From: Hellea sp.
Lineage (GTDB): Bacteria > Pseudomonadota > Alphaproteobacteria > Caulobacterales > Maricaulaceae
Reading direction: 5' to 3'
Assembly (NCBI GenBank): GCA_028224375.1
Contig: JAOIVW010000007.1
Coordinates: forward strand, 1 to 64,000
DNA length: 64,000 bases
In this document: positions 1 through 64,000 of the stretch, piece after piece
How positions within the stretch are numbered: the stretch's first letter is position 1
Layout: each line of letters starts with the position of its first letter
The notes under the pieces: generated by a model
Told to the model about the DNA's origin: nothing
Seen by the model: the letters and a program-made list of their open reading frames with translations, nothing else
The model's database searches: none
Made by a program: the position numbers and the translations under genes

Positions 1-71
1 TGCTTTGGTTGTCAGCAGCATTGTCGGTCTGGACAGGACAGCTCTATGTCAGAGCCGCGCTTAAAGATTAG
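1..71 (+). CDS. C-terminal end of a CDP-alcohol phosphatidyltransferase (PgsA-like), partial
   Basis: The window opens inside a gene. Reading from base 3 gives 22 codons and a TAG stop at 69-71. The peptide ends with a hydrophobic stretch containing LSAALSVWTG followed by LYVRAALKD, which resembles the last membrane helix and tail of PgsA-type phosphatidylglycerophosphate synthases. Only the tail is visible, so the call is an inference from a short match. Its stop codon overlaps the stop of the converging ilvE gene by four bases. Confidence 0.45.
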   Translation, partial: LWLSAALSVWTGQLYVRAALKD

Positions 72-946
72 AGGCTGAGCTTACCGCGCACGAGCTTGTC
101 GTAATCTTCAGCGAGAGCATGACAGACTTCGCCAGGTTTGTAATGCCGCCCTTCAATTTCGCGAACAGGCGTGACTTCCGCAGCTGTTCCGGTCACGAAG
201 CACTCATCGAAATGCTCCATCTCTGACGGGTAAATGTCACGCTTAAATACTTTGTAACCGCGCTTGGCAGCAAGTTTTAAAACCGTATCGTGGGTAATGC
301 CGTCGAGCAGGTTATCGCAAGTAGGCGTGTGTATTTCAGTCCCGCGAATAAAGAAAATATGTGCGCCTGTGCATTCTGCAACGCGGCCTTTAAAGTCATA
401 CATGAGTGCGTCGTCATACCCTTTGGCAGCCGCTGCGTCCTTAGATAATGTGCATATCATATAGAGGCCCGCGCCTTTGGATTTGCAAGGAATCGTATCC
501 GGCGCCGGGCGTTTCCAATCGGCGATACAAAGGCGAATGCCTTTCATTTTATCGTCAAAATAGCTCCCCCAATACCAGCAGGCGATGGCAAGATGGATTT
601 GGTTATTCTTGGACGCCACGCCCATCATTTCAGACCCTCGCCAAGCGACGGGACGCATATAAGCATCCTCTAAGCCAGACTTTGCCAATGTATCAAGACA
701 CGCCTGATTAATTTGATCCGCCGTATAGGGAATCTCATATCCCATCAGCTTGGCCGATTGGATAAGGCGGTTTGTGTGATCTTCAAGGCGAAATATTTTA
801 CCATTGTAAGCGCGGTTGCCCTCAAAAACCGCAGACCCGTAATGCAGGGAATGCGTCAGGACATGGACTTTGGTCTCGCGCCAGTCGATAAAGTCACCGT
901 CCATCCAGATATGGCCATCGCGGTCGTGATACGCTTTTTCTATCAT
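68..946 (-). CDS. ilvE: Branched-chain amino acid aminotransferase
   Basis: This is a PLP-dependent fold-type IV transaminase for the last step of leucine, isoleucine and valine synthesis, or the first step of their breakdown. The 292-residue protein carries HSLHYGSAVFEG near residues 32-43, the PLP lysine K157 in PCKSKGAGLYM, and the C-terminal FVTGTAAEVTPV motif that binds the cofactor phosphate. The start at 946 is preferred over an in-frame ATG at 1024, because the family begins just before the DGHIWMDG segment and an AAAGGCG ribosome site lies upstream of 946. It converges on the pgsA-like tail and is divergent from the response regulator gene. Confidence 0.92.
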   Translation of the reverse strand: MIEKAYHDRDGHIWMDGDFIDWRETKVHVLTHSLHYGSAVFEGNRAYNGKIFRLEDHTNRLIQSAKLMGYEIPYTADQINQACLDTLAKSGLEDAYMRPVAWRGSEMMGVASKNNQIHLAIACWYWGSYFDDKMKGIRLCIADWKRPAPDTIPCKSKGAGLYMICTLSKDAAAAKGYDDALMYDFKGRVAECTGAHIFFIRGTEIHTPTCDNLLDGITHDTVLKLAAKRGYKVFKRDIYPSEMEHFDECFVTGTAAEVTPVREIEGRHYKPGEVCHALAEDYDKLVRGKLSL

Positions 947-1053
947 TTCAGTCGCCTTTAAGGTCTGCTGACTTGCAGCACTGTCATTTTCGCGGCATTC
1001 TGTGCAGCAGAGGCGGGAAGTCAATAACGATTAAACGCAGAAAGTAGGAAAAA

Positions 1054-1758
1054 TTGAGCACAGAGTCCGATAGCCTTGAGCGGCAGGATATACATATCCT
1101 CGTCGTAGATGATGATGACCGCATTCGCTTACTCTTGAAAAAGTATCTGGCGAAGGCCGGGTTTCGCGTTTCGGCTGCGGCAGATGCTGCCGAGGCCCGC
1201 CGTAAGCTAGACGGGTTGGCGTTTGATTTATTGATTCTGGATGTGATGATGCCAGGGGAAGACGGATTTGCGCTGACACGCGCGCTTCGGGAGCATAATG
1301 ATGTGCCGATCATATTGCTCACGGCGCGCGGCGAGTCGGCAGATCGGATTGAGGGTCTGAAGACCGGGGCGGACGATTACCTCGCAAAGCCTTTTGAGCC
1401 TGAGGAACTTGTACTCAGAATCGAAGCTATTTTCCGCCGTTTGGGCACAACAGCCCCGGCATCAATCATCGTTTTTGGGCCCTATCGATATGATTTGGAG
1501 CGTCTTGTCCTGACGAAAGATGGAAATCGCGTACGTTTGACAACAGGTGAAGAGTCCCTGATGACATTGCTGGCGCGGCGGGCAGGAGGTACGGTTAGTC
1601 GATATGCTTTGTCTGAAAAAATAAGCGCGAAATCAGAGCGTGCCGTTGATGTGCAAATGACGCGATTGAGACGTAAAATTGAAGATAACCCATCTGAGCC
1701 TGATTACATTATGACCGTTCGCGGACAAGGATACCGCCTTTTAGCTGAGGGCGCATAG
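1054..1758 (+). CDS. OmpR-family response regulator
   Basis: A DNA-binding response regulator of 234 residues. The receiver domain (about 13-130) has the acidic pocket at VVDDDD, phospho-acceptor D63 in LILDVMMPGEDG, T90 and K112 (KPFEPEEL). A winged-helix OmpR/PhoB output domain follows (about 140-230) with the usual ending VRGQGYRL. The start codon is TTG, preceded by AGTAGGA at good spacing. The sensor kinase gene follows after four bases, so the two form one operon. The pair resembles OmpR/EnvZ and other osmotic or envelope stress systems; the signal cannot be told from the sequence. Confidence 0.9.
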   Translation: MSTESDSLERQDIHILVVDDDDRIRLLLKKYLAKAGFRVSAAADAAEARRKLDGLAFDLLILDVMMPGEDGFALTRALREHNDVPIILLTARGESADRIEGLKTGADDYLAKPFEPEELVLRIEAIFRRLGTTAPASIIVFGPYRYDLERLVLTKDGNRVRLTTGEESLMTLLARRAGGTVSRYALSEKISAKSERAVDVQMTRLRRKIEDNPSEPDYIMTVRGQGYRLLAEGA

Positions 1759-1762
1759 GGCA

Positions 1763-3067
1763 ATGCCCTTGAAGAAATATCTTCCTAAAAGCTTGTTTGG
1801 GCGGGCTTTGCTCATCATCATGTTGCCTATTGCCATCATGCAAATGGCTGTGGCTTATTTCTTTTTCAACGCGCATTGGAATCAAGTCACGGCAAACCTG
1901 TCAGACTCGATTTCGGCAGATGTGTCGGTCGCCGTTCAGCTCTATAAAGAAAACCCGACAACCCGTGAAGTTGAGCGATTGGATGACATGTTACGTCCGA
2001 ATATGGAGCTGTCAGTCGCTCTGGAGGAGGGCGATAACCTTCCTGTAACAACGCGGGATTCGTTTTTTTCTAATTTGGATAAGACGTTGCGAAGATCGTT
2101 GCGCAACAGCCTGACTGACGAATTTTGGTTCGATACGACCCGTTATCCCAACCACATAGATATCCGCGTGGCGGTTGATGATGGCGTTTTGAGATTTATC
2201 GCGGCGCGAGAACGTGTTTTTGCCCCAACGGGATTCGTCTTTATTTTCTGGCTAATTACGGCGACGGTCTTGCTGTCATTGGTCTCAATCGTTTTCATTC
2301 GTAACCAAGCCAAACCCATCACAGAATTGGCGGCGGCGGCGGACGCATTTGGTAAGGGGCAAGATATATCGACTTTCAAGCCTACGGGAGCCTCAGAAGT
2401 ACGCCTTGCGGGGCAATCATTTTTAAAAATGAGAGGGCGTATCGGACGACATATTGAGCAGCGTACGACGATGCTTGCAGGGGTTTCTCATGATCTACGG
2501 ACTCCTTTGACGCGGCTAAAGCTACATTTGGCGATGCAAGATGATTCTGAGGAGACCGAGGCTGCGCGTCAGGATATTAAAGATATGGAGTCAATGCTGG
2601 GCGGTTATCTGGATTTCGCGCGCGGGCTTGAAGGCGAAGCCACTGAGTTTATTGAGATGAAAGCGTTTCTGTCGTCCATCATTTCAAAATGCCAAGACCC
2701 GCGCCCTGAGCTTATCGCGCCCGAAGAAATTTCAGCGCATATTCGTCCTCAAGCTTTGGAACGCGCGGTTATGAATTTGATTTCCAATGCTCAAAAATAT
2801 GCAAAGGACTGCCGTATTTCCTTAACTGAAGATGAGACCAATATCTTTATCGCTGTAGAAGATAAAGGGCCGGGTATTCCTGAAGATAAACGCGGCGAGG
2901 CTTTTAAAGCGTTTCAGCGTCTGGATACGGCGCGAAATCAAAACATAGAAGGCGTAGGGCTTGGCCTGTCTATTGCGCGCGATATTGTGCAAATACATGG
3001 CGGGGCCTTACGTCTTGAAGATAGCGAATTAGGCGGGCTTAAGGCTCTTATTCGGTTGCCGATTTAG
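1763..3067 (+). CDS. EnvZ-like membrane sensor histidine kinase
   Basis: A 434-residue inner-membrane kinase and the partner of the response regulator just upstream. Membrane helices lie at about 13-36 and 157-180 and bracket a periplasmic sensor of about 120 residues. A HAMP linker follows (about 180-233), then a HisKA dimerisation domain with phospho-acceptor H243 in GVSHDLRTPLTR. The ATPase domain has the N box MNLISNAQKY, the G1 box DKGPGIPEDKR and the G2 box GVGLGLSIARD. The DLRTPLTR H-box is the EnvZ/RstB type. Its TAG stop overlaps the TAA stop of converging proC inside a perfect dyad. Confidence 0.9.
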   Translation: MPLKKYLPKSLFGRALLIIMLPIAIMQMAVAYFFFNAHWNQVTANLSDSISADVSVAVQLYKENPTTREVERLDDMLRPNMELSVALEEGDNLPVTTRDSFFSNLDKTLRRSLRNSLTDEFWFDTTRYPNHIDIRVAVDDGVLRFIAARERVFAPTGFVFIFWLITATVLLSLVSIVFIRNQAKPITELAAAADAFGKGQDISTFKPTGASEVRLAGQSFLKMRGRIGRHIEQRTTMLAGVSHDLRTPLTRLKLHLAMQDDSEETEAARQDIKDMESMLGGYLDFARGLEGEATEFIEMKAFLSSIISKCQDPRPELIAPEEISAHIRPQALERAVMNLISNAQKYAKDCRISLTEDETNIFIAVEDKGPGIPEDKRGEAFKAFQRLDTARNQNIEGVGLGLSIARDIVQIHGGALRLEDSELGGLKALIRLPI

Positions 3068-3081
3068 CTATCTGCTAAATC
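3061..3081. terminator. Dyad spanning the overlapping stops of the kinase and proC
   Basis: GATTTAGC (3061-3068) and GCTAAATC (3074-3081) form a perfect 8-bp inverted repeat with a 5-base loop. It sits exactly on the overlapping stop codons of two converging genes. The stem is AT-rich and the T-run after it is short, so a bidirectional terminator is possible but weak. Confidence 0.35.
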
Positions 3082-3879
3082 TTTGGCGCGTTTTAGCGCG
3101 GCTTTCACCGTATCGCGCATAAGAGTTGGCAGGCCTTCCAGTCCCATAAGGACGTCTAAGGCCGCCTCGGTGGTGCCGTTGGGTGAGGTCACATTTTTGC
3201 GTAGCTCTGCCGCTGAAAGATCAGAATTTTCCAGCAATCCCGCCGCGCCAATAATCGTCTGCCGCGCAAAGTCTGGCGCCATCTCTTCGGGCAGGCCTAT
3301 TTTCAAGGCCGCGGCTTCTAAGGCTTCTACCATGTGAAAAACATAGGCAGGACCTGAGCCTGAGACAGCGGTGACGACATCAATCAAATGCTCATTGGCG
3401 ACATGATAAACTTTTCCGCCTGATGCTAGAAGGCGTTCTGTCATCTTATTATGCTTCGCTGAGACATTAGGCCCATTTGTATAAGCCGTTATGCCCTTGC
3501 CAATGGCTGCGGGTGTGTTGGGCATTGCGCGGACAATAGGATGTCCCGTAAACACATCTTGCAGGCTAGCCATAGATGTTCCGGCGAGTATAGAAATAAT
3601 GAGAGCGTCTTTGGAAAGGTGCCTAGCAATCTCAGGCGCTAATTTATCAAACATTTGTGGTTTAATGGCCAGGAGTAAGTATTTGATAGATTTGATATTT
3701 TTATTCGGTTTGGAAAGGTGTAGCGCCCCGGCCTTAATGGCTTTCTGACCCGTGTCTCCAGGGTGTGGGTCAAGCAGGATAAGGTTTTTGGGCGTAATAA
3801 CTTTGGAGGCAATCCAGCCTTCTAATAAAGCACCGCCCATTTTTCCGGCGCCGACGACGAGATGTGTGGGTTTGGTCAT
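3064..3879 (-). CDS. proC: Pyrroline-5-carboxylate reductase
   Basis: It reduces 1-pyrroline-5-carboxylate to proline with NAD(P)H, the last step of proline synthesis in the cytoplasm. The 271-residue length is normal for ProC. The N-terminal Rossmann motif VVGAGKMGGALLEGW, the RAMPNTPAAIGKG segment, SGSGPAYVFH and the C-terminal VTSPNGTTEAAL signature are all present. It lies 11 bases downstream of the YbjN-family gene on the same strand, a pairing seen in other alphaproteobacteria. Confidence 0.95.
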   Translation of the reverse strand: MTKPTHLVVGAGKMGGALLEGWIASKVITPKNLILLDPHPGDTGQKAIKAGALHLSKPNKNIKSIKYLLLAIKPQMFDKLAPEIARHLSKDALIISILAGTSMASLQDVFTGHPIVRAMPNTPAAIGKGITAYTNGPNVSAKHNKMTERLLASGGKVYHVANEHLIDVVTAVSGSGPAYVFHMVEALEAAALKIGLPEEMAPDFARQTIIGAAGLLENSDLSAAELRKNVTSPNGTTEAALDVLMGLEGLPTLMRDTVKAALKRAKDLADS

Positions 3880-3890
3880 GGTTTGGGGTA

Positions 3891-4424
3891 TTAGGGGTTG
3901 GCGGCGAGATCAACCAGAGCCGATGTCAGAGCATCTTCAGGAGATTTTCCGGCCCATATAACATATTGGCAGGCAGGGTATCCGCGCTCGGCGGCATCCA
4001 AGGCAAGGGCTAGCATATCCATGGCTTGTTCCGTGCGCAGAGTTGCGCCGCCTCTTAGCGAGGCTGAATTGCGATAGACGAGGGCTTCGTTTTTGTCCCA
4101 ATAATCAAAATGTCCAGCGGCTAAGCGCTCATTAATCAGCGAAAGCAGGCGGCAAATATCATTGGAGCGTCCGCCGGGGGTGCGGCCTTCAAAAATAAGG
4201 AATATCTGAATTTGTTCAGTTCCGAGGTTCCACGTGACGGAGACATCATGATCACACCACAGCCCTGGAATGGAAAGGTGCAGTTCATTCAAGTCAACAC
4301 GTTCGCTGTCATAGCCTTCGGCGGTGGCGAGACGCGCGAAAACATCAATTGGATTTGTGCGCATTGACACAGCGCCGTTTAAAGACGGATTAGGCCTAAT
4401 ACATCTGTCGTCCGAAAAACTCAT
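3891..4424 (-). CDS. YbjN-domain protein
   Basis: A 177-residue cytoplasmic protein of the YbjN type, a small alpha/beta domain related to type III secretion chaperones. Seen in it are the early NPIDVFARLATAEGY segment, WCDHDVSVTWN, and RLLSLINERLAAGHFDYW, which match the pattern of alphaproteobacterial YbjN proteins found next to proC. The molecular role of the family is unclear; an influence on motility and stress is reported for the E. coli member. A second in-frame ATG at 4364 is an alternative start just before NPIDVF. Neither start has a strong ribosome site. Confidence 0.7.
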   Translation of the reverse strand: MSFSDDRCIRPNPSLNGAVSMRTNPIDVFARLATAEGYDSERVDLNELHLSIPGLWCDHDVSVTWNLGTEQIQIFLIFEGRTPGGRSNDICRLLSLINERLAAGHFDYWDKNEALVYRNSASLRGGATLRTEQAMDMLALALDAAERGYPACQYVIWAGKSPEDALTSALVDLAANP

Positions 4425-4553
4425 TCATAACACCCATCTGTTGAGAATCATCTGACGCGATTCTTATTATGTAAACGCTAGCCGTAATGATATTTTTTAC
4501 AAGATGTAGTGTTAGGTGGTATGTTGATAACTGGATTTAGGGTTAATGGGGTC

Positions 4554-5573
4554 TTAAATTACCCATTTTCGTTGAGTTTCCATACCCATAGCCGCCAAAA
4601 TAGGGGTTTTTGCCTGCCGAGCTATGAAATCGGATTTACCTAAAAGGGAGTCCCATCCACAGGAAATTAAGGCCTGAGCCGTCGCCCCGCCCAATGTTGT
4701 CCCTGGGCCTAAGATAATTAAGATGTCAGGCGCCAATTCTTTGACACTATTGGTTATGGCTTTTGTGAAATTATAGGTTTGGGTGACTTGGTGATCGAGG
4801 GTATAATCCCAAAGCTCTTGGACGTTCACCGTTTCAGGAAACCAGACGTGCCCGCGACCATCAATGAGCGGGATGTTAGGCTTTGAGAACATAGAGGCAG
4901 GTAAAGCGGTTTTGCCGCGCGCTGAGTTTTCATTTTGTAGGCTCGAATGAAACGCGGCGTGATTCATCAGCCGCATAGGAAAACGCCCATTAACGGGCAG
5001 GCGTTTTTCCAAAGTTGTCAAAGCGTCTTCTGTTCCCGCGAAAACAATCATGCCGCCCAGATATATAGATATAGATAATCCCTCTATCTCTACGGCTAAA
5101 GCCTCAAGCTCAGCTTTCTTACCGGGGGTGTCGTTCCAGTTTTCATCATTAAATGGATAGAGGATTTGCCCGCCGACAGCATTGTTGTGCATGATGCTGC
5201 CCATGCCGTTCACCACGCGAAACCCGTCATTTGCGGACAATGCTCCGCTACATGCCAGAGCGGTATACCAGCCCATAGAGTTTCCTGTAAGGCCGACAAT
5301 GTCATAAGCCTCACAGTTGATAACTGTGAAGTCGGCGTAGGAGCAAGCATATATGAGACCAGACGCATTATCGCCGCGCGTGAATTTGGAGACTGAGAAC
5401 CTCTCAGCACCATCCAGCGCTGTTATGAGCTCTTGATCCTCTGCCGCTCGGAGAGCGTCAAACCCCGCTAGAAGCTCGGCTTTGTCGCTATGATATTGTT
5501 TCAAATAGCCCAACTCGGTTTTATTATAGACACCTCGGCCGGGGCAAATGACGAGCGCTTTTTTGCGAGACAT
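4554..5573 (-). CDS. FabD-like acyltransferase (malonyl/acyl-CoA:ACP transacylase family)
   Basis: A 339-residue member of the acyl transferase fold used by FabD and polyketide synthase AT domains. The nucleophile elbow is G-N-S-M-G-W with Ser99 where FabD has GHSLGE, and the catalytic histidine fits H209 in AAFHSSLQ. An early PGRG segment mimics the oxyanion loop of FabD. The elbow residues differ from housekeeping FabD, so the acyl group may not be malonyl. It starts one base after the stop of the upstream E1 gene on the same strand and is probably translationally coupled to it. The pair suggests that a 2-oxoacid-derived acyl group is passed on, which is inference. Confidence 0.75.
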   Translation of the reverse strand: MSRKKALVICPGRGVYNKTELGYLKQYHSDKAELLAGFDALRAAEDQELITALDGAERFSVSKFTRGDNASGLIYACSYADFTVINCEAYDIVGLTGNSMGWYTALACSGALSANDGFRVVNGMGSIMHNNAVGGQILYPFNDENWNDTPGKKAELEALAVEIEGLSISIYLGGMIVFAGTEDALTTLEKRLPVNGRFPMRLMNHAAFHSSLQNENSARGKTALPASMFSKPNIPLIDGRGHVWFPETVNVQELWDYTLDHQVTQTYNFTKAITNSVKELAPDILIILGPGTTLGGATAQALISCGWDSLLGKSDFIARQAKTPILAAMGMETQRKWVI

Positions 5574-5574
5574 T

Positions 5575-7776
5575 CTAGGCCTCCTTTACCGCTTTAAGGG
5601 CTGCGGCAATGATGCTGTCTTTGGACGGCATTGTCGCGCCGTAAGCGGGGCCTGTGGCGATGAAACAATCATCCGACGTGAGCAGAGAGGTGGGAATATC
5701 TGTTTGGGACGTAAAGAGCCTATGAAGCGCGTCGCCTTGAGACCCCGTCTTTCGGCACTCATCGACAATCAAAACAGCTTTGCAATCCTTGGCTGATTTT
5801 AAGAGCGAGTCTTCTGCGACGGGGGCGAGCCAGCGCATATCAATAATCTTGCAATCAATATTATGCTCATCCTTTAAGACTTTCGCGGCTTGGCGGGAGA
5901 GGTAATATCCATTGCCATAGCTCACGATGGCCAAGTCTTGACCTTTGCCGTGAACGCCAATCTCGCCAAGTGGGATTGTACCCGTTTCGGGGTAATCAAA
6001 TATCCAGCCGCCATCAGTTTCTGAGTGAAGGTCGCGGGCCATATAAAGCGCTATCGGCTCTATAAAAGCGACGATGCGCTGCTCTTCGCGTGCGAGGCGC
6101 ACAGATTCTCGCAACATCATCACGGCGTCGCGACCATTTGAGGGGCAGGCGATGATAAGGCCTGGTATGTCGCGCAGGACTGCCAGTGAATTATCATTAT
6201 GAAAATGTCCGCCAAAACCGCGTTGATAACCCAGCCCTGCCACGCGCATAACCATGGGGTTTGTAAATTGCCCATTTGAGAAAAAGGGCAGGGTTGCCGC
6301 TTCGCCGCGAATTTGGTCTTCGGCATTATGAAGGTAAGCGAGAAACTGGATTTCAGGGATAGGTGTAAATCCGTTATGTGCGAGACCGATGCCAAGCCCT
6401 AAGATGGACTGCTCATCTAACAGCGTATCGATCATACGGTGCGGGCCAAAGCGCTGCTGAAGGCGCTGCGTCACGCCATAAACGCCGCCTTTTTTACCAA
6501 TATCTTCGCCCATCATAATGATATCTTCATGCTCAAGCATAAGGTCGGTCATAGCAAAATTGATGAGCTTTGCCATATGTTGCGGCTCGCCCATGGCCCT
6601 GATGTCACTCCTGCCAAAGACTTTCTCCCGCGAGGCTTTCGTTATTTTGGGCGCTTTTATGAGTGACCTTTTAGGCGGAATAAGACTCGCGGCGACCTCT
6701 GCAGATGTTGTGAGTTTTGGCCGCATGACAACCTGTTCAGCAGCCCGTGCTACGCGCTCTTCTGTGTCTTGATATAGCGCCAATATCTCTTCGGCTGTCA
6801 TGATGTTATTCTCAACAATATGCCGCGCCGTGTGCAGAAGGGGATCATTGGCCTCCTGTGCTTCGACTTCATCCACCGCCAAATAAGCTGTCTGCACATC
6901 AGGGCCCGCATGACCATAAAGGCGGATGCACGACATGTGCAGAAAGACGGGTTGTTTGCGCACACGTGCAATCCGCTGAGCTTCAAAGGCGGCGGCATAA
7001 GTGTCGAGAACGTCAAGACCGTTACAGCTTATATACTCTAATCCTGGACGCGCCTCAATTGAGGCTTGCACCCATCCGCGGGGCGTTTTTGTTGAGATAC
7101 CAATGCCATTATCTTCGCAGACAAAGACTATCGGCACGGCGCTGTTTTGATAGGCGCTCCAACTCGCCGTATTTATCGCGCCTTGCGCTGTCGAATGATT
7201 AAGTGAGGCATCGCCAAAACTACAGACAACAATGCCGTCTTGCTTTAATTGCTGATGCTCAGGCTGAATACGTTTGGACAGGCCGATGCTAAAGGCTGCG
7301 CCAACAGCTTTTGGTAAATGCGAAGCGATGGTTGAGGTTTGCGGCGGAATGTTGAGCGCTTTGGACCCTAGCACTTTATGCCGTCCGCCCGATATCGGAT
7401 CTTCTGAGGACGCCGTGAAGCTCAGCAGCATATCCCAAAGAGGTGTTTGCCCCGGAACCTGCCGCGAGCGCGCAATTTGAAAAGCCGCGCCTCTGTAATG
7501 CAAAAATGCCATATCCGTGGGCCGCATCGCCCAAGCTATCGCGGCATTGCCCTCATGCCCTGACGACCCGATTGTGTAAAAGCCTTGCCCCGCCTTTGAG
7601 AGTTTTCTGGCGATTAAATCCAGATGTCGGCTCAAGAGTTGCGCGCGAAATATCTCGGCCAAACCTTCTTTTGAGAGCCCTGATGCCGCAAGAGAAATAT
7701 CGCTGAGCTTAGGCGGGAAATCACCTGCCGCTACGCGGCGCTTAAAGTTCTCATCTACAATTTTCGCGCGGTCCAT
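5575..7776 (-). CDS. Fused E1 alpha-beta 2-oxoacid dehydrogenase (ThDP-dependent)
   Basis: A 733-residue protein that joins both E1 subunits of a branched-chain 2-oxoacid or pyruvate dehydrogenase. The alpha half (about 40-370) holds the thiamine diphosphate region from GDA (188-190) to EDNGIGIS (221-228). The usual GDG is GDA here. The beta half (about 395-733) begins near FGRSDIRAMGE and contains MGEDIGKKGGVYG, DEQSILGLGIG and the transketolase C-terminal domain with VSYGNGYYL. No E2 or E3 gene lies nearby. The downstream neighbour is a FabD-like acyltransferase only one base away. The substrate cannot be read from the sequence; branched-chain 2-oxoacids are the likeliest guess. Confidence 0.85.
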   Translation of the reverse strand: MDRAKIVDENFKRRVAAGDFPPKLSDISLAASGLSKEGLAEIFRAQLLSRHLDLIARKLSKAGQGFYTIGSSGHEGNAAIAWAMRPTDMAFLHYRGAAFQIARSRQVPGQTPLWDMLLSFTASSEDPISGGRHKVLGSKALNIPPQTSTIASHLPKAVGAAFSIGLSKRIQPEHQQLKQDGIVVCSFGDASLNHSTAQGAINTASWSAYQNSAVPIVFVCEDNGIGISTKTPRGWVQASIEARPGLEYISCNGLDVLDTYAAAFEAQRIARVRKQPVFLHMSCIRLYGHAGPDVQTAYLAVDEVEAQEANDPLLHTARHIVENNIMTAEEILALYQDTEERVARAAEQVVMRPKLTTSAEVAASLIPPKRSLIKAPKITKASREKVFGRSDIRAMGEPQHMAKLINFAMTDLMLEHEDIIMMGEDIGKKGGVYGVTQRLQQRFGPHRMIDTLLDEQSILGLGIGLAHNGFTPIPEIQFLAYLHNAEDQIRGEAATLPFFSNGQFTNPMVMRVAGLGYQRGFGGHFHNDNSLAVLRDIPGLIIACPSNGRDAVMMLRESVRLAREEQRIVAFIEPIALYMARDLHSETDGGWIFDYPETGTIPLGEIGVHGKGQDLAIVSYGNGYYLSRQAAKVLKDEHNIDCKIIDMRWLAPVAEDSLLKSAKDCKAVLIVDECRKTGSQGDALHRLFTSQTDIPTSLLTSDDCFIATGPAYGATMPSKDSIIAAALKAVKEA

Positions 7777-7864
7777 GACAGCTTTCCCTCAGCTTACTAA
7801 CGGGCATATCTGCAACTTATTGTAACAACAAGGTGCTGCGCGAGGCTTTTAAGAGAAAATCTGC

Positions 7865-9091
7865 CTAATTACGACGGGCGTAAAGCTGTATCGTTTGCGG
7901 GCCTTCTTTGGCGCTGACCTCGCCGCTGTCAAAATATACACGGTCATAACTATCAACAATTTCAAGCGATAGGATTGGGGCAGGGATTAAAGGGTCAAAA
8001 TTTGTACTCGCTGTTGCGAGAGAAAAAGGCACACGTCCGTCTATGCCTCGCATGATGATGGTTTGGGTGGCTAAGGTGCGGTTATCCCCTATTGCGCCAA
8101 CGGCTCGTTTTAACGTGACCTTCAGACGCGCGTCACTTGGTAGGCCGAAGCGCACATCATAAAGGGCCTCTCCTGAGATAGCGGCTTGCGCCATTAGGTT
8201 CGGGTTCAGATTGCGGCCTGCTTTAGTATTGGTGCCTTGCGCTAATCTGTCGAGCTTGAGCTTATAGTCTGTATCCGCTCCGTTATAGGGAACGGGTACA
8301 CGCATGATATGGGTTTTGCGGCCAGCCCAATCATTGATCCAAGCTTTGAAAGCCAGCGGCGGAGCGTCTGAGGTAGATGAAAGGCCTCTATCCATTGAAA
8401 ACTTAATGGGCAGGGTAGCTCCATCAATTGGGATGACTTTTTCTCCGGCTATGGCCACAGAGGTTCCGCCCGCGAGGGAATTCTCAAGCAGTTGAATGGT
8501 AAGTGTCCCGCCATTGAGCCGTGCCTTAGGGTCTTGGAGGCTGACTTCACCGGTGACTTTTTCGAAGCCCGTAAAGGCAGGCGGTTGCTCTGATACGGGC
8601 ATAAGGGTTGTTGATTTAAGCGTTAATTCAGGGGCTTCTTGTCCGCGAAATACGCCGTCACGTTCCGTTGTGAAAACCCGGTTTGTATTTTCATCTAAGA
8701 TTTCCGCCGTAATGCGCGCAAAAGGGAGGTCTTTGGTCACATTGCGCGGGACTGACAGCGTGACCTGCAAAGGCTGTTCTAGACCTGTCATCAGAAGGCG
8801 TGTTTGGCCAAGTAATTGTGCTTTTTTGGCCCCGCCATTCGGATTGCTTGGGGCATAGGCCGAGACGACTAAAATGTGGTTGGCGGCATCTGGATCCATA
8901 TCATAGCGAATGAGCACAGGAATATTTTCTATACCTGTTTCGCCGTAAACAGGCGTTTGACCCGGTAAAGGACCGCCGCCCATAATATCCTCAAGGATGT
9001 CGCCCAAATCTTCAAATTGAGCATGCGCAGGGGCCGTAAAGCTGCCTAAGACCAGCAATATCGTCGTGATGATGATCAGACTAAAACGCAA
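7865..9091 (-). CDS. Secreted protein with three YscW/YbaY-like domains
   Basis: A 408-residue protein with a signal peptide (residues 1-24, ending APAHA). Three beta-rich units of about 100 residues follow, near 50-155, 170-270 and 295-405. The second reads like the YbaY/YscW family, with VTGEVSLQDP, LTIQLLENS and AFKAWI. The third, with ISGEALYDVRF and LKVTLKRAV, and the first, with LLGQTRLLMTG, look like diverged copies. Single-domain members are small outer-membrane lipoproteins or pilotins; this one has no lipobox cysteine. The function is unknown. It stands alone between the E1 operon and the GST gene. Confidence 0.6.
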   Translation of the reverse strand: MRFSLIIITTILLVLGSFTAPAHAQFEDLGDILEDIMGGGPLPGQTPVYGETGIENIPVLIRYDMDPDAANHILVVSAYAPSNPNGGAKKAQLLGQTRLLMTGLEQPLQVTLSVPRNVTKDLPFARITAEILDENTNRVFTTERDGVFRGQEAPELTLKSTTLMPVSEQPPAFTGFEKVTGEVSLQDPKARLNGGTLTIQLLENSLAGGTSVAIAGEKVIPIDGATLPIKFSMDRGLSSTSDAPPLAFKAWINDWAGRKTHIMRVPVPYNGADTDYKLKLDRLAQGTNTKAGRNLNPNLMAQAAISGEALYDVRFGLPSDARLKVTLKRAVGAIGDNRTLATQTIIMRGIDGRVPFSLATASTNFDPLIPAPILSLEIVDSYDRVYFDSGEVSAKEGPQTIQLYARRN

Positions 9092-9157
9092 AACAACTCC
9101 CCAGCTTTTGTGCTGTGTAGGTCATGATAGCAGATTTGGGCGGGAATAAGGCGTGAA

Positions 9158-9784
9158 TTATGCGCTTTTCCACAGCGGGTATTTGGTCATGACCGATTTG
9201 AACAGGTCTGACTCGACATGCCGCGCTAGCCAGTCGCGGGTTTTGGGGTAGGGCGCGTCTGCCCACCAGTCAGGTTCCACATTGGCAAATTGGCGCAAGA
9301 AAGGAAAAATGGCGATATCCGCTATCGTTTGCGTCTCGCCCAAAAGGTAGGGGCCGTTTTTAAGATGCTCTTCCAGAACGCCTATATGCGACTCTGCGTC
9401 AGCGCGGTGAGACAGATTTACATCGCCGCGTTTGGCGTCATCACTATAGCGGCTGGCATATTTGTAACGGTCTAGGTGATGTTTAAAATCTGTATCTGTG
9501 GCGGTGATAAGGGCGTTGGCGGCTTTTATATCGCAGTTAAGCCATTCTAACGGATCATTTTGGGCCAGAGCCCAATTAAGCAGGTTCAGGCTCTCATCAA
9601 TAACCTGTCCGTCATCTTTGATAAAGACCGGCACCGTGCCTTTAGGTGATGTGTCCAGCATTTCTTGCGGTTTATCGCGCAAAAGAACCTCACGGTGCTC
9701 ATAATCAAGCCCGCTCACCTTTAGCCCCATACGGCCGCGCATGGCATAGGGACAGCGGCGAAATGAATAGAGAATGGCGCCCAT
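9158..9784 (-). CDS. Glutathione S-transferase family protein
   Basis: A 208-residue cytosolic GST-fold protein. The thioredoxin-like N-terminal domain (about 1-80) has the active-site-like motif SFRRCPYAMRGRM, the cis-proline region GTVPVFI and the glutathione-contact IDESLNLLNW. An all-helical C-terminal domain ends with FPFLRQFANVEPDWW. The CPYA motif at residues 11-14 suggests a cysteine-type (omega/beta-like) GST with thiol-transfer ability. Its ATG overlaps the TAA of the upstream trhO gene (TAATG), so the two are coupled. Confidence 0.85.
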   Translation of the reverse strand: MGAILYSFRRCPYAMRGRMGLKVSGLDYEHREVLLRDKPQEMLDTSPKGTVPVFIKDDGQVIDESLNLLNWALAQNDPLEWLNCDIKAANALITATDTDFKHHLDRYKYASRYSDDAKRGDVNLSHRADAESHIGVLEEHLKNGPYLLGETQTIADIAIFPFLRQFANVEPDWWADAPYPKTRDWLARHVESDLFKSVMTKYPLWKSA

Positions 9785-10698
9785 TAGCTAACCTTCCGCC
9801 CAATGTGAGCTTCCCCGCGAGCTTTGGCGAGGCTAATTTGTTTTTGCCGCTCTGCGAAACGGGCGCGTTGGTCTTCGCTCATTTTATCGTGGCAGCGAGG
9901 GCATGAAACACCTTTAACGTAAAGCGGAGACTCTTTTTCTTTATCGGTGATGGGATAGCGGCAGGCGTAACATTGGTCATAATCGGATTCTTCAAGACCA
10001 TGTTTCACCGCAACGCGCTGATCAAAGACAAAACAATCACCTTCCCACAAACTCTCATCTTTGGGCTGGGTTTCTAGATATTTCAAGATGCCGCCTTTGA
10101 GATGATAAACATCATCAAATCCGTTTAACTTCATAAAAGAACTTGCTTTTTCGCAGCGTATACCGCCCGTACAAAACATTGCGACTTTGGGTTTGTTTAG
10201 GGTTTTGCGGTTGTCCTCGACCCATTGCGGAAATTCACGAAAGGTCTGAGTATCGGGATTGAGCGCGCCTTTGAAAGTGCCGATTTCGACTTCATAATCA
10301 TTGCGCGTATCAATGAGAATAACGTCAGGGTCGGTGATAAGCTCATTCCAATCTTTGGGGTCGACATAGGTCCCGACGACATCATTCGGGTCCACACCGT
10401 CAACACCCATAGTGACGATTTCGCGTTTTAAGCGGACTTTCATACGGTAAAAGGGCATGTCCTCTGCGCGGGACTCTTTATGCTCCAGATTTACAAGGCG
10501 AGGATCAGCCCGCAGGAAAGCCAGCAAATCGGCTATGGCCTTATCCGTACCTGCGATTGTTCCGTTAATGCCTTCATAGGCGAGCAAAATTGTGCCCTTT
10601 ATGCCGAGCAAATCGCACATAGCCTGAAGCGGCTCTTTAAGCTGCTCATAGTCAGCCAGGCGGGTAAAGTGATAGAGAGCGGCTACGCAATACGTCAT
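9784..10698 (-). CDS. trhO: tRNA uridine(34) hydroxylase, rhodanese family
   Basis: TrhO (YceA) makes 5-hydroxyuridine at the wobble base of tRNA, using oxygen. The 304-residue protein starts with the family opening [11 protein letters not shown] at 10698; an in-frame ATG at 10734 is less likely. An N-terminal acylphosphatase-like domain with [12 protein letters not shown] precedes a rhodanese domain with the active-site loop [12 protein letters not shown]. The catalytic cysteine is C176, close to C177 of the E. coli protein. Four C-terminal cysteines (CYACRYP and CPRCH) form a probable zinc site. It is coupled to the downstream GST gene by overlapping stop and start codons. Confidence 0.92.
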
Positions 10699-10737
10699 GC
10701 GCCGCGCTTTACTGCGCAGGGACGCAGCCGTCAATCA

Positions 10738-11196
10738 TCAGGCGCGGTTTAAGAGCGTTGGGTCAGGCGCGATAAGCTCTTGGTAAACGCCCGTGCTCTC
10801 AATGAAATTGATGATATTGTCGGGCAGGCCTTGTTTGCGAAGGAAACCGTCCATCGCTCTGGAAATAATTTGAGGGTCGTTACAGGTGGCGGAAAGGATT
10901 TTCAAATCTTTGATGCCTTGACCATTCTTAACTTCTTTTTCGAGGCTTTTTAGAGACGCGCCAAGTAAGGCCATCTGAATAAAGTTTGGCTGCTTTCCTT
11001 GCGCCCATTTTTCGCCAGCATTCCTTAGCGGTTTAAGCGTATTTTTTGCTTTTCTCTCAATCCGAGAGACAGCGATGTCAGACCGTTCGCTTATCCATTC
11101 AGACGTGCAAACCTTGGCAGGGTCAGGGGCGGTTGCGCATCCTGATATTGCGGTGGTCAGTAGGAGCGTGGTGAGTAAAGCAGAGATAATTTTCAT
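10738..11196 (-). CDS. Small predicted lipoprotein, unknown function
   Basis: A 152-residue protein with a lipoprotein signal peptide. A hydrophobic core runs to the lipobox A-I-S-G-C with the modified cysteine at C20, counting from the ATG at 11196. A GTG six bases upstream is an alternative start. The mature part is mostly helical, has two further cysteines and resembles no family I can name. It lies 39 bases upstream of trhO on the same strand and may be co-transcribed. Confidence 0.65.
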   Translation of the reverse strand: MKIISALLTTLLLTTAISGCATAPDPAKVCTSEWISERSDIAVSRIERKAKNTLKPLRNAGEKWAQGKQPNFIQMALLGASLKSLEKEVKNGQGIKDLKILSATCNDPQIISRAMDGFLRKQGLPDNIINFIESTGVYQELIAPDPTLLNRA

Positions 11197-11273
11197 AGCC
11201 ACGGCTTAACTTGCATCCGTCCATATCACAAATGAAAATGACTGTTTATCTTTTATAGGCTAGTTGTTGCACA

Positions 11274-11297
11274 TCTACATTTTTATCGGCATGTAGA
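11274..11297. promoter_or_regulatory. Dyad upstream of the acyl-CoA ligase gene, possible operator
   Basis: TCTACAT (11274-11280) and ATGTAGA (11291-11297) are perfect inverted arms around a 10-base spacer, 57 bases before the ligase start. The 7-mer ACATCTA also occurs as a direct repeat at 11271-11277 and 11297-11303. A transcription factor site is plausible; the factor is unknown. Confidence 0.4.
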
Positions 11298-11353
11298 CAT
11301 CTAAGTAAAATTATGAATTGAGACTCTAAAAGAGCCTATTCGGGGAGATAAAT

Positions 11354-12889
11354 ATGCCAATGCAAGCCCGTGACTGGATTGAATATCACGCTGTAACCAC
11401 GCCGGATAAGGTGGCGATGGTTGATTTGATGAGCCAGCGCAAATTCACCTATGCGCAAACCCATGAGCGCGTTGCGCAGGTCGCAGGGTTTTTGAAATCC
11501 AAAGGCATTAAAAAGGGCGACCGTGTTGCTTTTCTTTGTCTCAACACTACGGACGTTATGGAGCTGATTTTTGGCTGCTGGCGTTTGGGCGCAATATGTC
11601 TCGCGCTGAACTTCCGGCTGACCCCGCCTGAGCTAGCCTTCATCTTAAATGACGCTGAAGCGTCTATGGTGTTGGTGGATAAACCTTTCGAGCCTGTGGG
11701 TGAGGCGGCAAAAGCTCTTACCAATGTCGAGCATTGGGTAGACACCGATGGGCTGGGCGGTGATAGCGGCTATGAGCGCGGACTTGCCGCCGCGCCCCCC
11801 ATCTATGATTTTGTAGAGCAAAGCTATGATGATCAATGCTTGCTCATGTATTCGTCAGGCACAACGGGCATGCCCAAAGGCGTTATCATCACCCATGGCA
11901 TGTTGGAATTCACCGTAGCGTCGACTGCGCGCCTGCCTGACTCAGGCCCGCATCAGGTCTCGCTTAATAACATGCCGCTTTTCCATATTGGTGGCCTGAA
12001 CGTAACAGCCTTGCCGAGTATTGCAGTAGGCGGCACCTGCGTTGTGATGCGGCTTTTTGATCCCACGGCAACATTGCAAGCCATTGATAGTGCCGAGCTT
12101 GGCATCAATCTCGTCTTTATGGTGCCCGCCGCCTATAATGCGATGAAGGCGCATCCTGATGTCGAAAAGACTGATTTCTCTCGCATCGTCACAGCTTTGT
12201 GCGGTGCTGAAACCGTGCCTGTCTCTCTTGTTGAATGGTGGCTCGAAAAAAATGTCGTTATCCAAGAAGGCTATGGCATGACCGAAACTGCGGCTGGCGG
12301 GACTATGCTGCGAAAAGAAGACATACCCCATATGATTGGCTCTGCGGGACGGGCTTTGCTTCATTCCCGCGTGCGTATTGTGGACGAGGCGGGTCAGACT
12401 TGCGCGCCTAATGTGCCGGGCGAAATCTGGTTTACAGGTAACGCCATCACGCCGGGCTATTGGCGTAATCCCGAAGCGAATAAGACATCTTTCGTTGATG
12501 GCTGGTTTAAGTCTGGCGATATTGGCCGCATGAATGAGCAGGGCTATGTCTATATCGAAGACCGCGTCAAAGACATGTATATCTCCGGCGGCGAAAACGT
12601 CTATCCCGCCGAAATTGAGAACGTGCTCTATCAAATGCCGCAAATTACCGAAGTCGCGGTGATAGGCGTAACCGACGAAAAATTTGGCGAAACAGGCTGC
12701 GTCTGCGCCGTGGTCAAAGACGGCGAAACGCTATGCCTTGAGGATGTATTAGCTCACGTCGAAGGTAAGCTCGCGACATTCAAGAAACCAAAATATCTGC
12801 ATTGCCTAAAAGAACTTCCGCGAGGCGGTACGGGCAAGGTCCTGAAGTTTGAACTGCGGAAGTCAGTACCGGGTGAAATAGGGCTTTAG
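11354..12889 (+). CDS. AMP-dependent acyl-CoA synthetase/ligase
   Basis: A 511-residue member of the ANL family that activates a carboxylic acid to its acyl-CoA through an acyl-adenylate. Motifs are the P-loop-like YSSGTTGMPKGV (166-177), the A5-type YGMTE, the hinge region KDMYISGGENVYPAEIE and the C-terminal lysine K495 in GGTGK. The length fits a medium or long-chain fatty acid ligase or a related aromatic acid ligase. A GGGGAGA ribosome site supports the start. It precedes the acyl-CoA catabolic operons and probably feeds them, which is an inference from position. Confidence 0.88.
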   Translation: MPMQARDWIEYHAVTTPDKVAMVDLMSQRKFTYAQTHERVAQVAGFLKSKGIKKGDRVAFLCLNTTDVMELIFGCWRLGAICLALNFRLTPPELAFILNDAEASMVLVDKPFEPVGEAAKALTNVEHWVDTDGLGGDSGYERGLAAAPPIYDFVEQSYDDQCLLMYSSGTTGMPKGVIITHGMLEFTVASTARLPDSGPHQVSLNNMPLFHIGGLNVTALPSIAVGGTCVVMRLFDPTATLQAIDSAELGINLVFMVPAAYNAMKAHPDVEKTDFSRIVTALCGAETVPVSLVEWWLEKNVVIQEGYGMTETAAGGTMLRKEDIPHMIGSAGRALLHSRVRIVDEAGQTCAPNVPGEIWFTGNAITPGYWRNPEANKTSFVDGWFKSGDIGRMNEQGYVYIEDRVKDMYISGGENVYPAEIENVLYQMPQITEVAVIGVTDEKFGETGCVCAVVKDGETLCLEDVLAHVEGKLATFKKPKYLHCLKELPRGGTGKVLKFELRKSVPGEIGL

Positions 12890-12922
12890 ACGAAAACTCT
12901 AGGGATGTCTTACTTGGAGCGA

Positions 12923-12950
12923 GACTAAGCCGCTCAGGCGATAGTCTTTT
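12923..12950 (+). terminator. Probable terminator of the acyl-CoA ligase gene
   Basis: GACTA (12923-12927) pairs with TAGTC (12942-12946), and an inner GCC/GGC pair extends the stem. A run of four T follows at 12947-12950. It begins 34 bases after the ligase stop. The stem is interrupted, so strength is uncertain. Confidence 0.4.
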
Positions 12951-12954
12951 GAAA

Positions 12955-13458
12955 CTAAAAACCTTGGCATTTTTCATTTATTTCTACGGTCAGCACTTGA
13001 GCTTTCTCCAGTGGTCCATTCCTACCTGCGTGGATATTATATTTCGAACCACTCAAAACAAAGGACTCACTGTATTTGTTTTCAAAAACACCTGAGACAG
13101 TTACTTTTTCTCCGGTAAAATTTCTGTACTTTTTTGGCAATTCCGACCTCAGTATTAGAAGTGGAGTTACAGATCGATCTAGTGAACAAGGGCGGTCATC
13201 ATCTAGTCTTCCTTCATACAAAAGGAAAAAACCCTTAGTAAATCTATCATTATCGTCTCTATAAACTAAGTGCCCCGATGTTTTTATTTGTTTCAAATTT
13301 AGAGTTTCGCGCTGCTGCTCAATTTGAGTTAAGGAAACTGAATAGATATTCGAATTTTGGTCTTGCGGTGTGTTGAGTGCATTGGCACACCCTCCCAAAA
13401 ACAAGGACAGAATTGTCAAATTTAAGCAAGTTCCTAAATTTTGGAGAGTATACTTCAT
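12955..13458 (-). CDS. AT-rich predicted lipoprotein, unknown function
   Basis: A 167-residue protein with a lipoprotein signal whose lipobox F-L-G-G-C places the lipidated cysteine at C24. The mature part looks beta-rich (IKTSGHLVYR, GEKVTVSGVFEN) and could be an OB-like fold with a C-terminal disulfide pair. I do not recognise the family. The gene is clearly more AT-rich than both neighbours and interrupts the lipid catabolism block, which suggests later arrival. It is transcribed against the acyl-CoA ligase. Confidence 0.6.
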   Translation of the reverse strand: MKYTLQNLGTCLNLTILSLFLGGCANALNTPQDQNSNIYSVSLTQIEQQRETLNLKQIKTSGHLVYRDDNDRFTKGFFLLYEGRLDDDRPCSLDRSVTPLLILRSELPKKYRNFTGEKVTVSGVFENKYSESFVLSGSKYNIHAGRNGPLEKAQVLTVEINEKCQGF

Positions 13459-13563
13459 GCCTTAATACTCTAACGCCGCTATTTTTTAGTCAAGGACACT
13501 TCTAGGCAAACATTACCAGCGTCCCTCTTTAAGTGCGAATACAAGCGGTCGCCCATACCGCTA

Positions 13564-14391
13564 TTACAGACCCAAATCTTTCAAATTTGCATCATAATCA
13601 GCTAGCAAACCCTGAGCGCGCGTCTCTACCGCGATACGAGCTTCGGGGTCGTTAAAGACGTGGAGGCGGTTGGCTTCTACGGCTTTGAGGCAGAGCTCCG
13701 CATAGACATCCGCGTCCATACCGTTTTCAATATAGCCTTTAATTGTTTCATAGGCTTTTGAGGCTTTGAACTTATCTCGATATTGTCCTGCCACGGGGGC
13801 TTTATCAGGTGTGTTGTGGATATTGGATTTGACCCATGTTGGGCAGAGACAAGAGACACCAATGCCCGCTTCGGCGAGTTCTTGGGACAGGGCTTCGGAG
13901 TAACCGACCACCGCAAATTTAGTGGCAAAATAGGGCGCCATGCCGATGCCTGTGACGTGTCCTGCTGTAGAAGCGGTGTTGATGATATGACCGCCTTCGC
14001 CGTGACCGACAATGTGAGGGATAAAAGTCTCGCAGCCATAGACAACGCCGAGAATATTGATGTCGGTAATCCAGCGCCAATCTTCGAGCGCGATACGTCC
14101 GGGCCGTCCGGGAAGGCTAACGCCCGCATTGTTAAAGACGAGATGCACCTTACCAAATGTGTCGATGGCGGCAGCGGCAGCGGCTTTAACGGCGTTAGGG
14201 TCAGCGACGTCACAGACGGCTATAGCCGTATTATCTGTGCCGAGCTTTTCCTGTGCGGCGGCCAAACCTTCGGCATCAATATCGACCATGATAACTTTCG
14301 CGCCGCGTTTGAGTAGCCCCTCGGCTAAAGCAAAGCCAATCCCTGAGGCCGCCCCCGTCACGAAGGCGGTCTTGTTTTTAATATCTGTCAT
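13564..14391 (-). CDS. Short-chain dehydrogenase/reductase
   Basis: A 275-residue SDR with the cofactor motif TGAASGIG, NNAG, and the catalytic Ser-Tyr-Lys set in NTASTAG and YFATK. An acidic residue after the second strand (VMVDID) points to NAD(H). It is the last gene of a four-gene operon that starts with the Fe-alcohol dehydrogenase; 20 bases separate it from the HD-domain gene. The substrate is probably a hydroxy or keto intermediate of the pathway shared with the divergent acyl-CoA dehydrogenases. Confidence 0.85.
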   Translation of the reverse strand: MTDIKNKTAFVTGAASGIGFALAEGLLKRGAKVIMVDIDAEGLAAAQEKLGTDNTAIAVCDVADPNAVKAAAAAAIDTFGKVHLVFNNAGVSLPGRPGRIALEDWRWITDINILGVVYGCETFIPHIVGHGEGGHIINTASTAGHVTGIGMAPYFATKFAVVGYSEALSQELAEAGIGVSCLCPTWVKSNIHNTPDKAPVAGQYRDKFKASKAYETIKGYIENGMDADVYAELCLKAVEANRLHVFNDPEARIAVETRAQGLLADYDANLKDLGL

Positions 14392-14411
14392 GAAGGTCTT
14401 TCTGTTTTGCC

Positions 14412-15011
14412 TTAAAGCGGCATCGGGCTATCGTGGAATATTTTGCGCATTAAAGGCTCAAAGCTCTCAAGGCTATCGGCTTCAAAGTCAGGGTCGAAGG
14501 CGGGAGCGTCCCACTCATCGACGAGCTTGACCGCGTAATCATACCAAGGCTCATCTTTCCATTGCAGGCGCAAATCTGTTGGCGCGCCCATATAGTGATA
14601 ATAATGCTCACCCTGAAACGCCTGATGATTGCGCAGCACATGATAGCTGTCCTCGGACACATAAGGCTTGAGCATTTCAGCGGCGATGGGGCCGTGATTA
14701 GGCACATTTATGACCTTCGCCATATCGTGACAGAGCGCGACAACAATCTGCTCATCCGTTGCGCCGTCGCGGCGGGCGAGTGTGCCGCACATCAAGGCGT
14801 GTTGAAGTTGGTCACAGGCAAATCCCAATGTTGCGGATTCAAGCTGCTTTAACATGCCGATGAAACGGTCAGCTGTTTTGGTGAAATCCTGCTTATGGGC
14901 GGCGCCGATTTTCTGCCAGTCTTCCAGCGTGCCGTCTTGCATACGCGTAAAGCGGGCCTGCTGGCTGACCAACGCGGGGTCGTCTTTGATCATATCTGTG
15001 TAAGCATTCAT
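14412..15011 (-). CDS. HD-domain protein
   Basis: A 199-residue protein with an HD-type metal-binding core: LQHALMCGTLARRDG, then the doublet in VVALCHDMAKV, then NHGPIAAEM and HVLRNHQAFQG. Proteins of this type are often annotated as phosphohydrolases, and the spacing also recalls myo-inositol-oxygenase-like di-iron proteins, so an oxygenase role is possible. Its ATG overlaps the stop of the upstream thioesterase gene by four bases (ATGA). Catabolic operons with SDR and thioesterase partners carry such proteins, but the reaction is not known to me. Confidence 0.65.
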   Translation of the reverse strand: MNAYTDMIKDDPALVSQQARFTRMQDGTLEDWQKIGAAHKQDFTKTADRFIGMLKQLESATLGFACDQLQHALMCGTLARRDGATDEQIVVALCHDMAKVINVPNHGPIAAEMLKPYVSEDSYHVLRNHQAFQGEHYYHYMGAPTDLRLQWKDEPWYDYAVKLVDEWDAPAFDPDFEADSLESFEPLMRKIFHDSPMPL

Positions 15012-15442
15012 CCTAAACTCTCCGTCAATATATCTCGCATCTTATCAGAAATTTTCACAGGCCGCCGTGTTTTTTCATCAACATAGACATGGACGAAATG
15101 GCCTTGGGCTGCGGCGAGCGTTTCGTCGTTTTTAAATAGCGCAATTTCATAGGTCACAGAACTATTGCCAATATCGCGCACGCGCAAGGCGGCGGTGATG
15201 TCATCGGGGAATGCAGCGGGCGCGAAATAGCTACAGCCTGTCTCGACGACGAGGCCGACAGTTTCGCTTTTACCTATTTTAAGTAAGCCTTCATCAATCA
15301 GGAAACGGTTCACGATGGTGTCGAAATAGAAGTAATAGACCGAATTATTGATATGACCATAAACATCATTATCCGCCCAACGTGTTGGGATGACGAGGCT
15401 ATGCGGATAGTCCTCTATGCTATGGGGTTTAGGCCTGCTCAC
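15008..15442 (-). CDS. 4-hydroxybenzoyl-CoA-type acyl-CoA thioesterase
   Basis: A 144-residue hotdog-fold thioesterase. The motif TRWADNDVYGHINNSVYY (residues 20-37) carries the catalytic aspartate of the 4HBT/YbgC group. It overlaps by four bases both the Fe-alcohol dehydrogenase upstream and the HD gene downstream, so all three are translated in a coupled way. It probably releases an acyl group from CoA in the same pathway. Confidence 0.85.
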   Translation of the reverse strand: MSRPKPHSIEDYPHSLVIPTRWADNDVYGHINNSVYYFYFDTIVNRFLIDEGLLKIGKSETVGLVVETGCSYFAPAAFPDDITAALRVRDIGNSSVTYEIALFKNDETLAAAQGHFVHVYVDEKTRRPVKISDKMRDILTESLG

Positions 15443-16569
15443 AATATTGTCTCATAAATTTTGACGGTGGCGTCATAGGTCATTTCGCGAGCATTATTCA
15501 TTAAGAGGCGGTCTTTGGTCATGGCGTCTTCAGCCATCATGGGAATGGCGCTTTGCGGAATGTTCACTTCCGACAGTGTTTTGGGCACATGTGTTTCCTC
15601 TTTCAAGCGCAGCATTTCATCAATCAGGGAGACACCTGTTTGGCCGACGCCTAAATCTTTCGCGATTTCGCCATACCAATGGTCGGCTTTGGGTAAGTTA
15701 TATTTCATGACTTCCGTCAGTACGAGGGCATTTGAGAGGCCGTGCGGCACGTGGAAGAAACCGCCTAGGGGATATGCGAGGGCGTGGACAGCGGCGCAGG
15801 GCGCGTTTGAGAAAGCTTGTCCCGCGAGCATTGCGCCGATGAGCATATCGTTACGCGCCTCAATATCATTGCCATCATTGACCGCCTTCACAATCGCATT
15901 CCGCATCTTACGAAGGGCGGTCAGAGCGAGGGCATCGGAGAGCGGGTTTTTCTCGCGTATGGAGGTATAGGCCTCAATCGCATGGACCATGGCATCAATA
16001 CCTGTCGCGGCAGTGATGGCAGGCGGTAATCCGAATGTAAGCTCGGCGTCTAGTAGAACACGGTCGGCATAGAGGCTATCTGCGACGACGCCTTTCTTAG
16101 CCGTCTTGCCTGTCGTGATAATCGCGACATTGGTGACCTCGGAACCTGTGCCTGATGTGGTGGGTATCAGCATGAGGGGAAGTGTCGGGCCTTTGGCATT
16201 GCCGACGCCGTACATCGTCTCCAAAGGCTGATCACATCCAACCAGATGGGCGATGACTTTGGCTGTATCCATAGGCGAGCCGCCGCCAAAGCCGATAACA
16301 AGCCCCGCATTGAATTTGCGTATGGCTGTCGCGCCTTTCAGCACAATCTCTTCCGGTGGGTCGGCGATGACTTTATCAAAGACAAAGACCGCATATCCTG
16401 CGGCTTTAAGGGCGGCGAGCCCCGCATCCATCAAGCCAAGACCTTTGACGCCTTTATCTGTAACGATGGCGATGCGTTTATTACGGCAAAGGCCCTCGAC
16501 ATAATGATCTAGCTTAGCGGCTCCGCCAGGCTCGATACGGATATCAGCAACCGTTTGAAATGAATGCAT
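15439..16569 (-). CDS. Iron-containing alcohol dehydrogenase
   Basis: A 376-residue group III alcohol dehydrogenase that interconverts an alcohol and an aldehyde or ketone with NAD(P). The nucleotide-binding segment GFGGGSPMDTAKVIA and the metal-ligand regions DAMVHAIEAYTS and FHVPHGLSNALV are intact. It leads a four-gene operon and is divergent from the acyl-CoA dehydrogenase operon across about 100 bases that contain a perfect dyad. Fe-ADHs of this size include 1,3-propanediol and butanol dehydrogenases; the true substrate is not evident. Confidence 0.9.
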   Translation of the reverse strand: MHSFQTVADIRIEPGGAAKLDHYVEGLCRNKRIAIVTDKGVKGLGLMDAGLAALKAAGYAVFVFDKVIADPPEEIVLKGATAIRKFNAGLVIGFGGGSPMDTAKVIAHLVGCDQPLETMYGVGNAKGPTLPLMLIPTTSGTGSEVTNVAIITTGKTAKKGVVADSLYADRVLLDAELTFGLPPAITAATGIDAMVHAIEAYTSIREKNPLSDALALTALRKMRNAIVKAVNDGNDIEARNDMLIGAMLAGQAFSNAPCAAVHALAYPLGGFFHVPHGLSNALVLTEVMKYNLPKADHWYGEIAKDLGVGQTGVSLIDEMLRLKEETHVPKTLSEVNIPQSAIPMMAEDAMTKDRLLMNNAREMTYDATVKIYETIL

Positions 16570-16628
16570 GTCCTTGGCCTTTCATTGCGTCATTTTGGTT
16601 CTTTATCTTTACCTAGCCTATATCAGAG

Positions 16629-16650
16629 TATATGCAACTATGTGCATATA
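16629..16650. promoter_or_regulatory. Perfect 8-bp dyad between divergent catabolic operons, probable operator
   Basis: TATATGCA (16629-16636) and TGCATATA (16643-16650) are perfect inverted arms with a 6-base spacer. The site lies between the divergent Fe-ADH and acyl-CoA dehydrogenase operons, 18 bases before the latter's ATG. The core ATGCA-N6-TGCAT recurs before the monooxygenase gene at 53525. The architecture fits a TetR-type repressor operator; no regulator gene is in the window. Confidence 0.6.
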
Positions 16651-16667
16651 AATATAAGGACGCAATT

Positions 16668-17852
16668 ATGACTGATTTGAAAGCTTTTGCAGCTCAAGCG
16701 CGGGAATGGCTCGAGGCCAATTGCCCCGAAGACATGCGTCAGCCAATATCCAGTGATAAAGACTTATGTTGGGGTGGCCGCAATTGGGAATTCCAATCTG
16801 AAGCGCAAAAAACTTGGCTAGAACGTATGGTCGCCAAGGGTTGGACGGTGCCAACATGGCCAAAAGAATATGGCGGGGCAGGCCTGTCTCGCGCAGAGGA
16901 AAACATCCTAAAGAAAGAAATGGCGCGTATTGGGGCGCGTTCTCCGCTCTCCTCTTTTGGTATTTGGATGCTTGGCCCTGCTTTGCTTAAATTTGGGACT
17001 GAAGAGCAAAAGCTCGAGCATCTACCGCCCGTAGCGCGCGGTGAAATTCGTTGGTGCCAAGGTTATTCAGAACCCAATGCAGGGTCAGACTTGGCCTCAC
17101 TGGCGACGAAGTGCGAAGATAAGGGTGATCATTTTATCGTCAATGGCCAAAAGGTCTGGACATCTTATGCTGATCAAGCCGATTGGATTTTCTGTCTCGT
17201 GCGCACAGATAATACAGGTAAGAAACATCACGGTATTTCTTTTGTCCTTTTTGATATGGAGACACCGGGCGTCGACGCCCGTCCGATTAAATTGATTTCA
17301 GGCCGTTCGCCTTTCTGCGAGACATTCTTTGAAGATGTACGCGTTGAGAAAAAGAACCTTGTCGGAACGCGCGATAGGGGCTGGGATGTAGCCAAATATC
17401 TGCTCACCCACGAGCGCGAAATGATTGGCGGTCAAGGCCAGCTCGAAGGTCAAGGGCGCCCGCTTCATGAAATCGCGGCGAGTTCTCTGGGTATTGAAGA
17501 TGGACGGCTCGCGGATCCGATGCTTCGCGCGAAAGTCGCCGAAGCGGAAATTGATGATTGGGCGTTCAGCCTGACTGTTGCTCGCAAGCTCGCAGAAGCG
17601 AAAGCGGGTGCGTCACTCGGCGCGGATAGTTCTATGCTGAAATATTACGGCACTGAGCTTAATAAGCGCAAATATGAGCTCATGATGGATGCGACGGGTC
17701 ATGACGGCCTGGAGTGGGAATCAGATCGCTCGAATGACGGAAAGCTCGCGCGGAGTTGGCTCCGCACCAAAGGGAATTCGATTGAAGGCGGCACATCAGA
17801 AGTGCAGCTTAATATTATTTCTAAACATATTCTCCAGCTTCCGGGAGCCTAA
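16668..17852 (+). CDS. Acyl-CoA dehydrogenase (subunit or paralog 1)
   Basis: A 394-residue flavoprotein that introduces the alpha-beta double bond into an acyl-CoA. Flavin and substrate motifs are WCQGYSEPNAGSDLA, NGQKVWTSYADQADW and the C-terminal GGTSEVQLNIISKH. The start MTDLKAFAAQ at 16668 has an AAGGAC site seven bases upstream and is preferred to the ATG at 16632, which lies inside the dyad. A second acyl-CoA dehydrogenase follows after three bases. Such pairs often form heterotetramers acting on steroid side chains or branched acyl-CoAs; that is known for FadE-type pairs and is only inferred here. Confidence 0.9.
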   Translation: MTDLKAFAAQAREWLEANCPEDMRQPISSDKDLCWGGRNWEFQSEAQKTWLERMVAKGWTVPTWPKEYGGAGLSRAEENILKKEMARIGARSPLSSFGIWMLGPALLKFGTEEQKLEHLPPVARGEIRWCQGYSEPNAGSDLASLATKCEDKGDHFIVNGQKVWTSYADQADWIFCLVRTDNTGKKHHGISFVLFDMETPGVDARPIKLISGRSPFCETFFEDVRVEKKNLVGTRDRGWDVAKYLLTHEREMIGGQGQLEGQGRPLHEIAASSLGIEDGRLADPMLRAKVAEAEIDDWAFSLTVARKLAEAKAGASLGADSSMLKYYGTELNKRKYELMMDATGHDGLEWESDRSNDGKLARSWLRTKGNSIEGGTSEVQLNIISKHILQLPGA

Positions 17853-17855
17853 TTC

Positions 17856-18995
17856 ATGGGCCTAGTATTAAACGATGATGAAGTCATGCTCCGCGATACG
17901 GCGGAAGGGTTCTTCGCAAATAAATCTCCTGTGACGGCGTTGCGTAAATTGCGCGATGATCGCGACGAGACAGGCTTTGACCGTGCCCTCTGGAAAGAGA
18001 TGGCGGATATGGGTTTTGCGGGTGTTGTGATTGAGGAAGATCATGGCGGTGTGGACATGGGCTTTATGGCGGCGGGCCTTATCGCTGAGCAAATGGGCCG
18101 TAATCTTTCTGCATCTCCTTTCCTCTCTACTGCTATTTTGGCGGCGACGGCTATTCGCGAAGGCGGCACGGCTGAGCAAAAAGCTGCTTGGCTTCCGAAG
18201 ATTGCGGGCGGCGAAGCGATTATCTCTCTGGCCCTGGATGAAGGGCCTAAGCATCATCCTGCGGGCACCTCTGCGACGGCTGAGAAGTCTGGTAATGGGT
18301 TTAAACTTAACGGGTCTAAAGCCATGGTTGTCGATGGGCATATTGCGGATGCTTTAATCGTGGCCGCGCGCACTAGCGGTGAGGAGGGCGATGCTGAAGG
18401 CATTAGTCTCTTCATCCTCGACCCCAAGACAAAAGGCGTGTTTACGGAACGCACCATCATGGTCGATAGCCGCAATGCCGCGCGGATTGAGCTGGACGAT
18501 GTCGAAGTCTCTGGTGATGCGCTGCTGGGCTCGCTCGACGAAGGCATGGCCGTTCTGGGCAAAGTGCTTAATGCAGGCCGCGCGGCTGTTGCGGCTGAGC
18601 TGCTGGGCGCAGGCTCGCAAGCTTTTGAGAGCACGGTTACTTATATCAAAGAGCGCAAACAATTTGGCACTATCATTGGCGAGTTTCAGGCGCTGCAACA
18701 TCGCGCGTCTCATCTTTATTCCGAGATGGAAATTGCGCGCTCTGCCGTTATGGCGGCGCTGACGGCGCTGGATGATAATGACTCAAAGGCTGATCTTTAT
18801 TGCGCCATGGCAAAAGCAAAGCTCGGCTCTGTGGCCAAGCTCGCCTCTCAAGAAGGCGTCCAGATGTTTGGCGGTGTGGGCATGACCGATGAATATGACA
18901 TTGGCCTTTTCATGAAGCGTATCCGTGTTCTACAAGAACTGTTCGGGGACGCGCATTACCATATGAACCAATTCGCCCTAGCCAATAAATTTTAA
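17856..18995 (+). CDS. Acyl-CoA dehydrogenase (subunit or paralog 2)
   Basis: A 379-residue acyl-CoA dehydrogenase, three bases after its partner. It has the N-terminal helical domain (about 1-115), the beta domain with LALDEGPKHHPAG, and the C-terminal helical domain with YIKERKQFGTIIGEFQALQHR and QMFGGVGMTDEYDIGLFMKR. The first motif region deviates from the usual TEP-x-AGSD, which fits the less canonical partner of a two-gene heterotetramer. It belongs to the operon that ends with the MaoC gene. Confidence 0.88.
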   Translation: MGLVLNDDEVMLRDTAEGFFANKSPVTALRKLRDDRDETGFDRALWKEMADMGFAGVVIEEDHGGVDMGFMAAGLIAEQMGRNLSASPFLSTAILAATAIREGGTAEQKAAWLPKIAGGEAIISLALDEGPKHHPAGTSATAEKSGNGFKLNGSKAMVVDGHIADALIVAARTSGEEGDAEGISLFILDPKTKGVFTERTIMVDSRNAARIELDDVEVSGDALLGSLDEGMAVLGKVLNAGRAAVAAELLGAGSQAFESTVTYIKERKQFGTIIGEFQALQHRASHLYSEMEIARSAVMAALTALDDNDSKADLYCAMAKAKLGSVAKLASQEGVQMFGGVGMTDEYDIGLFMKRIRVLQELFGDAHYHMNQFALANKF

Positions 18996-19030
18996 GCCGA
19001 ATAAATTCTAACTATATCAAGGGGATACAC

Positions 19031-19489
19031 ATGAAAACTGCAGCAGCTTCCGTCCTTCCAGACCTCGTCGGCACCGTCATTGGCGTCAGCGGTTGGGTCA
19101 CCGTTGATCAAGACCGCATCAATCAATTCGCTGATGTCACTGAAGACCACCAATTTATCCACATCAATGAAGACATGGCGAAAATGACGCCCTTTGGCGG
19201 GACGATTGCTCATGGGTTTTTGACGCTCTCTCTGCTCTCTAAATTTGCCGAGGAGGCTGGACTCGTCATAGAAGGCGTGAAGATGGGCGTGAATTATGGC
19301 TTTGAAAAAGTCCGTTTCCTCGCCCCTGTGCCGAGCGGGTCAAAAGTGCGCGGGCAATTTACCCTCAAAGAGGCGACCGAGAAAAAGCCGGGGCAATTCC
19401 TGCTTACCTATGAAGTCTCTGTCGAAATTGACGGACAGGAAAAACCGGCGCTGATCGCCGATTGGCTGGCCATGCAGTTTACGGGTTAA
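19031..19489 (+). CDS. MaoC-family enoyl-CoA hydratase
   Basis: A 152-residue hotdog hydratase that adds water to an enoyl-CoA, the step after the acyl-CoA dehydrogenases. The hydratase 2 motif is ADVTEDHQFIHINEDMAK, with the Asp and His at the expected spacing, followed by FGGTIAHGFLTLSLLSKF. A GGGG ribosome site precedes the ATG. Its stop overlaps the stop of the converging CAP-domain gene by 11 bases. Confidence 0.9.
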   Translation: MKTAAASVLPDLVGTVIGVSGWVTVDQDRINQFADVTEDHQFIHINEDMAKMTPFGGTIAHGFLTLSLLSKFAEEAGLVIEGVKMGVNYGFEKVRFLAPVPSGSKVRGQFTLKEATEKKPGQFLLTYEVSVEIDGQEKPALIADWLAMQFTG

Positions 19490-20243
19490 GTTCCAGCTCT
19501 GCGCTGGCAATAGCCGGAATTTGCCCCTGATAGCGCAGATATTCCGTCGTTTGCGCGTCTAGCGGCGTGGCCACTAACATCGCCCAATAAGTCTGATAGG
19601 CGCTATCGGGATTATAGACGAGGGCGACCCCGAAATCCGTCACATCATCGCGCAGTAGGTTCTCATTATGGCCCGGGCTCTCTTGCCACGCCTTAAAGAC
19701 CTTCTCCCAAGACTTTTGTCCCGAGGCGACATTTTCTGCTGCGATTGAGAAATAATAGCCTTGGCGCTGAACGCGGTCGCCATGACCTGACCCGTCTGAG
19801 CCCGTATGGGACGCATCGCCAAAACTGGCCATATCTTCGGCATGGATTTGCGAGGCTTCATTAAGTCTCTCGCTGAGGCGCACAGGGGTTAGACCTTTGG
19901 AGGCGCGGTAATTATTAAAATCCGAGAGCGCGACATCTAAATTTAGCGGCGGCGGCGGTGTGGACGGGAAGGCGGGCTGGGCGCCTTTGCCATTATTCAG
20001 GCGGCAGATCATTTCTGGTTTGGAAGTATCCATTTGCACCGTAATCGTCCCGCGGCAGCTCTTGGCTTCGGCCTTACAAAGGGCCGTGCAGTCGTCGACC
20101 GAATAAACCGTTTCGGTACGGTAAGTGCCGTCATCTGCGCTGCCCAAAAAGTTCGGCGCACCAAAGGCAGGGGCGGCAAACGCCAGAACGGCGAGAGTTG
20201 AAATAGAGAGAGACGTCAATCCAAAACGCATATTAAAATCCAT
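19479..20243 (-). CDS. Secreted CAP (SCP/PR1) domain protein
   Basis: A 254-residue exported protein. A signal peptide (about 1-28, ending APAFG) is followed by a cysteine-bearing segment (about 45-95; CTALCKAEAKSC) that resembles a PAN/apple module, a proline-rich joint (PSTPPPP), and a CAP domain (about 105-240). CAP signatures are LNEASQIHAEDMAS, GHGDRVQRQGY, AAENVASG and AWQESPGHNENLL. Bacterial CAP proteins are extracellular and of varied or unknown role. A GGGGAGG site eight bases before the ATG supports the start at 20243. Confidence 0.85.
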   Translation of the reverse strand: MDFNMRFGLTSLSISTLAVLAFAAPAFGAPNFLGSADDGTYRTETVYSVDDCTALCKAEAKSCRGTITVQMDTSKPEMICRLNNGKGAQPAFPSTPPPPLNLDVALSDFNNYRASKGLTPVRLSERLNEASQIHAEDMASFGDASHTGSDGSGHGDRVQRQGYYFSIAAENVASGQKSWEKVFKAWQESPGHNENLLRDDVTDFGVALVYNPDSAYQTYWAMLVATPLDAQTTEYLRYQGQIPAIASAELELNP

Positions 20244-20638
20244 ATTTTAGGCCTCCCCAGCTAGGAAATACCCTGACACGACCTAAGTTATGATTAGGTT
20301 AATATGCGAGTTACAAATCTGTCAGGTCGCACATGTCGCAGATGTAAGCGGTGTTTTTCGGCTGCGAAGGCGGACATTTATCTTGCCGATTAACATAGGT
20401 TAAGCGGTCAGGACGATAAGCTCACACATCCGGGTTTTGGACGGTGCTCTGACGAATAGACATGCAATTGTGACTCGAACTAATCCCGTCAGTTTCAGGA
20501 GGGGGAGGTATGGAGGACCGTTATGATAAGATCATAGGGCCATTTGGGAGAGCGAGGATTTAGTTTTTTGAGGGGTGGGGCATTTGTGGGGGTTTTGGGG
20601 TGTTTGGGTAAGGATAGATTCCAAAAGCCTATTTCAAC
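20244..20638. other. 395-bp intergenic region, mostly unexplained
   Basis: It lies between the CAP gene start and the response regulator end. It holds the CAP ribosome site and a G-rich stretch near 20568-20610. A 20-base segment at 20481-20500 matches 25299-25318 at 17 of 20 positions. A TTAA-N6-TTAA pair near 20388-20404 misses the CtrA spacing by one base. No convincing gene or RNA was found. Confidence 0.5.
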
Positions 20639-21004
20639 CTAACCCAGGTTTTCCCGCGCTAACTCTATTGCGTCGGCGATGTTTTCATAGGATGCGGGCT
20701 TGTCGACGACGGGGCAGTCTTTGAACTCTGTGTCTAGCTCTTTGTGATTACAGTTGGCGCTGATGAAAATAACTTTCGTGCCTTCATCGTGGAGCTTACG
20801 GGCAAGCGGCCATACCAAATCTCCGCCAATATTGATGTCCATAACGGCTATGTCAGGTTTTTCTGAAGACTCGTTGATGATGTCGAATCCTTCGTCCAAT
20901 TTTGAGGCTGGCCCGATAATATCAAAACCCAAATCCACTAGATGATTCTCAATATCTAGTGCAATGAAGATTTCGTCATCGATTACGAAGGCTGAATCGG
21001 TCAT
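20639..21004 (-). CDS. Single-domain response regulator
   Basis: A 121-residue receiver domain without output domain. The acidic pocket is DDE at 9-11, the phospho-acceptor is D56 in AVMDINIGG, the switch serine lies in FISAN, and the lysine lies in VVDKPAS. The sequence style (IALDIENHL, GPASKLDEG) is that of receivers that pair with HWE-family kinases, and such a kinase is encoded nearby at 21809. It is transcribed away from the LOV gene and has a perfect EcfG-type promoter 38 bases before its ATG, so it is expected to belong to the general stress response. Confidence 0.88.
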   Translation of the reverse strand: MTDSAFVIDDEIFIALDIENHLVDLGFDIIGPASKLDEGFDIINESSEKPDIAVMDINIGGDLVWPLARKLHDEGTKVIFISANCNHKELDTEFKDCPVVDKPASYENIADAIELARENLG

Positions 21005-21041
21005 TTTTCTTAGCGTCCCTTTCTAAACTACTTAACTCAAC

Positions 21042-21066
21042 AACGTGTTGTACGCACGATGGTTCC
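21042..21066 (-). promoter_or_regulatory. Sigma-EcfG promoter (GGAAC-N16-CGTT) of the response regulator gene
   Basis: On the minus strand GGAAC (21066-21062) is followed by exactly 16 bases and CGTT (21045-21042). This equals the consensus of the alphaproteobacterial general stress sigma factor EcfG/SigT. The -10 element lies 37 bases before the ATG at 21004, leaving a short normal leader. Confidence 0.75.
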
Positions 21067-21116
21067 AATAGATGAGGCAGTTATGACAGTTATAGGTAAG
21101 TTTATGTTATTCATAG

Positions 21117-21131
21117 TTAAATCGCGGTTAA
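21117..21131. promoter_or_regulatory. CtrA-type box 1 (TTAA-N7-TTAA)
   Basis: TTAA (21117-21120), seven bases, TTAA (21128-21131), upstream of the LOV gene. It equals the core binding sequence of the cell-cycle regulator CtrA. A second box 66 bases downstream makes chance less likely. Confidence 0.5.
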
Positions 21132-21182
21132 AACAGCTAAATTATCCATTGAAATTTCAATCAAAAAGGCGCTATTTCTGAA

Positions 21183-21197
21183 TTAAGCTAAAATTAA
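21183..21197. promoter_or_regulatory. CtrA-type box 2 (TTAA-N7-TTAAC)
   Basis: TTAA (21183-21186), seven bases, TTAA (21194-21197) followed by CC, as in the extended CtrA consensus. It lies 53 bases before the LOV gene ATG, a position suited to activation. Confidence 0.55.
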
Positions 21198-21250
21198 CCT
21201 ATGCTAATGCTGCGTTTTACTATTCAATTATAGCGTAAGGGGGATTGTTG

Positions 21251-21793
21251 ATGGGACACTTCAGATTAACCAGTGATATTCCTGAAAAGATGAGAGATTT
21301 TTTCTTGAAATCAACCGTACCGCTCACAATTTGTGATGCAAGATTGGATGACAGTCCGCTCATCGGCGTGAATTCCGCGTTCTGCTCGCTTTCAGGCTAT
21401 GATCCTGATGAGATGTTAGAGAGAAACTGTAGATTTATGCAGCCCGAAGGAGACAGAATGCCGGTATGTGAGCGAATTAGGTCCTTTTTGGAGGATGATA
21501 CAGCCGGAAATGACAGGTTTCTTGTTCCCAATGTTAGAAAAGATGGCTCTCGATTTGTGAATCTTTTATATATTACCAAACTTCAGCAAGATGGGGCCAC
21601 GACACATTTACTAGGCTCGCAATTTGACTTCTCCCGCCACGGCGAAGCTGGTATCGACCTTTATGATACAGCGCTCTCCAAAGATATTGATAAGCTAAAC
21701 TCTTCCGCGCAAGAGTTTGGTTGGGTTTTTTTAGGAGGATACGAGACATTAGCCTCCTCGCATGCGCTCATAGCTCAAGCCCGGCTTGAATAG
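21251..21793 (+). CDS. LOV-domain blue-light photosensor protein
   Basis: A 180-residue protein with one complete LOV (PAS) domain at about 20-128. The photoreactive cysteine is C60 in ERNCRFMQ, and flavin contacts are N94 and N104 (PNVRKDGSRFVNLLY) and Q124 (GSQFDFS). All match the GXNCRFLQ-type signature, so reversible flavin-cysteine adduct formation under blue light is expected. A C-terminal helical tail of about 50 residues ends HALIAQARLE. There is no output domain. ATG 21251 is chosen because AAGGGGG lies at correct spacing; a TTG at 21245 is too close. The CheB-CheR-HWE kinase gene follows after 15 bases, so light input to that kinase is likely. Confidence 0.85.
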   Translation: MGHFRLTSDIPEKMRDFFLKSTVPLTICDARLDDSPLIGVNSAFCSLSGYDPDEMLERNCRFMQPEGDRMPVCERIRSFLEDDTAGNDRFLVPNVRKDGSRFVNLLYITKLQQDGATTHLLGSQFDFSRHGEAGIDLYDTALSKDIDKLNSSAQEFGWVFLGGYETLASSHALIAQARLE

Positions 21794-21808
21794 ATTTGGA
21801 TAGTACGA

Positions 21809-24800
21809 ATGATTGACGCGGATAAGATTACACCGATTATTGGTGTCGGGGCCTCGGCCGGAGGGCTGGAAGCTATCCGAGAGATGTTTCAAGCCTTTGA
21901 TGATTTGCCGGGAATGGCATTTGTTGTCGTGCAACATCTTGACCCCACCTATGACTCCCTCATGGCGCAATTGCTTGAAAAGCATACCAAGATGACAGTC
22001 ACGCAAGCAAAGGGGGGAGAGAAACTTGAACCGGATCATGTTTACTTCATTCCGCCCGGTTTTGGTTTAATGATGGATGACGGGACGTTAAACCTGACAG
22101 AATTTGAAAACCCCAGAGGTCTGAGGCGGCCAATTGATGATTTTTTTATAAGCCTTGCTGAAGATCAGAGGCGTCTATCGGCCTGTGTGATATTATCCGG
22201 AACCGGCTCTGACGGGAGCCGGGGGCTTAAAGCCATTAAAGAACATGGCGGCGTGTGCGTCGTTCAAGAGCCTGAGACGGCTAAATATGACGGCATGCCT
22301 GTAGCGGCAATTGCAACAAACCTTACCGATATGGTTCTGCCGCCTAACGAGATTATAGCGCTACTGCGGCAATTTTTCGACCGATATCCGATGGGAGAGG
22401 ACTCCAGCGAATATGCATCGGAAGTGGTTGATTATATTGATGAGATTTGCGGGATTTTACAAAACACCGTGGGTCATAATTTTAGCGGGTATAAAAAAGC
22501 AACGCTTACGCGGCGCATCGCCCGCCGCATGCAAGTTTTGGGAATTGACAGCACGGCAGAATATTTAAAACTCGTTCAGGCTGACGTTCCGGAATGTGAA
22601 GCGCTGTTCAGAGATTTTCTTATTAATGTCACGAGGTTTTACCGCGACAAAAAGGAATTTGATGATCTGCAAAAGCTTGTCATCGACCCGCTCGTTGAGC
22701 AGTCGAAGGATGATGAGGATTTAAGAATATGGATTCCTGGCTGCTCGAGCGGCGAGGAGGCCTATACTATTGCCATGATGGTCAGCGATGCGATGCGCAG
22801 ATTTGATGCAAACCCTTACGTGCAGATATTCGCGACTGATATAGATTTACAGATGATAGATATCGCGAGAAAAGGCGTCTATCCACTCTCGGCCTTAGGC
22901 GATCTTCCAGCGGCTTTCTCCAATAAATATATCATTGCAGGGAGTGATGATTTTTCAATCATTCCGCGTCTCAGAGATATGGTCAGATTTAGCGTCCATA
23001 ACGTCTTATCTGATCCGCCCTTTTCAAATGTTCAATTAATCTCATGCCGAAATCTGCTGATTTATTTTGATGATAATTTGCAACGAAAAGTATTCCCGCT
23101 ATTTCACTTTGCCCTGAATAATGAGGAGGGGTTCTTATTTTTAGGATCCTCAGAGACCATCGGAAGATTTGACGATCTCTTTGAGGCCAAAGAGCAATCA
23201 TCACGCATTTTTGCCAGAAAAAGCGGGCGAAGTAAGTTCTCTTTACACTTACCGAGTAAAACCAGTAACGCGGCCAGAAGACGAGCCTTCAGTCGATCAG
23301 TATCTGTTCCCACCGTTGTGCGGACCAACGAGACCTCGGCCCTTAACAGAATTGCGGATAAATACGCGCCTGTTTCACTTTTAGTTGACGCAGAGGGCTT
23401 GCTGTTGGAGCGATGGGGAAAGGCAGGGAAGTTTCTTGATTTTCCGCAAAGGCTTGAGCGAAATATCCATGTTCCCAGTTTGGCGCGAACCGGCTTGCGC
23501 GAACTTGTAGGTCCAATGTTGCGTGAGTCGCGAGGCTCGAACAAACGTTTGGCGCGTAAAGCCGTGCCTGTCGTTACAGAATTCGGCACGCTCCCCACGA
23601 CGGTCATTTGTGAACCTGTGGGTGACGGTGCCTTTCTGTTTATCTTGAAGGATGAAGGTAACCTCGAGCCATTTGACATAGATGCAGAAGACGAATTTGA
23701 TGCCGATCAGGGTCAACTTAGCTATCTTGAAGAAGAACTCGAAGCGACGCGGCAACGACTGAGGACGACAGTAGAAGAACTTGAAACTACGAATGAGGAA
23801 CTCAAAAGTAGTAACGAGGAAATGATGTCGATGAACGAAGAGCTTCAATCGACAAATGAAGAGCTATCCACTGTTAACGATGAGCTTAAAAGTAAAGTCG
23901 ACCAAGTCACGACGGCGAATGCGGATTTGAAAAACTTCTTCGATTCGACCGAACTGGTTGTCATTGTCCTTGATGCGGAGACAAGAATTCGCAGCTATAC
24001 TGACGCGGCCAAGAAAGTTTTCGAGATCACTGACAAAGATATCAACTCGCGCTTATCTAATTTGAAAACGAAATTATCGTCCTCCAAATACTTGTCACTG
24101 GTGGAAGACGTCTCCTCATCCGGAAAATCTGACCAGTACCGCGCCTCCCTACAAGACGATGAGGGACAATATATGGTGCGAATTATGCCCTATCAAAATG
24201 CCAAAGGCGAAGTCGATGGCGCGACGTTGATAATGACAGATATAACCAAAGTTCTGACACTTGAAGGCGACTTAAAACAAGAGCGGGAGCGTCTGCGTCT
24301 TGCGCTCGAAGTCGCAAGGATTGGGGTTTGGGAATATGAACCCTCTACAGATATCACAAAATTGGACCTTACTGAACGCTCTTTGCTAGAGTTGGACGCG
24401 GACGATGAGGGCGCAACAATGGCGCCAATATTAGCGAAGCTGCCGACTGAAGACAGAGCCAGAATTAACACCGCTCTATTAAGAGCGATGGATGGTGAGC
24501 AGGACTTTGACGAGACGTTTCGCATTCCGCTTAAGGACGGCACCTATAGATGGTTGCGCGGCCTGGGACGCCGCCTCGTTGACGGCGAGAAAAAGAAGTT
24601 CATCGGTGTCACTTTTGACGTAACATCTGACCGAGCGCGGCTGGAAAATAGAGAATTAATGATCCGCGAAATGAATCACCGTGTTAAAAACCTATTCGCT
24701 GTCATTTCAGGGATTGTGTCAATCAGTGCCAGAGATGCGTCTGACGTAGCTGTTTTCTCTGGAGAGTTACGTAAACGCATTCATTCTTTGGGACGCTCAC

Positions 24801-25222
24801 ATTCATTGACGACTCGCAATAAAGACGGCGAAGTCTCGTCTCTGGAAGAAATGATTACGGCTGTTATTGCCCCAACGCTTAGCCGTCAAAAGGTCACTAT
24901 CAAGGGGCCTAAAGTTGTTATTCACAGTAGTATTGTCACCTCACTAGCGCTGATTTTTCATGAATGGGCGACAAATGCCACCAAATATGGGGCGCTCTCA
25001 TCTGAGGATAGTCAGTTAAATGTGATATGGGACTTATCAGACGATGAGGTGAACTTGTCTTGGACAGAAATCGGAAAATTCGACGCGGCCAATGACCAAA
25101 GCGGATTTGGCACCAAGCTCATTGATATAACCGTTCAGCAATTAAAAGGCACAGTAACGGGTGAAGCTACGGATAAGGGTTACGAAAGGACGCTCAAATT
25201 TAAGCCCCCATTGCAAAGCTAA
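21809..25222 (+). CDS. CheB-CheR-PAS-HWE histidine kinase fusion
   Basis: A 1137-residue signalling protein. The CheB methylesterase domain (about 8-190) keeps S16 (GASAGG), H43 (VVQHLDP) and D135 (SGTGSDGSRG) but lacks a receiver. A CheR methyltransferase domain follows (about 205-490) with RRIARRMQVLGI, PGCSSGEEAYT and SCRNLLIYF. A long coiled coil (about 635-700, many NEEL repeats) leads to two PAS domains (about 710-805 and 825-945). The end is an HWE/HisKA_2 kinase with H957 in REMNHRVKNLFAV and an ATPase core with HEWATNATKYGAL. Such kinases phosphorylate single-domain regulators or PhyR-type proteins. It sits in one operon with the LOV sensor and opposite a single-domain regulator. Confidence 0.9.
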   Translation: MIDADKITPIIGVGASAGGLEAIREMFQAFDDLPGMAFVVVQHLDPTYDSLMAQLLEKHTKMTVTQAKGGEKLEPDHVYFIPPGFGLMMDDGTLNLTEFENPRGLRRPIDDFFISLAEDQRRLSACVILSGTGSDGSRGLKAIKEHGGVCVVQEPETAKYDGMPVAAIATNLTDMVLPPNEIIALLRQFFDRYPMGEDSSEYASEVVDYIDEICGILQNTVGHNFSGYKKATLTRRIARRMQVLGIDSTAEYLKLVQADVPECEALFRDFLINVTRFYRDKKEFDDLQKLVIDPLVEQSKDDEDLRIWIPGCSSGEEAYTIAMMVSDAMRRFDANPYVQIFATDIDLQMIDIARKGVYPLSALGDLPAAFSNKYIIAGSDDFSIIPRLRDMVRFSVHNVLSDPPFSNVQLISCRNLLIYFDDNLQRKVFPLFHFALNNEEGFLFLGSSETIGRFDDLFEAKEQSSRIFARKSGRSKFSLHLPSKTSNAARRRAFSRSVSVPTVVRTNETSALNRIADKYAPVSLLVDAEGLLLERWGKAGKFLDFPQRLERNIHVPSLARTGLRELVGPMLRESRGSNKRLARKAVPVVTEFGTLPTTVICEPVGDGAFLFILKDEGNLEPFDIDAEDEFDADQGQLSYLEEELEATRQRLRTTVEELETTNEELKSSNEEMMSMNEELQSTNEELSTVNDELKSKVDQVTTANADLKNFFDSTELVVIVLDAETRIRSYTDAAKKVFEITDKDINSRLSNLKTKLSSSKYLSLVEDVSSSGKSDQYRASLQDDEGQYMVRIMPYQNAKGEVDGATLIMTDITKVLTLEGDLKQERERLRLALEVARIGVWEYEPSTDITKLDLTERSLLELDADDEGATMAPILAKLPTEDRARINTALLRAMDGEQDFDETFRIPLKDGTYRWLRGLGRRLVDGEKKKFIGVTFDVTSDRARLENRELMIREMNHRVKNLFAVISGIVSISARDASDVAVFSGELRKRIHSLGRSHSLTTRNKDGEVSSLEEMITAVIAPTLSRQKVTIKGPKVVIHSSIVTSLALIFHEWATNATKYGALSSEDSQLNVIWDLSDDEVNLSWTEIGKFDAANDQSGFGTKLIDITVQQLKGTVTGEATDKGYERTLKFKPPLQS

Positions 25223-25344
25223 TACGCTCAAGCATTTTACCGCCGCACTATTCACTTAAGCCCTGATACGCCATTAAACGCCTAAATCCTAGATGGATTA
25301 ACCCCGTTAGTTTCAGGGGCTTAGGAGACGGTGGACGCAGTCCA

Positions 25345-25369
25345 AAAATCGACCCTGTGAGTCGATTTT
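25345..25369. repeat. Hairpin-forming dyad downstream of the kinase gene
   Basis: Nine-base perfect arms AAAATCGAC and GTCGATTTT flank a 7-base loop. It lies 122 bases after the CheB-CheR-HWE stop and could act as a terminator, because T residues end the right arm. It may equally be part of a dispersed repeat. Confidence 0.4.
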
Positions 25370-25455
25370 AGTTGGATAAGGCCACGGCAGTGGCTTTAGG
25401 CCGCTCTGGACCAAACCCTTCTCCACCGCCATAGGTCAACTCTCCTTTACCGTCA

Positions 25456-25554
25456 TAGCCCGACTTGCCGCGCGGGCGGCCCCGTCGGGCTACCCATTCG
25501 GCCACCTCTTATAAAGCACCATGGCCATATGTGTTACCCGATCAAGTCGGGTAA
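25456..25554. repeat. Alphaproteobacterial palindromic repeat unit (two dyads)
   Basis: TAGCCCGAC and GTCGGGCTA (25456-25492) and TTACCCGA and TCGGGTAA (25534-25554) form two stems, flanked by GTCA and TGAC ends. This matches the style of short palindromic units scattered between genes in many alphaproteobacteria. Function unknown. Confidence 0.5.
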
Positions 25555-25795
25555 TGACGAGTGTGGGGTGTTTGAGAGTGTTTTGGCGAGTGATAGATAT
25601 AATTTTATTTACGGTGATAATGCTAAAGAATGTTTTTTAGAGTTTCGTAATAAAACCACTTGATCTTGAATTTAATGACTTAAAGTTGACTCGTAGTAAA
25701 CCAAATAATTTTTACTTCTCATAGGTTCAGGTGCTACATCTGGAAAAATTTAAGTGGGTAGAAACTAGTTGCTAATAATTATCTAAAATGGATTC

Positions 25796-25825
25796 TTGAT
25801 ATAGATTGCAATTTATGTTTAATAT
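25796..25825 (+). promoter_or_regulatory. Possible sigma70 promoter of the island
   Basis: TTGATA (25796-25801), an 18-base spacer and TAATAT (25820-25825) lie 29 bases before the ATPase ATG. The region is AT-rich, so chance matches are likely. Confidence 0.35.
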
Positions 25826-25854
25826 TTTGTTTACTGAATAGGGGCTTATTCAAC

Positions 25855-27537
25855 ATGAAATCAACGGACAGCATACTTCGTGATATATTCAACGATGAAT
25901 TTCCTTTGGGTCCAATTAGCTCAAATGAATTTAACTCCTATCAGCATAAGGAAATTTTCCATGCATATTTTGATACTGATAATTTTTCTTATCAACAGAT
26001 AAAAAGAAACCCTACTATGATTGTTGGACGGAAGGGGTCTGGCAAAACGGATGCTTTAATAAGTCAAGCAATTGACCGAAATTTATTAGAGGGCACGGAA
26101 GCAACGATAGTTTATTTCAGTGACAAAAAAGCAGCTAACTCACTTTCCTTGGTTCTGTCACAGGTTGTTAGTGCAATACAGGAATCCTATCCGGGCCCTA
26201 TGGTCGAATCTGTGGCGGAGTTTTGGGACGGGTTGTTTTGGCTGTGTATTTGCGCAACCCTCGTGCTTGAAAATAAGGGTGATGAAACTCCAGAAATAAA
26301 TATTCTTGAACAGTATCTTATTCAATATGATATTAATGAAGAAATTTCACTTAATCCTTATCGCGTGCTTCTTAAGGCAACTAAAGCATTGAGGGAAATT
26401 TATCACGAAAGTGGGCTTAATAATGTGGGGTTTGGTTTTTTCCAATCATTGCCAGAAATAAATCTTGGTAACATTACCTTACGCGATGCAAAGTTCGCAG
26501 CCAAAAATTGGTTGATGAGAAATGGACAATCCGCATATATCTTGTTCGATTCCGTTGAGGCAATCGATCTCACAAATGAAGACAATGATTTAGTCATCTC
26601 CGCGTTGTTAAAAGCAATAGGAGACTTTGCTAAACCTGGTGTTCCAGTGAAGTTTCGTTGTTGCATACCTTCGGAGTCTTATTTTCACCTTTCCGAGCTA
26701 TCTTCTAACACCATCAAAGACTTTAGAAGTGTCATGGTGCTTCAGTGGACTTCAGGGGAACTTTTACGTATTGCTGCGAAAAGGTTTTTGAAATACATTC
26801 AGCTTTGGCATTCCGATGAATTTGAAAAGTTTACAGATGCTTTTTTAGTTTCTGAACGTAGTGGAGCTATTGGGTTCTGGAAAATGATACTTCCCGACAT
26901 AGTCAGAAACTCGCGTGATAAACGAGCTGAGGGAACGCTCACATACATTTTGAGGCACACTCAACTTTTGCCACGCCACCTTATTTATATTTTAAATAAC
27001 ATAGTAAGGCGTGCTCTCAGTGAAAATGAGAGTGATGGATTCCCTAGAATATCTGCACAGGCAGTAGTTCAAGAGGTGCAAAGTTCAGAAGAAGAAATTG
27101 TTAGTCAAATTCTCGATAGCTACAGCGGTATGTGGCCAGATGCAAACGGGGTCTTGGAAGAGCTGCTACCAAGGATTGAGGATAATATAATAAAGTATAA
27201 TAAGTTGCAGAAGATTTTTAACAACAGTGGGGCAAAACCTTTAATGGGAGGTCTCGGATTTAAGCATACCATAAAAATGTTGGCAGAGATTGGAGCTGTT
27301 GGGCGATTGATAAGAACAACTGAGCGTTTCCATACAGGTGTGTTTGAGTACAGCGAGCCGAATAGACTGATATTTACACCTGATGATATGCTTTGCGTGC
27401 ATCCCGTATTCTCCAGCCGATATCGAGCAATAAAGCCGGGGTTAAATCCAGACGGGTTCAGACCTGTTTACCCATATAGTATAGACCCTGATACGCCAGA
27501 TTTAAGAAAATCTGCTTCCCCGCTTTTTAATTCCTAA
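25855..27537 (+). CDS. P-loop ATPase of the Sll1717-like kind, first gene of the AT-rich island
   Basis: A 560-residue protein. The Walker A motif GRKGSGKTD (58-66, K64) stands near the N-terminus and a Walker B-like strand AYILFDSVEAID lies at 227-238. It is followed by an LQWTSGELLRIAAKRFLKY segment (296-314) like the sensor/lid region of STAND and Sll1717-family ATPases. The C-terminal part (about 450-540) looks like a winged helix ending in VHPVFSSRYR. No effector nuclease, TIR or Sir2 motif is seen. Base composition is much more AT-rich than both flanks. The oxidoreductase gene begins nine bases after its stop, so the two are one operon. The family name is from memory; the function is unknown, and a phage-defence role is a hypothesis from the context. 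Confidence 0.7.
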   Translation: MKSTDSILRDIFNDEFPLGPISSNEFNSYQHKEIFHAYFDTDNFSYQQIKRNPTMIVGRKGSGKTDALISQAIDRNLLEGTEATIVYFSDKKAANSLSLVLSQVVSAIQESYPGPMVESVAEFWDGLFWLCICATLVLENKGDETPEINILEQYLIQYDINEEISLNPYRVLLKATKALREIYHESGLNNVGFGFFQSLPEINLGNITLRDAKFAAKNWLMRNGQSAYILFDSVEAIDLTNEDNDLVISALLKAIGDFAKPGVPVKFRCCIPSESYFHLSELSSNTIKDFRSVMVLQWTSGELLRIAAKRFLKYIQLWHSDEFEKFTDAFLVSERSGAIGFWKMILPDIVRNSRDKRAEGTLTYILRHTQLLPRHLIYILNNIVRRALSENESDGFPRISAQAVVQEVQSSEEEIVSQILDSYSGMWPDANGVLEELLPRIEDNIIKYNKLQKIFNNSGAKPLMGGLGFKHTIKMLAEIGAVGRLIRTTERFHTGVFEYSEPNRLIFTPDDMLCVHPVFSSRYRAIKPGLNPDGFRPVYPYSIDPDTPDLRKSASPLFNS

Positions 27538-27546
27538 GACTGTCTA

Positions 27547-29277
27547 ATGCCTTCAATTCACAAAGCATTATTCTTAAAAAGTGCTGATGCCTTGAACTCC
27601 GTTTTACGAGAAGGAATATCAACTGGACTCTCATCAAGTGAACTATCCATAGTATGGGATGCAGCGGATACCATTAACTTGATCATTGCGAGCTTGACGG
27701 CTGTAAAGGAGGAAGCTTCATCAGATAGATTATTGAAGTTTATAGACCTTTATATAAGGCACAATTCAAACAAAAAAGCATACCAATTGAAAAGGTCGGA
27801 ACTTTGCCTTGCCGTTTCTAACTTACTAGGCTCTTTACACTTGTTGGTTCTTACTGATGATGATGATGATGATGATGATGATGCTGCTGATGATGATGAT
27901 GACCTTGTCATTGACAGTATAGAGAAGCAGACTGACATTGATAACGACCTTCGCAGCGTACTTTTGGCCAGTAATGTTGAAGAGACACCTAATTGTTACA
28001 TTCTTGGTTGTTTCGAGGACAAGAAAACTTTTTTGACTCAGCAAGAAAGAGCTATTTGGCTTAGCACCGCTATACTAAAGTTTTGGAGAGGTAGTACTGC
28101 ACCAAGAGTAGCTGTCATAGGCTCTGGTATAGCTGGTGTGACTGCGACAGCATGTCTTTCCACGGGTGGTGCTGAAGTGGTGTTAATCGAGAAGTCAGAT
28201 GAGCTTATACCTCTTCAGCGTCGAAATGATACTCGTTACATTCATCCTCATTTATATGATTGGCCTAAACCAAGTTCTTTGTCATCAGATGCTAGGTTAC
28301 CTATACTTAATTGGGTCGCTGACTTTGCGGATAAAGTCGTTGCCCAAATTGAGGACGAGTTTTATTCTATTGTAGATGAAAATGGCAATATTGAAATTGA
28401 AAAAAGTTTTAAGGTGACCGGGGTAAAACCTCATTCTGGTAATGCTCGCTCACCAAAGTTTGCTATATCAGGTAAGAGTAAAGAGCCATTAATGGGCTTT
28501 GATGTTGTTATATATGCAATTGGCTTTGGGGTTGAGCTTCCAAAGTTTTCCCACGTCCCTGTTTTAGGTTACTGGGATAATACCCCTTTACACGCCTCTG
28601 GCCTTTTTGATGAAAACATGAAAGGTAATATCTTAGTCTCTGGATGTGGTGATGGCGCACTAGTCGATGTTCTCAGAGGTAGGTTAAGGGATTTTAATCA
28701 CTCTGAAATACTTGAATTGATCCCCGAGTTGCAAGATGAGGGCATTAAGACCAAACTTTTAGATATAGAGCGAGAAGCAATAAGTGAAAAAATCACGGTG
28801 AGGAGAGGGCAGTTTATATTTTCTCCGAATTATTACAAGATTTTGAAGGATATCAAACTCTCAACAGAAATTAAGAAACTCCTTCATCCAGCATATAATA
28901 TTACTTTTAATTCTAGGAGACCCGGAAAATACAAACTTGGTAGCTCTATTTTAAATCGTGTGTTAGTACAAATTTTTATTTCGAACGGCTTAGTTAACTT
29001 TAGAGAGAAAGATATTGAATCTGATAATGTAACTGCCGTTACTATCAACGGTAGAAGTGGTTATAACGTAAAGTGGGTTGATGAAGAAGAGTTTTTTGAT
29101 AAAATTTTACTTCGTTATGGAGTGGACTCATCAGCACACTTTGAGAGAAGCTTTCCAGCTGTGTTTGACTCTTGTGGTGAAATTCAGGAACGGCAGTCTA
29201 GACTGCGGTTGATAAAGCAAGCATCATTCAATCTTTATAATGAGTTACGCGACATTCGGTTGAAGTGGGTAAGCTGA
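27547..29277 (+). CDS. FAD/NAD(P)-binding oxidoreductase with poly-Asp linker, second gene of the island
   Basis: A 576-residue protein. Residues 1-100 are helical and match no family known to me. Residues 104-119 are nine Asp, two Ala and five Asp. From about 186 a dinucleotide-binding Rossmann fold starts, with VAVIGSGIAGVTATACLS and the ribose-binding E215 (VVLIEKSDE). RRNDTRYIHPHLYDWP (225-240) follows, then a strand ending VVIYAIGFG typical of flavin-dependent oxidoreductases, and a CGDGALVD segment. The C-terminal 200 residues are unusual. The gene has no good ribosome site of its own and probably relies on coupling to the ATPase. An NAD(P)H- or flavin-using effector under ATPase control is a guess. 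Confidence 0.7.
   Translation: MPSIHKALFLKSADALNSVLREGISTGLSSSELSIVWDAADTINLIIASLTAVKEEASSDRLLKFIDLYIRHNSNKKAYQLKRSELCLAVSNLLGSLHLLVLTDDDDDDDDDAADDDDDLVIDSIEKQTDIDNDLRSVLLASNVEETPNCYILGCFEDKKTFLTQQERAIWLSTAILKFWRGSTAPRVAVIGSGIAGVTATACLSTGGAEVVLIEKSDELIPLQRRNDTRYIHPHLYDWPKPSSLSSDARLPILNWVADFADKVVAQIEDEFYSIVDENGNIEIEKSFKVTGVKPHSGNARSPKFAISGKSKEPLMGFDVVIYAIGFGVELPKFSHVPVLGYWDNTPLHASGLFDENMKGNILVSGCGDGALVDVLRGRLRDFNHSEILELIPELQDEGIKTKLLDIEREAISEKITVRRGQFIFSPNYYKILKDIKLSTEIKKLLHPAYNITFNSRRPGKYKLGSSILNRVLVQIFISNGLVNFREKDIESDNVTAVTINGRSGYNVKWVDEEEFFDKILLRYGVDSSAHFERSFPAVFDSCGEIQERQSRLRLIKQASFNLYNELRDIRLKWVS
27856..27903 (+). repeat. GAT trinucleotide repeat inside the oxidoreductase gene
   Basis: Nine GAT units (27856-27882), two GCT, four GAT and one GAC encode the acidic linker at residues 104-119. 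The unit is three bases, so slippage would change linker length but not the frame. Confidence 0.9.
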
Positions 29278-29438
29278 GACAAGAATACAAGCAAAATACA
29301 AATTGGATTTTCAAAAGTCATTACATTACTTTTTTATGCGTATTGGCATATTATCTAATTCTTCTAGTAACTTAAACACAAATATTAATCCTTAACTCCC
29401 CCATTGCATTCCATCTCCCCACGCCCTACCTCCCGCTC

Positions 29439-30275
29439 ATGACGAATTTCTCTTCTCTTTCGGGTCTTGGGCAGATTGCTGCTGATTATGATGTTGTGCT
29501 CTGTGATATATGGGGTGTGGTGCATAATGGGCAGGATGTTTATAGGCCTGCGACTGAGGCGCTGGAGCTGTTTCGCGGCGAAAATGGCCCCGTTATTTTG
29601 ATTTCCAATTCGCCTAAGCCCTCTGTGTCTATTCCGCATAGCTTTGAGCAGATTGGGGTGCGGGGCGAGTTTTATGATGCCATTGTGACTTCGGGGGACG
29701 CCACGATTGATGAGCTCTCGCGCCGCGCGCCGGGGCCTGCCTTTAAGCTGGGGCCTGAGCGCGATGATGTGCTCTATGAGAATATAGAGCTGAATTTTTC
29801 TGATATTGATCAAGCGAGCTTTATCTCCTGTACGGGGATGTTTGATGATGATGACAGCCCAGAGGATTACCGCGCCATGTTGACCGAAGCGCGTAATGGC
29901 GGGCTGCCGCTCATCTGTGCCAATCCTGATGTAAAAGTGCGGGTGGGCAATAAGATTGTCTGGTGCGGCGGGGCGCTGGCTAAGCTTTATGAAGAGCTGG
30001 GCGGTGAGGTGATTTATGCTGGGAAACCGCATGAGCCGATTTACCGTCTGGCGCGCGCTTGGATGCAGGAAATGCTCGGCTACCAACCGCCGCAAGACCG
30101 CGTGCTCTGTATTGGCGATAATATCTTTACCGATTTGCTCGGCGCGCAGCAGCAAAATTATGACTGCCTCTTTATTCAAGACGGGCTTTACGGGGACACC
30201 GGAGCGAAATTTAAGGCGCTTTTGGGCGAGCATGGTATTGCCGCGCGCTATATGGCCTCTGAATTATCTTGGTAA
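29439..30275 (+). CDS. HAD-superfamily hydrolase, NagD/TIGR01459 type
   Basis: A 278-residue class IIA HAD phosphatase. Motif I reads VVLCDIWGVVHNG, with the second acidic residue replaced by Trp as in many members of this subfamily. Motif II is ILISNSPKP, then KPHEPIYRLA with the lysine, and motif IV is CIGDNIFTDLLGA. It heads a three-gene run with a MaoC hydratase and ribF, an arrangement known from other alphaproteobacteria, so a phosphatase role connected to flavin metabolism is conceivable. No clear ribosome site precedes the ATG. It marks the return to normal base composition after the island. Confidence 0.85.
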   Translation: MTNFSSLSGLGQIAADYDVVLCDIWGVVHNGQDVYRPATEALELFRGENGPVILISNSPKPSVSIPHSFEQIGVRGEFYDAIVTSGDATIDELSRRAPGPAFKLGPERDDVLYENIELNFSDIDQASFISCTGMFDDDDSPEDYRAMLTEARNGGLPLICANPDVKVRVGNKIVWCGGALAKLYEELGGEVIYAGKPHEPIYRLARAWMQEMLGYQPPQDRVLCIGDNIFTDLLGAQQQNYDCLFIQDGLYGDTGAKFKALLGEHGIAARYMASELSW

Positions 30276-30299
30276 GGTTTGTCTTGGTATTACTGTGCG

Positions 30300-30341
30300 G
30301 ATTTGCTAGGGCAGATGTGGGGCACAGATTTGCTAGGGCAG
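30300..30341 (+). repeat. Short tandem duplication before the MaoC gene
   Basis: GATTTGCTAGGGCAG occurs at 30300-30314 and again at 30327-30341, a 27-base period. The second copy supplies the AGGGCAG ribosome site of the gene at 30346. Confidence 0.75.
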
Positions 30342-30345
30342 GTGA

Positions 30346-30783
30346 ATGACTGATAATGTAAAATTCTATCTCGAAGACTTAAAAGTTGGGATGAAATCAA
30401 CGACTAAATCTGTGATTACGGGCGAGATGATTGACACCTTCGCCGATATTACGGGCGATCATAACCCTATTCATGTTGATGCTGAATTTGCCGCCACCAC
30501 TCAATTCGGACAGCGTATCGCGCACGGTGCTTTATCAGCCTCGTTTATTTCGGCTGTATTGGGCAATGATTTGCCAGGGCCGGGGGCTGTCTTTGTTGAG
30601 CTTAATCTGCGCTTTCGCAAGCCTGCCTTTATTGGCGATGAAGTCACGGCAGTCGCCGAAGTCGCCGAGATCAATGAGCGCACAGGCCGCGTGAAGATGA
30701 AATGCCACTGTGAAGTGGACGGGCAGAAGATTTGCCGCGGCGATGCAGGTGTCTTTGTACAGAAACGTCCTGACGACTCCTGA
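30346..30783 (+). CDS. MaoC-family (R)-specific enoyl-CoA hydratase
   Basis: A 145-residue hotdog hydratase. The hydratase 2 motif is FADITGDHNPIHVDAEFAA with Asp and His in place, followed by QRIAHGALSASFIS. The length fits PhaJ-type (R)-hydratases that draw beta-oxidation intermediates toward polyhydroxyalkanoate or lipid synthesis. It lies between the HAD phosphatase and ribF on one strand; ribF starts four bases after its stop. Confidence 0.9.
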   Translation: MTDNVKFYLEDLKVGMKSTTKSVITGEMIDTFADITGDHNPIHVDAEFAATTQFGQRIAHGALSASFISAVLGNDLPGPGAVFVELNLRFRKPAFIGDEVTAVAEVAEINERTGRVKMKCHCEVDGQKICRGDAGVFVQKRPDDS

Positions 30784-30786
30784 GCT

Positions 30787-31725
30787 GTGAAGACGCTCCA
30801 AACCTACACAGATTTATCAGCTAAGGATAAAGGCGCCGTTATAGCGCTTGGGAATTTTGATGGGCTGCATCGGGGCCATCAAGCGGTGATCTCTGAGGCT
30901 AAGGCCATAGCAGACGGGCTGGGCGCGCCGCTGGGGATTGGGCTGTTTCGCCCGCATCCTTACCGCTATTTTAAACCCGATGCGCCGCCCTTTCGATTGA
31001 TGACGCCAGAGCTGCGGGCCGAGATCATGCCAAGCTTGGGCGTTGACCGGCTCTACGAAATTCCCTTTGATGAGACTTTGCGCGAAATGGACGACACAGA
31101 ATTTGTCGAGCGTGTTCTGCATCAAGGCCTCGGTATCAAACATGTGGTGGTCGGTGAGGATTACGGCTTTGGTAAAAACCGCTGCGGCAATGTAGAGAGC
31201 CTGACGCGGCTTTGCGGCGAGCGGAATATTGGCGTGACGCCAATGAAACCTGTGGGCCTGCATCGGCTTTACGGTAAATATGGCAGCACCGAAATTCGCA
31301 AGGCGCTACAACAAGGCGATGTCTTTCACGCTGCCCATATGCTCTCGCGCCCTTGGACTGTGGACGGCGTTGTGCAGAAGGGGCAGCAGTTGGGCCGGAC
31401 ACTGGGTTTTCCGACGGCGAATTTACCTTTAGGGGATTTGGTCGTGCCCAAGCTCGGTATTTACTGCGTGGAGACCCGCTTGCCGGGGGAGGATATATGG
31501 AGGCCCAGTATCGCCAGCCTTGGGACGCGTCCAACTGTTGGCGGGGAGGGCGTGTTGCTTGAAACCTTTATCCTCGACTTTGACCAAGACATTTACGGTC
31601 AGCATATACAGGTCAGGTTACGAAGTTTCATTCGCCCAGAAGAAAAATTTGAGGATTTAGAGGCTCTCACACGCCAAATGAAGCACGATGAAGCCGGCGC
31701 GCGGGCCCTATTTGGCCTCTCATAA
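30787..31725 (+). CDS. ribF: Bifunctional riboflavin kinase/FAD synthetase
   Basis: It converts riboflavin to FMN and then FAD in the cytoplasm. The 312-residue protein has the N-terminal adenylyltransferase domain with ALGNFDGLHRGHQAV and the STEIRKAL segment, and the C-terminal kinase domain with GRTLGFPTANL. The start codon is GTG, four bases after the stop of the MaoC gene, so coupling is likely. The usual downstream partner ileS is absent here. Confidence 0.93.
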   Translation: MKTLQTYTDLSAKDKGAVIALGNFDGLHRGHQAVISEAKAIADGLGAPLGIGLFRPHPYRYFKPDAPPFRLMTPELRAEIMPSLGVDRLYEIPFDETLREMDDTEFVERVLHQGLGIKHVVVGEDYGFGKNRCGNVESLTRLCGERNIGVTPMKPVGLHRLYGKYGSTEIRKALQQGDVFHAAHMLSRPWTVDGVVQKGQQLGRTLGFPTANLPLGDLVVPKLGIYCVETRLPGEDIWRPSIASLGTRPTVGGEGVLLETFILDFDQDIYGQHIQVRLRSFIRPEEKFEDLEALTRQMKHDEAGARALFGLS

Positions 31726-31812
31726 AATTAGCACGAAATGGGCATCTGCAAAAAGAGGTTCATTTTGAGGCGAACTCGGTATAATAATTGCAGCCTAATT
31801 CGGATGATGACT

Positions 31813-32304
31813 ATGAAATACGTTAAATCTTTAGCTCTCCTTAGCGCTTTTGCTCTGCCATTAGCGGCGCAGGCGCAAGTTTCGCCCTTTGTCGGCGCGC
31901 AAATTGAGGCCGCAACCAAATCCTGTACTCAAAAAACCGCGCTTCTGTCCGGTCAAAACGCGGCTACGGCCAAGTCACTGGCTGTTGCCGCGCTGCCGGA
32001 TTGTTACAATGCGCTGCGCTCTTTGGATCAGTTTGAGAAGAGCAACGGGCAAGGCCTGACAGCGGATGAGCGCAATTACTTTTATTATATGGGCGGTAAT
32101 ATTGTCTGGCTTACGGCCGGGGCCGAGGTCATGAAAAATAACGGTAACCTTACGCCTCAAATCTGCCAGCAAGTTATTGCCGCGGAAGGCGCTTGGGGAA
32201 ATGTGCGTGTGGCAGCAGGGTCTGACGTGGATAGGAGCATGCGCACGCATGATTTGCGGCGCATGTTAGTTCCAGCTTGTCAGGCTGCGCTAGGGCAAAG
32301 ATAA
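31813..32304 (+). CDS. Exported protein, unknown function
   Basis: A 163-residue protein with a clear signal peptide (MKYVKSLALLSAFALPLAAQAQ). The mature part is helical with four cysteines (SCTQKT, DCYNAL, ICQQV, PACQAAL) that could form two disulfides. No family was recognised. Two further ATG codons at 31804 and 31807 are in frame. It lies 87 bases after ribF and converges with the amidohydrolase gene. Confidence 0.65.
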   Translation: MKYVKSLALLSAFALPLAAQAQVSPFVGAQIEAATKSCTQKTALLSGQNAATAKSLAVAALPDCYNALRSLDQFEKSNGQGLTADERNYFYYMGGNIVWLTAGAEVMKNNGNLTPQICQQVIAAEGAWGNVRVAAGSDVDRSMRTHDLRRMLVPACQAALGQR

Positions 32305-32318
32305 ATTATTTCAAAGCC

Positions 32319-33620
32319 TTACGGCGTTTTGTAAACCTCGCCGCCTTTCATCACAAAGTCCACATCCCGCAACTCTTCAATACGCTCCAGCGGATTACCG
32401 TCGACCCCAATAAGATCGGCATATTTTCCAGGCTCAAGCGTTCCGATAACATCATCAAGGCCAATGTGTTTTGAGGCTATAGTTGTCGCGCTTTCAATGG
32501 CTTCCATCTCGCTCATGCCTGCGGCGACCAGATAGGTGAACTCTTCGGCATTTTTGCCGTGCTGCGAGACACCTGTATCGGTCCCGAAAGCGATAGTCAC
32601 GCCGTTTTCATAAGCGATACGCGCCATGTCCTGCATTTGCGGACCGACTTCGAGAGCTTTTTTAGCGGAGTTGGGCGGCAGCCAATCCGTATTATTCGCC
32701 CAATCCACGACGGTCATCCCTGCCATGATGGTAGGAACGAGCGTTGCGTTATTTTTCTTGAATAAAGCCGTTGTTTCCTCGTCGAGATATGTGCCGTGCT
32801 CGATAGATTGAACGCCAGCCTTTAGGGCTGAGTCTATCCCGTCTTTGCCATGGGCATGTGCTGTGACCTTCCGGCCCATTTTTGTGGCCGCTTCGACAAT
32901 GGCGGCAAGTTCGTCATCAAAGAACTGTTGCCCCGTTCCGGCATTGGTATTGGATAAGACTCCGCCTGTTGCGGTGATCTTAATAATATCAGCACCGTTC
33001 TTGACGGCTTGGCGAGTGGCACGGCGGCAATCAGCCGGGCCATCACAGACGGTCTCGGACTGCAAATGCGGGAGAAGGTCATGTTTAAAGCCATGCGCAT
33101 CCCCATGTCCGCCTGTAATCGAAATCGCGGATCCTGCGGCTTGGATATGAGGGCCAGGGACAAGGCCCTGATTAATCGCGCGTTTGAGAGCAAAAATTTC
33201 TCTGGGCCCGCCAACGTCTTGGACGGCAGTGAAGCCAGCCATGAGGGTTGTCTTTGCATGTTTCGCGGCTTCAAAAGCTACGTCACCTGACTCCATTGTT
33301 ACGGGAGCCCAGCGTGATGTTGGACTCCATTCATGGCGTAGATGCACATGACTGTCTACAAGGCCTGGCAGGAAGAACATGTCTTTCCCGTCTATAATTG
33401 TAGCTTCATCGTCCTCCAAATAGCCATCTTCTACACCGACGATTTTTCCGTCATGGATGATGATGGTTTGCTCAGATTCCACGGCTTCGCCAGGTATAGC
33501 CAAGACTTGCCCCGCGTGTATCAGTGTGTAGTCCTCATAACTACCATTATGGTTGTCATCGGCTAGTGCGGAACCCGTAAAGGCCAGAGCGGCGGAGGCC
33601 AAAAGAAACTGTTTAATCAT
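32319..33620 (-). CDS. Exported amidohydrolase (imidazolonepropionase-like)
   Basis: A 433-residue metal-dependent hydrolase of the amidohydrolase superfamily with a signal peptide (ends GSALA). Metal ligands are seen in LPGLVDSHVHLRHE, in VTAHAHGKDGI, in QSIEHGTYLDEE and at the final aspartate in IAFGTDTGVSQHG. The glycine-rich end (LEPGKYADLIGVDGNP) closes the beta-sandwich domain. Related periplasmic enzymes act as prolidase-like dipeptidases. The start MIKQFLL is preferred to an ATG four codons earlier. It follows purD divergently and stands alone. Confidence 0.88.
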   Translation of the reverse strand: MIKQFLLASAALAFTGSALADDNHNGSYEDYTLIHAGQVLAIPGEAVESEQTIIIHDGKIVGVEDGYLEDDEATIIDGKDMFFLPGLVDSHVHLRHEWSPTSRWAPVTMESGDVAFEAAKHAKTTLMAGFTAVQDVGGPREIFALKRAINQGLVPGPHIQAAGSAISITGGHGDAHGFKHDLLPHLQSETVCDGPADCRRATRQAVKNGADIIKITATGGVLSNTNAGTGQQFFDDELAAIVEAATKMGRKVTAHAHGKDGIDSALKAGVQSIEHGTYLDEETTALFKKNNATLVPTIMAGMTVVDWANNTDWLPPNSAKKALEVGPQMQDMARIAYENGVTIAFGTDTGVSQHGKNAEEFTYLVAAGMSEMEAIESATTIASKHIGLDDVIGTLEPGKYADLIGVDGNPLERIEELRDVDFVMKGGEVYKTP

Positions 33621-33668
33621 GCGTATCCCCATATGGATTTTATTTTTTTTGCGTGGTGTGACCCGCGC

Positions 33669-34943
33669 TCATTTAAGCGCGTGATGCGCGATGTCTCGGC
33701 GGCAAAAGCCTTCAGGCCAATCAATCGCTTCGTCGATAGCTTTATACGCTTTTGCGACAGCGGCTTCCAGCGAACTCGCCTGTGCGGTGATATTGAGCAC
33801 ACGTCCACCCGCCGCGCAAATCGCGTTTTTGTCATCACGTTTTGTGCCCGCATGGAAGACGACGACGCCGTCTATTTCGTTAGCTTTGTCTATACCTTTG
33901 ATTTTTGAACCCTTTTTGTAAGCGCCGGGATAGCCTTTGGTTGCGAGAACGACGTTGACGGTCGGCTCATCGAACCAAGCGGGCGCTTTAAGTTTAGCTA
34001 GTTTGCCCGCTTCTGCCGCGATGAAAATCTCCATCACATCAGATTGCAAGCGGCGCATCAGAACTTGGCATTCAGGGTCGCCAAAGCGGGCATTATATTC
34101 AATCAGCTTAGGCCCGTCTTTGGTCATCATAAGCCCCGCAAAAAGAACGCCGACAAAGGGGTGGCCGTCCTTGGCCATGCCGTAAACTGTCGGCGTGATA
34201 ATTTTATCCATCACGGTTTCCATAGCCTTTTGGTCAAAAACGGGAGTTGGAGAGTAAGCCCCCATGCCGCCTGTGTTCGGGCCTTTATCGCCGTCAAAGG
34301 CGCGTTTGTGATCTTGCGCGGCGATAAGCGGGATGGCGGTTTTTCCGTCAGAAATGGCAAAGAAGCTGGCCTCTTGGCCTTCCATAAACTCTTCAATGAC
34401 GACTTTTGCCGACGCTTCACCAAATTTGCCTGAGAAAAACTCTTCGAGTTCCTTATTCGCCTCTTTCAGCGTCTCGGGCAGGACGACGCCTTTACCTGCG
34501 GCAAGACCGTCTGCTTTGAGCACATAAGGCGGCTTCATGGTTTTGAGGTAAGCTTTGGCCTCTTTAAGCTCCGTGAAAACACCGTAAGTGGCTGTTGGGA
34601 TATTGTAGCGCTTGCAGAGCTCTTTGGTGAAGGCTTTAGAGGACTCTAGCTGCGCGGCGGCCTCTGTCGGGCCAAAGACTTTGACGCCCATCTCTTGCAA
34701 AGCATCGACGAGTCCAAGGGCGAGGGGCTGTTCAGGGCCAACAATGACGAAGTCATAAGCGTCGCGCTGCACAAGCGCTAAGAGGCCAATGATGTCATCC
34801 GCTGCCACTGGCACGATATCTGCCACTTCGGCAATACCCGCATTACCTGGCGCACAGGCAAGCTCTGTCACTAAGTCGCTCTGCGCCAATTTCCAAGCGA
34901 GGGCATGTTCGCGTCCGCCGCTACCGATAAGAAGAACTTTCAT
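33669..34943 (-). CDS. purD: Phosphoribosylamine--glycine ligase
   Basis: It joins glycine to phosphoribosylamine with ATP in purine synthesis. The 424-residue length is typical. The N-terminal MKVLLIGSGGREHALAWKL, the ATP-grasp segment KADGLAAGKGV, the signature FGDPECQVLMRRL and the C-terminal VLATKGYPG are intact. It lies directly beside a palindromic element that separates it from divergent xseA. Confidence 0.95.
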   Translation of the reverse strand: MKVLLIGSGGREHALAWKLAQSDLVTELACAPGNAGIAEVADIVPVAADDIIGLLALVQRDAYDFVIVGPEQPLALGLVDALQEMGVKVFGPTEAAAQLESSKAFTKELCKRYNIPTATYGVFTELKEAKAYLKTMKPPYVLKADGLAAGKGVVLPETLKEANKELEEFFSGKFGEASAKVVIEEFMEGQEASFFAISDGKTAIPLIAAQDHKRAFDGDKGPNTGGMGAYSPTPVFDQKAMETVMDKIITPTVYGMAKDGHPFVGVLFAGLMMTKDGPKLIEYNARFGDPECQVLMRRLQSDVMEIFIAAEAGKLAKLKAPAWFDEPTVNVVLATKGYPGAYKKGSKIKGIDKANEIDGVVVFHAGTKRDDKNAICAAGGRVLNITAQASSLEAAVAKAYKAIDEAIDWPEGFCRRDIAHHALK

Positions 34944-34965
34944 GTGCTGGGTACTCCAAAATATT

Positions 34966-35121
34966 CTTCTCCCCGTTTACGGGGGGAAGTACCCGCCGCA
35001 TGGCGGGGGATGGGGGGCTGTTTCGTTTGCAAACTTAAATTGGGGAAAAGACGAAAGCGCCCCCCATCGACCATTCTGGCTTTACCCAGAATGCCCACTT
35101 CCCCCCGCAGGCGGGGAGAAG
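34966..35121. repeat. Palindromic dispersed element, copy A
   Basis: A 156-bp unit that begins CTTCTCCCC and ends GGGGAGAAG, with inner stems at each end (CCCCGTTTACGGGG; CCCCCCGCAGGCGGGG) and inverted inner blocks TGGGGGGC and GCCCCCCA. It lies between purD and xseA. Copies B (38439) and C (52504) share ends and layout. Confidence 0.8.
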
Positions 35122-35192
35122 GAAATATAGCAGCGTCTTGAAGCATTATTCACCCTTGATTCTGAAGGGGCCTTCTAGTCTATAGAGACGTA

Positions 35193-36707
35193 ATGAACAA
35201 CACTCCCGAATACACAGTTTCTGAACTCGCATACTCCCTCAAGCGCACCGTTGAAGAGACCTATGGCCACGTACGGGTGCGCGGAGAGCTTGGCCGAGTG
35301 ACGGTCGCAAAATCGGGTCACTGCTATCTGGACGTTAAAGACGACAAAGCGGTTATCAACTCTATCATCTGGAAGGGCGTTATGGGGCGTCTGTCCATGC
35401 ATCCCGAAGAAGGGATGGAAGTTATCTGTGAGGGTAAGTTGTCGACCTATCCGGGGCGGTCCAATTATCAACTCGTCATAGAGAAAATGGAACTGGCGGG
35501 CGCGGGGGCGCTGATGGCGCTGTTTGAAAAACGTAAGAAGATGCTGGCGGCTGAGGGCTTATTCGCCGCTGAGCGCAAGCGCGAGCTGCCCTTTATGCCC
35601 AAAACCATTGGCGTGGTGACATCGCCGACGGGCTCTGTCATTCGCGATATATTGCACCGCATTGAAGACCGCTTTCCCAGCCATGTGTTAGTGTGGCCCG
35701 TGCTTGTGCAAGGCGATAAAGCAGCGGAGCAGATTACGAGCGCTATTAACGGCTTTAATCAGGCGGAAGGGTTTCCGAGGCCCGATGTGCTCATCATTGC
35801 GCGTGGCGGCGGGTCGATGGAAGATCTCTGGTGCTTTAATGAAGAAGCGGTCGCGCGGGCTGCGGCTAATTCCAAAATCCCGCTGATTTCAGCGGTCGGT
35901 CACGAAACCGATTGGACGTTGATTGACTTTGTCGCGGATTACCGCGCCCCAACACCGACGGGGGCGGCTGAAGTGGCTGTGCCTGTGCGTGAGGATTGGC
36001 TTGAAACAATGACTGATTATGGCCTGCGCATCACACGGGGCTTGCGCCGAAATGTGAATGAGAAAAAGACAGCCCTGTCAGCAGCGCGCTTGCCAAGGCT
36101 TGAAGGCGTTATCGCCGCGCCGCAACAAAGGCTTGATTTAGCGGTTGCGCGATTGCCAAGACCTGAGCGGGTTTTTGAACCTTTGCGTCAGAAATTGGCG
36201 ATGTTGCGCTTACCGCCATTGAAATCACTAGCGGCTGAGTTCTCGCGGCGATTGGAATTGACCCTCGCTAGATTGGCGCCGGCTTTAACGGCCAGTCAAA
36301 ATCGCCATGCCTCGCGACTGTCTAATGCGGCGCAACGTTTGCGGCCTGAGCCGATACAGCAAAATGTGACGCGGCAGAGTCGAACTTTGGGGCAGCTCAC
36401 AAACCGAACAGCCCAAGCGATTGAGCGTAAGATTAAACAGGATGAGCAGCGGCTCAAAAAAGCCGCGCAATTGCTCGATGCTTATAGCTATCAGGGCGTT
36501 CTTGAACGGGGCTACGCACTCGTGCAAAATGAGGCTGGTGATGTGGTGCGGTCTAAAGACAAAGTCAAAGCGGGTGAGGGCGTTACGCTGACCTTTGCTG
36601 ACGGTAAGCGCAAGGCGGTGATTGATGGGGCGGCGGGTAAAATGCCTAAGACGAAACCCAAGTCTAAGAAAGTTGCACCCGTAACGCCCCAGGGCGATTT
36701 ATTTTAA
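35193..36707 (+). CDS. xseA: Exodeoxyribonuclease VII large subunit
   Basis: The catalytic subunit of the single-strand-specific exonuclease VII. The 504-residue protein has the N-terminal OB domain (YTVSELAYSLKRTVEETYGHVRVRGEL), the catalytic core with TSPTGSVIRDILHR, IIARGGGSMEDLWCFN and SAVGHETDWTLIDFVAD, a long coiled-coil helical arm, and the C-terminal VLERGYALVQ segment followed by a lysine-rich tail. The DUF2093 gene follows after about 210 bases, as is usual in alphaproteobacteria. Confidence 0.95.
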   Translation: MNNTPEYTVSELAYSLKRTVEETYGHVRVRGELGRVTVAKSGHCYLDVKDDKAVINSIIWKGVMGRLSMHPEEGMEVICEGKLSTYPGRSNYQLVIEKMELAGAGALMALFEKRKKMLAAEGLFAAERKRELPFMPKTIGVVTSPTGSVIRDILHRIEDRFPSHVLVWPVLVQGDKAAEQITSAINGFNQAEGFPRPDVLIIARGGGSMEDLWCFNEEAVARAAANSKIPLISAVGHETDWTLIDFVADYRAPTPTGAAEVAVPVREDWLETMTDYGLRITRGLRRNVNEKKTALSAARLPRLEGVIAAPQQRLDLAVARLPRPERVFEPLRQKLAMLRLPPLKSLAAEFSRRLELTLARLAPALTASQNRHASRLSNAAQRLRPEPIQQNVTRQSRTLGQLTNRTAQAIERKIKQDEQRLKKAAQLLDAYSYQGVLERGYALVQNEAGDVVRSKDKVKAGEGVTLTFADGKRKAVIDGAAGKMPKTKPKSKKVAPVTPQGDLF

Positions 36708-36753
36708 GAATTCTAATGTTCTGTCATAGCGACGCGGACGAAGTGCGCCCGCT

Positions 36754-36817
36754 ACCCATGCCTTGTCATCACGTTTAACGTCGCCATTTCATTTAGGCGC
36801 GATATCAAGGCATGGGT
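36754..36817. repeat. Long-arm intergenic dyad after xseA
   Basis: ACCCATGCCTTG (36754-36765) and CAAGGCATGGGT (36806-36817) are perfect 12-base inverted arms around 40 bases. GTCAT and ATGAC motifs lie around it. It resembles palindromic repeat units of alphaproteobacteria and the one at 25456. Confidence 0.6.
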
Positions 36818-36919
36818 TCCGCCATCGCTTTGCGATGACACGGAATGACGACTTAAGAGTTCGGTAAATCACTGCAAAACCCCGCTTCACATTATGACCA
36901 ACTCGCGTTAGACCGCATT

Positions 36920-37129
36920 ATGAATTCATTTTTTCAAGGCACGGGCGAAGCGGTTATCCATTTTGGTCCTTCTGATTACACCATCATGGAGGGCGGAGCC
37001 TATATCACTTGCGCTACCACGGGTGATAGAATTCCGCTGGATATGCTGCGCTATTGGAATGCCGACAGGCAGGAAGCCTATAAGGACGCCGCGGCGAGCC
37101 TTGCGGCTTGGAAGAAGGAAAACGCCTAA
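36920..37129 (+). CDS. DUF2093 small protein
   Basis: A 69-residue protein of the DUF2093 family. Family traits are VIHFGPSDYTIMEGGAYITCATTG and the ending that runs through IPLDMLRYWNADRQEAY. It is conserved between xseA and lpxC/lpxK-type genes in alphaproteobacteria; its function is unknown. Its TAA overlaps the ATG of the M23 peptidase gene (TAATG). Confidence 0.85.
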   Translation: MNSFFQGTGEAVIHFGPSDYTIMEGGAYITCATTGDRIPLDMLRYWNADRQEAYKDAAASLAAWKKENA

Positions 37130-38100
37130 TGCGGATATTTGTAGGGTTGGCTTTGGCCTTTGCGATTTGCGGGTCTGCTTGTGCGCAAGATGTGCAGACG
37201 TCCGAAAATGTAGTTGAGGCTCAAGCAAGTGAACTCATCCAAGAGCCGCAATTAAGAACTTTTTCCAAAGACATCACAACGAATGAAGATGGTAGTGTGA
37301 CGACCATAAAAACACAAATTCCGAATCCTGCCCCGACGCCTATTTCTTGCATAGGTGTAGCCCAACAAGGCGGCGCTGTTCTTTGCCAAACAACACCTAA
37401 CGCCAAAGTGAAAGTCGCGCGGTCTGAGAAAGATTTTTACTTTGAGAACGCGGATGAAAGTGGGCATATCATTATTGGCTTTGATCGCGATGAGAAAAGT
37501 AATTTTGTTGAAGTTGCAGGGGATCGCGTCACATTCGATTTAGAGCCCCGAGACTACGACACCTCACGGATTAATGGCTTGCCGAAAAATATGGTGAGTG
37601 AATATACGCCCGAAGAATTAAAACGCATCCGCGCCGCAACAGCGCGTAAGAAAATCGGCTTTGCGTCCCGCGCGGAAGAAATGGGTTTTAAGAACGGATT
37701 TATCCTGCCTATTCAAGAAGACTATATCAAGACGACTAATTTCGGCGCGCAGCGTATTTTAAACGGCGAGCCTAAGCGCCCCCACTACGGCGTCGATTTG
37801 GCCGCGCCTAAAGGCACACCCATCGTCGCGCCTGCGGATGGTATCGTGTCGATGGCGGATGAAGACATGTATTTTGAAGGGGCTTTGCTGCTGATTGATC
37901 ACGGGCAGGGGCTTATCAGCTATTACCTGCATATGGACGACATCGTTGTTGAGGACGGGCAGCACGTGAAACAAGGCGAGCAGATTGCGACGGTTGGGTC
38001 AAAAGGCCGCTCAACTGGGCCGCATTTATGCTGGCGTTTAAAGTGGCGTAACCGTAACCTTGACCCTGAATTACTCACGGAGTGGCCCCAAGAGGGTTAG
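37129..38100 (+). CDS. M23 (LytM) family peptidase with altered zinc-site motif
   Basis: A 323-residue exported protein with a signal peptide (1-20, ends SACAQ). A long N-terminal region precedes the LytM domain (about 200-315). H219 and D223 (HYGVD), H268 (YYLHMD) and H299 match the classical residues. The HxH motif reads H299-L-C301, so the third zinc ligand is cysteine instead of histidine. Such enzymes cut peptidoglycan cross-bridges, or act as non-catalytic activators when degenerate. The start at 37129 overlaps the stop of the DUF2093 gene; an upstream ATG at 37108 would give no signal peptide. Confidence 0.88.
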   Translation: MRIFVGLALAFAICGSACAQDVQTSENVVEAQASELIQEPQLRTFSKDITTNEDGSVTTIKTQIPNPAPTPISCIGVAQQGGAVLCQTTPNAKVKVARSEKDFYFENADESGHIIIGFDRDEKSNFVEVAGDRVTFDLEPRDYDTSRINGLPKNMVSEYTPEELKRIRAATARKKIGFASRAEEMGFKNGFILPIQEDYIKTTNFGAQRILNGEPKRPHYGVDLAAPKGTPIVAPADGIVSMADEDMYFEGALLLIDHGQGLISYYLHMDDIVVEDGQHVKQGEQIATVGSKGRSTGPHLCWRLKWRNRNLDPELLTEWPQEG

Positions 38101-38106
38101 AGTCCT

Positions 38107-38427
38107 ATGGCTAAACCAGGTGAAGATTGCCAAACAATGGCGGAAGTCCGTGAAGGCGTAGATGCGCTTGACCGTGAATTGGTTTCGCTACTCGTAAAGC
38201 GCCAAGCCTATATGAGCGCGGCGGGGCGTATTAAGAATGATCGAAACGCTGTCTATGATGCTGAGCGTATTGAAGATGTTGTTAGCAAGGTTTTGGTGGA
38301 AGCCCGCAAGCAAGGGCTTTCCGAAGATATCGCTGAACAGGTTTGGCGTAAACTCATAGAGCGCTGCATCGCCTTTGAATTTGGTGAATGGGATAAGCTA
38401 AGGGCTGCAAATAAGCAGAGCGCTTAA
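38107..38427 (+). CDS. Chorismate mutase, AroQ type
   Basis: A 106-residue all-helical mutase that turns chorismate into prephenate for phenylalanine and tyrosine synthesis. The pattern is VREGVDALDRELVSLLVKR, with the arginine and lysine of the active site, then YDAERIEDVVSKV and AEQVWRKLIERCIAFE. It lies seven bases after the M23 gene on the same strand. A palindromic element follows its stop. Confidence 0.88.
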   Translation: MAKPGEDCQTMAEVREGVDALDRELVSLLVKRQAYMSAAGRIKNDRNAVYDAERIEDVVSKVLVEARKQGLSEDIAEQVWRKLIERCIAFEFGEWDKLRAANKQSA

Positions 38428-38438
38428 AAAGGTAGAGC

Positions 38439-38577
38439 CCGCTCCCCTGTTCACGGGGGAGCTGTCGCGAAGCGACTGAGGGGGGAGCTAAATAAAGCCA
38501 CCCTAAAATTTAGAATACCACTTGCTGCTCCCCCCATCCCCCGCTTTGCGGGTACTTCCCCCGTGAACGGGGGAAGG
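38439..38577. repeat. Palindromic dispersed element, copy B
   Basis: About 139 bp with terminal stems CCCCTGTTCACGGGG (left) and CCCCCGTGAACGGGGG (right) that are also inverted copies of each other. Inner blocks GGGGGGAGC and GCTCCCCCC pair across an AT-rich centre. It fills the gap between chorismate mutase and the converging acyltransferase gene. Confidence 0.75.
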
Positions 38578-38587
38578 AACTTCCTGT

Positions 38588-39469
38588 TTATTTATATAAC
38601 CCCTTAGGCCAGCGTCTATGCACCCAAAACCATTGCGCAGGGTTTTCGCGGATTCGTGTTTCTATAAACTCTGTAACTTTCTTCACACCGTTCATCACAT
38701 CAGCGTCTCGGTCGCCTGTCTTGTCCAAAACAATCGGGTCATAAAATGTCACGGTGAAATTCGCGCCGTCACGCGTCACCGCCATGGGCAGCAGCGGCCG
38801 CCCAGTCTTCAGCGCTAAGCGTGTTGCGCCTTGGGCTGTCATGGCCTCTTGCCCGAAAAAGGGTACGCTGATTCCTGTATTGAATTTCTGATCATTGAGA
38901 AGTGCCACGCTCTCTCCGTTTTTTAGCGCTTCGAGCAATTCACGGCCACCTTTATGCGTGGATTTTTGCACGAGAAACTTAGTCCCGTAACGCTCGCGCT
39001 GCCTACGCACGCGCGCATCAATATAAGGATTGTTGATTTTACGGTAGGTTATACGGACTGGCAAAGCTGATTGCGTCAGCACGGTCGCCATAATTTCCCA
39101 ATTGGCGAAATGCCCTGTGACGATGATGGCGGGCGCATTGGCTTTAAATATCTCAAGACCTTTGACGGTCACGCGGCCATCTTCAAAGGCTTTGATACGG
39201 TGGGTGATGGGAAACTCGGCAAAGGTACGGCCCGTATTATCCCATTGGTCTTTGAGTATTTGGGCGATTTCAGTCTCAGGCTTATCAGGAAAGGCAATTT
39301 CTAAACCTGTCTTTGCGATTTTATGCTTGCTTGTCAGAGGTCCTATCAGGCGGAGAAGCCATCCTCCAAACCCCGAAATGCCTCCAAACGGAAAAAGCTT
39401 GAGGATGAGCCCGACCACATCATAGGCGAGGGCTTCGAGCCGCCATCCAATTTTCTTGCCTAAACTCAC
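38588..39469 (-). CDS. Lauroyl/myristoyl-type lipid A acyltransferase (LpxL/HtrB family)
   Basis: A 293-residue inner-membrane acyltransferase expected to add a secondary acyl chain to Kdo-lipid A. The catalytic HX4E motif is in GHFANWE, followed by YRKINNPYIDARVRRQRERYG, LLNDQKFNTGISVPFFG and the ending WFWVHRRWPKG, all typical of the family. It is the last gene of a run with lpxK, waaA and DUF374. Confidence 0.88.
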   Translation of the reverse strand: MSLGKKIGWRLEALAYDVVGLILKLFPFGGISGFGGWLLRLIGPLTSKHKIAKTGLEIAFPDKPETEIAQILKDQWDNTGRTFAEFPITHRIKAFEDGRVTVKGLEIFKANAPAIIVTGHFANWEIMATVLTQSALPVRITYRKINNPYIDARVRRQRERYGTKFLVQKSTHKGGRELLEALKNGESVALLNDQKFNTGISVPFFGQEAMTAQGATRLALKTGRPLLPMAVTRDGANFTVTFYDPIVLDKTGDRDADVMNGVKKVTEFIETRIRENPAQWFWVHRRWPKGLYK

Positions 39470-39479
39470 TTATCTTGGC

Positions 39480-40484
39480 TCATTTAGGGGGTTTTGTGCG
39501 TTCAATGATAGGATGGAGCAGGCGGCGCAGAGTCAGCTCGTCCTCGAACTGCACGGTGACGGGCCAGGCATGGACGCCTTTTCGGTATCCTTTGGGTAGG
39601 CGAACATAGTCTTTTTCCGTGGTGATGAGCGAGGCTTCATATTCGGATGCCAGCATGAAGAGACTCTCAATATCCTCATCCTTATATTTGTAATGGTCAG
39701 CATAGGGGACTTCTTCGACAATCTCTCCGCCGTGACGACGCAGGCTATCAAAGAATTTATTGGGGCGGCCAATCCCAGCAAAGGCATAGAGCTTGCCCTT
39801 GGGCGGCGGCCCTGCAGGTTTGAGGAACGCGGGAACAACGATTTTACCTTTCAGCTGTTCTGTCAGAACGTCATCAATCTCGTAATCAGATGTAGGCTTC
39901 ATCAGGATAACGGCATCTGCGCGTTCCAGTGAGGGCGTCAGCTTCTCCCGCAACGGGCCTGCGGGAAAGACGCAGCCATTGCCAAATCCGACTTCGGCAT
40001 CAACAACGAGGAGCGATAGAGTTTTCTCTAATTGCGGGTTCTGATGCCCGTCATCCATAACAATCACGCTTGCGCCGTGGCTGCGGGCTGCACGTGCGCC
40101 GTCATCCCGTCCTGCACTGACCCAAACAGGCGCGTGACGTGCGAGGAGTAAAGGCTCATCACCCACATCAATGGCCGTGTGGCCTTTCTGTACGGGCATT
40201 GGGCCTTTCTCAAGCCCGCCATAACCGCGGGTCAGGCCTACAGCATCAATCCTAAGGCGGCGCAGGCTCTTGAGCAGATATATGGCGACTGGCGTTTTGC
40301 CCGTTCCGCCCATGGTGGCATTGCCCACGCAAATAACAGGAATACCAACATCATAGCTTTGGGTTGTCTTTATGCGGCGCGCGGCGGCCCAGCCATAAAT
40401 CCAGCTAAAGGGCTTCAAGATTAGCCTTATCATCGGCGCGGCATCACGGCCCTCGCGGTGGTTCCAGAACTCCGGCGGTCTCAT
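39480..40484 (-). CDS. lpxK: Tetraacyldisaccharide 4'-kinase
   Basis: It phosphorylates the 4' position of the lipid A precursor at the inner membrane. The 334-residue protein opens MRPPEFW as usual, has the P-loop GNATMGGTGKTPVAIYL, LTRGYGG, VGDEPLLLA and VIVMDDGHQNP with the catalytic aspartate. Its ATG overlaps the waaA stop by four bases (ATGA), so both are coupled. Confidence 0.93.
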   Translation of the reverse strand: MRPPEFWNHREGRDAAPMIRLILKPFSWIYGWAAARRIKTTQSYDVGIPVICVGNATMGGTGKTPVAIYLLKSLRRLRIDAVGLTRGYGGLEKGPMPVQKGHTAIDVGDEPLLLARHAPVWVSAGRDDGARAARSHGASVIVMDDGHQNPQLEKTLSLLVVDAEVGFGNGCVFPAGPLREKLTPSLERADAVILMKPTSDYEIDDVLTEQLKGKIVVPAFLKPAGPPPKGKLYAFAGIGRPNKFFDSLRRHGGEIVEEVPYADHYKYKDEDIESLFMLASEYEASLITTEKDYVRLPKGYRKGVHAWPVTVQFEDELTLRRLLHPIIERTKPPK

Positions 40485-41773
40485 GACGAGGCCCCATTCA
40501 TTTCATTTGGTAGAACGGGCGTCAGCTTATCCCATACGAAATCGAGCACAGCATTACGGCTCTGCGCGTATTCCAGCGCAAGGCTTTGTCGCCGCGTCAA
40601 GGCTGCAGGGTCTGAAAAGAGTTCGCTCACGGCGTGTCCTACCATATTAGGGGGTAGAATACGCTGTGCAGCGTCAAAGGCAATCATAGACATGTAGCTA
40701 TCGGCGAAGCTGGATATATGCGCCCCTGTCAGTACCGCATTGCCAAATCGCGCAGGCTCAAGGGGGTTGTGGCCCATCAATCCTTTGACGAGCGAACCGC
40801 AGACAAATGTTATATCGGAGAGCGTGTAGGCTAGCCCCATTTCTCCAATAGTATCAATGATATAGACGGAAGTCTTATCCTCTATGCCTTGGCCGAGCGA
40901 CCGGGTGGCCGTATTTTCGGGAGGCATCATGGCCAAGACGTCATCACGGCGTTCAGGATGGCGCAAGGCGAGAATAAGCAGGGCGTCAGAGTGATCTTTA
41001 CGGACGTCTTTATGGGCCGCGAGTATAATCTCTTCTTCGCCTTTATGTGTGCTAGCCGCGCACCAGACGGGGCGATCACCAATTTGCGCTTCAAGCATAG
41101 CCAAGGCAACGCTATCGACCGGCAGTGCGGGCGCGGCTTCTTTGAGGCTTCCAGCGCTTACAATTTCTTTCCCCAAGAGCCAAGATAATCCATTGGCCGT
41201 GGCTTCATCCCCGGCAAGAATAACGTCGAAACAGCCAAACAAGCTTTGGGCGGATTTGCGGCGTTTGAACCAGCCTTGGACAGATTTTTCTGACATGCGG
41301 GCATTGATAAGCGCCATCGGGATGCCGCGCGCTTTGGTTTGCATGAGCAAATTTGGCCAAATCTCTGATTCCGCCCAGAACACGGCATCGGGTTTCCAGT
41401 GATCCAAAAATGTGTTCACAGCTTTGGGCGTATCGAGCGGTATATATTGGTGGCAGGCGCGCTTAGGCAGGCGTTTGTCCATAAGCTCAGCCGAGGTCGT
41501 TGTTCCGCTTGTGACAAGGACATGTGCAGCAGGATATTCGGCCAGTACTTTTTCAATGAGCGGTAGCAACATCGTCACTTCGCCGACACTTGCGCCGTGC
41601 ATCCAAAAGAGCTGTCCTTCTGGGCGAGGGCGCGAGGCGATACCGAAGCGCTCACTTTGGCGCGACGGGTCTTCCTTGCCTTTAAGCGCGCGGCGTTTGA
41701 GCCATAGGGGCAAGGCAGGCGCGATGACTTTCGTTAGGCCTGAATAGGCGCGTATCAATCCAGTCTCGCTCAT
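40481..41773 (-). CDS. waaA: Kdo transferase
   Basis: A GT30 glycosyltransferase that adds 3-deoxy-D-manno-octulosonate to lipid IVA at the cytoplasmic membrane. The 430-residue protein shows the RPEGQLFWMHGASVGE opening with the catalytic glutamate, then FWAESEIWPNLL, LINARMSEKS, WCAASTHKGEEEI and the MGHNPLEPARFG segment. It overlaps by four bases with DUF374 upstream and lpxK downstream. Confidence 0.94.
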   Translation of the reverse strand: MSETGLIRAYSGLTKVIAPALPLWLKRRALKGKEDPSRQSERFGIASRPRPEGQLFWMHGASVGEVTMLLPLIEKVLAEYPAAHVLVTSGTTTSAELMDKRLPKRACHQYIPLDTPKAVNTFLDHWKPDAVFWAESEIWPNLLMQTKARGIPMALINARMSEKSVQGWFKRRKSAQSLFGCFDVILAGDEATANGLSWLLGKEIVSAGSLKEAAPALPVDSVALAMLEAQIGDRPVWCAASTHKGEEEIILAAHKDVRKDHSDALLILALRHPERRDDVLAMMPPENTATRSLGQGIEDKTSVYIIDTIGEMGLAYTLSDITFVCGSLVKGLMGHNPLEPARFGNAVLTGAHISSFADSYMSMIAFDAAQRILPPNMVGHAVSELFSDPAALTRRQSLALEYAQSRNAVLDFVWDKLTPVLPNEMNGASS

Positions 41774-42498
41774 TTGTCAGCGGCCTGCACAGGATCATGG
41801 CCCATAGCTCTGTCGGCATCGGCGAGGAAGATATTCATCTCATCTTCGATACGCTCACGAATATGTTCAATTTTGCGCTCATCCGCATTGGCGGGCACCA
41901 TAACAGGGGTTCCCCAGATAATTTTACCTTTGCCAAAGGGTAGAGGAAGAACGAGTTTGTCCCAGCTGTCAAATTGCTTTCTGTTTCGCACAGCAAAGGT
42001 GCAGGGCATGAGCGGCGCGCCCGTAAGCCTGGCTAGACGTATCGGGCCATCGCCCAATCTTTGACGTGGGCCGCGCGGGCCATCTGGCGTGACCACGATA
42101 CAGCCGTCATTTTCCAAAGCCGTGACAATATCCATGCTGGCTTTCGCCCCGCCTTTGGCCTTGGCTGCCAAATCACCTTTGGCGGCTTTTTTGGCGGAAC
42201 CTCGGATGGTTTTCAGACCCAAAAAATGGCTGGTATGGGTTACAATCGCGCCGTCGCGAGACCGGGAAACAAGCACATAAGGCAGTTGGTATTCTTTCTT
42301 CCAAGCAGATGTAAGCATCATAAAACGTGAATGCCAGACAAGCGCGATAACGCCTTTGCCATTATCGATAATCTCCTGAACATGGTCCGCGCGCTCGACC
42401 TCCCAGCGCGTGGTATATTTGACCAAAGTCATATAGGCCGCGACCAGCCAGCCTATCGTAATTTGTACGGCATTAGACCGCATGAAGCGTTTGAACAC
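41770..42498 (-). CDS. DUF374 lysophospholipid acyltransferase-like protein
   Basis: A 242-residue membrane-associated protein of the DUF374/LPLAT group. Family traits are IALVWHSRFMML, VSRSRDGAIV, GLKTIRGS and VVTPDGPRGPRQRL. It is thought to acylate lipid A or a precursor; in alphaproteobacteria it regularly sits directly before waaA, as here. The start codon is GTG at 42498 with a GGGAGG ribosome site. Confidence 0.88.
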   Translation of the reverse strand: MFKRFMRSNAVQITIGWLVAAYMTLVKYTTRWEVERADHVQEIIDNGKGVIALVWHSRFMMLTSAWKKEYQLPYVLVSRSRDGAIVTHTSHFLGLKTIRGSAKKAAKGDLAAKAKGGAKASMDIVTALENDGCIVVTPDGPRGPRQRLGDGPIRLARLTGAPLMPCTFAVRNRKQFDSWDKLVLPLPFGKGKIIWGTPVMVPANADERKIEHIRERIEDEMNIFLADADRAMGHDPVQAADK

Positions 42499-42545
42499 TT
42501 GCGGCCTCCCTGTTATGCCGAATATGAATCAAGGACATATGTTAA

Positions 42546-43205
42546 ATGAGCTTAGACCTCAACAACCCAGCTGACAGAAAACAGGCTTACCGCGACCTCA
42601 CCTGGGGCGACCACGGCTTTCTGCGTGTCCGCTTTGCCAATCATCACGATATTGGCGGGGGCATGTATCGCGAGAACCAACCCTCGCCCAAACGCATTGC
42701 AGAATGGGCCGAGATGGGGATAAAAACGAACATAAATCTGCGCGGGGAAAGTCCAAAAGGATTTTACTTGCTCGAGAAAGAGGCTTGCGAGAAACACGGC
42801 ATTACCATGGTCGATTTTCGGGTTTACAGCCGCGACACCCATACGCCTGAGAAAATTCGCGCGGCCAAAGATCTGTTCGAGCGCATTGAATATCCGGCCG
42901 TTATGCATTGTAAATCAGGCGCAGACCGCACGGGTATTATGGGCGTGCTTTATCGTCACTTTCATATGGGGGATAATATTGAAGAGGCGATGGAGCAGCT
43001 AAAGTTTAAGTATCTCCATGTGAAGCAAGGCAAGACGGGCATGCTCGACTTCTTTTTCAATGATTATCTGAAATACGCTAAAACGCATGACATTGAATTC
43101 ATCGATTGGGTCGAGACGGTTTACGACCCTGCCGATGTGAAATCGCGCTTCATGGAGCAATGGTCCGGTAATCCGGTGACGGAACTGATTTTACGGCGGG
43201 AGTAA
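42546..43205 (+). CDS. Dual-specificity/tyrosine phosphatase-like protein
   Basis: A 219-residue cysteine phosphatase. The signature loop HCKSGADRTG places the nucleophile at C122 and the arginine at R128, and the general acid region may be in FRVYSRDTHTP. INLRGESPKGF is typical of the bacterial DSP group that acts on inositol phosphates or proteins. It is divergent from the DUF374 gene and, with its downstream neighbour, interrupts the LPS gene run. Confidence 0.85.
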   Translation: MSLDLNNPADRKQAYRDLTWGDHGFLRVRFANHHDIGGGMYRENQPSPKRIAEWAEMGIKTNINLRGESPKGFYLLEKEACEKHGITMVDFRVYSRDTHTPEKIRAAKDLFERIEYPAVMHCKSGADRTGIMGVLYRHFHMGDNIEEAMEQLKFKYLHVKQGKTGMLDFFFNDYLKYAKTHDIEFIDWVETVYDPADVKSRFMEQWSGNPVTELILRRE

Positions 43206-43348
43206 AGTGCGTTAGACATAGCACAAGCGTTAGTTAAGCCGCTCGCAAGACACATCTTAAAGTATCAATTTGGTAACCATATTTTTATGTTTCCTGCTTA
43301 GAACGCATAATTGAAGACAGTGTGTGGTCGCTAAAGCGGGATGAGACT

Positions 43349-43939
43349 ATGGCACGACCTGACATAACAAAAGGGGATCTTCGCTGGGGAAGTAACACTG
43401 ATGTCAGCCGTTTTCGAAGTAATCTCGCTAATGTGAAATCATTGTCAGACGAAAGTGCTATGGGCAAGAAGCGTCTATTTTTCACAGTCTTGACGCTCTT
43501 GGTAACTGCCTTTCTCGCTTATTCATCTTGGTTTTACTTTCCTGCTTACACAATCAATCCAGCCACTATACATGTAGCATCTCATTCGCACCTCATCCCT
43601 AGCAGTGACGTGAAGGTAGACGATGGGGTTCTAGATAATTACGTAAAATTGCTTGCTAAACAGCGCGGTTATTTAAAAGCAGGTCAAAGCGTTACTGCCA
43701 GTTACAAAGTCAGTGCTGGGACAATGGTTGATCTTGTGGTCTCAAGCTGCTCAAATTACGTCATCTTAGAAATATACAAATGTAATAAGGTGGTTTCAGA
43801 TAGCGTAAAAATCGGGAGTGCTCCAGAGGGGAAAATCGATTTTACAGTCGAAAGCAGTGGGTTTTATGTCTTTGACGAGATCCTCAGCAGTCCACATGAT
43901 GAGGCCACTCAGTATCAGATTTCTTGGCGCCGGCAGTAG
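43349..43939 (+). CDS. Membrane-anchored protein, unknown function
   Basis: A 196-residue protein. A basic cytoplasmic stretch of about 40 residues precedes one membrane helix (about 43-66). The outer part (about 100-195) looks like a beta sandwich with GQSVTASYKVSAGT, one cysteine pair and GKIDFTVESSGFYVF, recalling pre-peptidase C-terminal (PPC) domains. The gene is AT-richer than its neighbours and I do not recognise the family. The ATG at 43349 is preferred to one nine codons upstream. Confidence 0.6.
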   Translation: MARPDITKGDLRWGSNTDVSRFRSNLANVKSLSDESAMGKKRLFFTVLTLLVTAFLAYSSWFYFPAYTINPATIHVASHSHLIPSSDVKVDDGVLDNYVKLLAKQRGYLKAGQSVTASYKVSAGTMVDLVVSSCSNYVILEIYKCNKVVSDSVKIGSAPEGKIDFTVESSGFYVFDEILSSPHDEATQYQISWRRQ

Positions 43940-43951
43940 CATCAAATTTAG

Positions 43952-45724
43952 CTAGCTTTGCAAATCCCGTAATTTTGCGTAAATACCGCCGCGTTTCTTT
44001 TTTAAGCTCTTATGCGTGCCTGTCTCTACGACCTTGCCCTTATCCAACACATAAATTCTATCCGCTTTTTGCACAGTGCTTAGCCTGTGGGCAATGACGA
44101 TTGTTGTGCGGCCATTTGAGAGCCGGTCTAAGGCAGTTTGTACTTTGGACTCGCTTTCAGCATCCAAAGCAGAGGTGGCTTCATCCAATAAGAGGATAGG
44201 CGCGTCGCGCAATATAGCGCGGGCGATGGAGAGGCGCTGTTTCTGCCCGCCTGATAATCCTGCGCCGTCTTCGCCGAGGATTGTGTCATAGCCCTTGGGT
44301 AGGGCCGTGATGAAATCATCCGCATCCGCCGCCTTAGCCGCCTTGATGATATCCGCTCGAGACGCCGATGTGTCGCCCAAACCGATATTCGCCGCAATGG
44401 TGTCGTTAAAAAGCGTCACGTCTTGGGACACGAGGGCGATAGCGCTACGCAAGCTATTCAAAGATAAGCGGCGCACATCGATACCATCGATTTGAACTTT
44501 ACCTGCGCTGACATCATAGAGACGCGGAATAAGATTTATAATCGTGGATTTACCGCCGCCTGACGGCCCGACTAAAGCGATGGTCTCATTAACATTGGCC
44601 TCTAGCGATACGCCGCAAAGCGCTTCTGTGCCGTCCTGATAAACGAAGCGCGCATCTGTGAGTTTAACGAAGCCTTGGGGTTCAGTTAGGTCTATCGCAT
44701 CGGGTTGTTCGGTAATTGTCGGCTGCTCGTCAATGACGTCAAAGATACGGGTGAGGGCGGAGAGGCCTTCTTGCACAACATTGTTGAGCGTGCCGAGGGC
44801 CCGTAATTTAGGAGATAGAATAAGCAAGCCCGTAAGGACTGCGCCTATAGACCCAGCCGTCGCCGTGTTGTTGGTCACTTGATAAACGCCGAATATCACC
44901 ACGCCCGCAATGGCGAGGCCGCCTAATATTTCAAGAATGGGATCAACGCGGGCTTGCTCTGTGACAAGCTTCATAAAAAGGCGTATTCTCTCATTAAAGC
45001 TTTTGCCTAAGCGTTTGTTTTCATTGTTTTCTAATCCGTAAGCTTTAATCATACGTGCGCCAGAAAAGCTCTCTTTTAGCTCTGAGGTTATCGTGCCGAT
45101 ATGAGCCTGAACATCTTTGGCGTTGCCGCGCATGCGCTGCGAAATCGCGATGATGGGCCAAAAGGCGAGCAGGAAAACGGTCATGACGAGCGATAGCTGC
45201 CAGTTTTGATACAGCATGGCAATAATGGTGAATATTACGGTTAGCAGAGCGGCGACCAAATTCGACATGGTGCGGATAAGCGCATTTGAAATCACTGTGA
45301 CATCATTGGTGAATTTGGAGATCAGGTTCCCTGTGGGCTCAAGTGCGAAGCTCGCATAGTCGCGATTATGGGCGGAGCTGAACATTTTCTTTTGCATTTT
45401 ACCCACAGCGTTGAGGGCTATTGAGTTAGACAAGATGCGCTGAATGTAATTTGAGACACCGGAGAGGGCCGTTATGCCTAGTAAGATTGGCAAAATTGCA
45501 TAGGCGTATGTTTTGGCATTGGCGGCGGCATCTGCGCTTTTGGACAGATTATTAGCTTCGTCCACGATATGCCCAACGACAAACGTGTAAGCGGCTGTTG
45601 CAGCAGCCAGCAGCGCCATAAAGAGAAAGGCTACAAAGAGCTTTCCCTTTTGCGGCCAAATATAATCGCGCCAAAGACGTTTAATCCTCCGGCGGTCAGT
45701 CTCATTTTTAATTGGCGGGTTCAT
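43952..45724 (-). CDS. MsbA-like ABC exporter (membrane and ATPase domains fused)
   Basis: A 590-residue half-transporter. Six membrane helices lie in residues 1-320 and the ATPase in 350-590, with Walker A GPSGGGKST, Q-loop SQDVTLFND, signature LSGGQKQR, Walker B ILLLDEATSALD and the switch histidine in IAHRLS. The position between the IMPase-DUF4170 gene and the Kdo/lipid A genes fits export of a lipid A-type substrate, but MsbA itself is not proven. Its start lies 100 bases after the stop of the IMPase fusion. Confidence 0.88.
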   Translation of the reverse strand: MNPPIKNETDRRRIKRLWRDYIWPQKGKLFVAFLFMALLAAATAAYTFVVGHIVDEANNLSKSADAAANAKTYAYAILPILLGITALSGVSNYIQRILSNSIALNAVGKMQKKMFSSAHNRDYASFALEPTGNLISKFTNDVTVISNALIRTMSNLVAALLTVIFTIIAMLYQNWQLSLVMTVFLLAFWPIIAISQRMRGNAKDVQAHIGTITSELKESFSGARMIKAYGLENNENKRLGKSFNERIRLFMKLVTEQARVDPILEILGGLAIAGVVIFGVYQVTNNTATAGSIGAVLTGLLILSPKLRALGTLNNVVQEGLSALTRIFDVIDEQPTITEQPDAIDLTEPQGFVKLTDARFVYQDGTEALCGVSLEANVNETIALVGPSGGGKSTIINLIPRLYDVSAGKVQIDGIDVRRLSLNSLRSAIALVSQDVTLFNDTIAANIGLGDTSASRADIIKAAKAADADDFITALPKGYDTILGEDGAGLSGGQKQRLSIARAILRDAPILLLDEATSALDAESESKVQTALDRLSNGRTTIVIAHRLSTVQKADRIYVLDKGKVVETGTHKSLKKKRGGIYAKLRDLQS

Positions 45725-45824
45725 CTTTTAAGACAGGACATAAGATGAGTGTTCAGTTTTAGGAGAATACGCGATGGCGTATGTCAATACGGCGAGAGAG
45801 TTCGACGCAAAAATGGACACTCAG

Positions 45825-46952
45825 TTAGCCAATGATGCCGTCTTTATCAGGATCAATGAGCTCATGTGCGTGAAGCACAAAGTAACGCATATGGGCGTTA
45901 TCAACGGTGCGCTGTGCTGCAGATTTCCAAGCAACCTGAGCGTCTGCAAAATTGGCGTATGCGCCAACAAAATCAACCTCTTTTAAATTCTTAAATTCGG
46001 TCTTATTTGGGTCTACCAATTCTCCGCCGATGACTAAGTGAAGAAGCTGTATATTTTCGCCGTCTGACATATTTTTATCCTCTAAATTCCTATCGGTGGG
46101 GATTGTCCCCATAAATCCAAAATCTCTAATCTTGTCATCGCTTTTTTCAAACTGAGAAATGACAGGTGTTATGCGGGCTAATAACAAAGCGTGAAGAGTC
46201 TTGCCAGCACAAATAACCCCCAATCCGCTGGTGGTTTCCCCGTCATAGCTGGGAGGTTTTCCGTGCAGATCGGTGACGACAGCCCCTGCCTCTGACGCGA
46301 TAAGCTGCGCGGCGGCCACATCCCAATCTGATTTAGGCGTAAAGGCTACGGTTGCTTCGGCTTGTCCGCAGGCCACTAAAGCCATACGGTAGGCCATGGA
46401 ATTGGCGACATGACAATTCATATCGGGCCAGCCCAAGCGCCTAAATTTACGGGCATAGCCAACCATGCGGATGCCTTCTACCTTGTCACAGTCAACAGCT
46501 TTAACAGCTTTACCATTTAGCGCCGCGCCGCCGCCCAATGTGGCTTCAAACATTTCATCATTTAGCGGATTATAAAGCGCGCCGGCCACAGAGATCCCGT
46601 CCTGAATAATCGCCACGGAAACGGCGAAATTATGTGTGCGGTCGATGAAGGCACGGGTGCCGTCAATCGGATCGACAACAAAGGTGCGCGGACAGGCGTG
46701 GCGGGAGTGGTCATCTTTGGTTTCTTCCGACAGCCAGCCATAGCCAGGACGCGCGGCCATCAAGACTTTTTCAAGATAGTCATTTACGGCGATGTCAGCG
46801 TCCGTAACGGGCGTGTTGTTAGATTTGTCCCAGATTTCTGCGTCATCAGCCAAAAAGGCATCTTTGGCGATTTTACCTGCCGCGAGAACAGCCTCTTTAA
46901 TTAGAGCCAAGTCCTCAACGTAAGGCACACAAACTTCATCAGCTCCCTGCAA
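45825..46952 (-). CDS. Inositol monophosphatase-family enzyme fused to a DUF4170 domain
   Basis: A 375-residue reading frame. Residues 1-262 are an IMPase/CysQ-type phosphatase with LSEETKDD, the metal site DPIDGTRAFIDRTHNF and WDVAAAQLIASEAGAVVTDL. A linker of about 30 residues leads to M295, from which a complete DUF4170 protein (81 residues; LLHLVIGGEL, VGAYANFADAQVAWK, MRYFVLHAHEL) runs to the end. In most alphaproteobacteria DUF4170 is a separate small gene at this place. An AGAGGA ribosome site eight bases before the ATG at 46070 suggests that the small protein is also made alone. The start overlaps the TldD/PmbA stop by 14 bases. Confidence 0.88.
   Translation of the reverse strand: MQGADEVCVPYVEDLALIKEAVLAAGKIAKDAFLADDAEIWDKSNNTPVTDADIAVNDYLEKVLMAARPGYGWLSEETKDDHSRHACPRTFVVDPIDGTRAFIDRTHNFAVSVAIIQDGISVAGALYNPLNDEMFEATLGGGAALNGKAVKAVDCDKVEGIRMVGYARKFRRLGWPDMNCHVANSMAYRMALVACGQAEATVAFTPKSDWDVAAAQLIASEAGAVVTDLHGKPPSYDGETTSGLGVICAGKTLHALLLARITPVISQFEKSDDKIRDFGFMGTIPTDRNLEDKNMSDGENIQLLHLVIGGELVDPNKTEFKNLKEVDFVGAYANFADAQVAWKSAAQRTVDNAHMRYFVLHAHELIDPDKDGIIG
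46070..46085 (-). promoter_or_regulatory. Internal ribosome site before the DUF4170 part
   Basis: On the minus strand AGAGGA stands about eight bases before an ATG at 46070-46068. This internal start would give a free 81-residue DUF4170 protein from within the fused frame. Confidence 0.55.
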
Positions 46953-48297
46953 CGGTCAGCCCCTCTGTCAAAAGAGTTGGCGCGACGGTTGAGCCGTCAA
47001 AGATAAGGTCATTTGCGGGGATGAGGGTTTTGTACATCTCAAGCAGGTTGCCTGCGATGGTAATCTCGCTAACCGGATAGGCTTTTTGCCCGTTCTCAAT
47101 CTTAAATCCTGCCACGCCGACTGAGTAATCCCCCGTATTAGAATTTAAAGAGGGGCCGAACATCTCTGTTATCCATAAGCCGTTTTCAACATGGCTTGTA
47201 AGCTCTTGCGGTGTTTTGATCCCTGCGGCCAGATAAGTATTTGTGGCCGACACACCAGGCGGTGAGCCGATGCTGCGCGTGGCATGGCCTGTCGTGACAA
47301 GGCCGAGCTGCTTGGCTGAGGCGCAATTTAAAAGCCATGTTTGCAGAGCGCCGTCTTTAATCAAGTGGCGCGTGACGGGGACAATGCCTTCGCCGTCATA
47401 GGGGCGGGAGCCGTGGCCGCGCGGCATAAGCGGGTCATCAATGATTTGTATGTTTGAGCTAAAGAGAGTTTCGCCCATTTTTTCTTTTAAGAACGACACG
47501 CCTCGCGCCACGGAAGGCCCCGTTATCGCGCCAACCATGGCGGCGACCAGAGAACCTGAAACGCGTTGATCAAAAATAACAGGCATTGAGCCTGACTCCA
47601 TTTGTTTTGAGCCCAAGCGCTTGACTGTGCGCTCTCCCGCGATGCGGCCAATATCTTGCGGCGTTTTTAAATCTTCAAACCAGCGCCTGCCGTCATGGTC
47701 ATAATCACGTTCCATCGCGCCGTCTTTCTCGGCAATGGCTGAGACGGAGAGGCCGTGACGTGAGGATTTCCAGCCTTGTGAAAAGCCGTGGCTTGTCATG
47801 AAGTGGATGGCGGAACTAGCATGGCTGGCATTTGCGCCTTCGGCTTGCTGAACGCCTTTCACCGCGAGCGCCGCAGCTTCAACCTCCAAGGCACGCGCTT
47901 TGAGCGCAGCTGGCGTAATGGGCGTGTCGTCATAAAGCTGTAGGTCGACATTATGTGTGTCGAGCTGGCTTTGCTCCGCCAGGCCGCAATAGGGATCCTC
48001 GGGCGCTAATTTGGCCATAGCCACAGCCCGTTCTGCGAGCTGGTCTATGGAGCTATCCGAAATATCAGAACTGGAAACACAGGCTTGGCGCTGCCCGACC
48101 ATGACGCGAAGCCCGATATCGCGCCCCTCGCTATTATCGACATCTTCAAGCTCCCCGCCGCGTACGACGACGGCTAAAGAGCGGCCATGGGTGGCGACGG
48201 CATCCGCAGATGTTGCGCCGTGATGTTTGGCGCGGGATAAAAGTTTTTCAAGTGTCGGCGCGAGCGCGGCAACACTGATGGGGTCATGAAGGGCCAT
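46939..48297 (-). CDS. TldD/PmbA-family metalloprotease
   Basis: A 452-residue member of the TldD/PmbA family, whose TldD-TldE complexes cut leader peptides and process modified peptides. PmbA-type traits are VVRGGELEDVDNSEGRDIGLRVMVG, VAASA-type central sheet segments, GRRWFEDLKTPQDIG and the C-terminal GVAGFKIENGQKAYPVSEITIAG. It lacks the HExxxH zinc motif of TldD, so it is the PmbA/TldE-like partner. The MAPEG gene lies seven bases upstream. Confidence 0.88.
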   Translation of the reverse strand: MALHDPISVAALAPTLEKLLSRAKHHGATSADAVATHGRSLAVVVRGGELEDVDNSEGRDIGLRVMVGQRQACVSSSDISDSSIDQLAERAVAMAKLAPEDPYCGLAEQSQLDTHNVDLQLYDDTPITPAALKARALEVEAAALAVKGVQQAEGANASHASSAIHFMTSHGFSQGWKSSRHGLSVSAIAEKDGAMERDYDHDGRRWFEDLKTPQDIGRIAGERTVKRLGSKQMESGSMPVIFDQRVSGSLVAAMVGAITGPSVARGVSFLKEKMGETLFSSNIQIIDDPLMPRGHGSRPYDGEGIVPVTRHLIKDGALQTWLLNCASAKQLGLVTTGHATRSIGSPPGVSATNTYLAAGIKTPQELTSHVENGLWITEMFGPSLNSNTGDYSVGVAGFKIENGQKAYPVSEITIAGNLLEMYKTLIPANDLIFDGSTVAPTLLTEGLTVAGS

Positions 48298-48304
48298 TGA
48301 TATC

Positions 48305-48709
48305 CTAGTTAATCGTGAAGGTGAAAATCAGCCATAGCAAATAAATGGCGGTACCAAGGAAGGTAAAAAGTGTCATTGCCATGCCGATAACGCGGCCTTT
48401 GCCCATTGCGCCGGGCTGCGCCATACCGTGAGCGTGTAAGATGCGGCCTAAAAAGAAAATGGCCCCAAAAAGATGTAAAGAGATAGAGCTTGCGTTCATC
48501 ATGGCCAGCGCGAAGAGGCCGATAAGCGCAAAGGGTGTGGTCTCGACAAAATTTCCGTGAGCGCGAATACGCGCTATCAGAGCCGGCTTATTGCCATCAC
48601 CTAGATTGACATTTTCTTTCATGCGAACCTGTCCAACCCTAAGCATAAGGACAGGCAGGAGTATGAGGTGGAGCGCAATATAAAAGGCTACGATTTGAAA
48701 TGTTGTCAT
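48305..48709 (-). CDS. MAPEG-family membrane protein
   Basis: A 134-residue protein with four membrane helices, the MAPEG fold of glutathione-dependent eicosanoid and detoxifying enzymes. RIRAHGNFVETTPFALIGLFAL and FLGRILHAHGM are typical of bacterial YecN-like members. It stands between a DsbA-like gene (17 bases) and the TldD/PmbA gene (7 bases), probably in one operon. A thiol-related role is suggested by the family only. Confidence 0.88.
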   Translation of the reverse strand: MTTFQIVAFYIALHLILLPVLMLRVGQVRMKENVNLGDGNKPALIARIRAHGNFVETTPFALIGLFALAMMNASSISLHLFGAIFFLGRILHAHGMAQPGAMGKGRVIGMAMTLFTFLGTAIYLLWLIFTFTIN

Positions 48710-48726
48710 CTATGCCTCCTAGATTT

Positions 48727-49422
48727 TTATTGAGCGGGCGGCAATTTTGCAGCCTCATTGAGCGCTTTCAAATGCGCGTCAACAGGCTGTGCCCCTTGCA
48801 CGGCAAATTGTCCATTGTAAATAAAACAAGGCACACCATTAATGCCGAGATTGCGAAAATACATAATTTCTTCCCGCACGGCATTTTTATCATCTTCCTT
48901 GGTCAGCAACTCTGCAACGAGATCCGCGTCCATGCCAATCTCCTCTGCAATGCCTTTGAGGACATCGTGATCGCCAATATCTTTGAGGTCGGTAAAGAAA
49001 CTACGAAAAAGGGCGTCAGAGGCGGCATTGCCAAGATCCTGACCTTGGGCCCATCTTAAAAGGCGGTGTCCATCAAGCGTATTGGGCCGCATCGGGATTT
49101 GTCCGAATTTAAAATCAATGCCGACCTCGGGGGCTGCAGCTTCCAACGCGTCCCGCATAGCCTTGTAACGGTCTGATGTGCCGCCTGAGTTAAATTTTTT
49201 CTTCATATAATCATTATAGGGGACGCCGCCTTCGGGAACGGTCGGGTCCAGCATGTAAGGTCGCCATGTCAGCCTAATATCATGTTTAGATTGCTTGGCG
49301 GCTTTTTCAAAATAACGCACGCCCAGCCAACACCAAGGACAGACGATATCCGAGACAATATCCACTTGTATGGTTTGTTTGGCGTTTTTATGAGAGCTTT
49401 TAGACGATTTTTTCTTGGCCAT
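48727..49422 (-). CDS. DsbA-family oxidoreductase (FrnE-like)
   Basis: A 231-residue thioredoxin-fold protein with the active site VCPWC near residue 34, followed by WLGVRYFEKA, LDGHRLLRWA and the cis-proline region GVPCFIYNGQFAVQGAQ. FrnE-type proteins act in the cytoplasm; no signal peptide is present, and the N-terminus is lysine-rich. It heads the run MAPEG, TldD/PmbA, IMPase. Confidence 0.88.
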   Translation of the reverse strand: MAKKKSSKSSHKNAKQTIQVDIVSDIVCPWCWLGVRYFEKAAKQSKHDIRLTWRPYMLDPTVPEGGVPYNDYMKKKFNSGGTSDRYKAMRDALEAAAPEVGIDFKFGQIPMRPNTLDGHRLLRWAQGQDLGNAASDALFRSFFTDLKDIGDHDVLKGIAEEIGMDADLVAELLTKEDDKNAVREEIMYFRNLGINGVPCFIYNGQFAVQGAQPVDAHLKALNEAAKLPPAQ

Positions 49423-49454
49423 AATCGGCGTTTAACCGAGTGAAGCCTTGCTGT

Positions 49455-49889
49455 CTAATCTTGACTTGCCGCTGCGAAATAGATTTCGGCTCTGTCACAG
49501 CGCATCCGAAACTTAGCCTCGGAGGATAAGTCTTTTTTGAAGGCTGAAATAGACCTGATGTCGTCTTGCGAGTACCCTTCGCTATAGAGTTTATCTTCTG
49601 CGCTAGCTCTATCCTGATATAACGCCACAGCACCGCGATATTGGCGCAGTGTCATTTTGTGTTTGTAAATTTTCGTCACGCAGAGGCAATAAACCTTCTC
49701 TTTGCCGTTATCCATGCAGCTATTTGTTAGCGCCATATCTTCTGAAGGCGTTGAAACATCACGTGCGGGAGCGGAATCTGATACCGGCGTCGACGCCTGC
49801 GCTTGCGCGACAAAAATATCAGCCTCACCGCCGAGGAAGAAAATGGCTGACAATATGGCAGCCGGAAGTATCTGTTTAAATAGTCTCAT
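49455..49889 (-). CDS. Exported protein, unknown function
   Basis: A 144-residue protein with a signal peptide (about 1-32, ends AQAQA). The mature part has NSCMDNGKEKVYCLCVTKIYKH, so three cysteines close together, and a later CDRAE, which suggest disulfides or metal binding. I do not recognise the family. It lies 32 bases upstream of the DsbA-like gene on the same strand. Confidence 0.6.
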   Translation of the reverse strand: MRLFKQILPAAILSAIFFLGGEADIFVAQAQASTPVSDSAPARDVSTPSEDMALTNSCMDNGKEKVYCLCVTKIYKHKMTLRQYRGAVALYQDRASAEDKLYSEGYSQDDIRSISAFKKDLSSEAKFRMRCDRAEIYFAAASQD

Positions 49890-50014
49890 TTGCGCCTCCG
49901 AACAATTTAGGTCGAAACCTTATGTTCGAATCTACAATAACATGTATCTCATCGCTAGAATTGTGACTTTCGTCACGCAAGCTTGTCATTTTTACCTAAA
50001 AAAGGACTTTGGGA

Positions 50015-50455
50015 TTAATCCGCCTTCACATTTTCAGGCGCCAGAGCGAGAAATTTCAAGACTGTCTCGACTTCCGATTCGGTAAGACCCTTGACGAGCC
50101 GGTCATTAAAATCGCGAAAATCATTCATGACCTGTTCGCGCAGAGCCCAGCCTTTATCGGTCAAAGCGACGGCTTTCGCGCGGCGATCTGAGGTGAGGGT
50201 GATGCGCTCCAAAAGGTCATCTGCCTCCATACGCCCAACTAAACCCGTAATGGCGGCATTATTGCGGCCTGTGCCTTCGGCCAAATCCGTTAAGCGGCAG
50301 CGGTCATGGTATCCGAGGTAAATTAAGACAGCCGCTTGGGATGTGCCCACGCCCGCATTTTTAGCTAGGTAGTTATCGGCTTCTTTGGAAAGGCGTGTAT
50401 GGGCACGATCCAAAATGAAAAAGAGACGTCGGTCGACAGGGCGGGCAATAGCCAT
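50015..50455 (-). CDS. MarR-family transcriptional regulator
   Basis: A 146-residue winged-helix repressor. The helix-turn-helix region is CRLTDLAEGTGRNNAAITGLVGRMEADDLLER and the wing reads ITLTSDRRAKAVALTDKG. A weak dyad, ATTAC-N9-GTAAT (50470-50488), lies just before its ATG and might be an autoregulatory site. Its targets are not evident from the neighbourhood. Confidence 0.88.
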   Translation of the reverse strand: MAIARPVDRRLFFILDRAHTRLSKEADNYLAKNAGVGTSQAAVLIYLGYHDRCRLTDLAEGTGRNNAAITGLVGRMEADDLLERITLTSDRRAKAVALTDKGWALREQVMNDFRDFNDRLVKGLTESEVETVLKFLALAPENVKAD

Positions 50456-50510
50456 AAGGTCTCCACAATATTACACATCCGAAGTAATAGAAGGGCTTGA
50501 TGTAAAACAC

Positions 50511-50543
50511 AAAAGAAAAAGCCGCCTGACAGTATCAGGCGGC
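50511..50543 (-). terminator. Strong intrinsic terminator, minus strand
   Basis: A perfect 9-bp stem, GCCGCCTGA with TCAGGCGGC (50521-50543), has a 5-base loop and runs into TTTTTCTTTT on the minus strand. It stops transcription coming from the msrB side and closes the small transcript candidate at 50720. Confidence 0.8.
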
Positions 50544-50617
50544 TTCTCTTTGAAGTTTGGGTCTCGCCAAGCACATTGCTTGGTTTCAAGATAGATATTC
50601 TTTACCCAATTTCGCTT

Positions 50618-50689
50618 TTACGAAAGGGCTAATCTAATAGCTTCGGGCAGACCCCTCAAAACAGATAAACAAATCAGACCTCCTTTCAT
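50618..50689 (-). CDS. Possible 23-residue small protein
   Basis: ATG at 50689 opens 23 codons that read MKGGLICLSVLRGLPEAI and end RLALS, an amphipathic helix-like peptide. The first codons contain AAAGGAGG, so the true start might instead be an in-frame ATT, or an out-of-frame TTG at spacing six that gives MFICFEGSARSY. Evidence is limited to the ribosome site, promoter and terminator around it. Confidence 0.25.
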   Translation of the reverse strand: MKGGLICLSVLRGLPEAIRLALS

Positions 50690-50816
50690 AATGCGGCCCC
50701 GGAATGGGACGGCTAACAATATGTTTAAGGTAAGCCTTTTCGAAAATCTGGCAAGAGGATAATTTTATTAAATTACATCTCCGGTTAAGTTTTCAGTAAG
50801 GCGAGTCACCGATAAT

Positions 50817-51350
50817 TCATGCTTTCCTGAAATGCAGAGCCGAACCATTGGCGCAAAATCTCTTGCCTGTAGGGGCTGGGCCATCGTTAAAAATATGGCC
50901 AATGTGACCTTTACAGCGTGAACAGTGCATTTCTGTCCGCAAAGAAAATAGTTTGCGATCTTCTTTTGTGCCTAGCGAACCATCAATGTTCTGCCAGAAA
51001 GATGGCCAGCCTGTACGCGAATCAAACTTAGTCTCAGATTCGAACAGCGGTAGTTCACAGCCCGCGCAATCATAGATGCCGGTTTCTTTGTTTTCGAGCA
51101 GCGCATAGGTGAATGGACGGTCAGTGGCCTCATGGCGAAGCACTTTATATTCCTGGTCCGTCAGACGGGCTTTCCATTGGCTATCCGTTAAGTTAGCCCA
51201 ATCAATATTCTCACTCATTTTTTTCTCCATAGCGCCTTTTGTACTGCCTTCGGCGGCTTGGGCTGTCGTGCCCGCTTTTGTGCAAGCTGCCAGAGCTAAG
51301 ACTGCAGCCCCTAGGCCTAATTCTCGTCTTGATAATGTTTTATTCAACAT
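50817..51350 (-). CDS. msrB: Exported peptide-methionine (R)-S-oxide reductase
   Basis: It repairs oxidised methionine. The 177-residue protein has a leader with SRRELGLGAA (Tat-like) and a lipobox-like LALAAC, then a MsrB domain (about 48-177). Two zinc pairs are in DCAGC and HCSRC, and FDSRTGWPSFW and the catalytic cysteine in FCANGSALHF are present. The leader implies action outside the cytoplasm, perhaps membrane-anchored. A perfect -10 box and a dyad lie before it. Confidence 0.92.
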   Translation of the reverse strand: MLNKTLSRRELGLGAAVLALAACTKAGTTAQAAEGSTKGAMEKKMSENIDWANLTDSQWKARLTDQEYKVLRHEATDRPFTYALLENKETGIYDCAGCELPLFESETKFDSRTGWPSFWQNIDGSLGTKEDRKLFSLRTEMHCSRCKGHIGHIFNDGPAPTGKRFCANGSALHFRKA

Positions 51351-51383
51351 GGGTCACTCCTATTCTAGACTCACAATATAGGA

Positions 51384-51420
51384 ATTATACGCGTGAATAG
51401 CTAAACAAGTTCTATTCACG
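51384..51420 (-). promoter_or_regulatory. msrB promoter with operator-like dyad
   Basis: On the minus strand a perfect TATAAT (51389-51384) stands 33 bases before the msrB ATG. CGTGAATAG (51392-51400) and CTATTCACG (51412-51420) form a 9-bp perfect dyad over the -35 region, a classical repressor position. Confidence 0.5.
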
Positions 51421-51442
51421 GTTAGGTGAAGTTCAAGCGGGT

Positions 51443-51470
51443 AAAAAGGAATCGATTCTGCGAATCGATT
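51443..51470 (-). terminator. Intrinsic terminator of ubiA
   Basis: AATCGATTC (51450-51458) and GAATCGATT (51462-51470) pair perfectly with a 3-base loop, and on the minus strand CCTTTTT follows. It lies 23 bases after the ubiA stop. Confidence 0.6.
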
Positions 51471-51493
51471 TCGTCAGCGCAGAACCGAACGAC

Positions 51494-52480
51494 TTAGTGA
51501 ATGTTTCCGATGATAAGTAATGGTATTATCAAGGCGAGAGCCGCCCAAAAGTTTGATTTAAATTTTCTCAATGAGTTTTTTGAACTATCGGGTTTGAACG
51601 TCACCAATTGCCATAAAAGGTGAAGTGCAAATAGTGATATTGGTAGGAATATAATCAAAAATACTCCTGAGCCAGATATGTCAATTGAAACTGAGTGTTC
51701 TTCTAGAGTTTCATATACTTCTTTTGATGGTAGAACCTCCTTAGCCACAGATATAAAAACAAGTATCACGCAAGCCATATAACTCACAGCTACTCCCAAC
51801 TTTACCCGCTTCCCAAAACGCCTAGCCGTGCTCTTCACCCCAATTTTCATGTCATCTTCAATATCCTGACAGGCATAGATAGTGTCATAACCGACCGTCC
51901 AGAATATCAGCCCTGCATAAAGAATAAAGAGCGGCAGACTCACCGTGCCTGTCTTGGCGGCATAGGCCACAAGCACAGCCCAGTTGAACGTCAATCCTAG
52001 CCAGAGCTGCGGCCACCATGTGATGCGCTTCATAAAGGGATAGGCGGCGACAAGCGGAATAGAGCAAAGCGAGATAATCTGCGCGAGCCTTGGCAGGCAG
52101 AGCAGCACGACTAGCCCCACAGCGCATTGCGCAAAGAGCCATATCCAGGCTTGTTTCGTCGTGACCGTGCCTGCGGGTAGGGGGCGCAGGGCTGTGCGCT
52201 CGACTTGCGCGTCCAAATCTTGGTCGACAATGTCATTATAAGTACAGCCCGCGCCGCGCATGGCTATCGCGCCGATAAGGATAAGCGCCGCCCATTTCTG
52301 GTCGGAGGATGCAAAGCCATGGGAGAGTGATGCAAAGGCCAAACCTATCCACCCCGGCAAAGCGAGAAGCCAATATCCGACAGGCCGGTCTAGCCGCGAG
52401 AGTTGCAGGTAAGGACGCAGGGAGAGAGGCGAGCGGTTCACCCAATGGGAGCGATCTGAGTCTTTGACGGGGGCTGTCAT
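51494..52480 (-). CDS. ubiA: 4-hydroxybenzoate polyprenyltransferase
   Basis: A membrane prenyltransferase of ubiquinone synthesis, 328 residues with about eight or nine helices. The two magnesium-diphosphate motifs are NDIVDQDLDAQVERT and YDTIYACQDIEDDMKIGVKST. The start MTAPVKD at 52480 is chosen because the ATG at 52516 lies inside a palindromic element. The last 110 residues are odd: an extra loop (SKEVYETLEEHSVSID) and AT-rich codon use, unlike the first two thirds, although the family ending KSNFWAALALI is recognisable. Confidence 0.9.
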   Translation of the reverse strand: MTAPVKDSDRSHWVNRSPLSLRPYLQLSRLDRPVGYWLLALPGWIGLAFASLSHGFASSDQKWAALILIGAIAMRGAGCTYNDIVDQDLDAQVERTALRPLPAGTVTTKQAWIWLFAQCAVGLVVLLCLPRLAQIISLCSIPLVAAYPFMKRITWWPQLWLGLTFNWAVLVAYAAKTGTVSLPLFILYAGLIFWTVGYDTIYACQDIEDDMKIGVKSTARRFGKRVKLGVAVSYMACVILVFISVAKEVLPSKEVYETLEEHSVSIDISGSGVFLIIFLPISLFALHLLWQLVTFKPDSSKNSLRKFKSNFWAALALIIPLLIIGNIH

Positions 52481-52503
52481 TTGTAGAGGCCAGAAGGGAA
52501 GCT

Positions 52504-52652
52504 CTTCTCCCCGCACGCGGGGGGAAGTGGCTGGAGCGAAGCGGAGGTCGATGGGGGGTGACTGTCGACAAAATACAAACCGTCAGTGTTTAGACGAACG
52601 TGGCCCCCCATCCCCCCCTGCGGGGGTACTTCCCCCCATGAATGGGGAGAAG
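52504..52652. repeat. Palindromic dispersed element, copy C
   Basis: A 149-bp unit beginning CTTCTCCCC and ending GGGGAGAAG. Inner blocks ATGGGGGG and CCCCCCAT pair across a central spacer, and each end has its own stem. It lies between divergent ubiA and rsmE. The right flank GAAATAT is shared with copy A (GGAAATAT). Confidence 0.8.
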
Positions 52653-52715
52653 AAATATGACGTTCGTTACTCATAAACACGTGATTACCCTCGCTTCATC
52701 CCTTATAGCAATCCC

Positions 52716-53450
52716 ATGCGTGAAAATTACACACTGACTCGGCTTTATGTTGAAACGGCTTTAGGCGAGGGCGCGGCTGTTGAGCTATCCAAAGACCAAG
52801 CCCATTACCTCGGCAATGTTCTGCGCAAAGGCGCGGGTGATGCGGTTCGCCTCTTTAATGCAGAAGATGGTGAATGGCGGGCAGAAATTTCAGCTGTGTC
52901 CAAACGCGCGGCGACGCTTCTTGTGACAGAGCAATTGCGCGACCCCAAAGCGTGCCCAGATATCACGCTCTGCTTTGCGCCCGTCCGTAAACACCGCACG
53001 ACATTTATTATAGAAAAAGCGGCCGAGCTTGGCGTGAGAACTTTGCAGCCCGTCATTACAGCCCGCACGCAATTTCCGAAATTCAATGTTGAGAAAGCCC
53101 GCCTGCAAGCGATTGAAGCGGCGGAACAGACCGAGCGGCTTGATATTCCCGTGATTGAGGCACCGCAAAAATTGGACGCGATGCTGATGGGATGGGATAC
53201 GGACCGCAGCCTGATTTTCGCGGATGAGGCTGGCGGCGCAAAACCTGCGGCGGAAGCCCTGCGAAGGCTAAACGGACCTGCAGCCATATTAATCGGCCCC
53301 GAAGGCGGGTTCACGCCGCAAGAACGGGAATTACTACATGCCCAAGATTTCGTGACTCCCGTTTCGCTTGGCCCACGGATATTGCGCGCTGACACGGCGG
53401 CGCTTTCACTCCTAACCCTCTGGCAAGCTGCGCAGGGCGATTGGCGCTAG
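52716..53450 (+). CDS. rsmE: 16S rRNA (uracil(1498)-N(3))-methyltransferase
   Basis: A 244-residue SPOUT methyltransferase that modifies U1498 of 16S rRNA. The N-terminal PUA-like domain contains HYLGNVLRKGAGD. The knot domain contains ITARTQF, QTERLDIP, the SAM loop ILIGPEGGFTPQE and LGPRILRADTAALS. It stands alone after a dispersed element. Confidence 0.93.
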   Translation: MRENYTLTRLYVETALGEGAAVELSKDQAHYLGNVLRKGAGDAVRLFNAEDGEWRAEISAVSKRAATLLVTEQLRDPKACPDITLCFAPVRKHRTTFIIEKAAELGVRTLQPVITARTQFPKFNVEKARLQAIEAAEQTERLDIPVIEAPQKLDAMLMGWDTDRSLIFADEAGGAKPAAEALRRLNGPAAILIGPEGGFTPQERELLHAQDFVTPVSLGPRILRADTAALSLLTLWQAAQGDWR

Positions 53451-53500
53451 GCCCATTCACTTCTGAACACCGCTCATTCTATGCCGCCGCTTGCCGCCTT

Positions 53501-53516
53501 ATGCAATTTGTTGCAT
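53501..53516. promoter_or_regulatory. ATGCA-N6-TGCAT dyad before the monooxygenase gene
   Basis: ATGCAA (53501-53506) and TTGCAT (53511-53516) form a dyad eight bases before the ATG. Core sequence and spacing equal the dyad at 16629-16650, so the same repressor may serve both. Confidence 0.5.
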
Positions 53517-53524
53517 GCTAACGC

Positions 53525-55006
53525 ATGAGCACAGAAAATATCTATGATATGGTCATTATTGGCGCGGGGCTTTCGGGCATTGGCGCGGCGTGTCGTTATC
53601 GAACTCAATTCCCTGATGACAGCTTAGCCTTGATTGAGTCGCGCGATGCCATAGGCGGGACATGGGACTTATTCCGTTATCCTGGTATTCGCTCAGATTC
53701 GGATATGCTCACCCTTGGTTATGATTTTCGCCCTTGGGTGGGGGATAAGACTTTGGCGGATGGGCCCAGTATTAAACGCTATGTCGAAACAGTCGCCGAA
53801 GAATATGGCATTACGCCCTACATCCAATTTGGCTCTAAGGTCACAACGCTGGACTTTTCATCTGAAGAAGACCTTTGGACGGTCACGATTACGGATGCCA
53901 AAACAGGTCAGACCCGCCGCATCCGCACGCGCTTTATTATATCAGCGGCAGGTTATTATAAATATGACGAGGGCTATACGCCCGAATTTGCGGGGCGCGA
54001 GGATTTCCAAGGTGATATCGTCCATCCGCAGCTCTGGCCTGAGGGTTTTGATTATAGCGGCAAAAACATCATTGTCATCGGCTCTGGCGCGACGGCTGTG
54101 ACTCTTGTGCCGGAATTGGCTAAGACAGCTGGACATGTGACCATGCTTCAACGTTCGCCGAGCTATGTGGCCTCTATTCCGTCCAAAGACACAATCGGAA
54201 ATCTCATGCGGCGCATATTCCCTGCTAAGACGGCTTTTAAGATTAACCGCGCGAAGAATATCTGGCTGTCCAAGACCATGTATGAGCGGGCGCGCAAAAA
54301 CCCTGAAAAGACGAAGCAGTGGTTTCGGAAAAAAATCCATAAATCTTTGGGCAAGGACTATCCTGTCGATAAGCATTTTAATCCTGATTACGAGCCGTGG
54401 GATCAGCGGGTCTGTATGATCCCCGATGAGGATATGTTCATCGCTATTCGGGACGGGCGGGCAAGCGTGGCGACGGACCATATTGAGCGCTTTACCGAAA
54501 GCGGCATTTTGCTCACATCAGGTGAGGAACTAGCCGCTGATATTATCGTGACGGCGACAGGACTAAATGTTGTCTTTAACGGGCAGAGCGATTTGTTTAT
54601 TGACGGCCACCCCATTCAAGTTTCGGACAGCTACGGATATAAAGGGATTATGTATTCAGATGTGCCAAACCTTGTCTCGGTCTTTGGTTATACAAATGCG
54701 TCTTGGACTTTGCGGGCGGATTTGATTTCTCAATTTGCGGTGAGGGTGCTCAGCCATATGAAAGAGAAGGGCTATAGCCGCGCTATGCCGGTCGCGCCTG
54801 AAGGCATGCCGCGTAGGCCCTATCTTGATTTTCAAGCCGGATATTTAATGCGGGTTTTTGATGAACTGCCGAGTCAGGGTGATAGGCACCCTTGGCAGAA
54901 CTTACAAAACTATAAGATGGATCAAAAATTGATGCTGGACGATCCGATAGATGATGGGGCTTTGATATTTTCCAAAGCCATAGCTCAACAAATGGCGGCA
55001 GAATAA
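53525..55006 (+). CDS. EthA-like flavin monooxygenase (Baeyer-Villiger type)
   Basis: A 493-residue FAD- and NADPH-dependent monooxygenase. Nucleotide motifs are GAGLSGIGAA (FAD) and IGSGATAVTLVPEL (NADPH). FRYPGIRSDSDM and LQRSPSYVASIPSKD are typical of the EthA group. Such enzymes insert oxygen into ketones or thio-compounds. No ribosome site is seen before the ATG, so the transcript may be leaderless. The SDR gene follows after 12 bases; a pathway of alcohol oxidation and then Baeyer-Villiger cleavage is likely. The dyad before it links it to the acyl-CoA dehydrogenase operons. Confidence 0.88.
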   Translation: MSTENIYDMVIIGAGLSGIGAACRYRTQFPDDSLALIESRDAIGGTWDLFRYPGIRSDSDMLTLGYDFRPWVGDKTLADGPSIKRYVETVAEEYGITPYIQFGSKVTTLDFSSEEDLWTVTITDAKTGQTRRIRTRFIISAAGYYKYDEGYTPEFAGREDFQGDIVHPQLWPEGFDYSGKNIIVIGSGATAVTLVPELAKTAGHVTMLQRSPSYVASIPSKDTIGNLMRRIFPAKTAFKINRAKNIWLSKTMYERARKNPEKTKQWFRKKIHKSLGKDYPVDKHFNPDYEPWDQRVCMIPDEDMFIAIRDGRASVATDHIERFTESGILLTSGEELAADIIVTATGLNVVFNGQSDLFIDGHPIQVSDSYGYKGIMYSDVPNLVSVFGYTNASWTLRADLISQFAVRVLSHMKEKGYSRAMPVAPEGMPRRPYLDFQAGYLMRVFDELPSQGDRHPWQNLQNYKMDQKLMLDDPIDDGALIFSKAIAQQMAAE

Positions 55007-55018
55007 TGGGTGTGCATA

Positions 55019-55852
55019 ATGAGTATATATAAAGATAAAATTTGTGTTGTCACGGGCGCGGCGTCAGGCATTGGCCGCGCTTTGGCGATATCTTTGGCTG
55101 AGAGCGGCGCGCAATTGGCGCTGAGCGATATCAACGCGGAAGGGTTATCTGAGACCGTACAGATGGTTGGCGGTTCTAATAAGGTCATGAGCGATGTCTT
55201 TGACATGGCCGATGCTCAGGCCATTTCGGATTACGCCGATAAGGTCGAGACCACGCTTGGCGCGTCTGATTACGTGTTTAATGTCGCGGGACTGACTCGC
55301 GTGGGTAACTTTGTCGATACGCCATTGGAGTCGATGGAGAAGGTCATGGACGTCAATTATTGGGGCGTTGTGCGCATGACCAAAGCCTTTATGGATCAAA
55401 TATTGGCAAAGACAGGAACCATCGTGAACATCTCAAGTGTCTTTGGGTTTATCGGTTATGCGGGGCAAACGCATTATTGCGCGTCAAAATTTGCGGTGAG
55501 GGGATTTACGGAAACTCTGGCGCAAGAGCTTAAAGGCACAGGCGTTGGCGTCTGCTCCGTTCATCCCGGCGGAGTTAAAACGAATATAGCCCGAAGCGCG
55601 ATTGCGGATAAATTACCTGACAATGGCGTAACACGCGAAGAAATGGATGCAGGTTTTGATAAGATGGCAATTACGTCTCCTGAAAAAGCGGCGCAAGTCA
55701 TTCTGAAAGGCGCGGCCAAGAAGAAGCGCCGTATTCTCATTGGCGGCGATGCACGTTTCATCTCGATTGTGTCGCGCTTATTCCCTGTAGCTTATACGAA
55801 AATCCTTGAGAAATACTCAGGGGATAATGTGATATTGGGAAATAAGCCCTAA
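55019..55852 (+). CDS. Short-chain dehydrogenase/reductase
   Basis: A 277-residue SDR with TGAASGIG, the acidic LSDINAE after the second strand, NVAG, and the catalytic NISSVFG and YCASK. It follows the EthA-like monooxygenase on the same strand and could make its ketone substrate from an alcohol. The ATG at 55019 is chosen over a GTG at 55010. Confidence 0.88.
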   Translation: MSIYKDKICVVTGAASGIGRALAISLAESGAQLALSDINAEGLSETVQMVGGSNKVMSDVFDMADAQAISDYADKVETTLGASDYVFNVAGLTRVGNFVDTPLESMEKVMDVNYWGVVRMTKAFMDQILAKTGTIVNISSVFGFIGYAGQTHYCASKFAVRGFTETLAQELKGTGVGVCSVHPGGVKTNIARSAIADKLPDNGVTREEMDAGFDKMAITSPEKAAQVILKGAAKKKRRILIGGDARFISIVSRLFPVAYTKILEKYSGDNVILGNKP

Positions 55853-55946
55853 AGCCGCTTAGGCTGGCTCTACCATCACAAATTCTTTTAAGCGCCATGC
55901 TGTTTTCTGGCTTGCTCGACTCCATCAACCCAATTAAAGGCCACTT

Positions 55947-57293
55947 ATGGCTAAGCACACCCCCATCATTGAACATAAATCCCAGATGATTGAACATCTG
56001 ATGGCAGGCTGTAAGCCTAAACCGGATTGGCGTATCGGGACGGAGCATGAGAAAATTGGGTTCTGCCTCAAGTCTCTGAAACCCATTCCTTATGAAGGCG
56101 GTATCAAAACTATTTTGGAGGGCTTGCAGCGTTTCAAATGGGAGCCAGTCTTTGAAGGCCCGAATGTTATCGCGCTTAAGCGAGACGGGGCCTCTGTGTC
56201 ACTGGAACCCGGAGGTCAACTCGAACTCTCTGGCGCGCCGCTTGAACATGTTCACCAGACTTGCCGCGAGGTGTCGCAGCATTTGCGCGAGGTCAAAGAG
56301 GTCGCCGATGAAATCAATGCGGGCTTTATATCTTTGGGGTTTCGCGCTGATACCAAATTAGAAGATGTGCCTGTCATGCCCAAGGGCCGCTATAAAATCA
56401 TGCGCGACTATATGCAGAAAGTCGGCACGCTTGGCCGCGAAATGATGTTTCGCACATGCACGGTTCAAACCAATCTCGATTTTTCGACTGAGTCAGACAT
56501 GGTCAAAAAGTTCCGCGTGAGCCTTGCCTTGCAGCCCATCGCCACAGCGCTGTTTGCAAATTCGCCTTTCATGGAAGGCAAGCTGAACGGCTATAAGTCT
56601 TACCGCTCTCGCGTCTGGCTCGATACAGATCCTGATCGTACGGGTATGTTGCCTTTTGTCTTTGATGAAGGCTTTGGCTTTGAGCAATATATTGATTATG
56701 CGCTGGATGTGCCGATGTATTTTGTTTATCGCGGCGGTGAATATCTGGACGCGTCAGGTAAGTCGTTTCGTGATTTTCTGGACGGTAAGCTTGATATCGT
56801 TCCGGGCGAAAAGCCTACGCTTTCTGATTTTGATGATCATCTCTCAACAATATTCCCTGAAGTCAGGCTCAAAACATTTCTGGAAATGCGCGGCTGCGAT
56901 ACGGGGCCTTGGGGTGAGTTGTGCGCAATGCCGGCCTTTTGGGTCGGGCTGATCTATGATCAAGCCGCGCTGGATACGGCGTGGGACTTCGTCAAGGACT
57001 GGACGGCTGAGGAACGCGAGCAGCTTCGCCGCCACGTGCCTAAAATGGGTCTTCAAACACCGTTTAGGGACAAGACAATCCGGGACTTAGCTGTCGCCGT
57101 GATGGAAATTTCTCGCGCAGGCCTGAACGCCAGAGCGCGCCTAAATGCTCATGGCGAAAACGAGACCATTTTCCTTCAAGAGCTGGATGAATTTGTGCGC
57201 TCGGGCAAAAGCAATGCAGATCGCTTAATCGATAAATTCAACGGAGAGTGGGGCGGAGATATTTTGCGAGTCTATCAAGACTGCCGTTATTAA
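55947..57293 (+). CDS. gshA: Glutamate--cysteine ligase
   Basis: The first enzyme of glutathione synthesis. The 448-residue protein is the alphaproteobacterial/plant-type ligase. Seen are GTEHEKIGF near the start, EPGGQLELSGAPLEH, MRTCTVQ-like MFRTCTVQTNLD, and SFRDFLDG followed by MRGCDTGPW near the end of the active-site region. It ends directly against the stop of the converging TonB-dependent receptor, with no bases between. Confidence 0.93.
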   Translation: MAKHTPIIEHKSQMIEHLMAGCKPKPDWRIGTEHEKIGFCLKSLKPIPYEGGIKTILEGLQRFKWEPVFEGPNVIALKRDGASVSLEPGGQLELSGAPLEHVHQTCREVSQHLREVKEVADEINAGFISLGFRADTKLEDVPVMPKGRYKIMRDYMQKVGTLGREMMFRTCTVQTNLDFSTESDMVKKFRVSLALQPIATALFANSPFMEGKLNGYKSYRSRVWLDTDPDRTGMLPFVFDEGFGFEQYIDYALDVPMYFVYRGGEYLDASGKSFRDFLDGKLDIVPGEKPTLSDFDDHLSTIFPEVRLKTFLEMRGCDTGPWGELCAMPAFWVGLIYDQAALDTAWDFVKDWTAEEREQLRRHVPKMGLQTPFRDKTIRDLAVAVMEISRAGLNARARLNAHGENETIFLQELDEFVRSGKSNADRLIDKFNGEWGGDILRVYQDCRY

Positions 57294-59333
57294 TTAGAAC
57301 GTATCTGAAATCTGCAAGCCTATGCGTCGTCCGCGTCGACGGGTGAAAAACTCACCCCCGATAAGGTCTCCATTTCTGTCGCCGTCAAAAATCAATCGCT
57401 CTCGCTCGACATTGAATTGCAAAATATTCTGGAAAAGAACGTCCACGCGCATTCCAAAAATGTCTTTATTGGTGATGCGCACAAGGTTACGGGGTTCACG
57501 AAATGTAACTTCGAAGCTCTGGTCTAGTCTAAAAAATGTGCTTTGTTTGAAATTATTAAACTCTAGGCCCCATGCCCAGTTCGAATTGGGAATATCATGG
57601 GTTAATTCAAAGTCGTAATCCCACACCAATGTGTCATTTATTTTGCGTGACCGTCCCGTAACAGGATCGTCAATCTTACTGTCTTCAAGTCCGCCTGAGA
57701 GATCAAGGCGAAGCCCTTTCGCGCCTAACGTATCAAAGACGAGCGTCATATTCCCATCAATGCCATAGCGGAAGGCATTGTCCAGATTGCCGGGGCCTTC
57801 ACTGCCATCTGAAAAGAGAATTCTATCAATCGGGTCTTCGATAAAGCGGGCAAAGGCTGTGAGCGTGCCGGATAGGGCGCCGGCGCTTTTACGTTCAAGC
57901 TCGATTTCTGCGTTCCAGAATTGGGTCGGGACTATTTGACTATTACCTGTGGAGGCTGTCGCATCGGACAAATTTACGGAAGAGACAAATGTGCCAAAAT
58001 CAAGTTGGTCGACATCCCGCTCTAATTTAGCCCGCCAGACATATTTGTCGCTGATATCATAACTGGCTGAGATAAACCCTTTAGGCCGAAAGAAAGTACG
58101 GGCGGGATCGTCAAGCGTGGTGACGTCCAGTTCAGAATATTCAGCGCCCAGAGACGCCTGTAAATTAATTTTTGGCGTTAAGGGGCGGCTATGCGTGATG
58201 TTCGCTTCTGTGCGTTTTTCTTCAACGCGGACATCGCCAAATGTCAGCGGCGTGAAAGAATTTGCAAATTCCGTTTCGCTGTCCAGATAGTTAAACGCGC
58301 CTTCCCATGATAGCTGCCAATCTTGCGAGGTGCCCGACTTCCAGCTATATTCCGCGCGGCCAATAAATTCGCCCTCTTCGTCGAAGCGGTTAAAGATGGA
58401 TCTGAATTCGTCTTCCCCTTCAGGAAAGGACACAAAAGAGTTGTTAAAATCGCTGTCTTCGAAGCTGTGCAAGCCAATGAGTTTTAACGTGCCTTTGCCG
58501 AGCGGGAAGGCGTAGTCACCGCCGATTTCATATTCAAATTCGTCTTCGCCATTATCCGTAAAGCTCTGCCCTGTTTGGCCTTCCGGCTGGACGGCTTGGA
58601 ACATTTCGCGCACGCCCGTTCGAAGATTGTTTGTGCCTACCGTGAGATTCATGTTTGCGACATGTCCGTTATCCGGCGTATAGGTCAGGTTGAGACTGGC
58701 TTCGGGGTTTTCCTGCGTGAAGAAGACATCCTCTTGCCGCTCTTCAAAGACGGTGCGATTGCCGTCAAAAAATTCTTCTCGGCCGACTTCGTTAAAGGTG
58801 AATTGCCCTGCATCCAGAGCCGCTACGAATTCAAGATTACCCCGCGTGCCCGTCACAGAAATTTCGCCTTCCATGAGCTGCGGATCCGTTCCGTCTTCAA
58901 AACGTGCGGCGTAAGACCAACTACCGGATAATGTTCCGGCGACTTGTGTCGTAATAATGTTGGCAACTTGTCCTGAAAGTCCCGGAATATCTAGGGAATC
59001 GCCGTCGAGAATGTCAATACGGGTTACGGATTCGGCGGGGATACGCCCTAAAATATCTCTTGCGTCAGACGATTTAGAAGAGGGCCTTCGTCCATTGATG
59101 AGAAGGTTCAAGCTTGCTTGGCCTAATCCGCGTTCCCCGCCGCTGCTGCCCTGTATCGTGAAGCCGGGAAGGCGCGCAACCATATCGCTGGCCGTGATAG
59201 GTTGAAATTGGTCAAAATAAGCGGGTTCAAAGCTCTCCTCGACTTCGCCGTCCAGATCGTTGTCTTGCGCATGGCTAACGTCACACGCAAAGGCAGCTAT
59301 AAAAGCAGCAAAGCAAATGGCCGTTTTACGCAA
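57294..59333 (-). CDS. TonB-dependent outer membrane receptor-like protein
   Basis: A 679-residue outer membrane protein. A signal peptide (ends DVSHAQ) is followed by a plug domain (about 40-150) with PITASDMVARLPGF, LLINGRRPS and SVTRIDILDGDS. A beta barrel of about 500 residues follows, and the C-terminus is Phe as in outer membrane barrels. No TonB box is obvious. It is divergent from a POT peptide transporter across 195 bases; joint uptake of peptides is a reasonable inference. Confidence 0.85.
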   Translation of the reverse strand: MRKTAICFAAFIAAFACDVSHAQDNDLDGEVEESFEPAYFDQFQPITASDMVARLPGFTIQGSSGGERGLGQASLNLLINGRRPSSKSSDARDILGRIPAESVTRIDILDGDSLDIPGLSGQVANIITTQVAGTLSGSWSYAARFEDGTDPQLMEGEISVTGTRGNLEFVAALDAGQFTFNEVGREEFFDGNRTVFEERQEDVFFTQENPEASLNLTYTPDNGHVANMNLTVGTNNLRTGVREMFQAVQPEGQTGQSFTDNGEDEFEYEIGGDYAFPLGKGTLKLIGLHSFEDSDFNNSFVSFPEGEDEFRSIFNRFDEEGEFIGRAEYSWKSGTSQDWQLSWEGAFNYLDSETEFANSFTPLTFGDVRVEEKRTEANITHSRPLTPKINLQASLGAEYSELDVTTLDDPARTFFRPKGFISASYDISDKYVWRAKLERDVDQLDFGTFVSSVNLSDATASTGNSQIVPTQFWNAEIELERKSAGALSGTLTAFARFIEDPIDRILFSDGSEGPGNLDNAFRYGIDGNMTLVFDTLGAKGLRLDLSGGLEDSKIDDPVTGRSRKINDTLVWDYDFELTHDIPNSNWAWGLEFNNFKQSTFFRLDQSFEVTFREPRNLVRITNKDIFGMRVDVLFQNILQFNVERERLIFDGDRNGDLIGGEFFTRRRGRRIGLQISDTF

Positions 59334-59528
59334 TGACTTCCCCTACACTTAGTCAATAAACAACCTCATTAAGGTTATAAAAAAATATCTCAACCTCAAT
59401 TTGCTACCGAATAGAAAATAAAACCCTAACGACCTAAAATTGGAGAGCAAAAATAACTTGTAAGCCCCGAATGGGCAGGGCAAAGAGTTGGAAAATAAAA
59501 TTTACGAACTCTCAGGGGAGTCACGCGC

Positions 59529-61160
59529 ATGTTTTACATAATTTTGGGGTCTATAGCTGTTTTAGGTGTGGCGATGTGCCTGTACCAAATGAGAAACCAT
59601 CCTAAAGGTCTCTTTATTCTTTTCTTTGCGGAAATGTGGGAGCGGTTTTCTTATTATGGCATGCGGGCTTTACTTGTTCTGTATCTAACGAAACATTTCT
59701 TATTTACGGATGGGCAGGCTTACGGTATTTATGGGGCTTATACCACATTGGTTTACGTCACCCCTGTTATTGGCGGCGTGTTAGCGGACAGATATTTAGG
59801 ACAACGAAAAGCCGTTCTATTTGGCGCTATTTTACTTGTCTTGGGCCATTTGGGTATGGCTTTCGAAGGGGAGCCTGTGACGGTCGCCGCTGAACGTAGC
59901 GGTTCTATCATGAATATTTTCTATCTTTCTCTTGCCCTCATCATTGCAGGTGTAGGCTTCTTGAAAGCTAATATTTCCGCGATTGTTGGTGAGCTTTACG
60001 AGAAAACAGATGAACGCCGTGATGGCGCCTTTACGATTTTCTATGTCGGTATCAACTTAGGTGCTTTTGGCGGCGCGTTAATCGCAGGCGGCCTTGGCGA
60101 AACCTTTGGTTGGAAATACGGTTTTGGTCTGGCCGGTATCGGAATGCTCTTCGGCCTTATCGCCTTTATGTGGGGTAAACCACTGCTTCAAGGTGCGGGT
60201 GAACCGCCAAATCCTGCTGCGCTTACAGCGAAAAAGTTCGCGGGGCTTTCCACCGAGTGGATGATCTATTTGGCAACATTAGTTGGGGTTGGAGTTATTT
60301 GGTTTCTTATCCAAGATGAGGGTGCCGTTAAGTGGGTTCTTTATGCGGCTTTCGCAATTGTTTATCTCTACATTATTATTTCGTCAGTCATCACTTTGCC
60401 GCCGCATCCGCGTAATCGAATATTTGCGGCCTTGATTTTAATCTCGGTGCAAGTTCTCTTCTGGGCACTATTCGAGCAAGCCGGGTCTTCGCTTTCACTC
60501 TTCACAGACCGTTCAGTTGACCGAACAATTTTCGGACAAGAGATTAAGACCTCTGTGTTCCAGTCACTCAATGCGATGTATATCGTTCTTCTGGGTCCAC
60601 TTTTTGCAGCCCTTTGGGTTTGGCTAGGTAAGAGAAACATGGACCCCTCAGCGCCAGCAAAGTTTGGCTTAGGCGTTGTACAGCTTGGCCTGGGTTTCCT
60701 CGTCCTTGTCTGGGGCGCGACGGCTGCAGGCGCAAATATGACACCAGTTATATTTATCTTCTTGATATACCTTCTTCATACAACAGGTGAGCTTTGCTTA
60801 TCTCCTGTGGGTCTTTCAGCCATGACACGCCTTTCAACGCCTAAGATGGTTGGTCTGATTATGGGCGCTTGGTTCTTAGCCTCAGGTTTTGGTAACTTCG
60901 CGGCGGCTCAGATTGCAAAACTTACGGCTGCAGATGGCGGCGGAGTCGAACAAGTCATAAGTGTCTACTCGACAGTCGGTAAGCTGGCAGTGGGTGTCGG
61001 CATTGCGTTAATCGTAATATCGCCGCTCATTAAAAAGATGATGCATTTAGATACACTCGATGCTGATACGAAGGCTTACAATGAGAAGCATGGTATCACT
61101 ATGGACGGCGAAGATATGGTTGGTGAGCGTATGTCACCAACTGGTAAGCCTGTTTCATAG
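59529..61160 (+). CDS. POT/PTR-family proton-dependent peptide transporter
   Basis: A 543-residue inner-membrane transporter with about 14 helices that imports di- and tripeptides with protons. The family signature appears as FFAEMWERFSYYGMRALL near the N-terminus and FTIFYVGINLGAFGG later. GELCLSPVGLSAMTRLSTPK corresponds to the second PTR signature. An AGGGGAG site supports the start. It is divergent from the TonB-dependent receptor-like gene and has a strong terminator after it. Confidence 0.93.
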   Translation: MFYIILGSIAVLGVAMCLYQMRNHPKGLFILFFAEMWERFSYYGMRALLVLYLTKHFLFTDGQAYGIYGAYTTLVYVTPVIGGVLADRYLGQRKAVLFGAILLVLGHLGMAFEGEPVTVAAERSGSIMNIFYLSLALIIAGVGFLKANISAIVGELYEKTDERRDGAFTIFYVGINLGAFGGALIAGGLGETFGWKYGFGLAGIGMLFGLIAFMWGKPLLQGAGEPPNPAALTAKKFAGLSTEWMIYLATLVGVGVIWFLIQDEGAVKWVLYAAFAIVYLYIIISSVITLPPHPRNRIFAALILISVQVLFWALFEQAGSSLSLFTDRSVDRTIFGQEIKTSVFQSLNAMYIVLLGPLFAALWVWLGKRNMDPSAPAKFGLGVVQLGLGFLVLVWGATAAGANMTPVIFIFLIYLLHTTGELCLSPVGLSAMTRLSTPKMVGLIMGAWFLASGFGNFAAAQIAKLTAADGGGVEQVISVYSTVGKLAVGVGIALIVISPLIKKMMHLDTLDADTKAYNEKHGITMDGEDMVGERMSPTGKPVS

Positions 61161-61180
61161 CTTTAGGTTGATAACCTAAT

Positions 61181-61211
61181 AAAAAAGCCCGCTCGTTTGA
61201 GCGGGCTTTTT
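61181..61211. terminator. Bidirectional intrinsic terminator
   Basis: GCCCGCTC (61187-61194) and GAGCGGGC (61199-61206) pair perfectly with loop GTTT. A6 precedes and T5 follows, so it serves both the POT transporter and the converging DUF937 gene. Confidence 0.9.
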
Positions 61212-61234
61212 CTTTATTTAAATATGACCGAGCT

Positions 61235-61915
61235 TTATCTGCGGTTCATTGCCATTTGCAGAATATCATCCATGACAGATCCATCGCCATCAGCGTCTAG
61301 CATTTTACCAATCATGCCCATGCCTTGTTGATGGGCTTGTTGCTGCTGCTGAACGGCTTGGCGTTGCTGTTTGGCTTTGCCGCCTAGCACTGCGCTTAGA
61401 ATGCCGCCTAAACCGCCGCCTGATGCGCTTTGATTACCGCCGCCCATAAGGTGTTGCATGGCCATGCCTGTTAGTGCCGATTGCATTGTCGGCTGCTTTG
61501 TCTGTTTGGATAGGCTACCCATTGCCATTGTTGCGACAAGGGGAAGAAGCTTTTTTAGCACGTCTGACCCGATGCCTGTTTTCTCGGCCGCACGACCAGC
61601 GACAGCGCGGGAGACGTCTTTTGAACCAAATAGGTGGCCGAGTATCGCATTGCCATCATTGACGGTTTGCGGCTGACCAAGCATTTGCGGATTTTCGAGA
61701 TATTGCTCGTGCTGTCCGCCTTGAAGCGCGCCGAGTAAGCCCGCAAGCCCCTGCGGGTTAGCTGTGTTTTGCTTTAGCGCGGATGAAATCGCTGGCAATA
61801 AAGCCGCAATCGCGCTTTGGCTCTGCTGTTGGTTTAATCCAAGCTGTGCACCCGCTTGTTGGGCTATTGCGCCGCCTTGGGCGCTCATTATCATATCAAG
61901 TAAATTCATCGCCAT
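61235..61915 (-). CDS. DUF937 protein
   Basis: A 226-residue protein rich in Gln, Gly and Ala, with the DUF937 pattern MNLLDMIMSAQGG and GLNQQQSQSAIAALLPAIS. A Gln-rich stretch (QQRQAVQQQQQAHQQ, about 185-200) and an acidic calcium-like loop (DADGDGSVMDDIL) end it. The function of the family is unknown. A GGAGGAG-like site precedes the start. Confidence 0.82.
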   Translation of the reverse strand: MAMNLLDMIMSAQGGAIAQQAGAQLGLNQQQSQSAIAALLPAISSALKQNTANPQGLAGLLGALQGGQHEQYLENPQMLGQPQTVNDGNAILGHLFGSKDVSRAVAGRAAEKTGIGSDVLKKLLPLVATMAMGSLSKQTKQPTMQSALTGMAMQHLMGGGNQSASGGGLGGILSAVLGGKAKQQRQAVQQQQQAHQQGMGMIGKMLDADGDGSVMDDILQMAMNRR

Positions 61916-61965
61916 TGTGGCTCTCCTCCATATTACCTGACCGCTCTATAGAGGATGAAGTCTAA

Positions 61966-62907
61966 TTAGCCAAACAATTTGGACACCGACTCATCATTAG
62001 CAATACGGCGAATAGCTTCGCCCATCAGCGTTGAGATGGATACTTCGCGAATACGCTCACATGTTTTGACTTTATCGGGCTGGGAAATCGAATCTGTTAT
62101 GACAAGTTCTGTCAGCTCTGATTTATTGATGCGCTCAACGGCAGGGTCTGAAAGCACGCCGTGGGTGATATAGGCGGAAACTGAATTGGCGCCGTGATCT
62201 TTTAGCGCTTTGGCCGCGTTACACAGCGTGCCCCCTGAATCGATAATGTCATCATAAAGAATACAGGTCCGGCCTGCGACGTCGCCGATAATGTTCATAA
62301 CTTCCGACTCGCCCGCTTTGGGACGTCTCTTGTCAACAATGGCGATGTCGGCATCAAATTGCTTGGCGATAGAGCGCGTGCGCACCACACCGCCTGTATC
62401 AGGCGAGACGAAAAGAAGTTTTGCGCGGTCTTTTTTGGAAAAGCGGTCTTTGATGTCATCGACAAAGACTGGCTGTCCGAAGAGATTATCCGTCGGGATG
62501 TCAAAGAAGCCTTGTATCTGGCCTGCATGAAGGTCAGCCGTCAGAACACGGTGCGCGCCAGCTTTGGAAATCAGGTTCGCGACAAGCTTGGCGGAAATTG
62601 GTGTGCGCCCGCCTGTCTTACGGTCTTGGCGGGCATAACCGAAATAGGGCAGAACAGCCGTGATGCGTTTCGCGGAGGCGCGAACCAGAGCGTCAATCAA
62701 GATAAGCAATTCCATCAAATGGTCATTGGCCGGGGCGGAAGTTGGCTGGATGAGAAAAATATCTTCGCCGCGCACATTCTCATTGATTTTGGCGAAGATT
62801 TCCTGATCGCGAAAGCGCTCAATATCAACTTGTGTTAAGGGGACGTCGAGCACATCAGCTATGCTGCGCGCCAAGGGTTCATTGGCGGTTCCGCTAATCA
62901 ATTTCAT
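61966..62907 (-). CDS. prs: Ribose-phosphate pyrophosphokinase
   Basis: It makes PRPP from ribose 5-phosphate and ATP for nucleotide, histidine and tryptophan synthesis. The 313-residue protein starts MKLISG at 62907 (an ATG four codons earlier is possible). It shows [15 protein letters not shown], the catalytic [21 protein letters not shown], and the PRPP loop [12 protein letters not shown]. Class I length and motifs are complete. Confidence 0.95.
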
Positions 62908-62977
62908 GGGCTCATTCACCTTCGAGCTATGTGTATTATTTGTGAACGTCCTTAAGGCGGCGATGGCGTAATGTAAA

Positions 62978-63748
62978 TCACGCTTTCAGCATAATAGCAG
63001 AAATATTTCGTCCATAATCGCCGAGCACCTTATGGGTGTTGTAACGATAGCTAAAATACGCCTCAGGTTGGGCATAAGTGCAGTCGAGTAGGGCGTCTAT
63101 ATGGGTGATTCCATCCTTGCGAAGCTTGGCCAAAATGAATCGTTTTAAGTCGAAATGAGGTTTTTGATTCGGGCCGAGCCGAAAGAACCTGTCATGGGCT
63201 TCGTTTTCGGCCACGAATGTATCGCGGTAATCATGGCCGACCTCATAGCTGTCCTGACTAATACAGGGACCCAGTACGGCGTGGATATTATCACGGGTCG
63301 CGCCGAGGCTTTCCATGGCGCGTATGGTTTCTGTGGTGATGCCCGCTAAGGCCCCGCGCCAACCTGCATGGCAAGCCCCGATGATGCGGGCTTTGGGGTC
63401 ACAGAATAAGACTGGGCCGCAATCTGCCGCGAGGGCGGAAATAGCCAGCCCCGCTGTTTTCGTTACGAGCCCGTCAGCTTTGGGCGGCGCGCCTGTAAAG
63501 GGGGCGTCCACAATCAAAACTTCCGTGCTGTGTATTTGCGAGAGGCTCAGCAGCTTTGGTTCAGAGGTTCCAAGAGCCTCGGCGACCCGTTTGCGGTTCT
63601 CGGCTACATTTTCAGAAGAATCTTGCGAGCCTTTACCAACATTCAGGCTGGCATATTGATCCTTCGAGACGCCGCCTTTTCGTCCAAAAAACCCATGAGA
63701 GATACCGTCATGCTCAAGGAGACTGTGTGTTTTAAACGGGACGCTCAT
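62978..63748 (-). CDS. pgeF: Peptidoglycan editing factor/laccase-domain protein
   Basis: A 256-residue YfiH/PgeF-type protein. Metal-site residues are in [23 protein letters not shown] and [14 protein letters not shown]. coli PgeF removes wrongly placed amino acids from peptidoglycan precursors; homologs show purine nucleosidase-like or laccase activity. Its ATG overlaps the stop of the MidA-like gene by four bases, the usual alphaproteobacterial order. Confidence 0.9.
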
Positions 63749-64000
63749 GCCATCTCCCGAAATCCAAGCGGCAGGCCGAGGCCTTCAGATTGAAAGCAAA
63801 TGGCTTTAAACAGCTCACCCATTTCATCTGACGCGGTTAAGCGGTGGAGCTGCCGCGCGATTTTATCTTTTGACTCGGGCTTAGCACGGGAGAGAGCAAC
63901 GGCGCGCATTTCAAGACCAAGCTTTGAGAGGAATTCGCGCTGCGGGACAGCCGTGGTGACAGGAAGCATGGCGGCTTTCGCTAACTCCACCAAAGCACCG
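63745..64000 (-). CDS. C-terminal end of a MidA-like SAM-dependent methyltransferase, partial
   Basis: The window ends inside this gene. The visible 84 residues contain PQREFLSKLGLEMRAVAL, RQLHRLTASDEMGELFKAICF and LPLGF, as at the C-terminus of MidA/NDUFAF7-type arginine methyltransferases. The position directly before pgeF supports the call. Confidence 0.7.
   Translation of the reverse strand, partial: GALVELAKAAMLPVTTAVPQREFLSKLGLEMRAVALSRAKPESKDKIARQLHRLTASDEMGELFKAICFQSEGLGLPLGFREMA

Follow-up and report, generated by a model that had tools for sequence, protein, structure and literature searches.

Palindromes in a Hellea genome are predicted operators of an AphA-subfamily PadR regulator of peroxisome-like beta-oxidation genes

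The draft genome of a marine Hellea strain (G000; 3.03 Mb, 89% complete) contains a perfect 8-bp dyad, TATATGCA-ACTATG-TGCATATA, at positions 16629-16650 in the divergent promoter of genes for an iron-containing alcohol dehydrogenase (Fe-ADH) and an acyl-CoA dehydrogenase. The same core and spacing recur 37 kb away in front of a monooxygenase/short-chain dehydrogenase (SDR) operon (53501-53516), which raises the question of whether the two palindromes are operators of one regulator and which protein reads them. Both features of the preliminary description were confirmed, the second palindrome being exact in its core with a different flank. In the entire window, i.e. the 64,000-nt stretch of DNA analysed here (contig C67:1-64000), these are the only matches to ATGCA-N6-TGCAT with at most one mismatch, and both are exact (Table 1). 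The core of operator 1 ends 20 nt ahead of the acyl-CoA dehydrogenase ATG and operator 2 ends 8 nt ahead of the monooxygenase ATG; a scan for sigma-70-type promoters near operator 1 recognised none. By itself, the window says little: 0.16 exact matches are expected under a first-order Markov model, which makes the pair only mildly improbable (P(>=2) = 0.012), and shuffled sequences average 3.84 matches with up to one mismatch, more than the two observed. Comparison between genomes provides the strong evidence.

Table 1. Predicted operators and neighbouring genes in the window
Feature	Position	Strand	Remarks
Degenerate candidate site	11257..11272	.	3 mismatches to ATGCAA-N4-TTGCAT; ~80 nt before acyl-CoA ligase
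FadD-like acyl-CoA ligase	11354..12889	+	ortholog belongs to predicted regulon in G006 and G008; in G004 an exact site and one gene precede it; membership in this genome uncertain
Short-chain dehydrogenase, gene 4 of Fe-ADH operon	13564..14391	-	labelled from sequence without family-library run; same place in G006
PhnZ-like HD-domain protein	14412..15011	-	weak match, E 2e-7, below cut-off; no Pfam match
4HBT acyl-CoA thioesterase-like	15008..15442	-	family match
Iron-containing alcohol dehydrogenase (Fe-ADH)	15439..16569	-	no NCBIfam model above cut-off
Operator 1, predicted AphA-type box	16629..16650 (core 16632-16647)	.	TATATGCA-N6-TGCATATA; divergent Fe-ADH / acyl-CoA dehydrogenase promoter
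Acyl-CoA dehydrogenase, PimC-like large subunit	16668..17852	+	TIGR03204, below cut-off
Acyl-CoA dehydrogenase, PimD-like small subunit	17856..18995	+	TIGR03203, below cut-off
MaoC-like hydratase	19031..19489	+	downstream of PimC/PimD-like genes
Operator 2, predicted, peripheral	53501..53516	.	ATGCAATTTGTTGCAT; before BVMO-like monooxygenase; less conserved
Type I Baeyer-Villiger monooxygenase-like flavoprotein	53525..55006	+	fingerprint FQGDIVHPQLWP
Short-chain dehydrogenase	55010..55852	+	3 nt behind monooxygenase gene

The monooxygenase contains the motif FxGxxxHxxxW[PD], the fingerprint of type I Baeyer-Villiger monooxygenases (BVMOs), and its best PDB matches are mostly BVMOs, covering residues 3-220 only. 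It had been described as EthA-like; no NCBIfam model scored above its cut-off and no EthA model was retrieved at E <= 0.001 from this library, which may hold none. The adjacent gene at 52716-53450 was considered as a regulator and rejected, as it encodes the rRNA methyltransferase RsmE. The degenerate site before the FadD-like ligase may be a decayed operator, and an exact box precedes the orthologs of this gene in G006 and G008; three-mismatch matches of this kind are no more frequent in the window than in shuffles.

Genome-wide, 11 exact ATGCA-N6-TGCAT sites were identified, each directly upstream of a gene. The raw count is unimpressive under the window-derived Markov rate, which predicts 7.6 sites (P(>=11) = 0.15); the half-site words are rarer in the genome than this model says. 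Among spacers of N0 to N16, 11 of the 33 matches fall at N6, whereas the other 16 spacings share 22 (mean 1.4, maximum of five at N5), and the probability of at least 11 at N6 is about 2e-7. The reversed pattern (0 vs 11 sites) has a different CpG content, so this spacing control was used in its place. Furthermore, a base outside the search pattern is conserved: 108 of 112 half-sites, from 56 sites of five genomes (G000, G006, G010, G008 and G004), have T ahead of ATGCA or A behind TGCAT. The corresponding figures are 5 of 16 half-sites in a comparison set of eight sites (out of 14), each taken from a different genome of the order that lacks a close ortholog of the regulator described below, and 1 of 10 for Halioglobus. 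One of these eight genomes, G023, contains a homolog of 49% identity. The right side of operator 2, which lacks the outer A, is the sole exception among the 22 half-sites of the Hellea genome.

With one mismatch allowed, 53 places (11 of them exact) were found in the genome vs seven for the reversed pattern. Among the matches listed, the stretches around the most box-like ones include 11 one-mismatch sites, six of which have both outer flanks: one is intragenic, one separates a gene for an Lrp-like regulator from its neighbour, and four precede genes. These four genes encode an SCP2 protein (L059:4866, contig C12), a TonB-dependent receptor (L061:4589, contig C34), a class II aldolase (L062:4311, contig C43), whose ortholog in G010 has an exact box, and a conjugation coupling protein-like product (L058:5102, contig C1). 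One-mismatch sites were left out of the regulon because of this mixed gene list.

One exact site (C20:18211) lies between an SDR gene and a gene encoding a 177-aa PadR protein (G000:C20:17660-18190, minus strand; outside the window, on another contig), and hence in the promoter region of the PadR gene itself. Family membership is indicated by PF03551 (60.2 bits, cut-off 27) and PF10400 (41.8 bits, cut-off 22.4). Subfamily 1 PadR proteins consist of an N-terminal PadR winged helix-turn-helix and a larger helical C-terminal domain in about 180 aa, according to the available text of PMC3506622, and the Hellea protein has these domains and this length. Its best phmmer match in the PDB is AphA (1yg2, 1e-28, residues 1-153), and its AlphaFold model (pLDDT 91) aligns with both 1yg2 and Bacillus subtilis PadR (5x11) at Foldseek TM scores (query) of 0.83-0.86. 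Three further PF03551 matches exist in the genome, one of them under the cut-off; their loci contain no site with at most one mismatch.

The presence of this gene tracks the abundance of the sites. In a survey of 79 family genomes, evenly drawn from a larger group, an ortholog (58-100% identity) was identified in 27, which contain a mean of 6.6 exact sites vs 1.08 in the other 52 (Mann-Whitney P 1e-11, kinship ignored). Outside the genus, the 19 ortholog-bearing genomes average 5.3 sites (P 5e-9, kinship likewise ignored). At least four sites are present in 22/27 genomes with an ortholog vs 3/52 without; these three are G050 and G086 (73 and 76% complete) and G073 (94%), and the ortholog-bearing genomes with fewer than four sites are G049 with one, G078 and G095 with two, and G014 and G093 with three. 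In addition, of the 36 close loci examined in named genomes, 30 have a site with at most one mismatch (exact in 28) in the 150 nt preceding the regulator gene, as do 6 of 17 distant loci, against a background of 1.5% and 0.5%, respectively, for 150-nt stretches of the same loci. One of the six close loci lacking such a site has just 51 nt of sequence there. The predicted reader of the sites is this AphA-subfamily protein.

The available text of PMC6855506 gives the ChIP-seq motif of Vibrio cholerae AphA as ATGCAA-N4-TTGCAT, which is the Hellea motif, and the recognition helices of the two proteins are nearly identical (WKASHQQVY in AphA, WRASHQQIY in Hellea PadR). They share the same fold (TM about 0.83-0.87), yet are only 28% identical in the structural alignment. 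This match of both helix and box is the strongest argument that the Hellea PadR reads the sites; operator type and regulator family are already known from AphA. The targets differ: AphA mainly acts on regulators, cell-envelope genes and virulence (PMC6855506, available text), whereas the predicted Hellea regulon is devoted to acyl-CoA catabolism. Unlike AphA, the Hellea PadR gene is divergent from an SDR gene and has a box in its own promoter. B. subtilis PadR has the fold and the general subfamily 1 architecture in common with the Hellea protein, and PadR proteins are likewise described with a dyad operator, its arms being ATGT/ACAT (PMC3506622, available text); B. subtilis PadR differs in its helix (WSAKHSQIY), in operator arms of ATGT instead of ATGC, and in responding to phenolic acids rather than regulating lipid genes.

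Among 17 distant homologs (31-45% identity), those with the helix W[RN]ASHQQ have a site in 6/7 cases (Halioglobus, Cellvibrionales, Dokdonella, a cyanobacterial bin and two actinomycete bins) and those with W[AMK]AT[PQ]QQ in 0/10 (Fisher P 6e-4, for related homologs and helix classes drawn after the sites were seen). In five of six actinobacterial homologs with the helix WMATPQQ (L138-L141 and L143), the gene is preceded at a distance of 18-27 nt by another palindrome, A[CG]TCAA-N4-TTGA[AT]T, which suggests a second operator class within the subfamily.

The window palindromes are probably operators of one AphA-subfamily PadR protein that would repress a putative peroxisome-like beta-oxidation regulon. 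Most likely, PadR would bind as a dimer to TATGCAA-N4-TTGCATA boxes overlapping the start regions of about 11-15 promoters, its own included, and would repress its targets until released by an inducer, for which an acyl-CoA or free acid of the pathway is the most likely candidate. Site centres are located a median of 28 nt from the nearest called ORF start, and at most 95 nt in 51 of 55 sites. Bacterial sites that close to a gene start usually lie over or just downstream of the promoter, and activators usually bind farther away than these centres. The start-proximal location, together with the box before the regulator's own gene, favours repression, as argued from position only. That the same PadR acts on the same sites as an activator or dual regulator appears unlikely in view of these distances, even though the available text of PMC6855506 describes AphA as an activator of tcpPH and as activating as well as repressing; the same source reports repression of VC0857 by AphA from a single near-consensus site.

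The putative regulon is conserved in related genomes. In Hellea balneolensis DSM 19091 (G006), an exact site is present at the orthologous place for all 11 promoters. Counting a site as regulon-linked when a gene of the flanking operon is at least 55% identical to a regulon gene, 12/12 sites were regulon-linked in G006, 9/9 of those fetched in G004 (11 exist), 8/11 in G010, which belongs to another genus, 9/13 in G008, 5/9 in Robiginitomaculum antarcticum, 2/5 in NORP39 and 2/2 of those fetched in Cellvibrionales (9 exist). Some sites in G008 and G010 lie beside unrelated genes, and G010 and Robiginitomaculum contain intragenic sites. An extension of the regulon to Halioglobus was unsupported, as 0/5 exact sites flank a regulon gene there. 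L025 and L026, from two genomes (G029 and G021) of another family of the order, contain the same exact palindrome, ATGCAATCCATTGCAT; neither genome yielded a PadR ortholog.

Operator 1 is exact and 20 nt before the ATG in all eight Hellea-genus genomes that yielded an ortholog (two of ten yielded none). Among 18 genomes that have no close padR ortholog, matches upstream of the PimC-like gene carry two or more mismatches at best. In G010, the PimC-like gene is the fourth of an operon with its own exact site, and no site was found upstream of this gene in G014 or of two paralogs in G002 and G005. Operator 2 is exact upstream of the monooxygenase in 3 of 10 regulator-bearing genomes (G000, G006 and G009) and has two mismatches in G003 and G002; the monooxygenase matches of genomes without a close padR ortholog include 0/18 exact sites and one with a single mismatch. 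By this conservation across orthologs, operator 1 belongs to the core of the predicted regulon and operator 2 to its periphery.

Alternatively, the two window sites could be linked by chance, with only the Fe-ADH/acyl-CoA dehydrogenase site functional and the monooxygenase site coincidental. The missing outer flank, the low share of exact sites and the only mildly improbable count in the window point in that direction. Against it, exact sites recur before the monooxygenase ortholog in G006, where one spacer base is changed, the arms are kept and both flanks are present, and in G009, and we consider a coincidence improbable. The link between the loci through a shared operator, as put forward in the preliminary description, stands as predicted co-membership in one regulon. 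A motif common genome-wide had been named as grounds for abandoning that link; with 11 copies this applies to the letter, but the copies are promoter-bound and conserved.

A TetR-family acyl-CoA-responsive repressor of the PsrA/FadP type, as which the reader of the sites had been envisaged, is very unlikely. PsrA and FadP regulate fatty acid degradation in other proteobacteria (PMC5343134, available text) and there is a TetR_N match 2.6 kb away from the C15 site; however, all nine TetR_N loci, taken with about 1.5 kb either side, were free of sites with at most one mismatch, and it is the PadR gene that has the site and whose presence tracks the others. A regulator gene with the site in its own promoter, as sought in the preliminary description, exists; the predicted regulator is of the PadR/AphA type instead of TetR. 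A structural or methylation motif without any transcription factor, to which the palindromic form and often AT-rich centre would be suited, is hardly credible given the concentration at start regions of functionally coherent genes and an abundance that follows the regulator gene.

The predicted regulon comprises acyl-CoA dehydrogenases with electron transfer flavoprotein (ETF), (3R)-hydroxyacyl-CoA dehydrogenase, thiolase, MaoC hydratase, 2-methylacyl-CoA racemase and an ACAD11-type kinase and dehydrogenase, accompanied by SDR, OYE, NMO and BVMO-like oxidoreductases as putative accessories. One site is linked to genes for a thiolase and for an SDR that, in the PDB (2et6, 7.5e-130), best resembles (3R)-hydroxyacyl-CoA dehydrogenase and HSD17B4, and another to genes for two acyl-CoA dehydrogenases and a protein matching 2-methylacyl-CoA racemase (MCR, 4.5e-105), divergent from genes for a TIGR03084 protein and a zinc-binding/quinone-oxidoreductase-like dehydrogenase. 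Further sites precede ETF beta and alpha, a 583-aa acyl-CoA dehydrogenase with an ABM protein, an OYE-type flavoprotein, a saccharopine-dehydrogenase-like reductase and a nitronate-monooxygenase-like protein (NMO). An SDR-SDR-kinase-dehydrogenase operon (contig C18, L056:7915-11793) is divergent from a DUF3667 gene; its last two genes match the two halves of ACAD11 in a PDB search (8v3v, 8.5e-43; 2wbi, 4.4e-119), with 9o56 and 4hr3 as the top-scoring entries, and by match are an adjacent APH-type kinase and ACAD11-type dehydrogenase. Robiginitomaculum antarcticum shares with Hellea genomes this arrangement of separate ACAD11-type kinase and dehydrogenase genes in one operon behind the box. The genes SDR-(139-aa gene)-DUF2855-crotonase are divergent from the PadR gene, and the last two of the 11 sites are those of the window, linked to Fe-ADH/PimC-PimD-MaoC and monooxygenase-SDR.

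ACAD10/11-type systems function in 4-hydroxy acid catabolism, and AMACR, MFE2 and ACAD11 in the peroxisomal oxidation of methyl-branched and hydroxy acids, which the predicted regulon resembles. By this analogy, its substrates are likely methyl-branched or hydroxylated acids, such as isoprenoid or sterol side-chain acids, and the genes of the regulon agree with the earlier suggestion that lipids, sterols or terpenoids are degraded. The more specific proposal that the two window loci together oxidise an alcohol to a ketone, cleave it by Baeyer-Villiger oxidation and degrade the acyl product found no support: the regulon has 11 exact sites, the monooxygenase site is among the less conserved, and nothing ties the Fe-ADH to a ketone for the monooxygenase.

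The regulators of fatty acid degradation named in PMC5343134 (available text) are FadR, PsrA and FadP, with regulons of on average 7-18 genes per genome. Their regulons are of similar size to the one predicted here, and their DNA-binding families (TetR for PsrA and FadP, GntR for FadR) are unrelated to PadR, a word absent from PMC5343134. In Rhodococcus ruber Chol-4, a padR gene appears in the legend of steroid clusters containing hsd17b4-type and acyl-CoA dehydrogenase genes; it is an annotation only, with no operator or regulon in the available text of PMC6498646. Among the matches listed in the open-licence PMC literature (titles and abstract starts), neither a PadR regulator of beta-oxidation nor a Hellea/Robiginitomaculum regulon was found.

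In Halioglobus pacificus (L128), a padR homolog is divergent from an NMO gene whose product is 65% identical to the Hellea regulon NMO, with one one-mismatch box in between, and a Cellvibrionales bin (L130) has the same arrangement with an NMO of 61% identity and two exact boxes. This divergent arrangement indicates that the tie to NMO reaches beyond the Hellea lineage. As a tentative and rather doubtful conjecture, an AphA-type PadR might replace FadR, PsrA and FadP as the global acyl-CoA-sensing regulator of beta-oxidation in the Hellea/Robiginitomaculum lineage, and the ATGCAA-N4-TTGCAT box and SHQQ helix might form a metabolic system of ancient origin that occurs in several phyla and, in marine Gammaproteobacteria, is locally coupled to an NMO-like gene; quorum sensing and virulence in Vibrio might then have drawn AphA from this system.

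For this marine lineage, scattered-looking lipid oxidation genes gain a predicted regulator, an operator and a target list. The prediction would add beta-oxidation to virulence and phenolic stress as a field of action of PadR/AphA regulators. It would also reveal conservation of the AphA operator and recognition helix well outside Vibrio, with implications for the origin of AphA and the possible ligand of its pocket.
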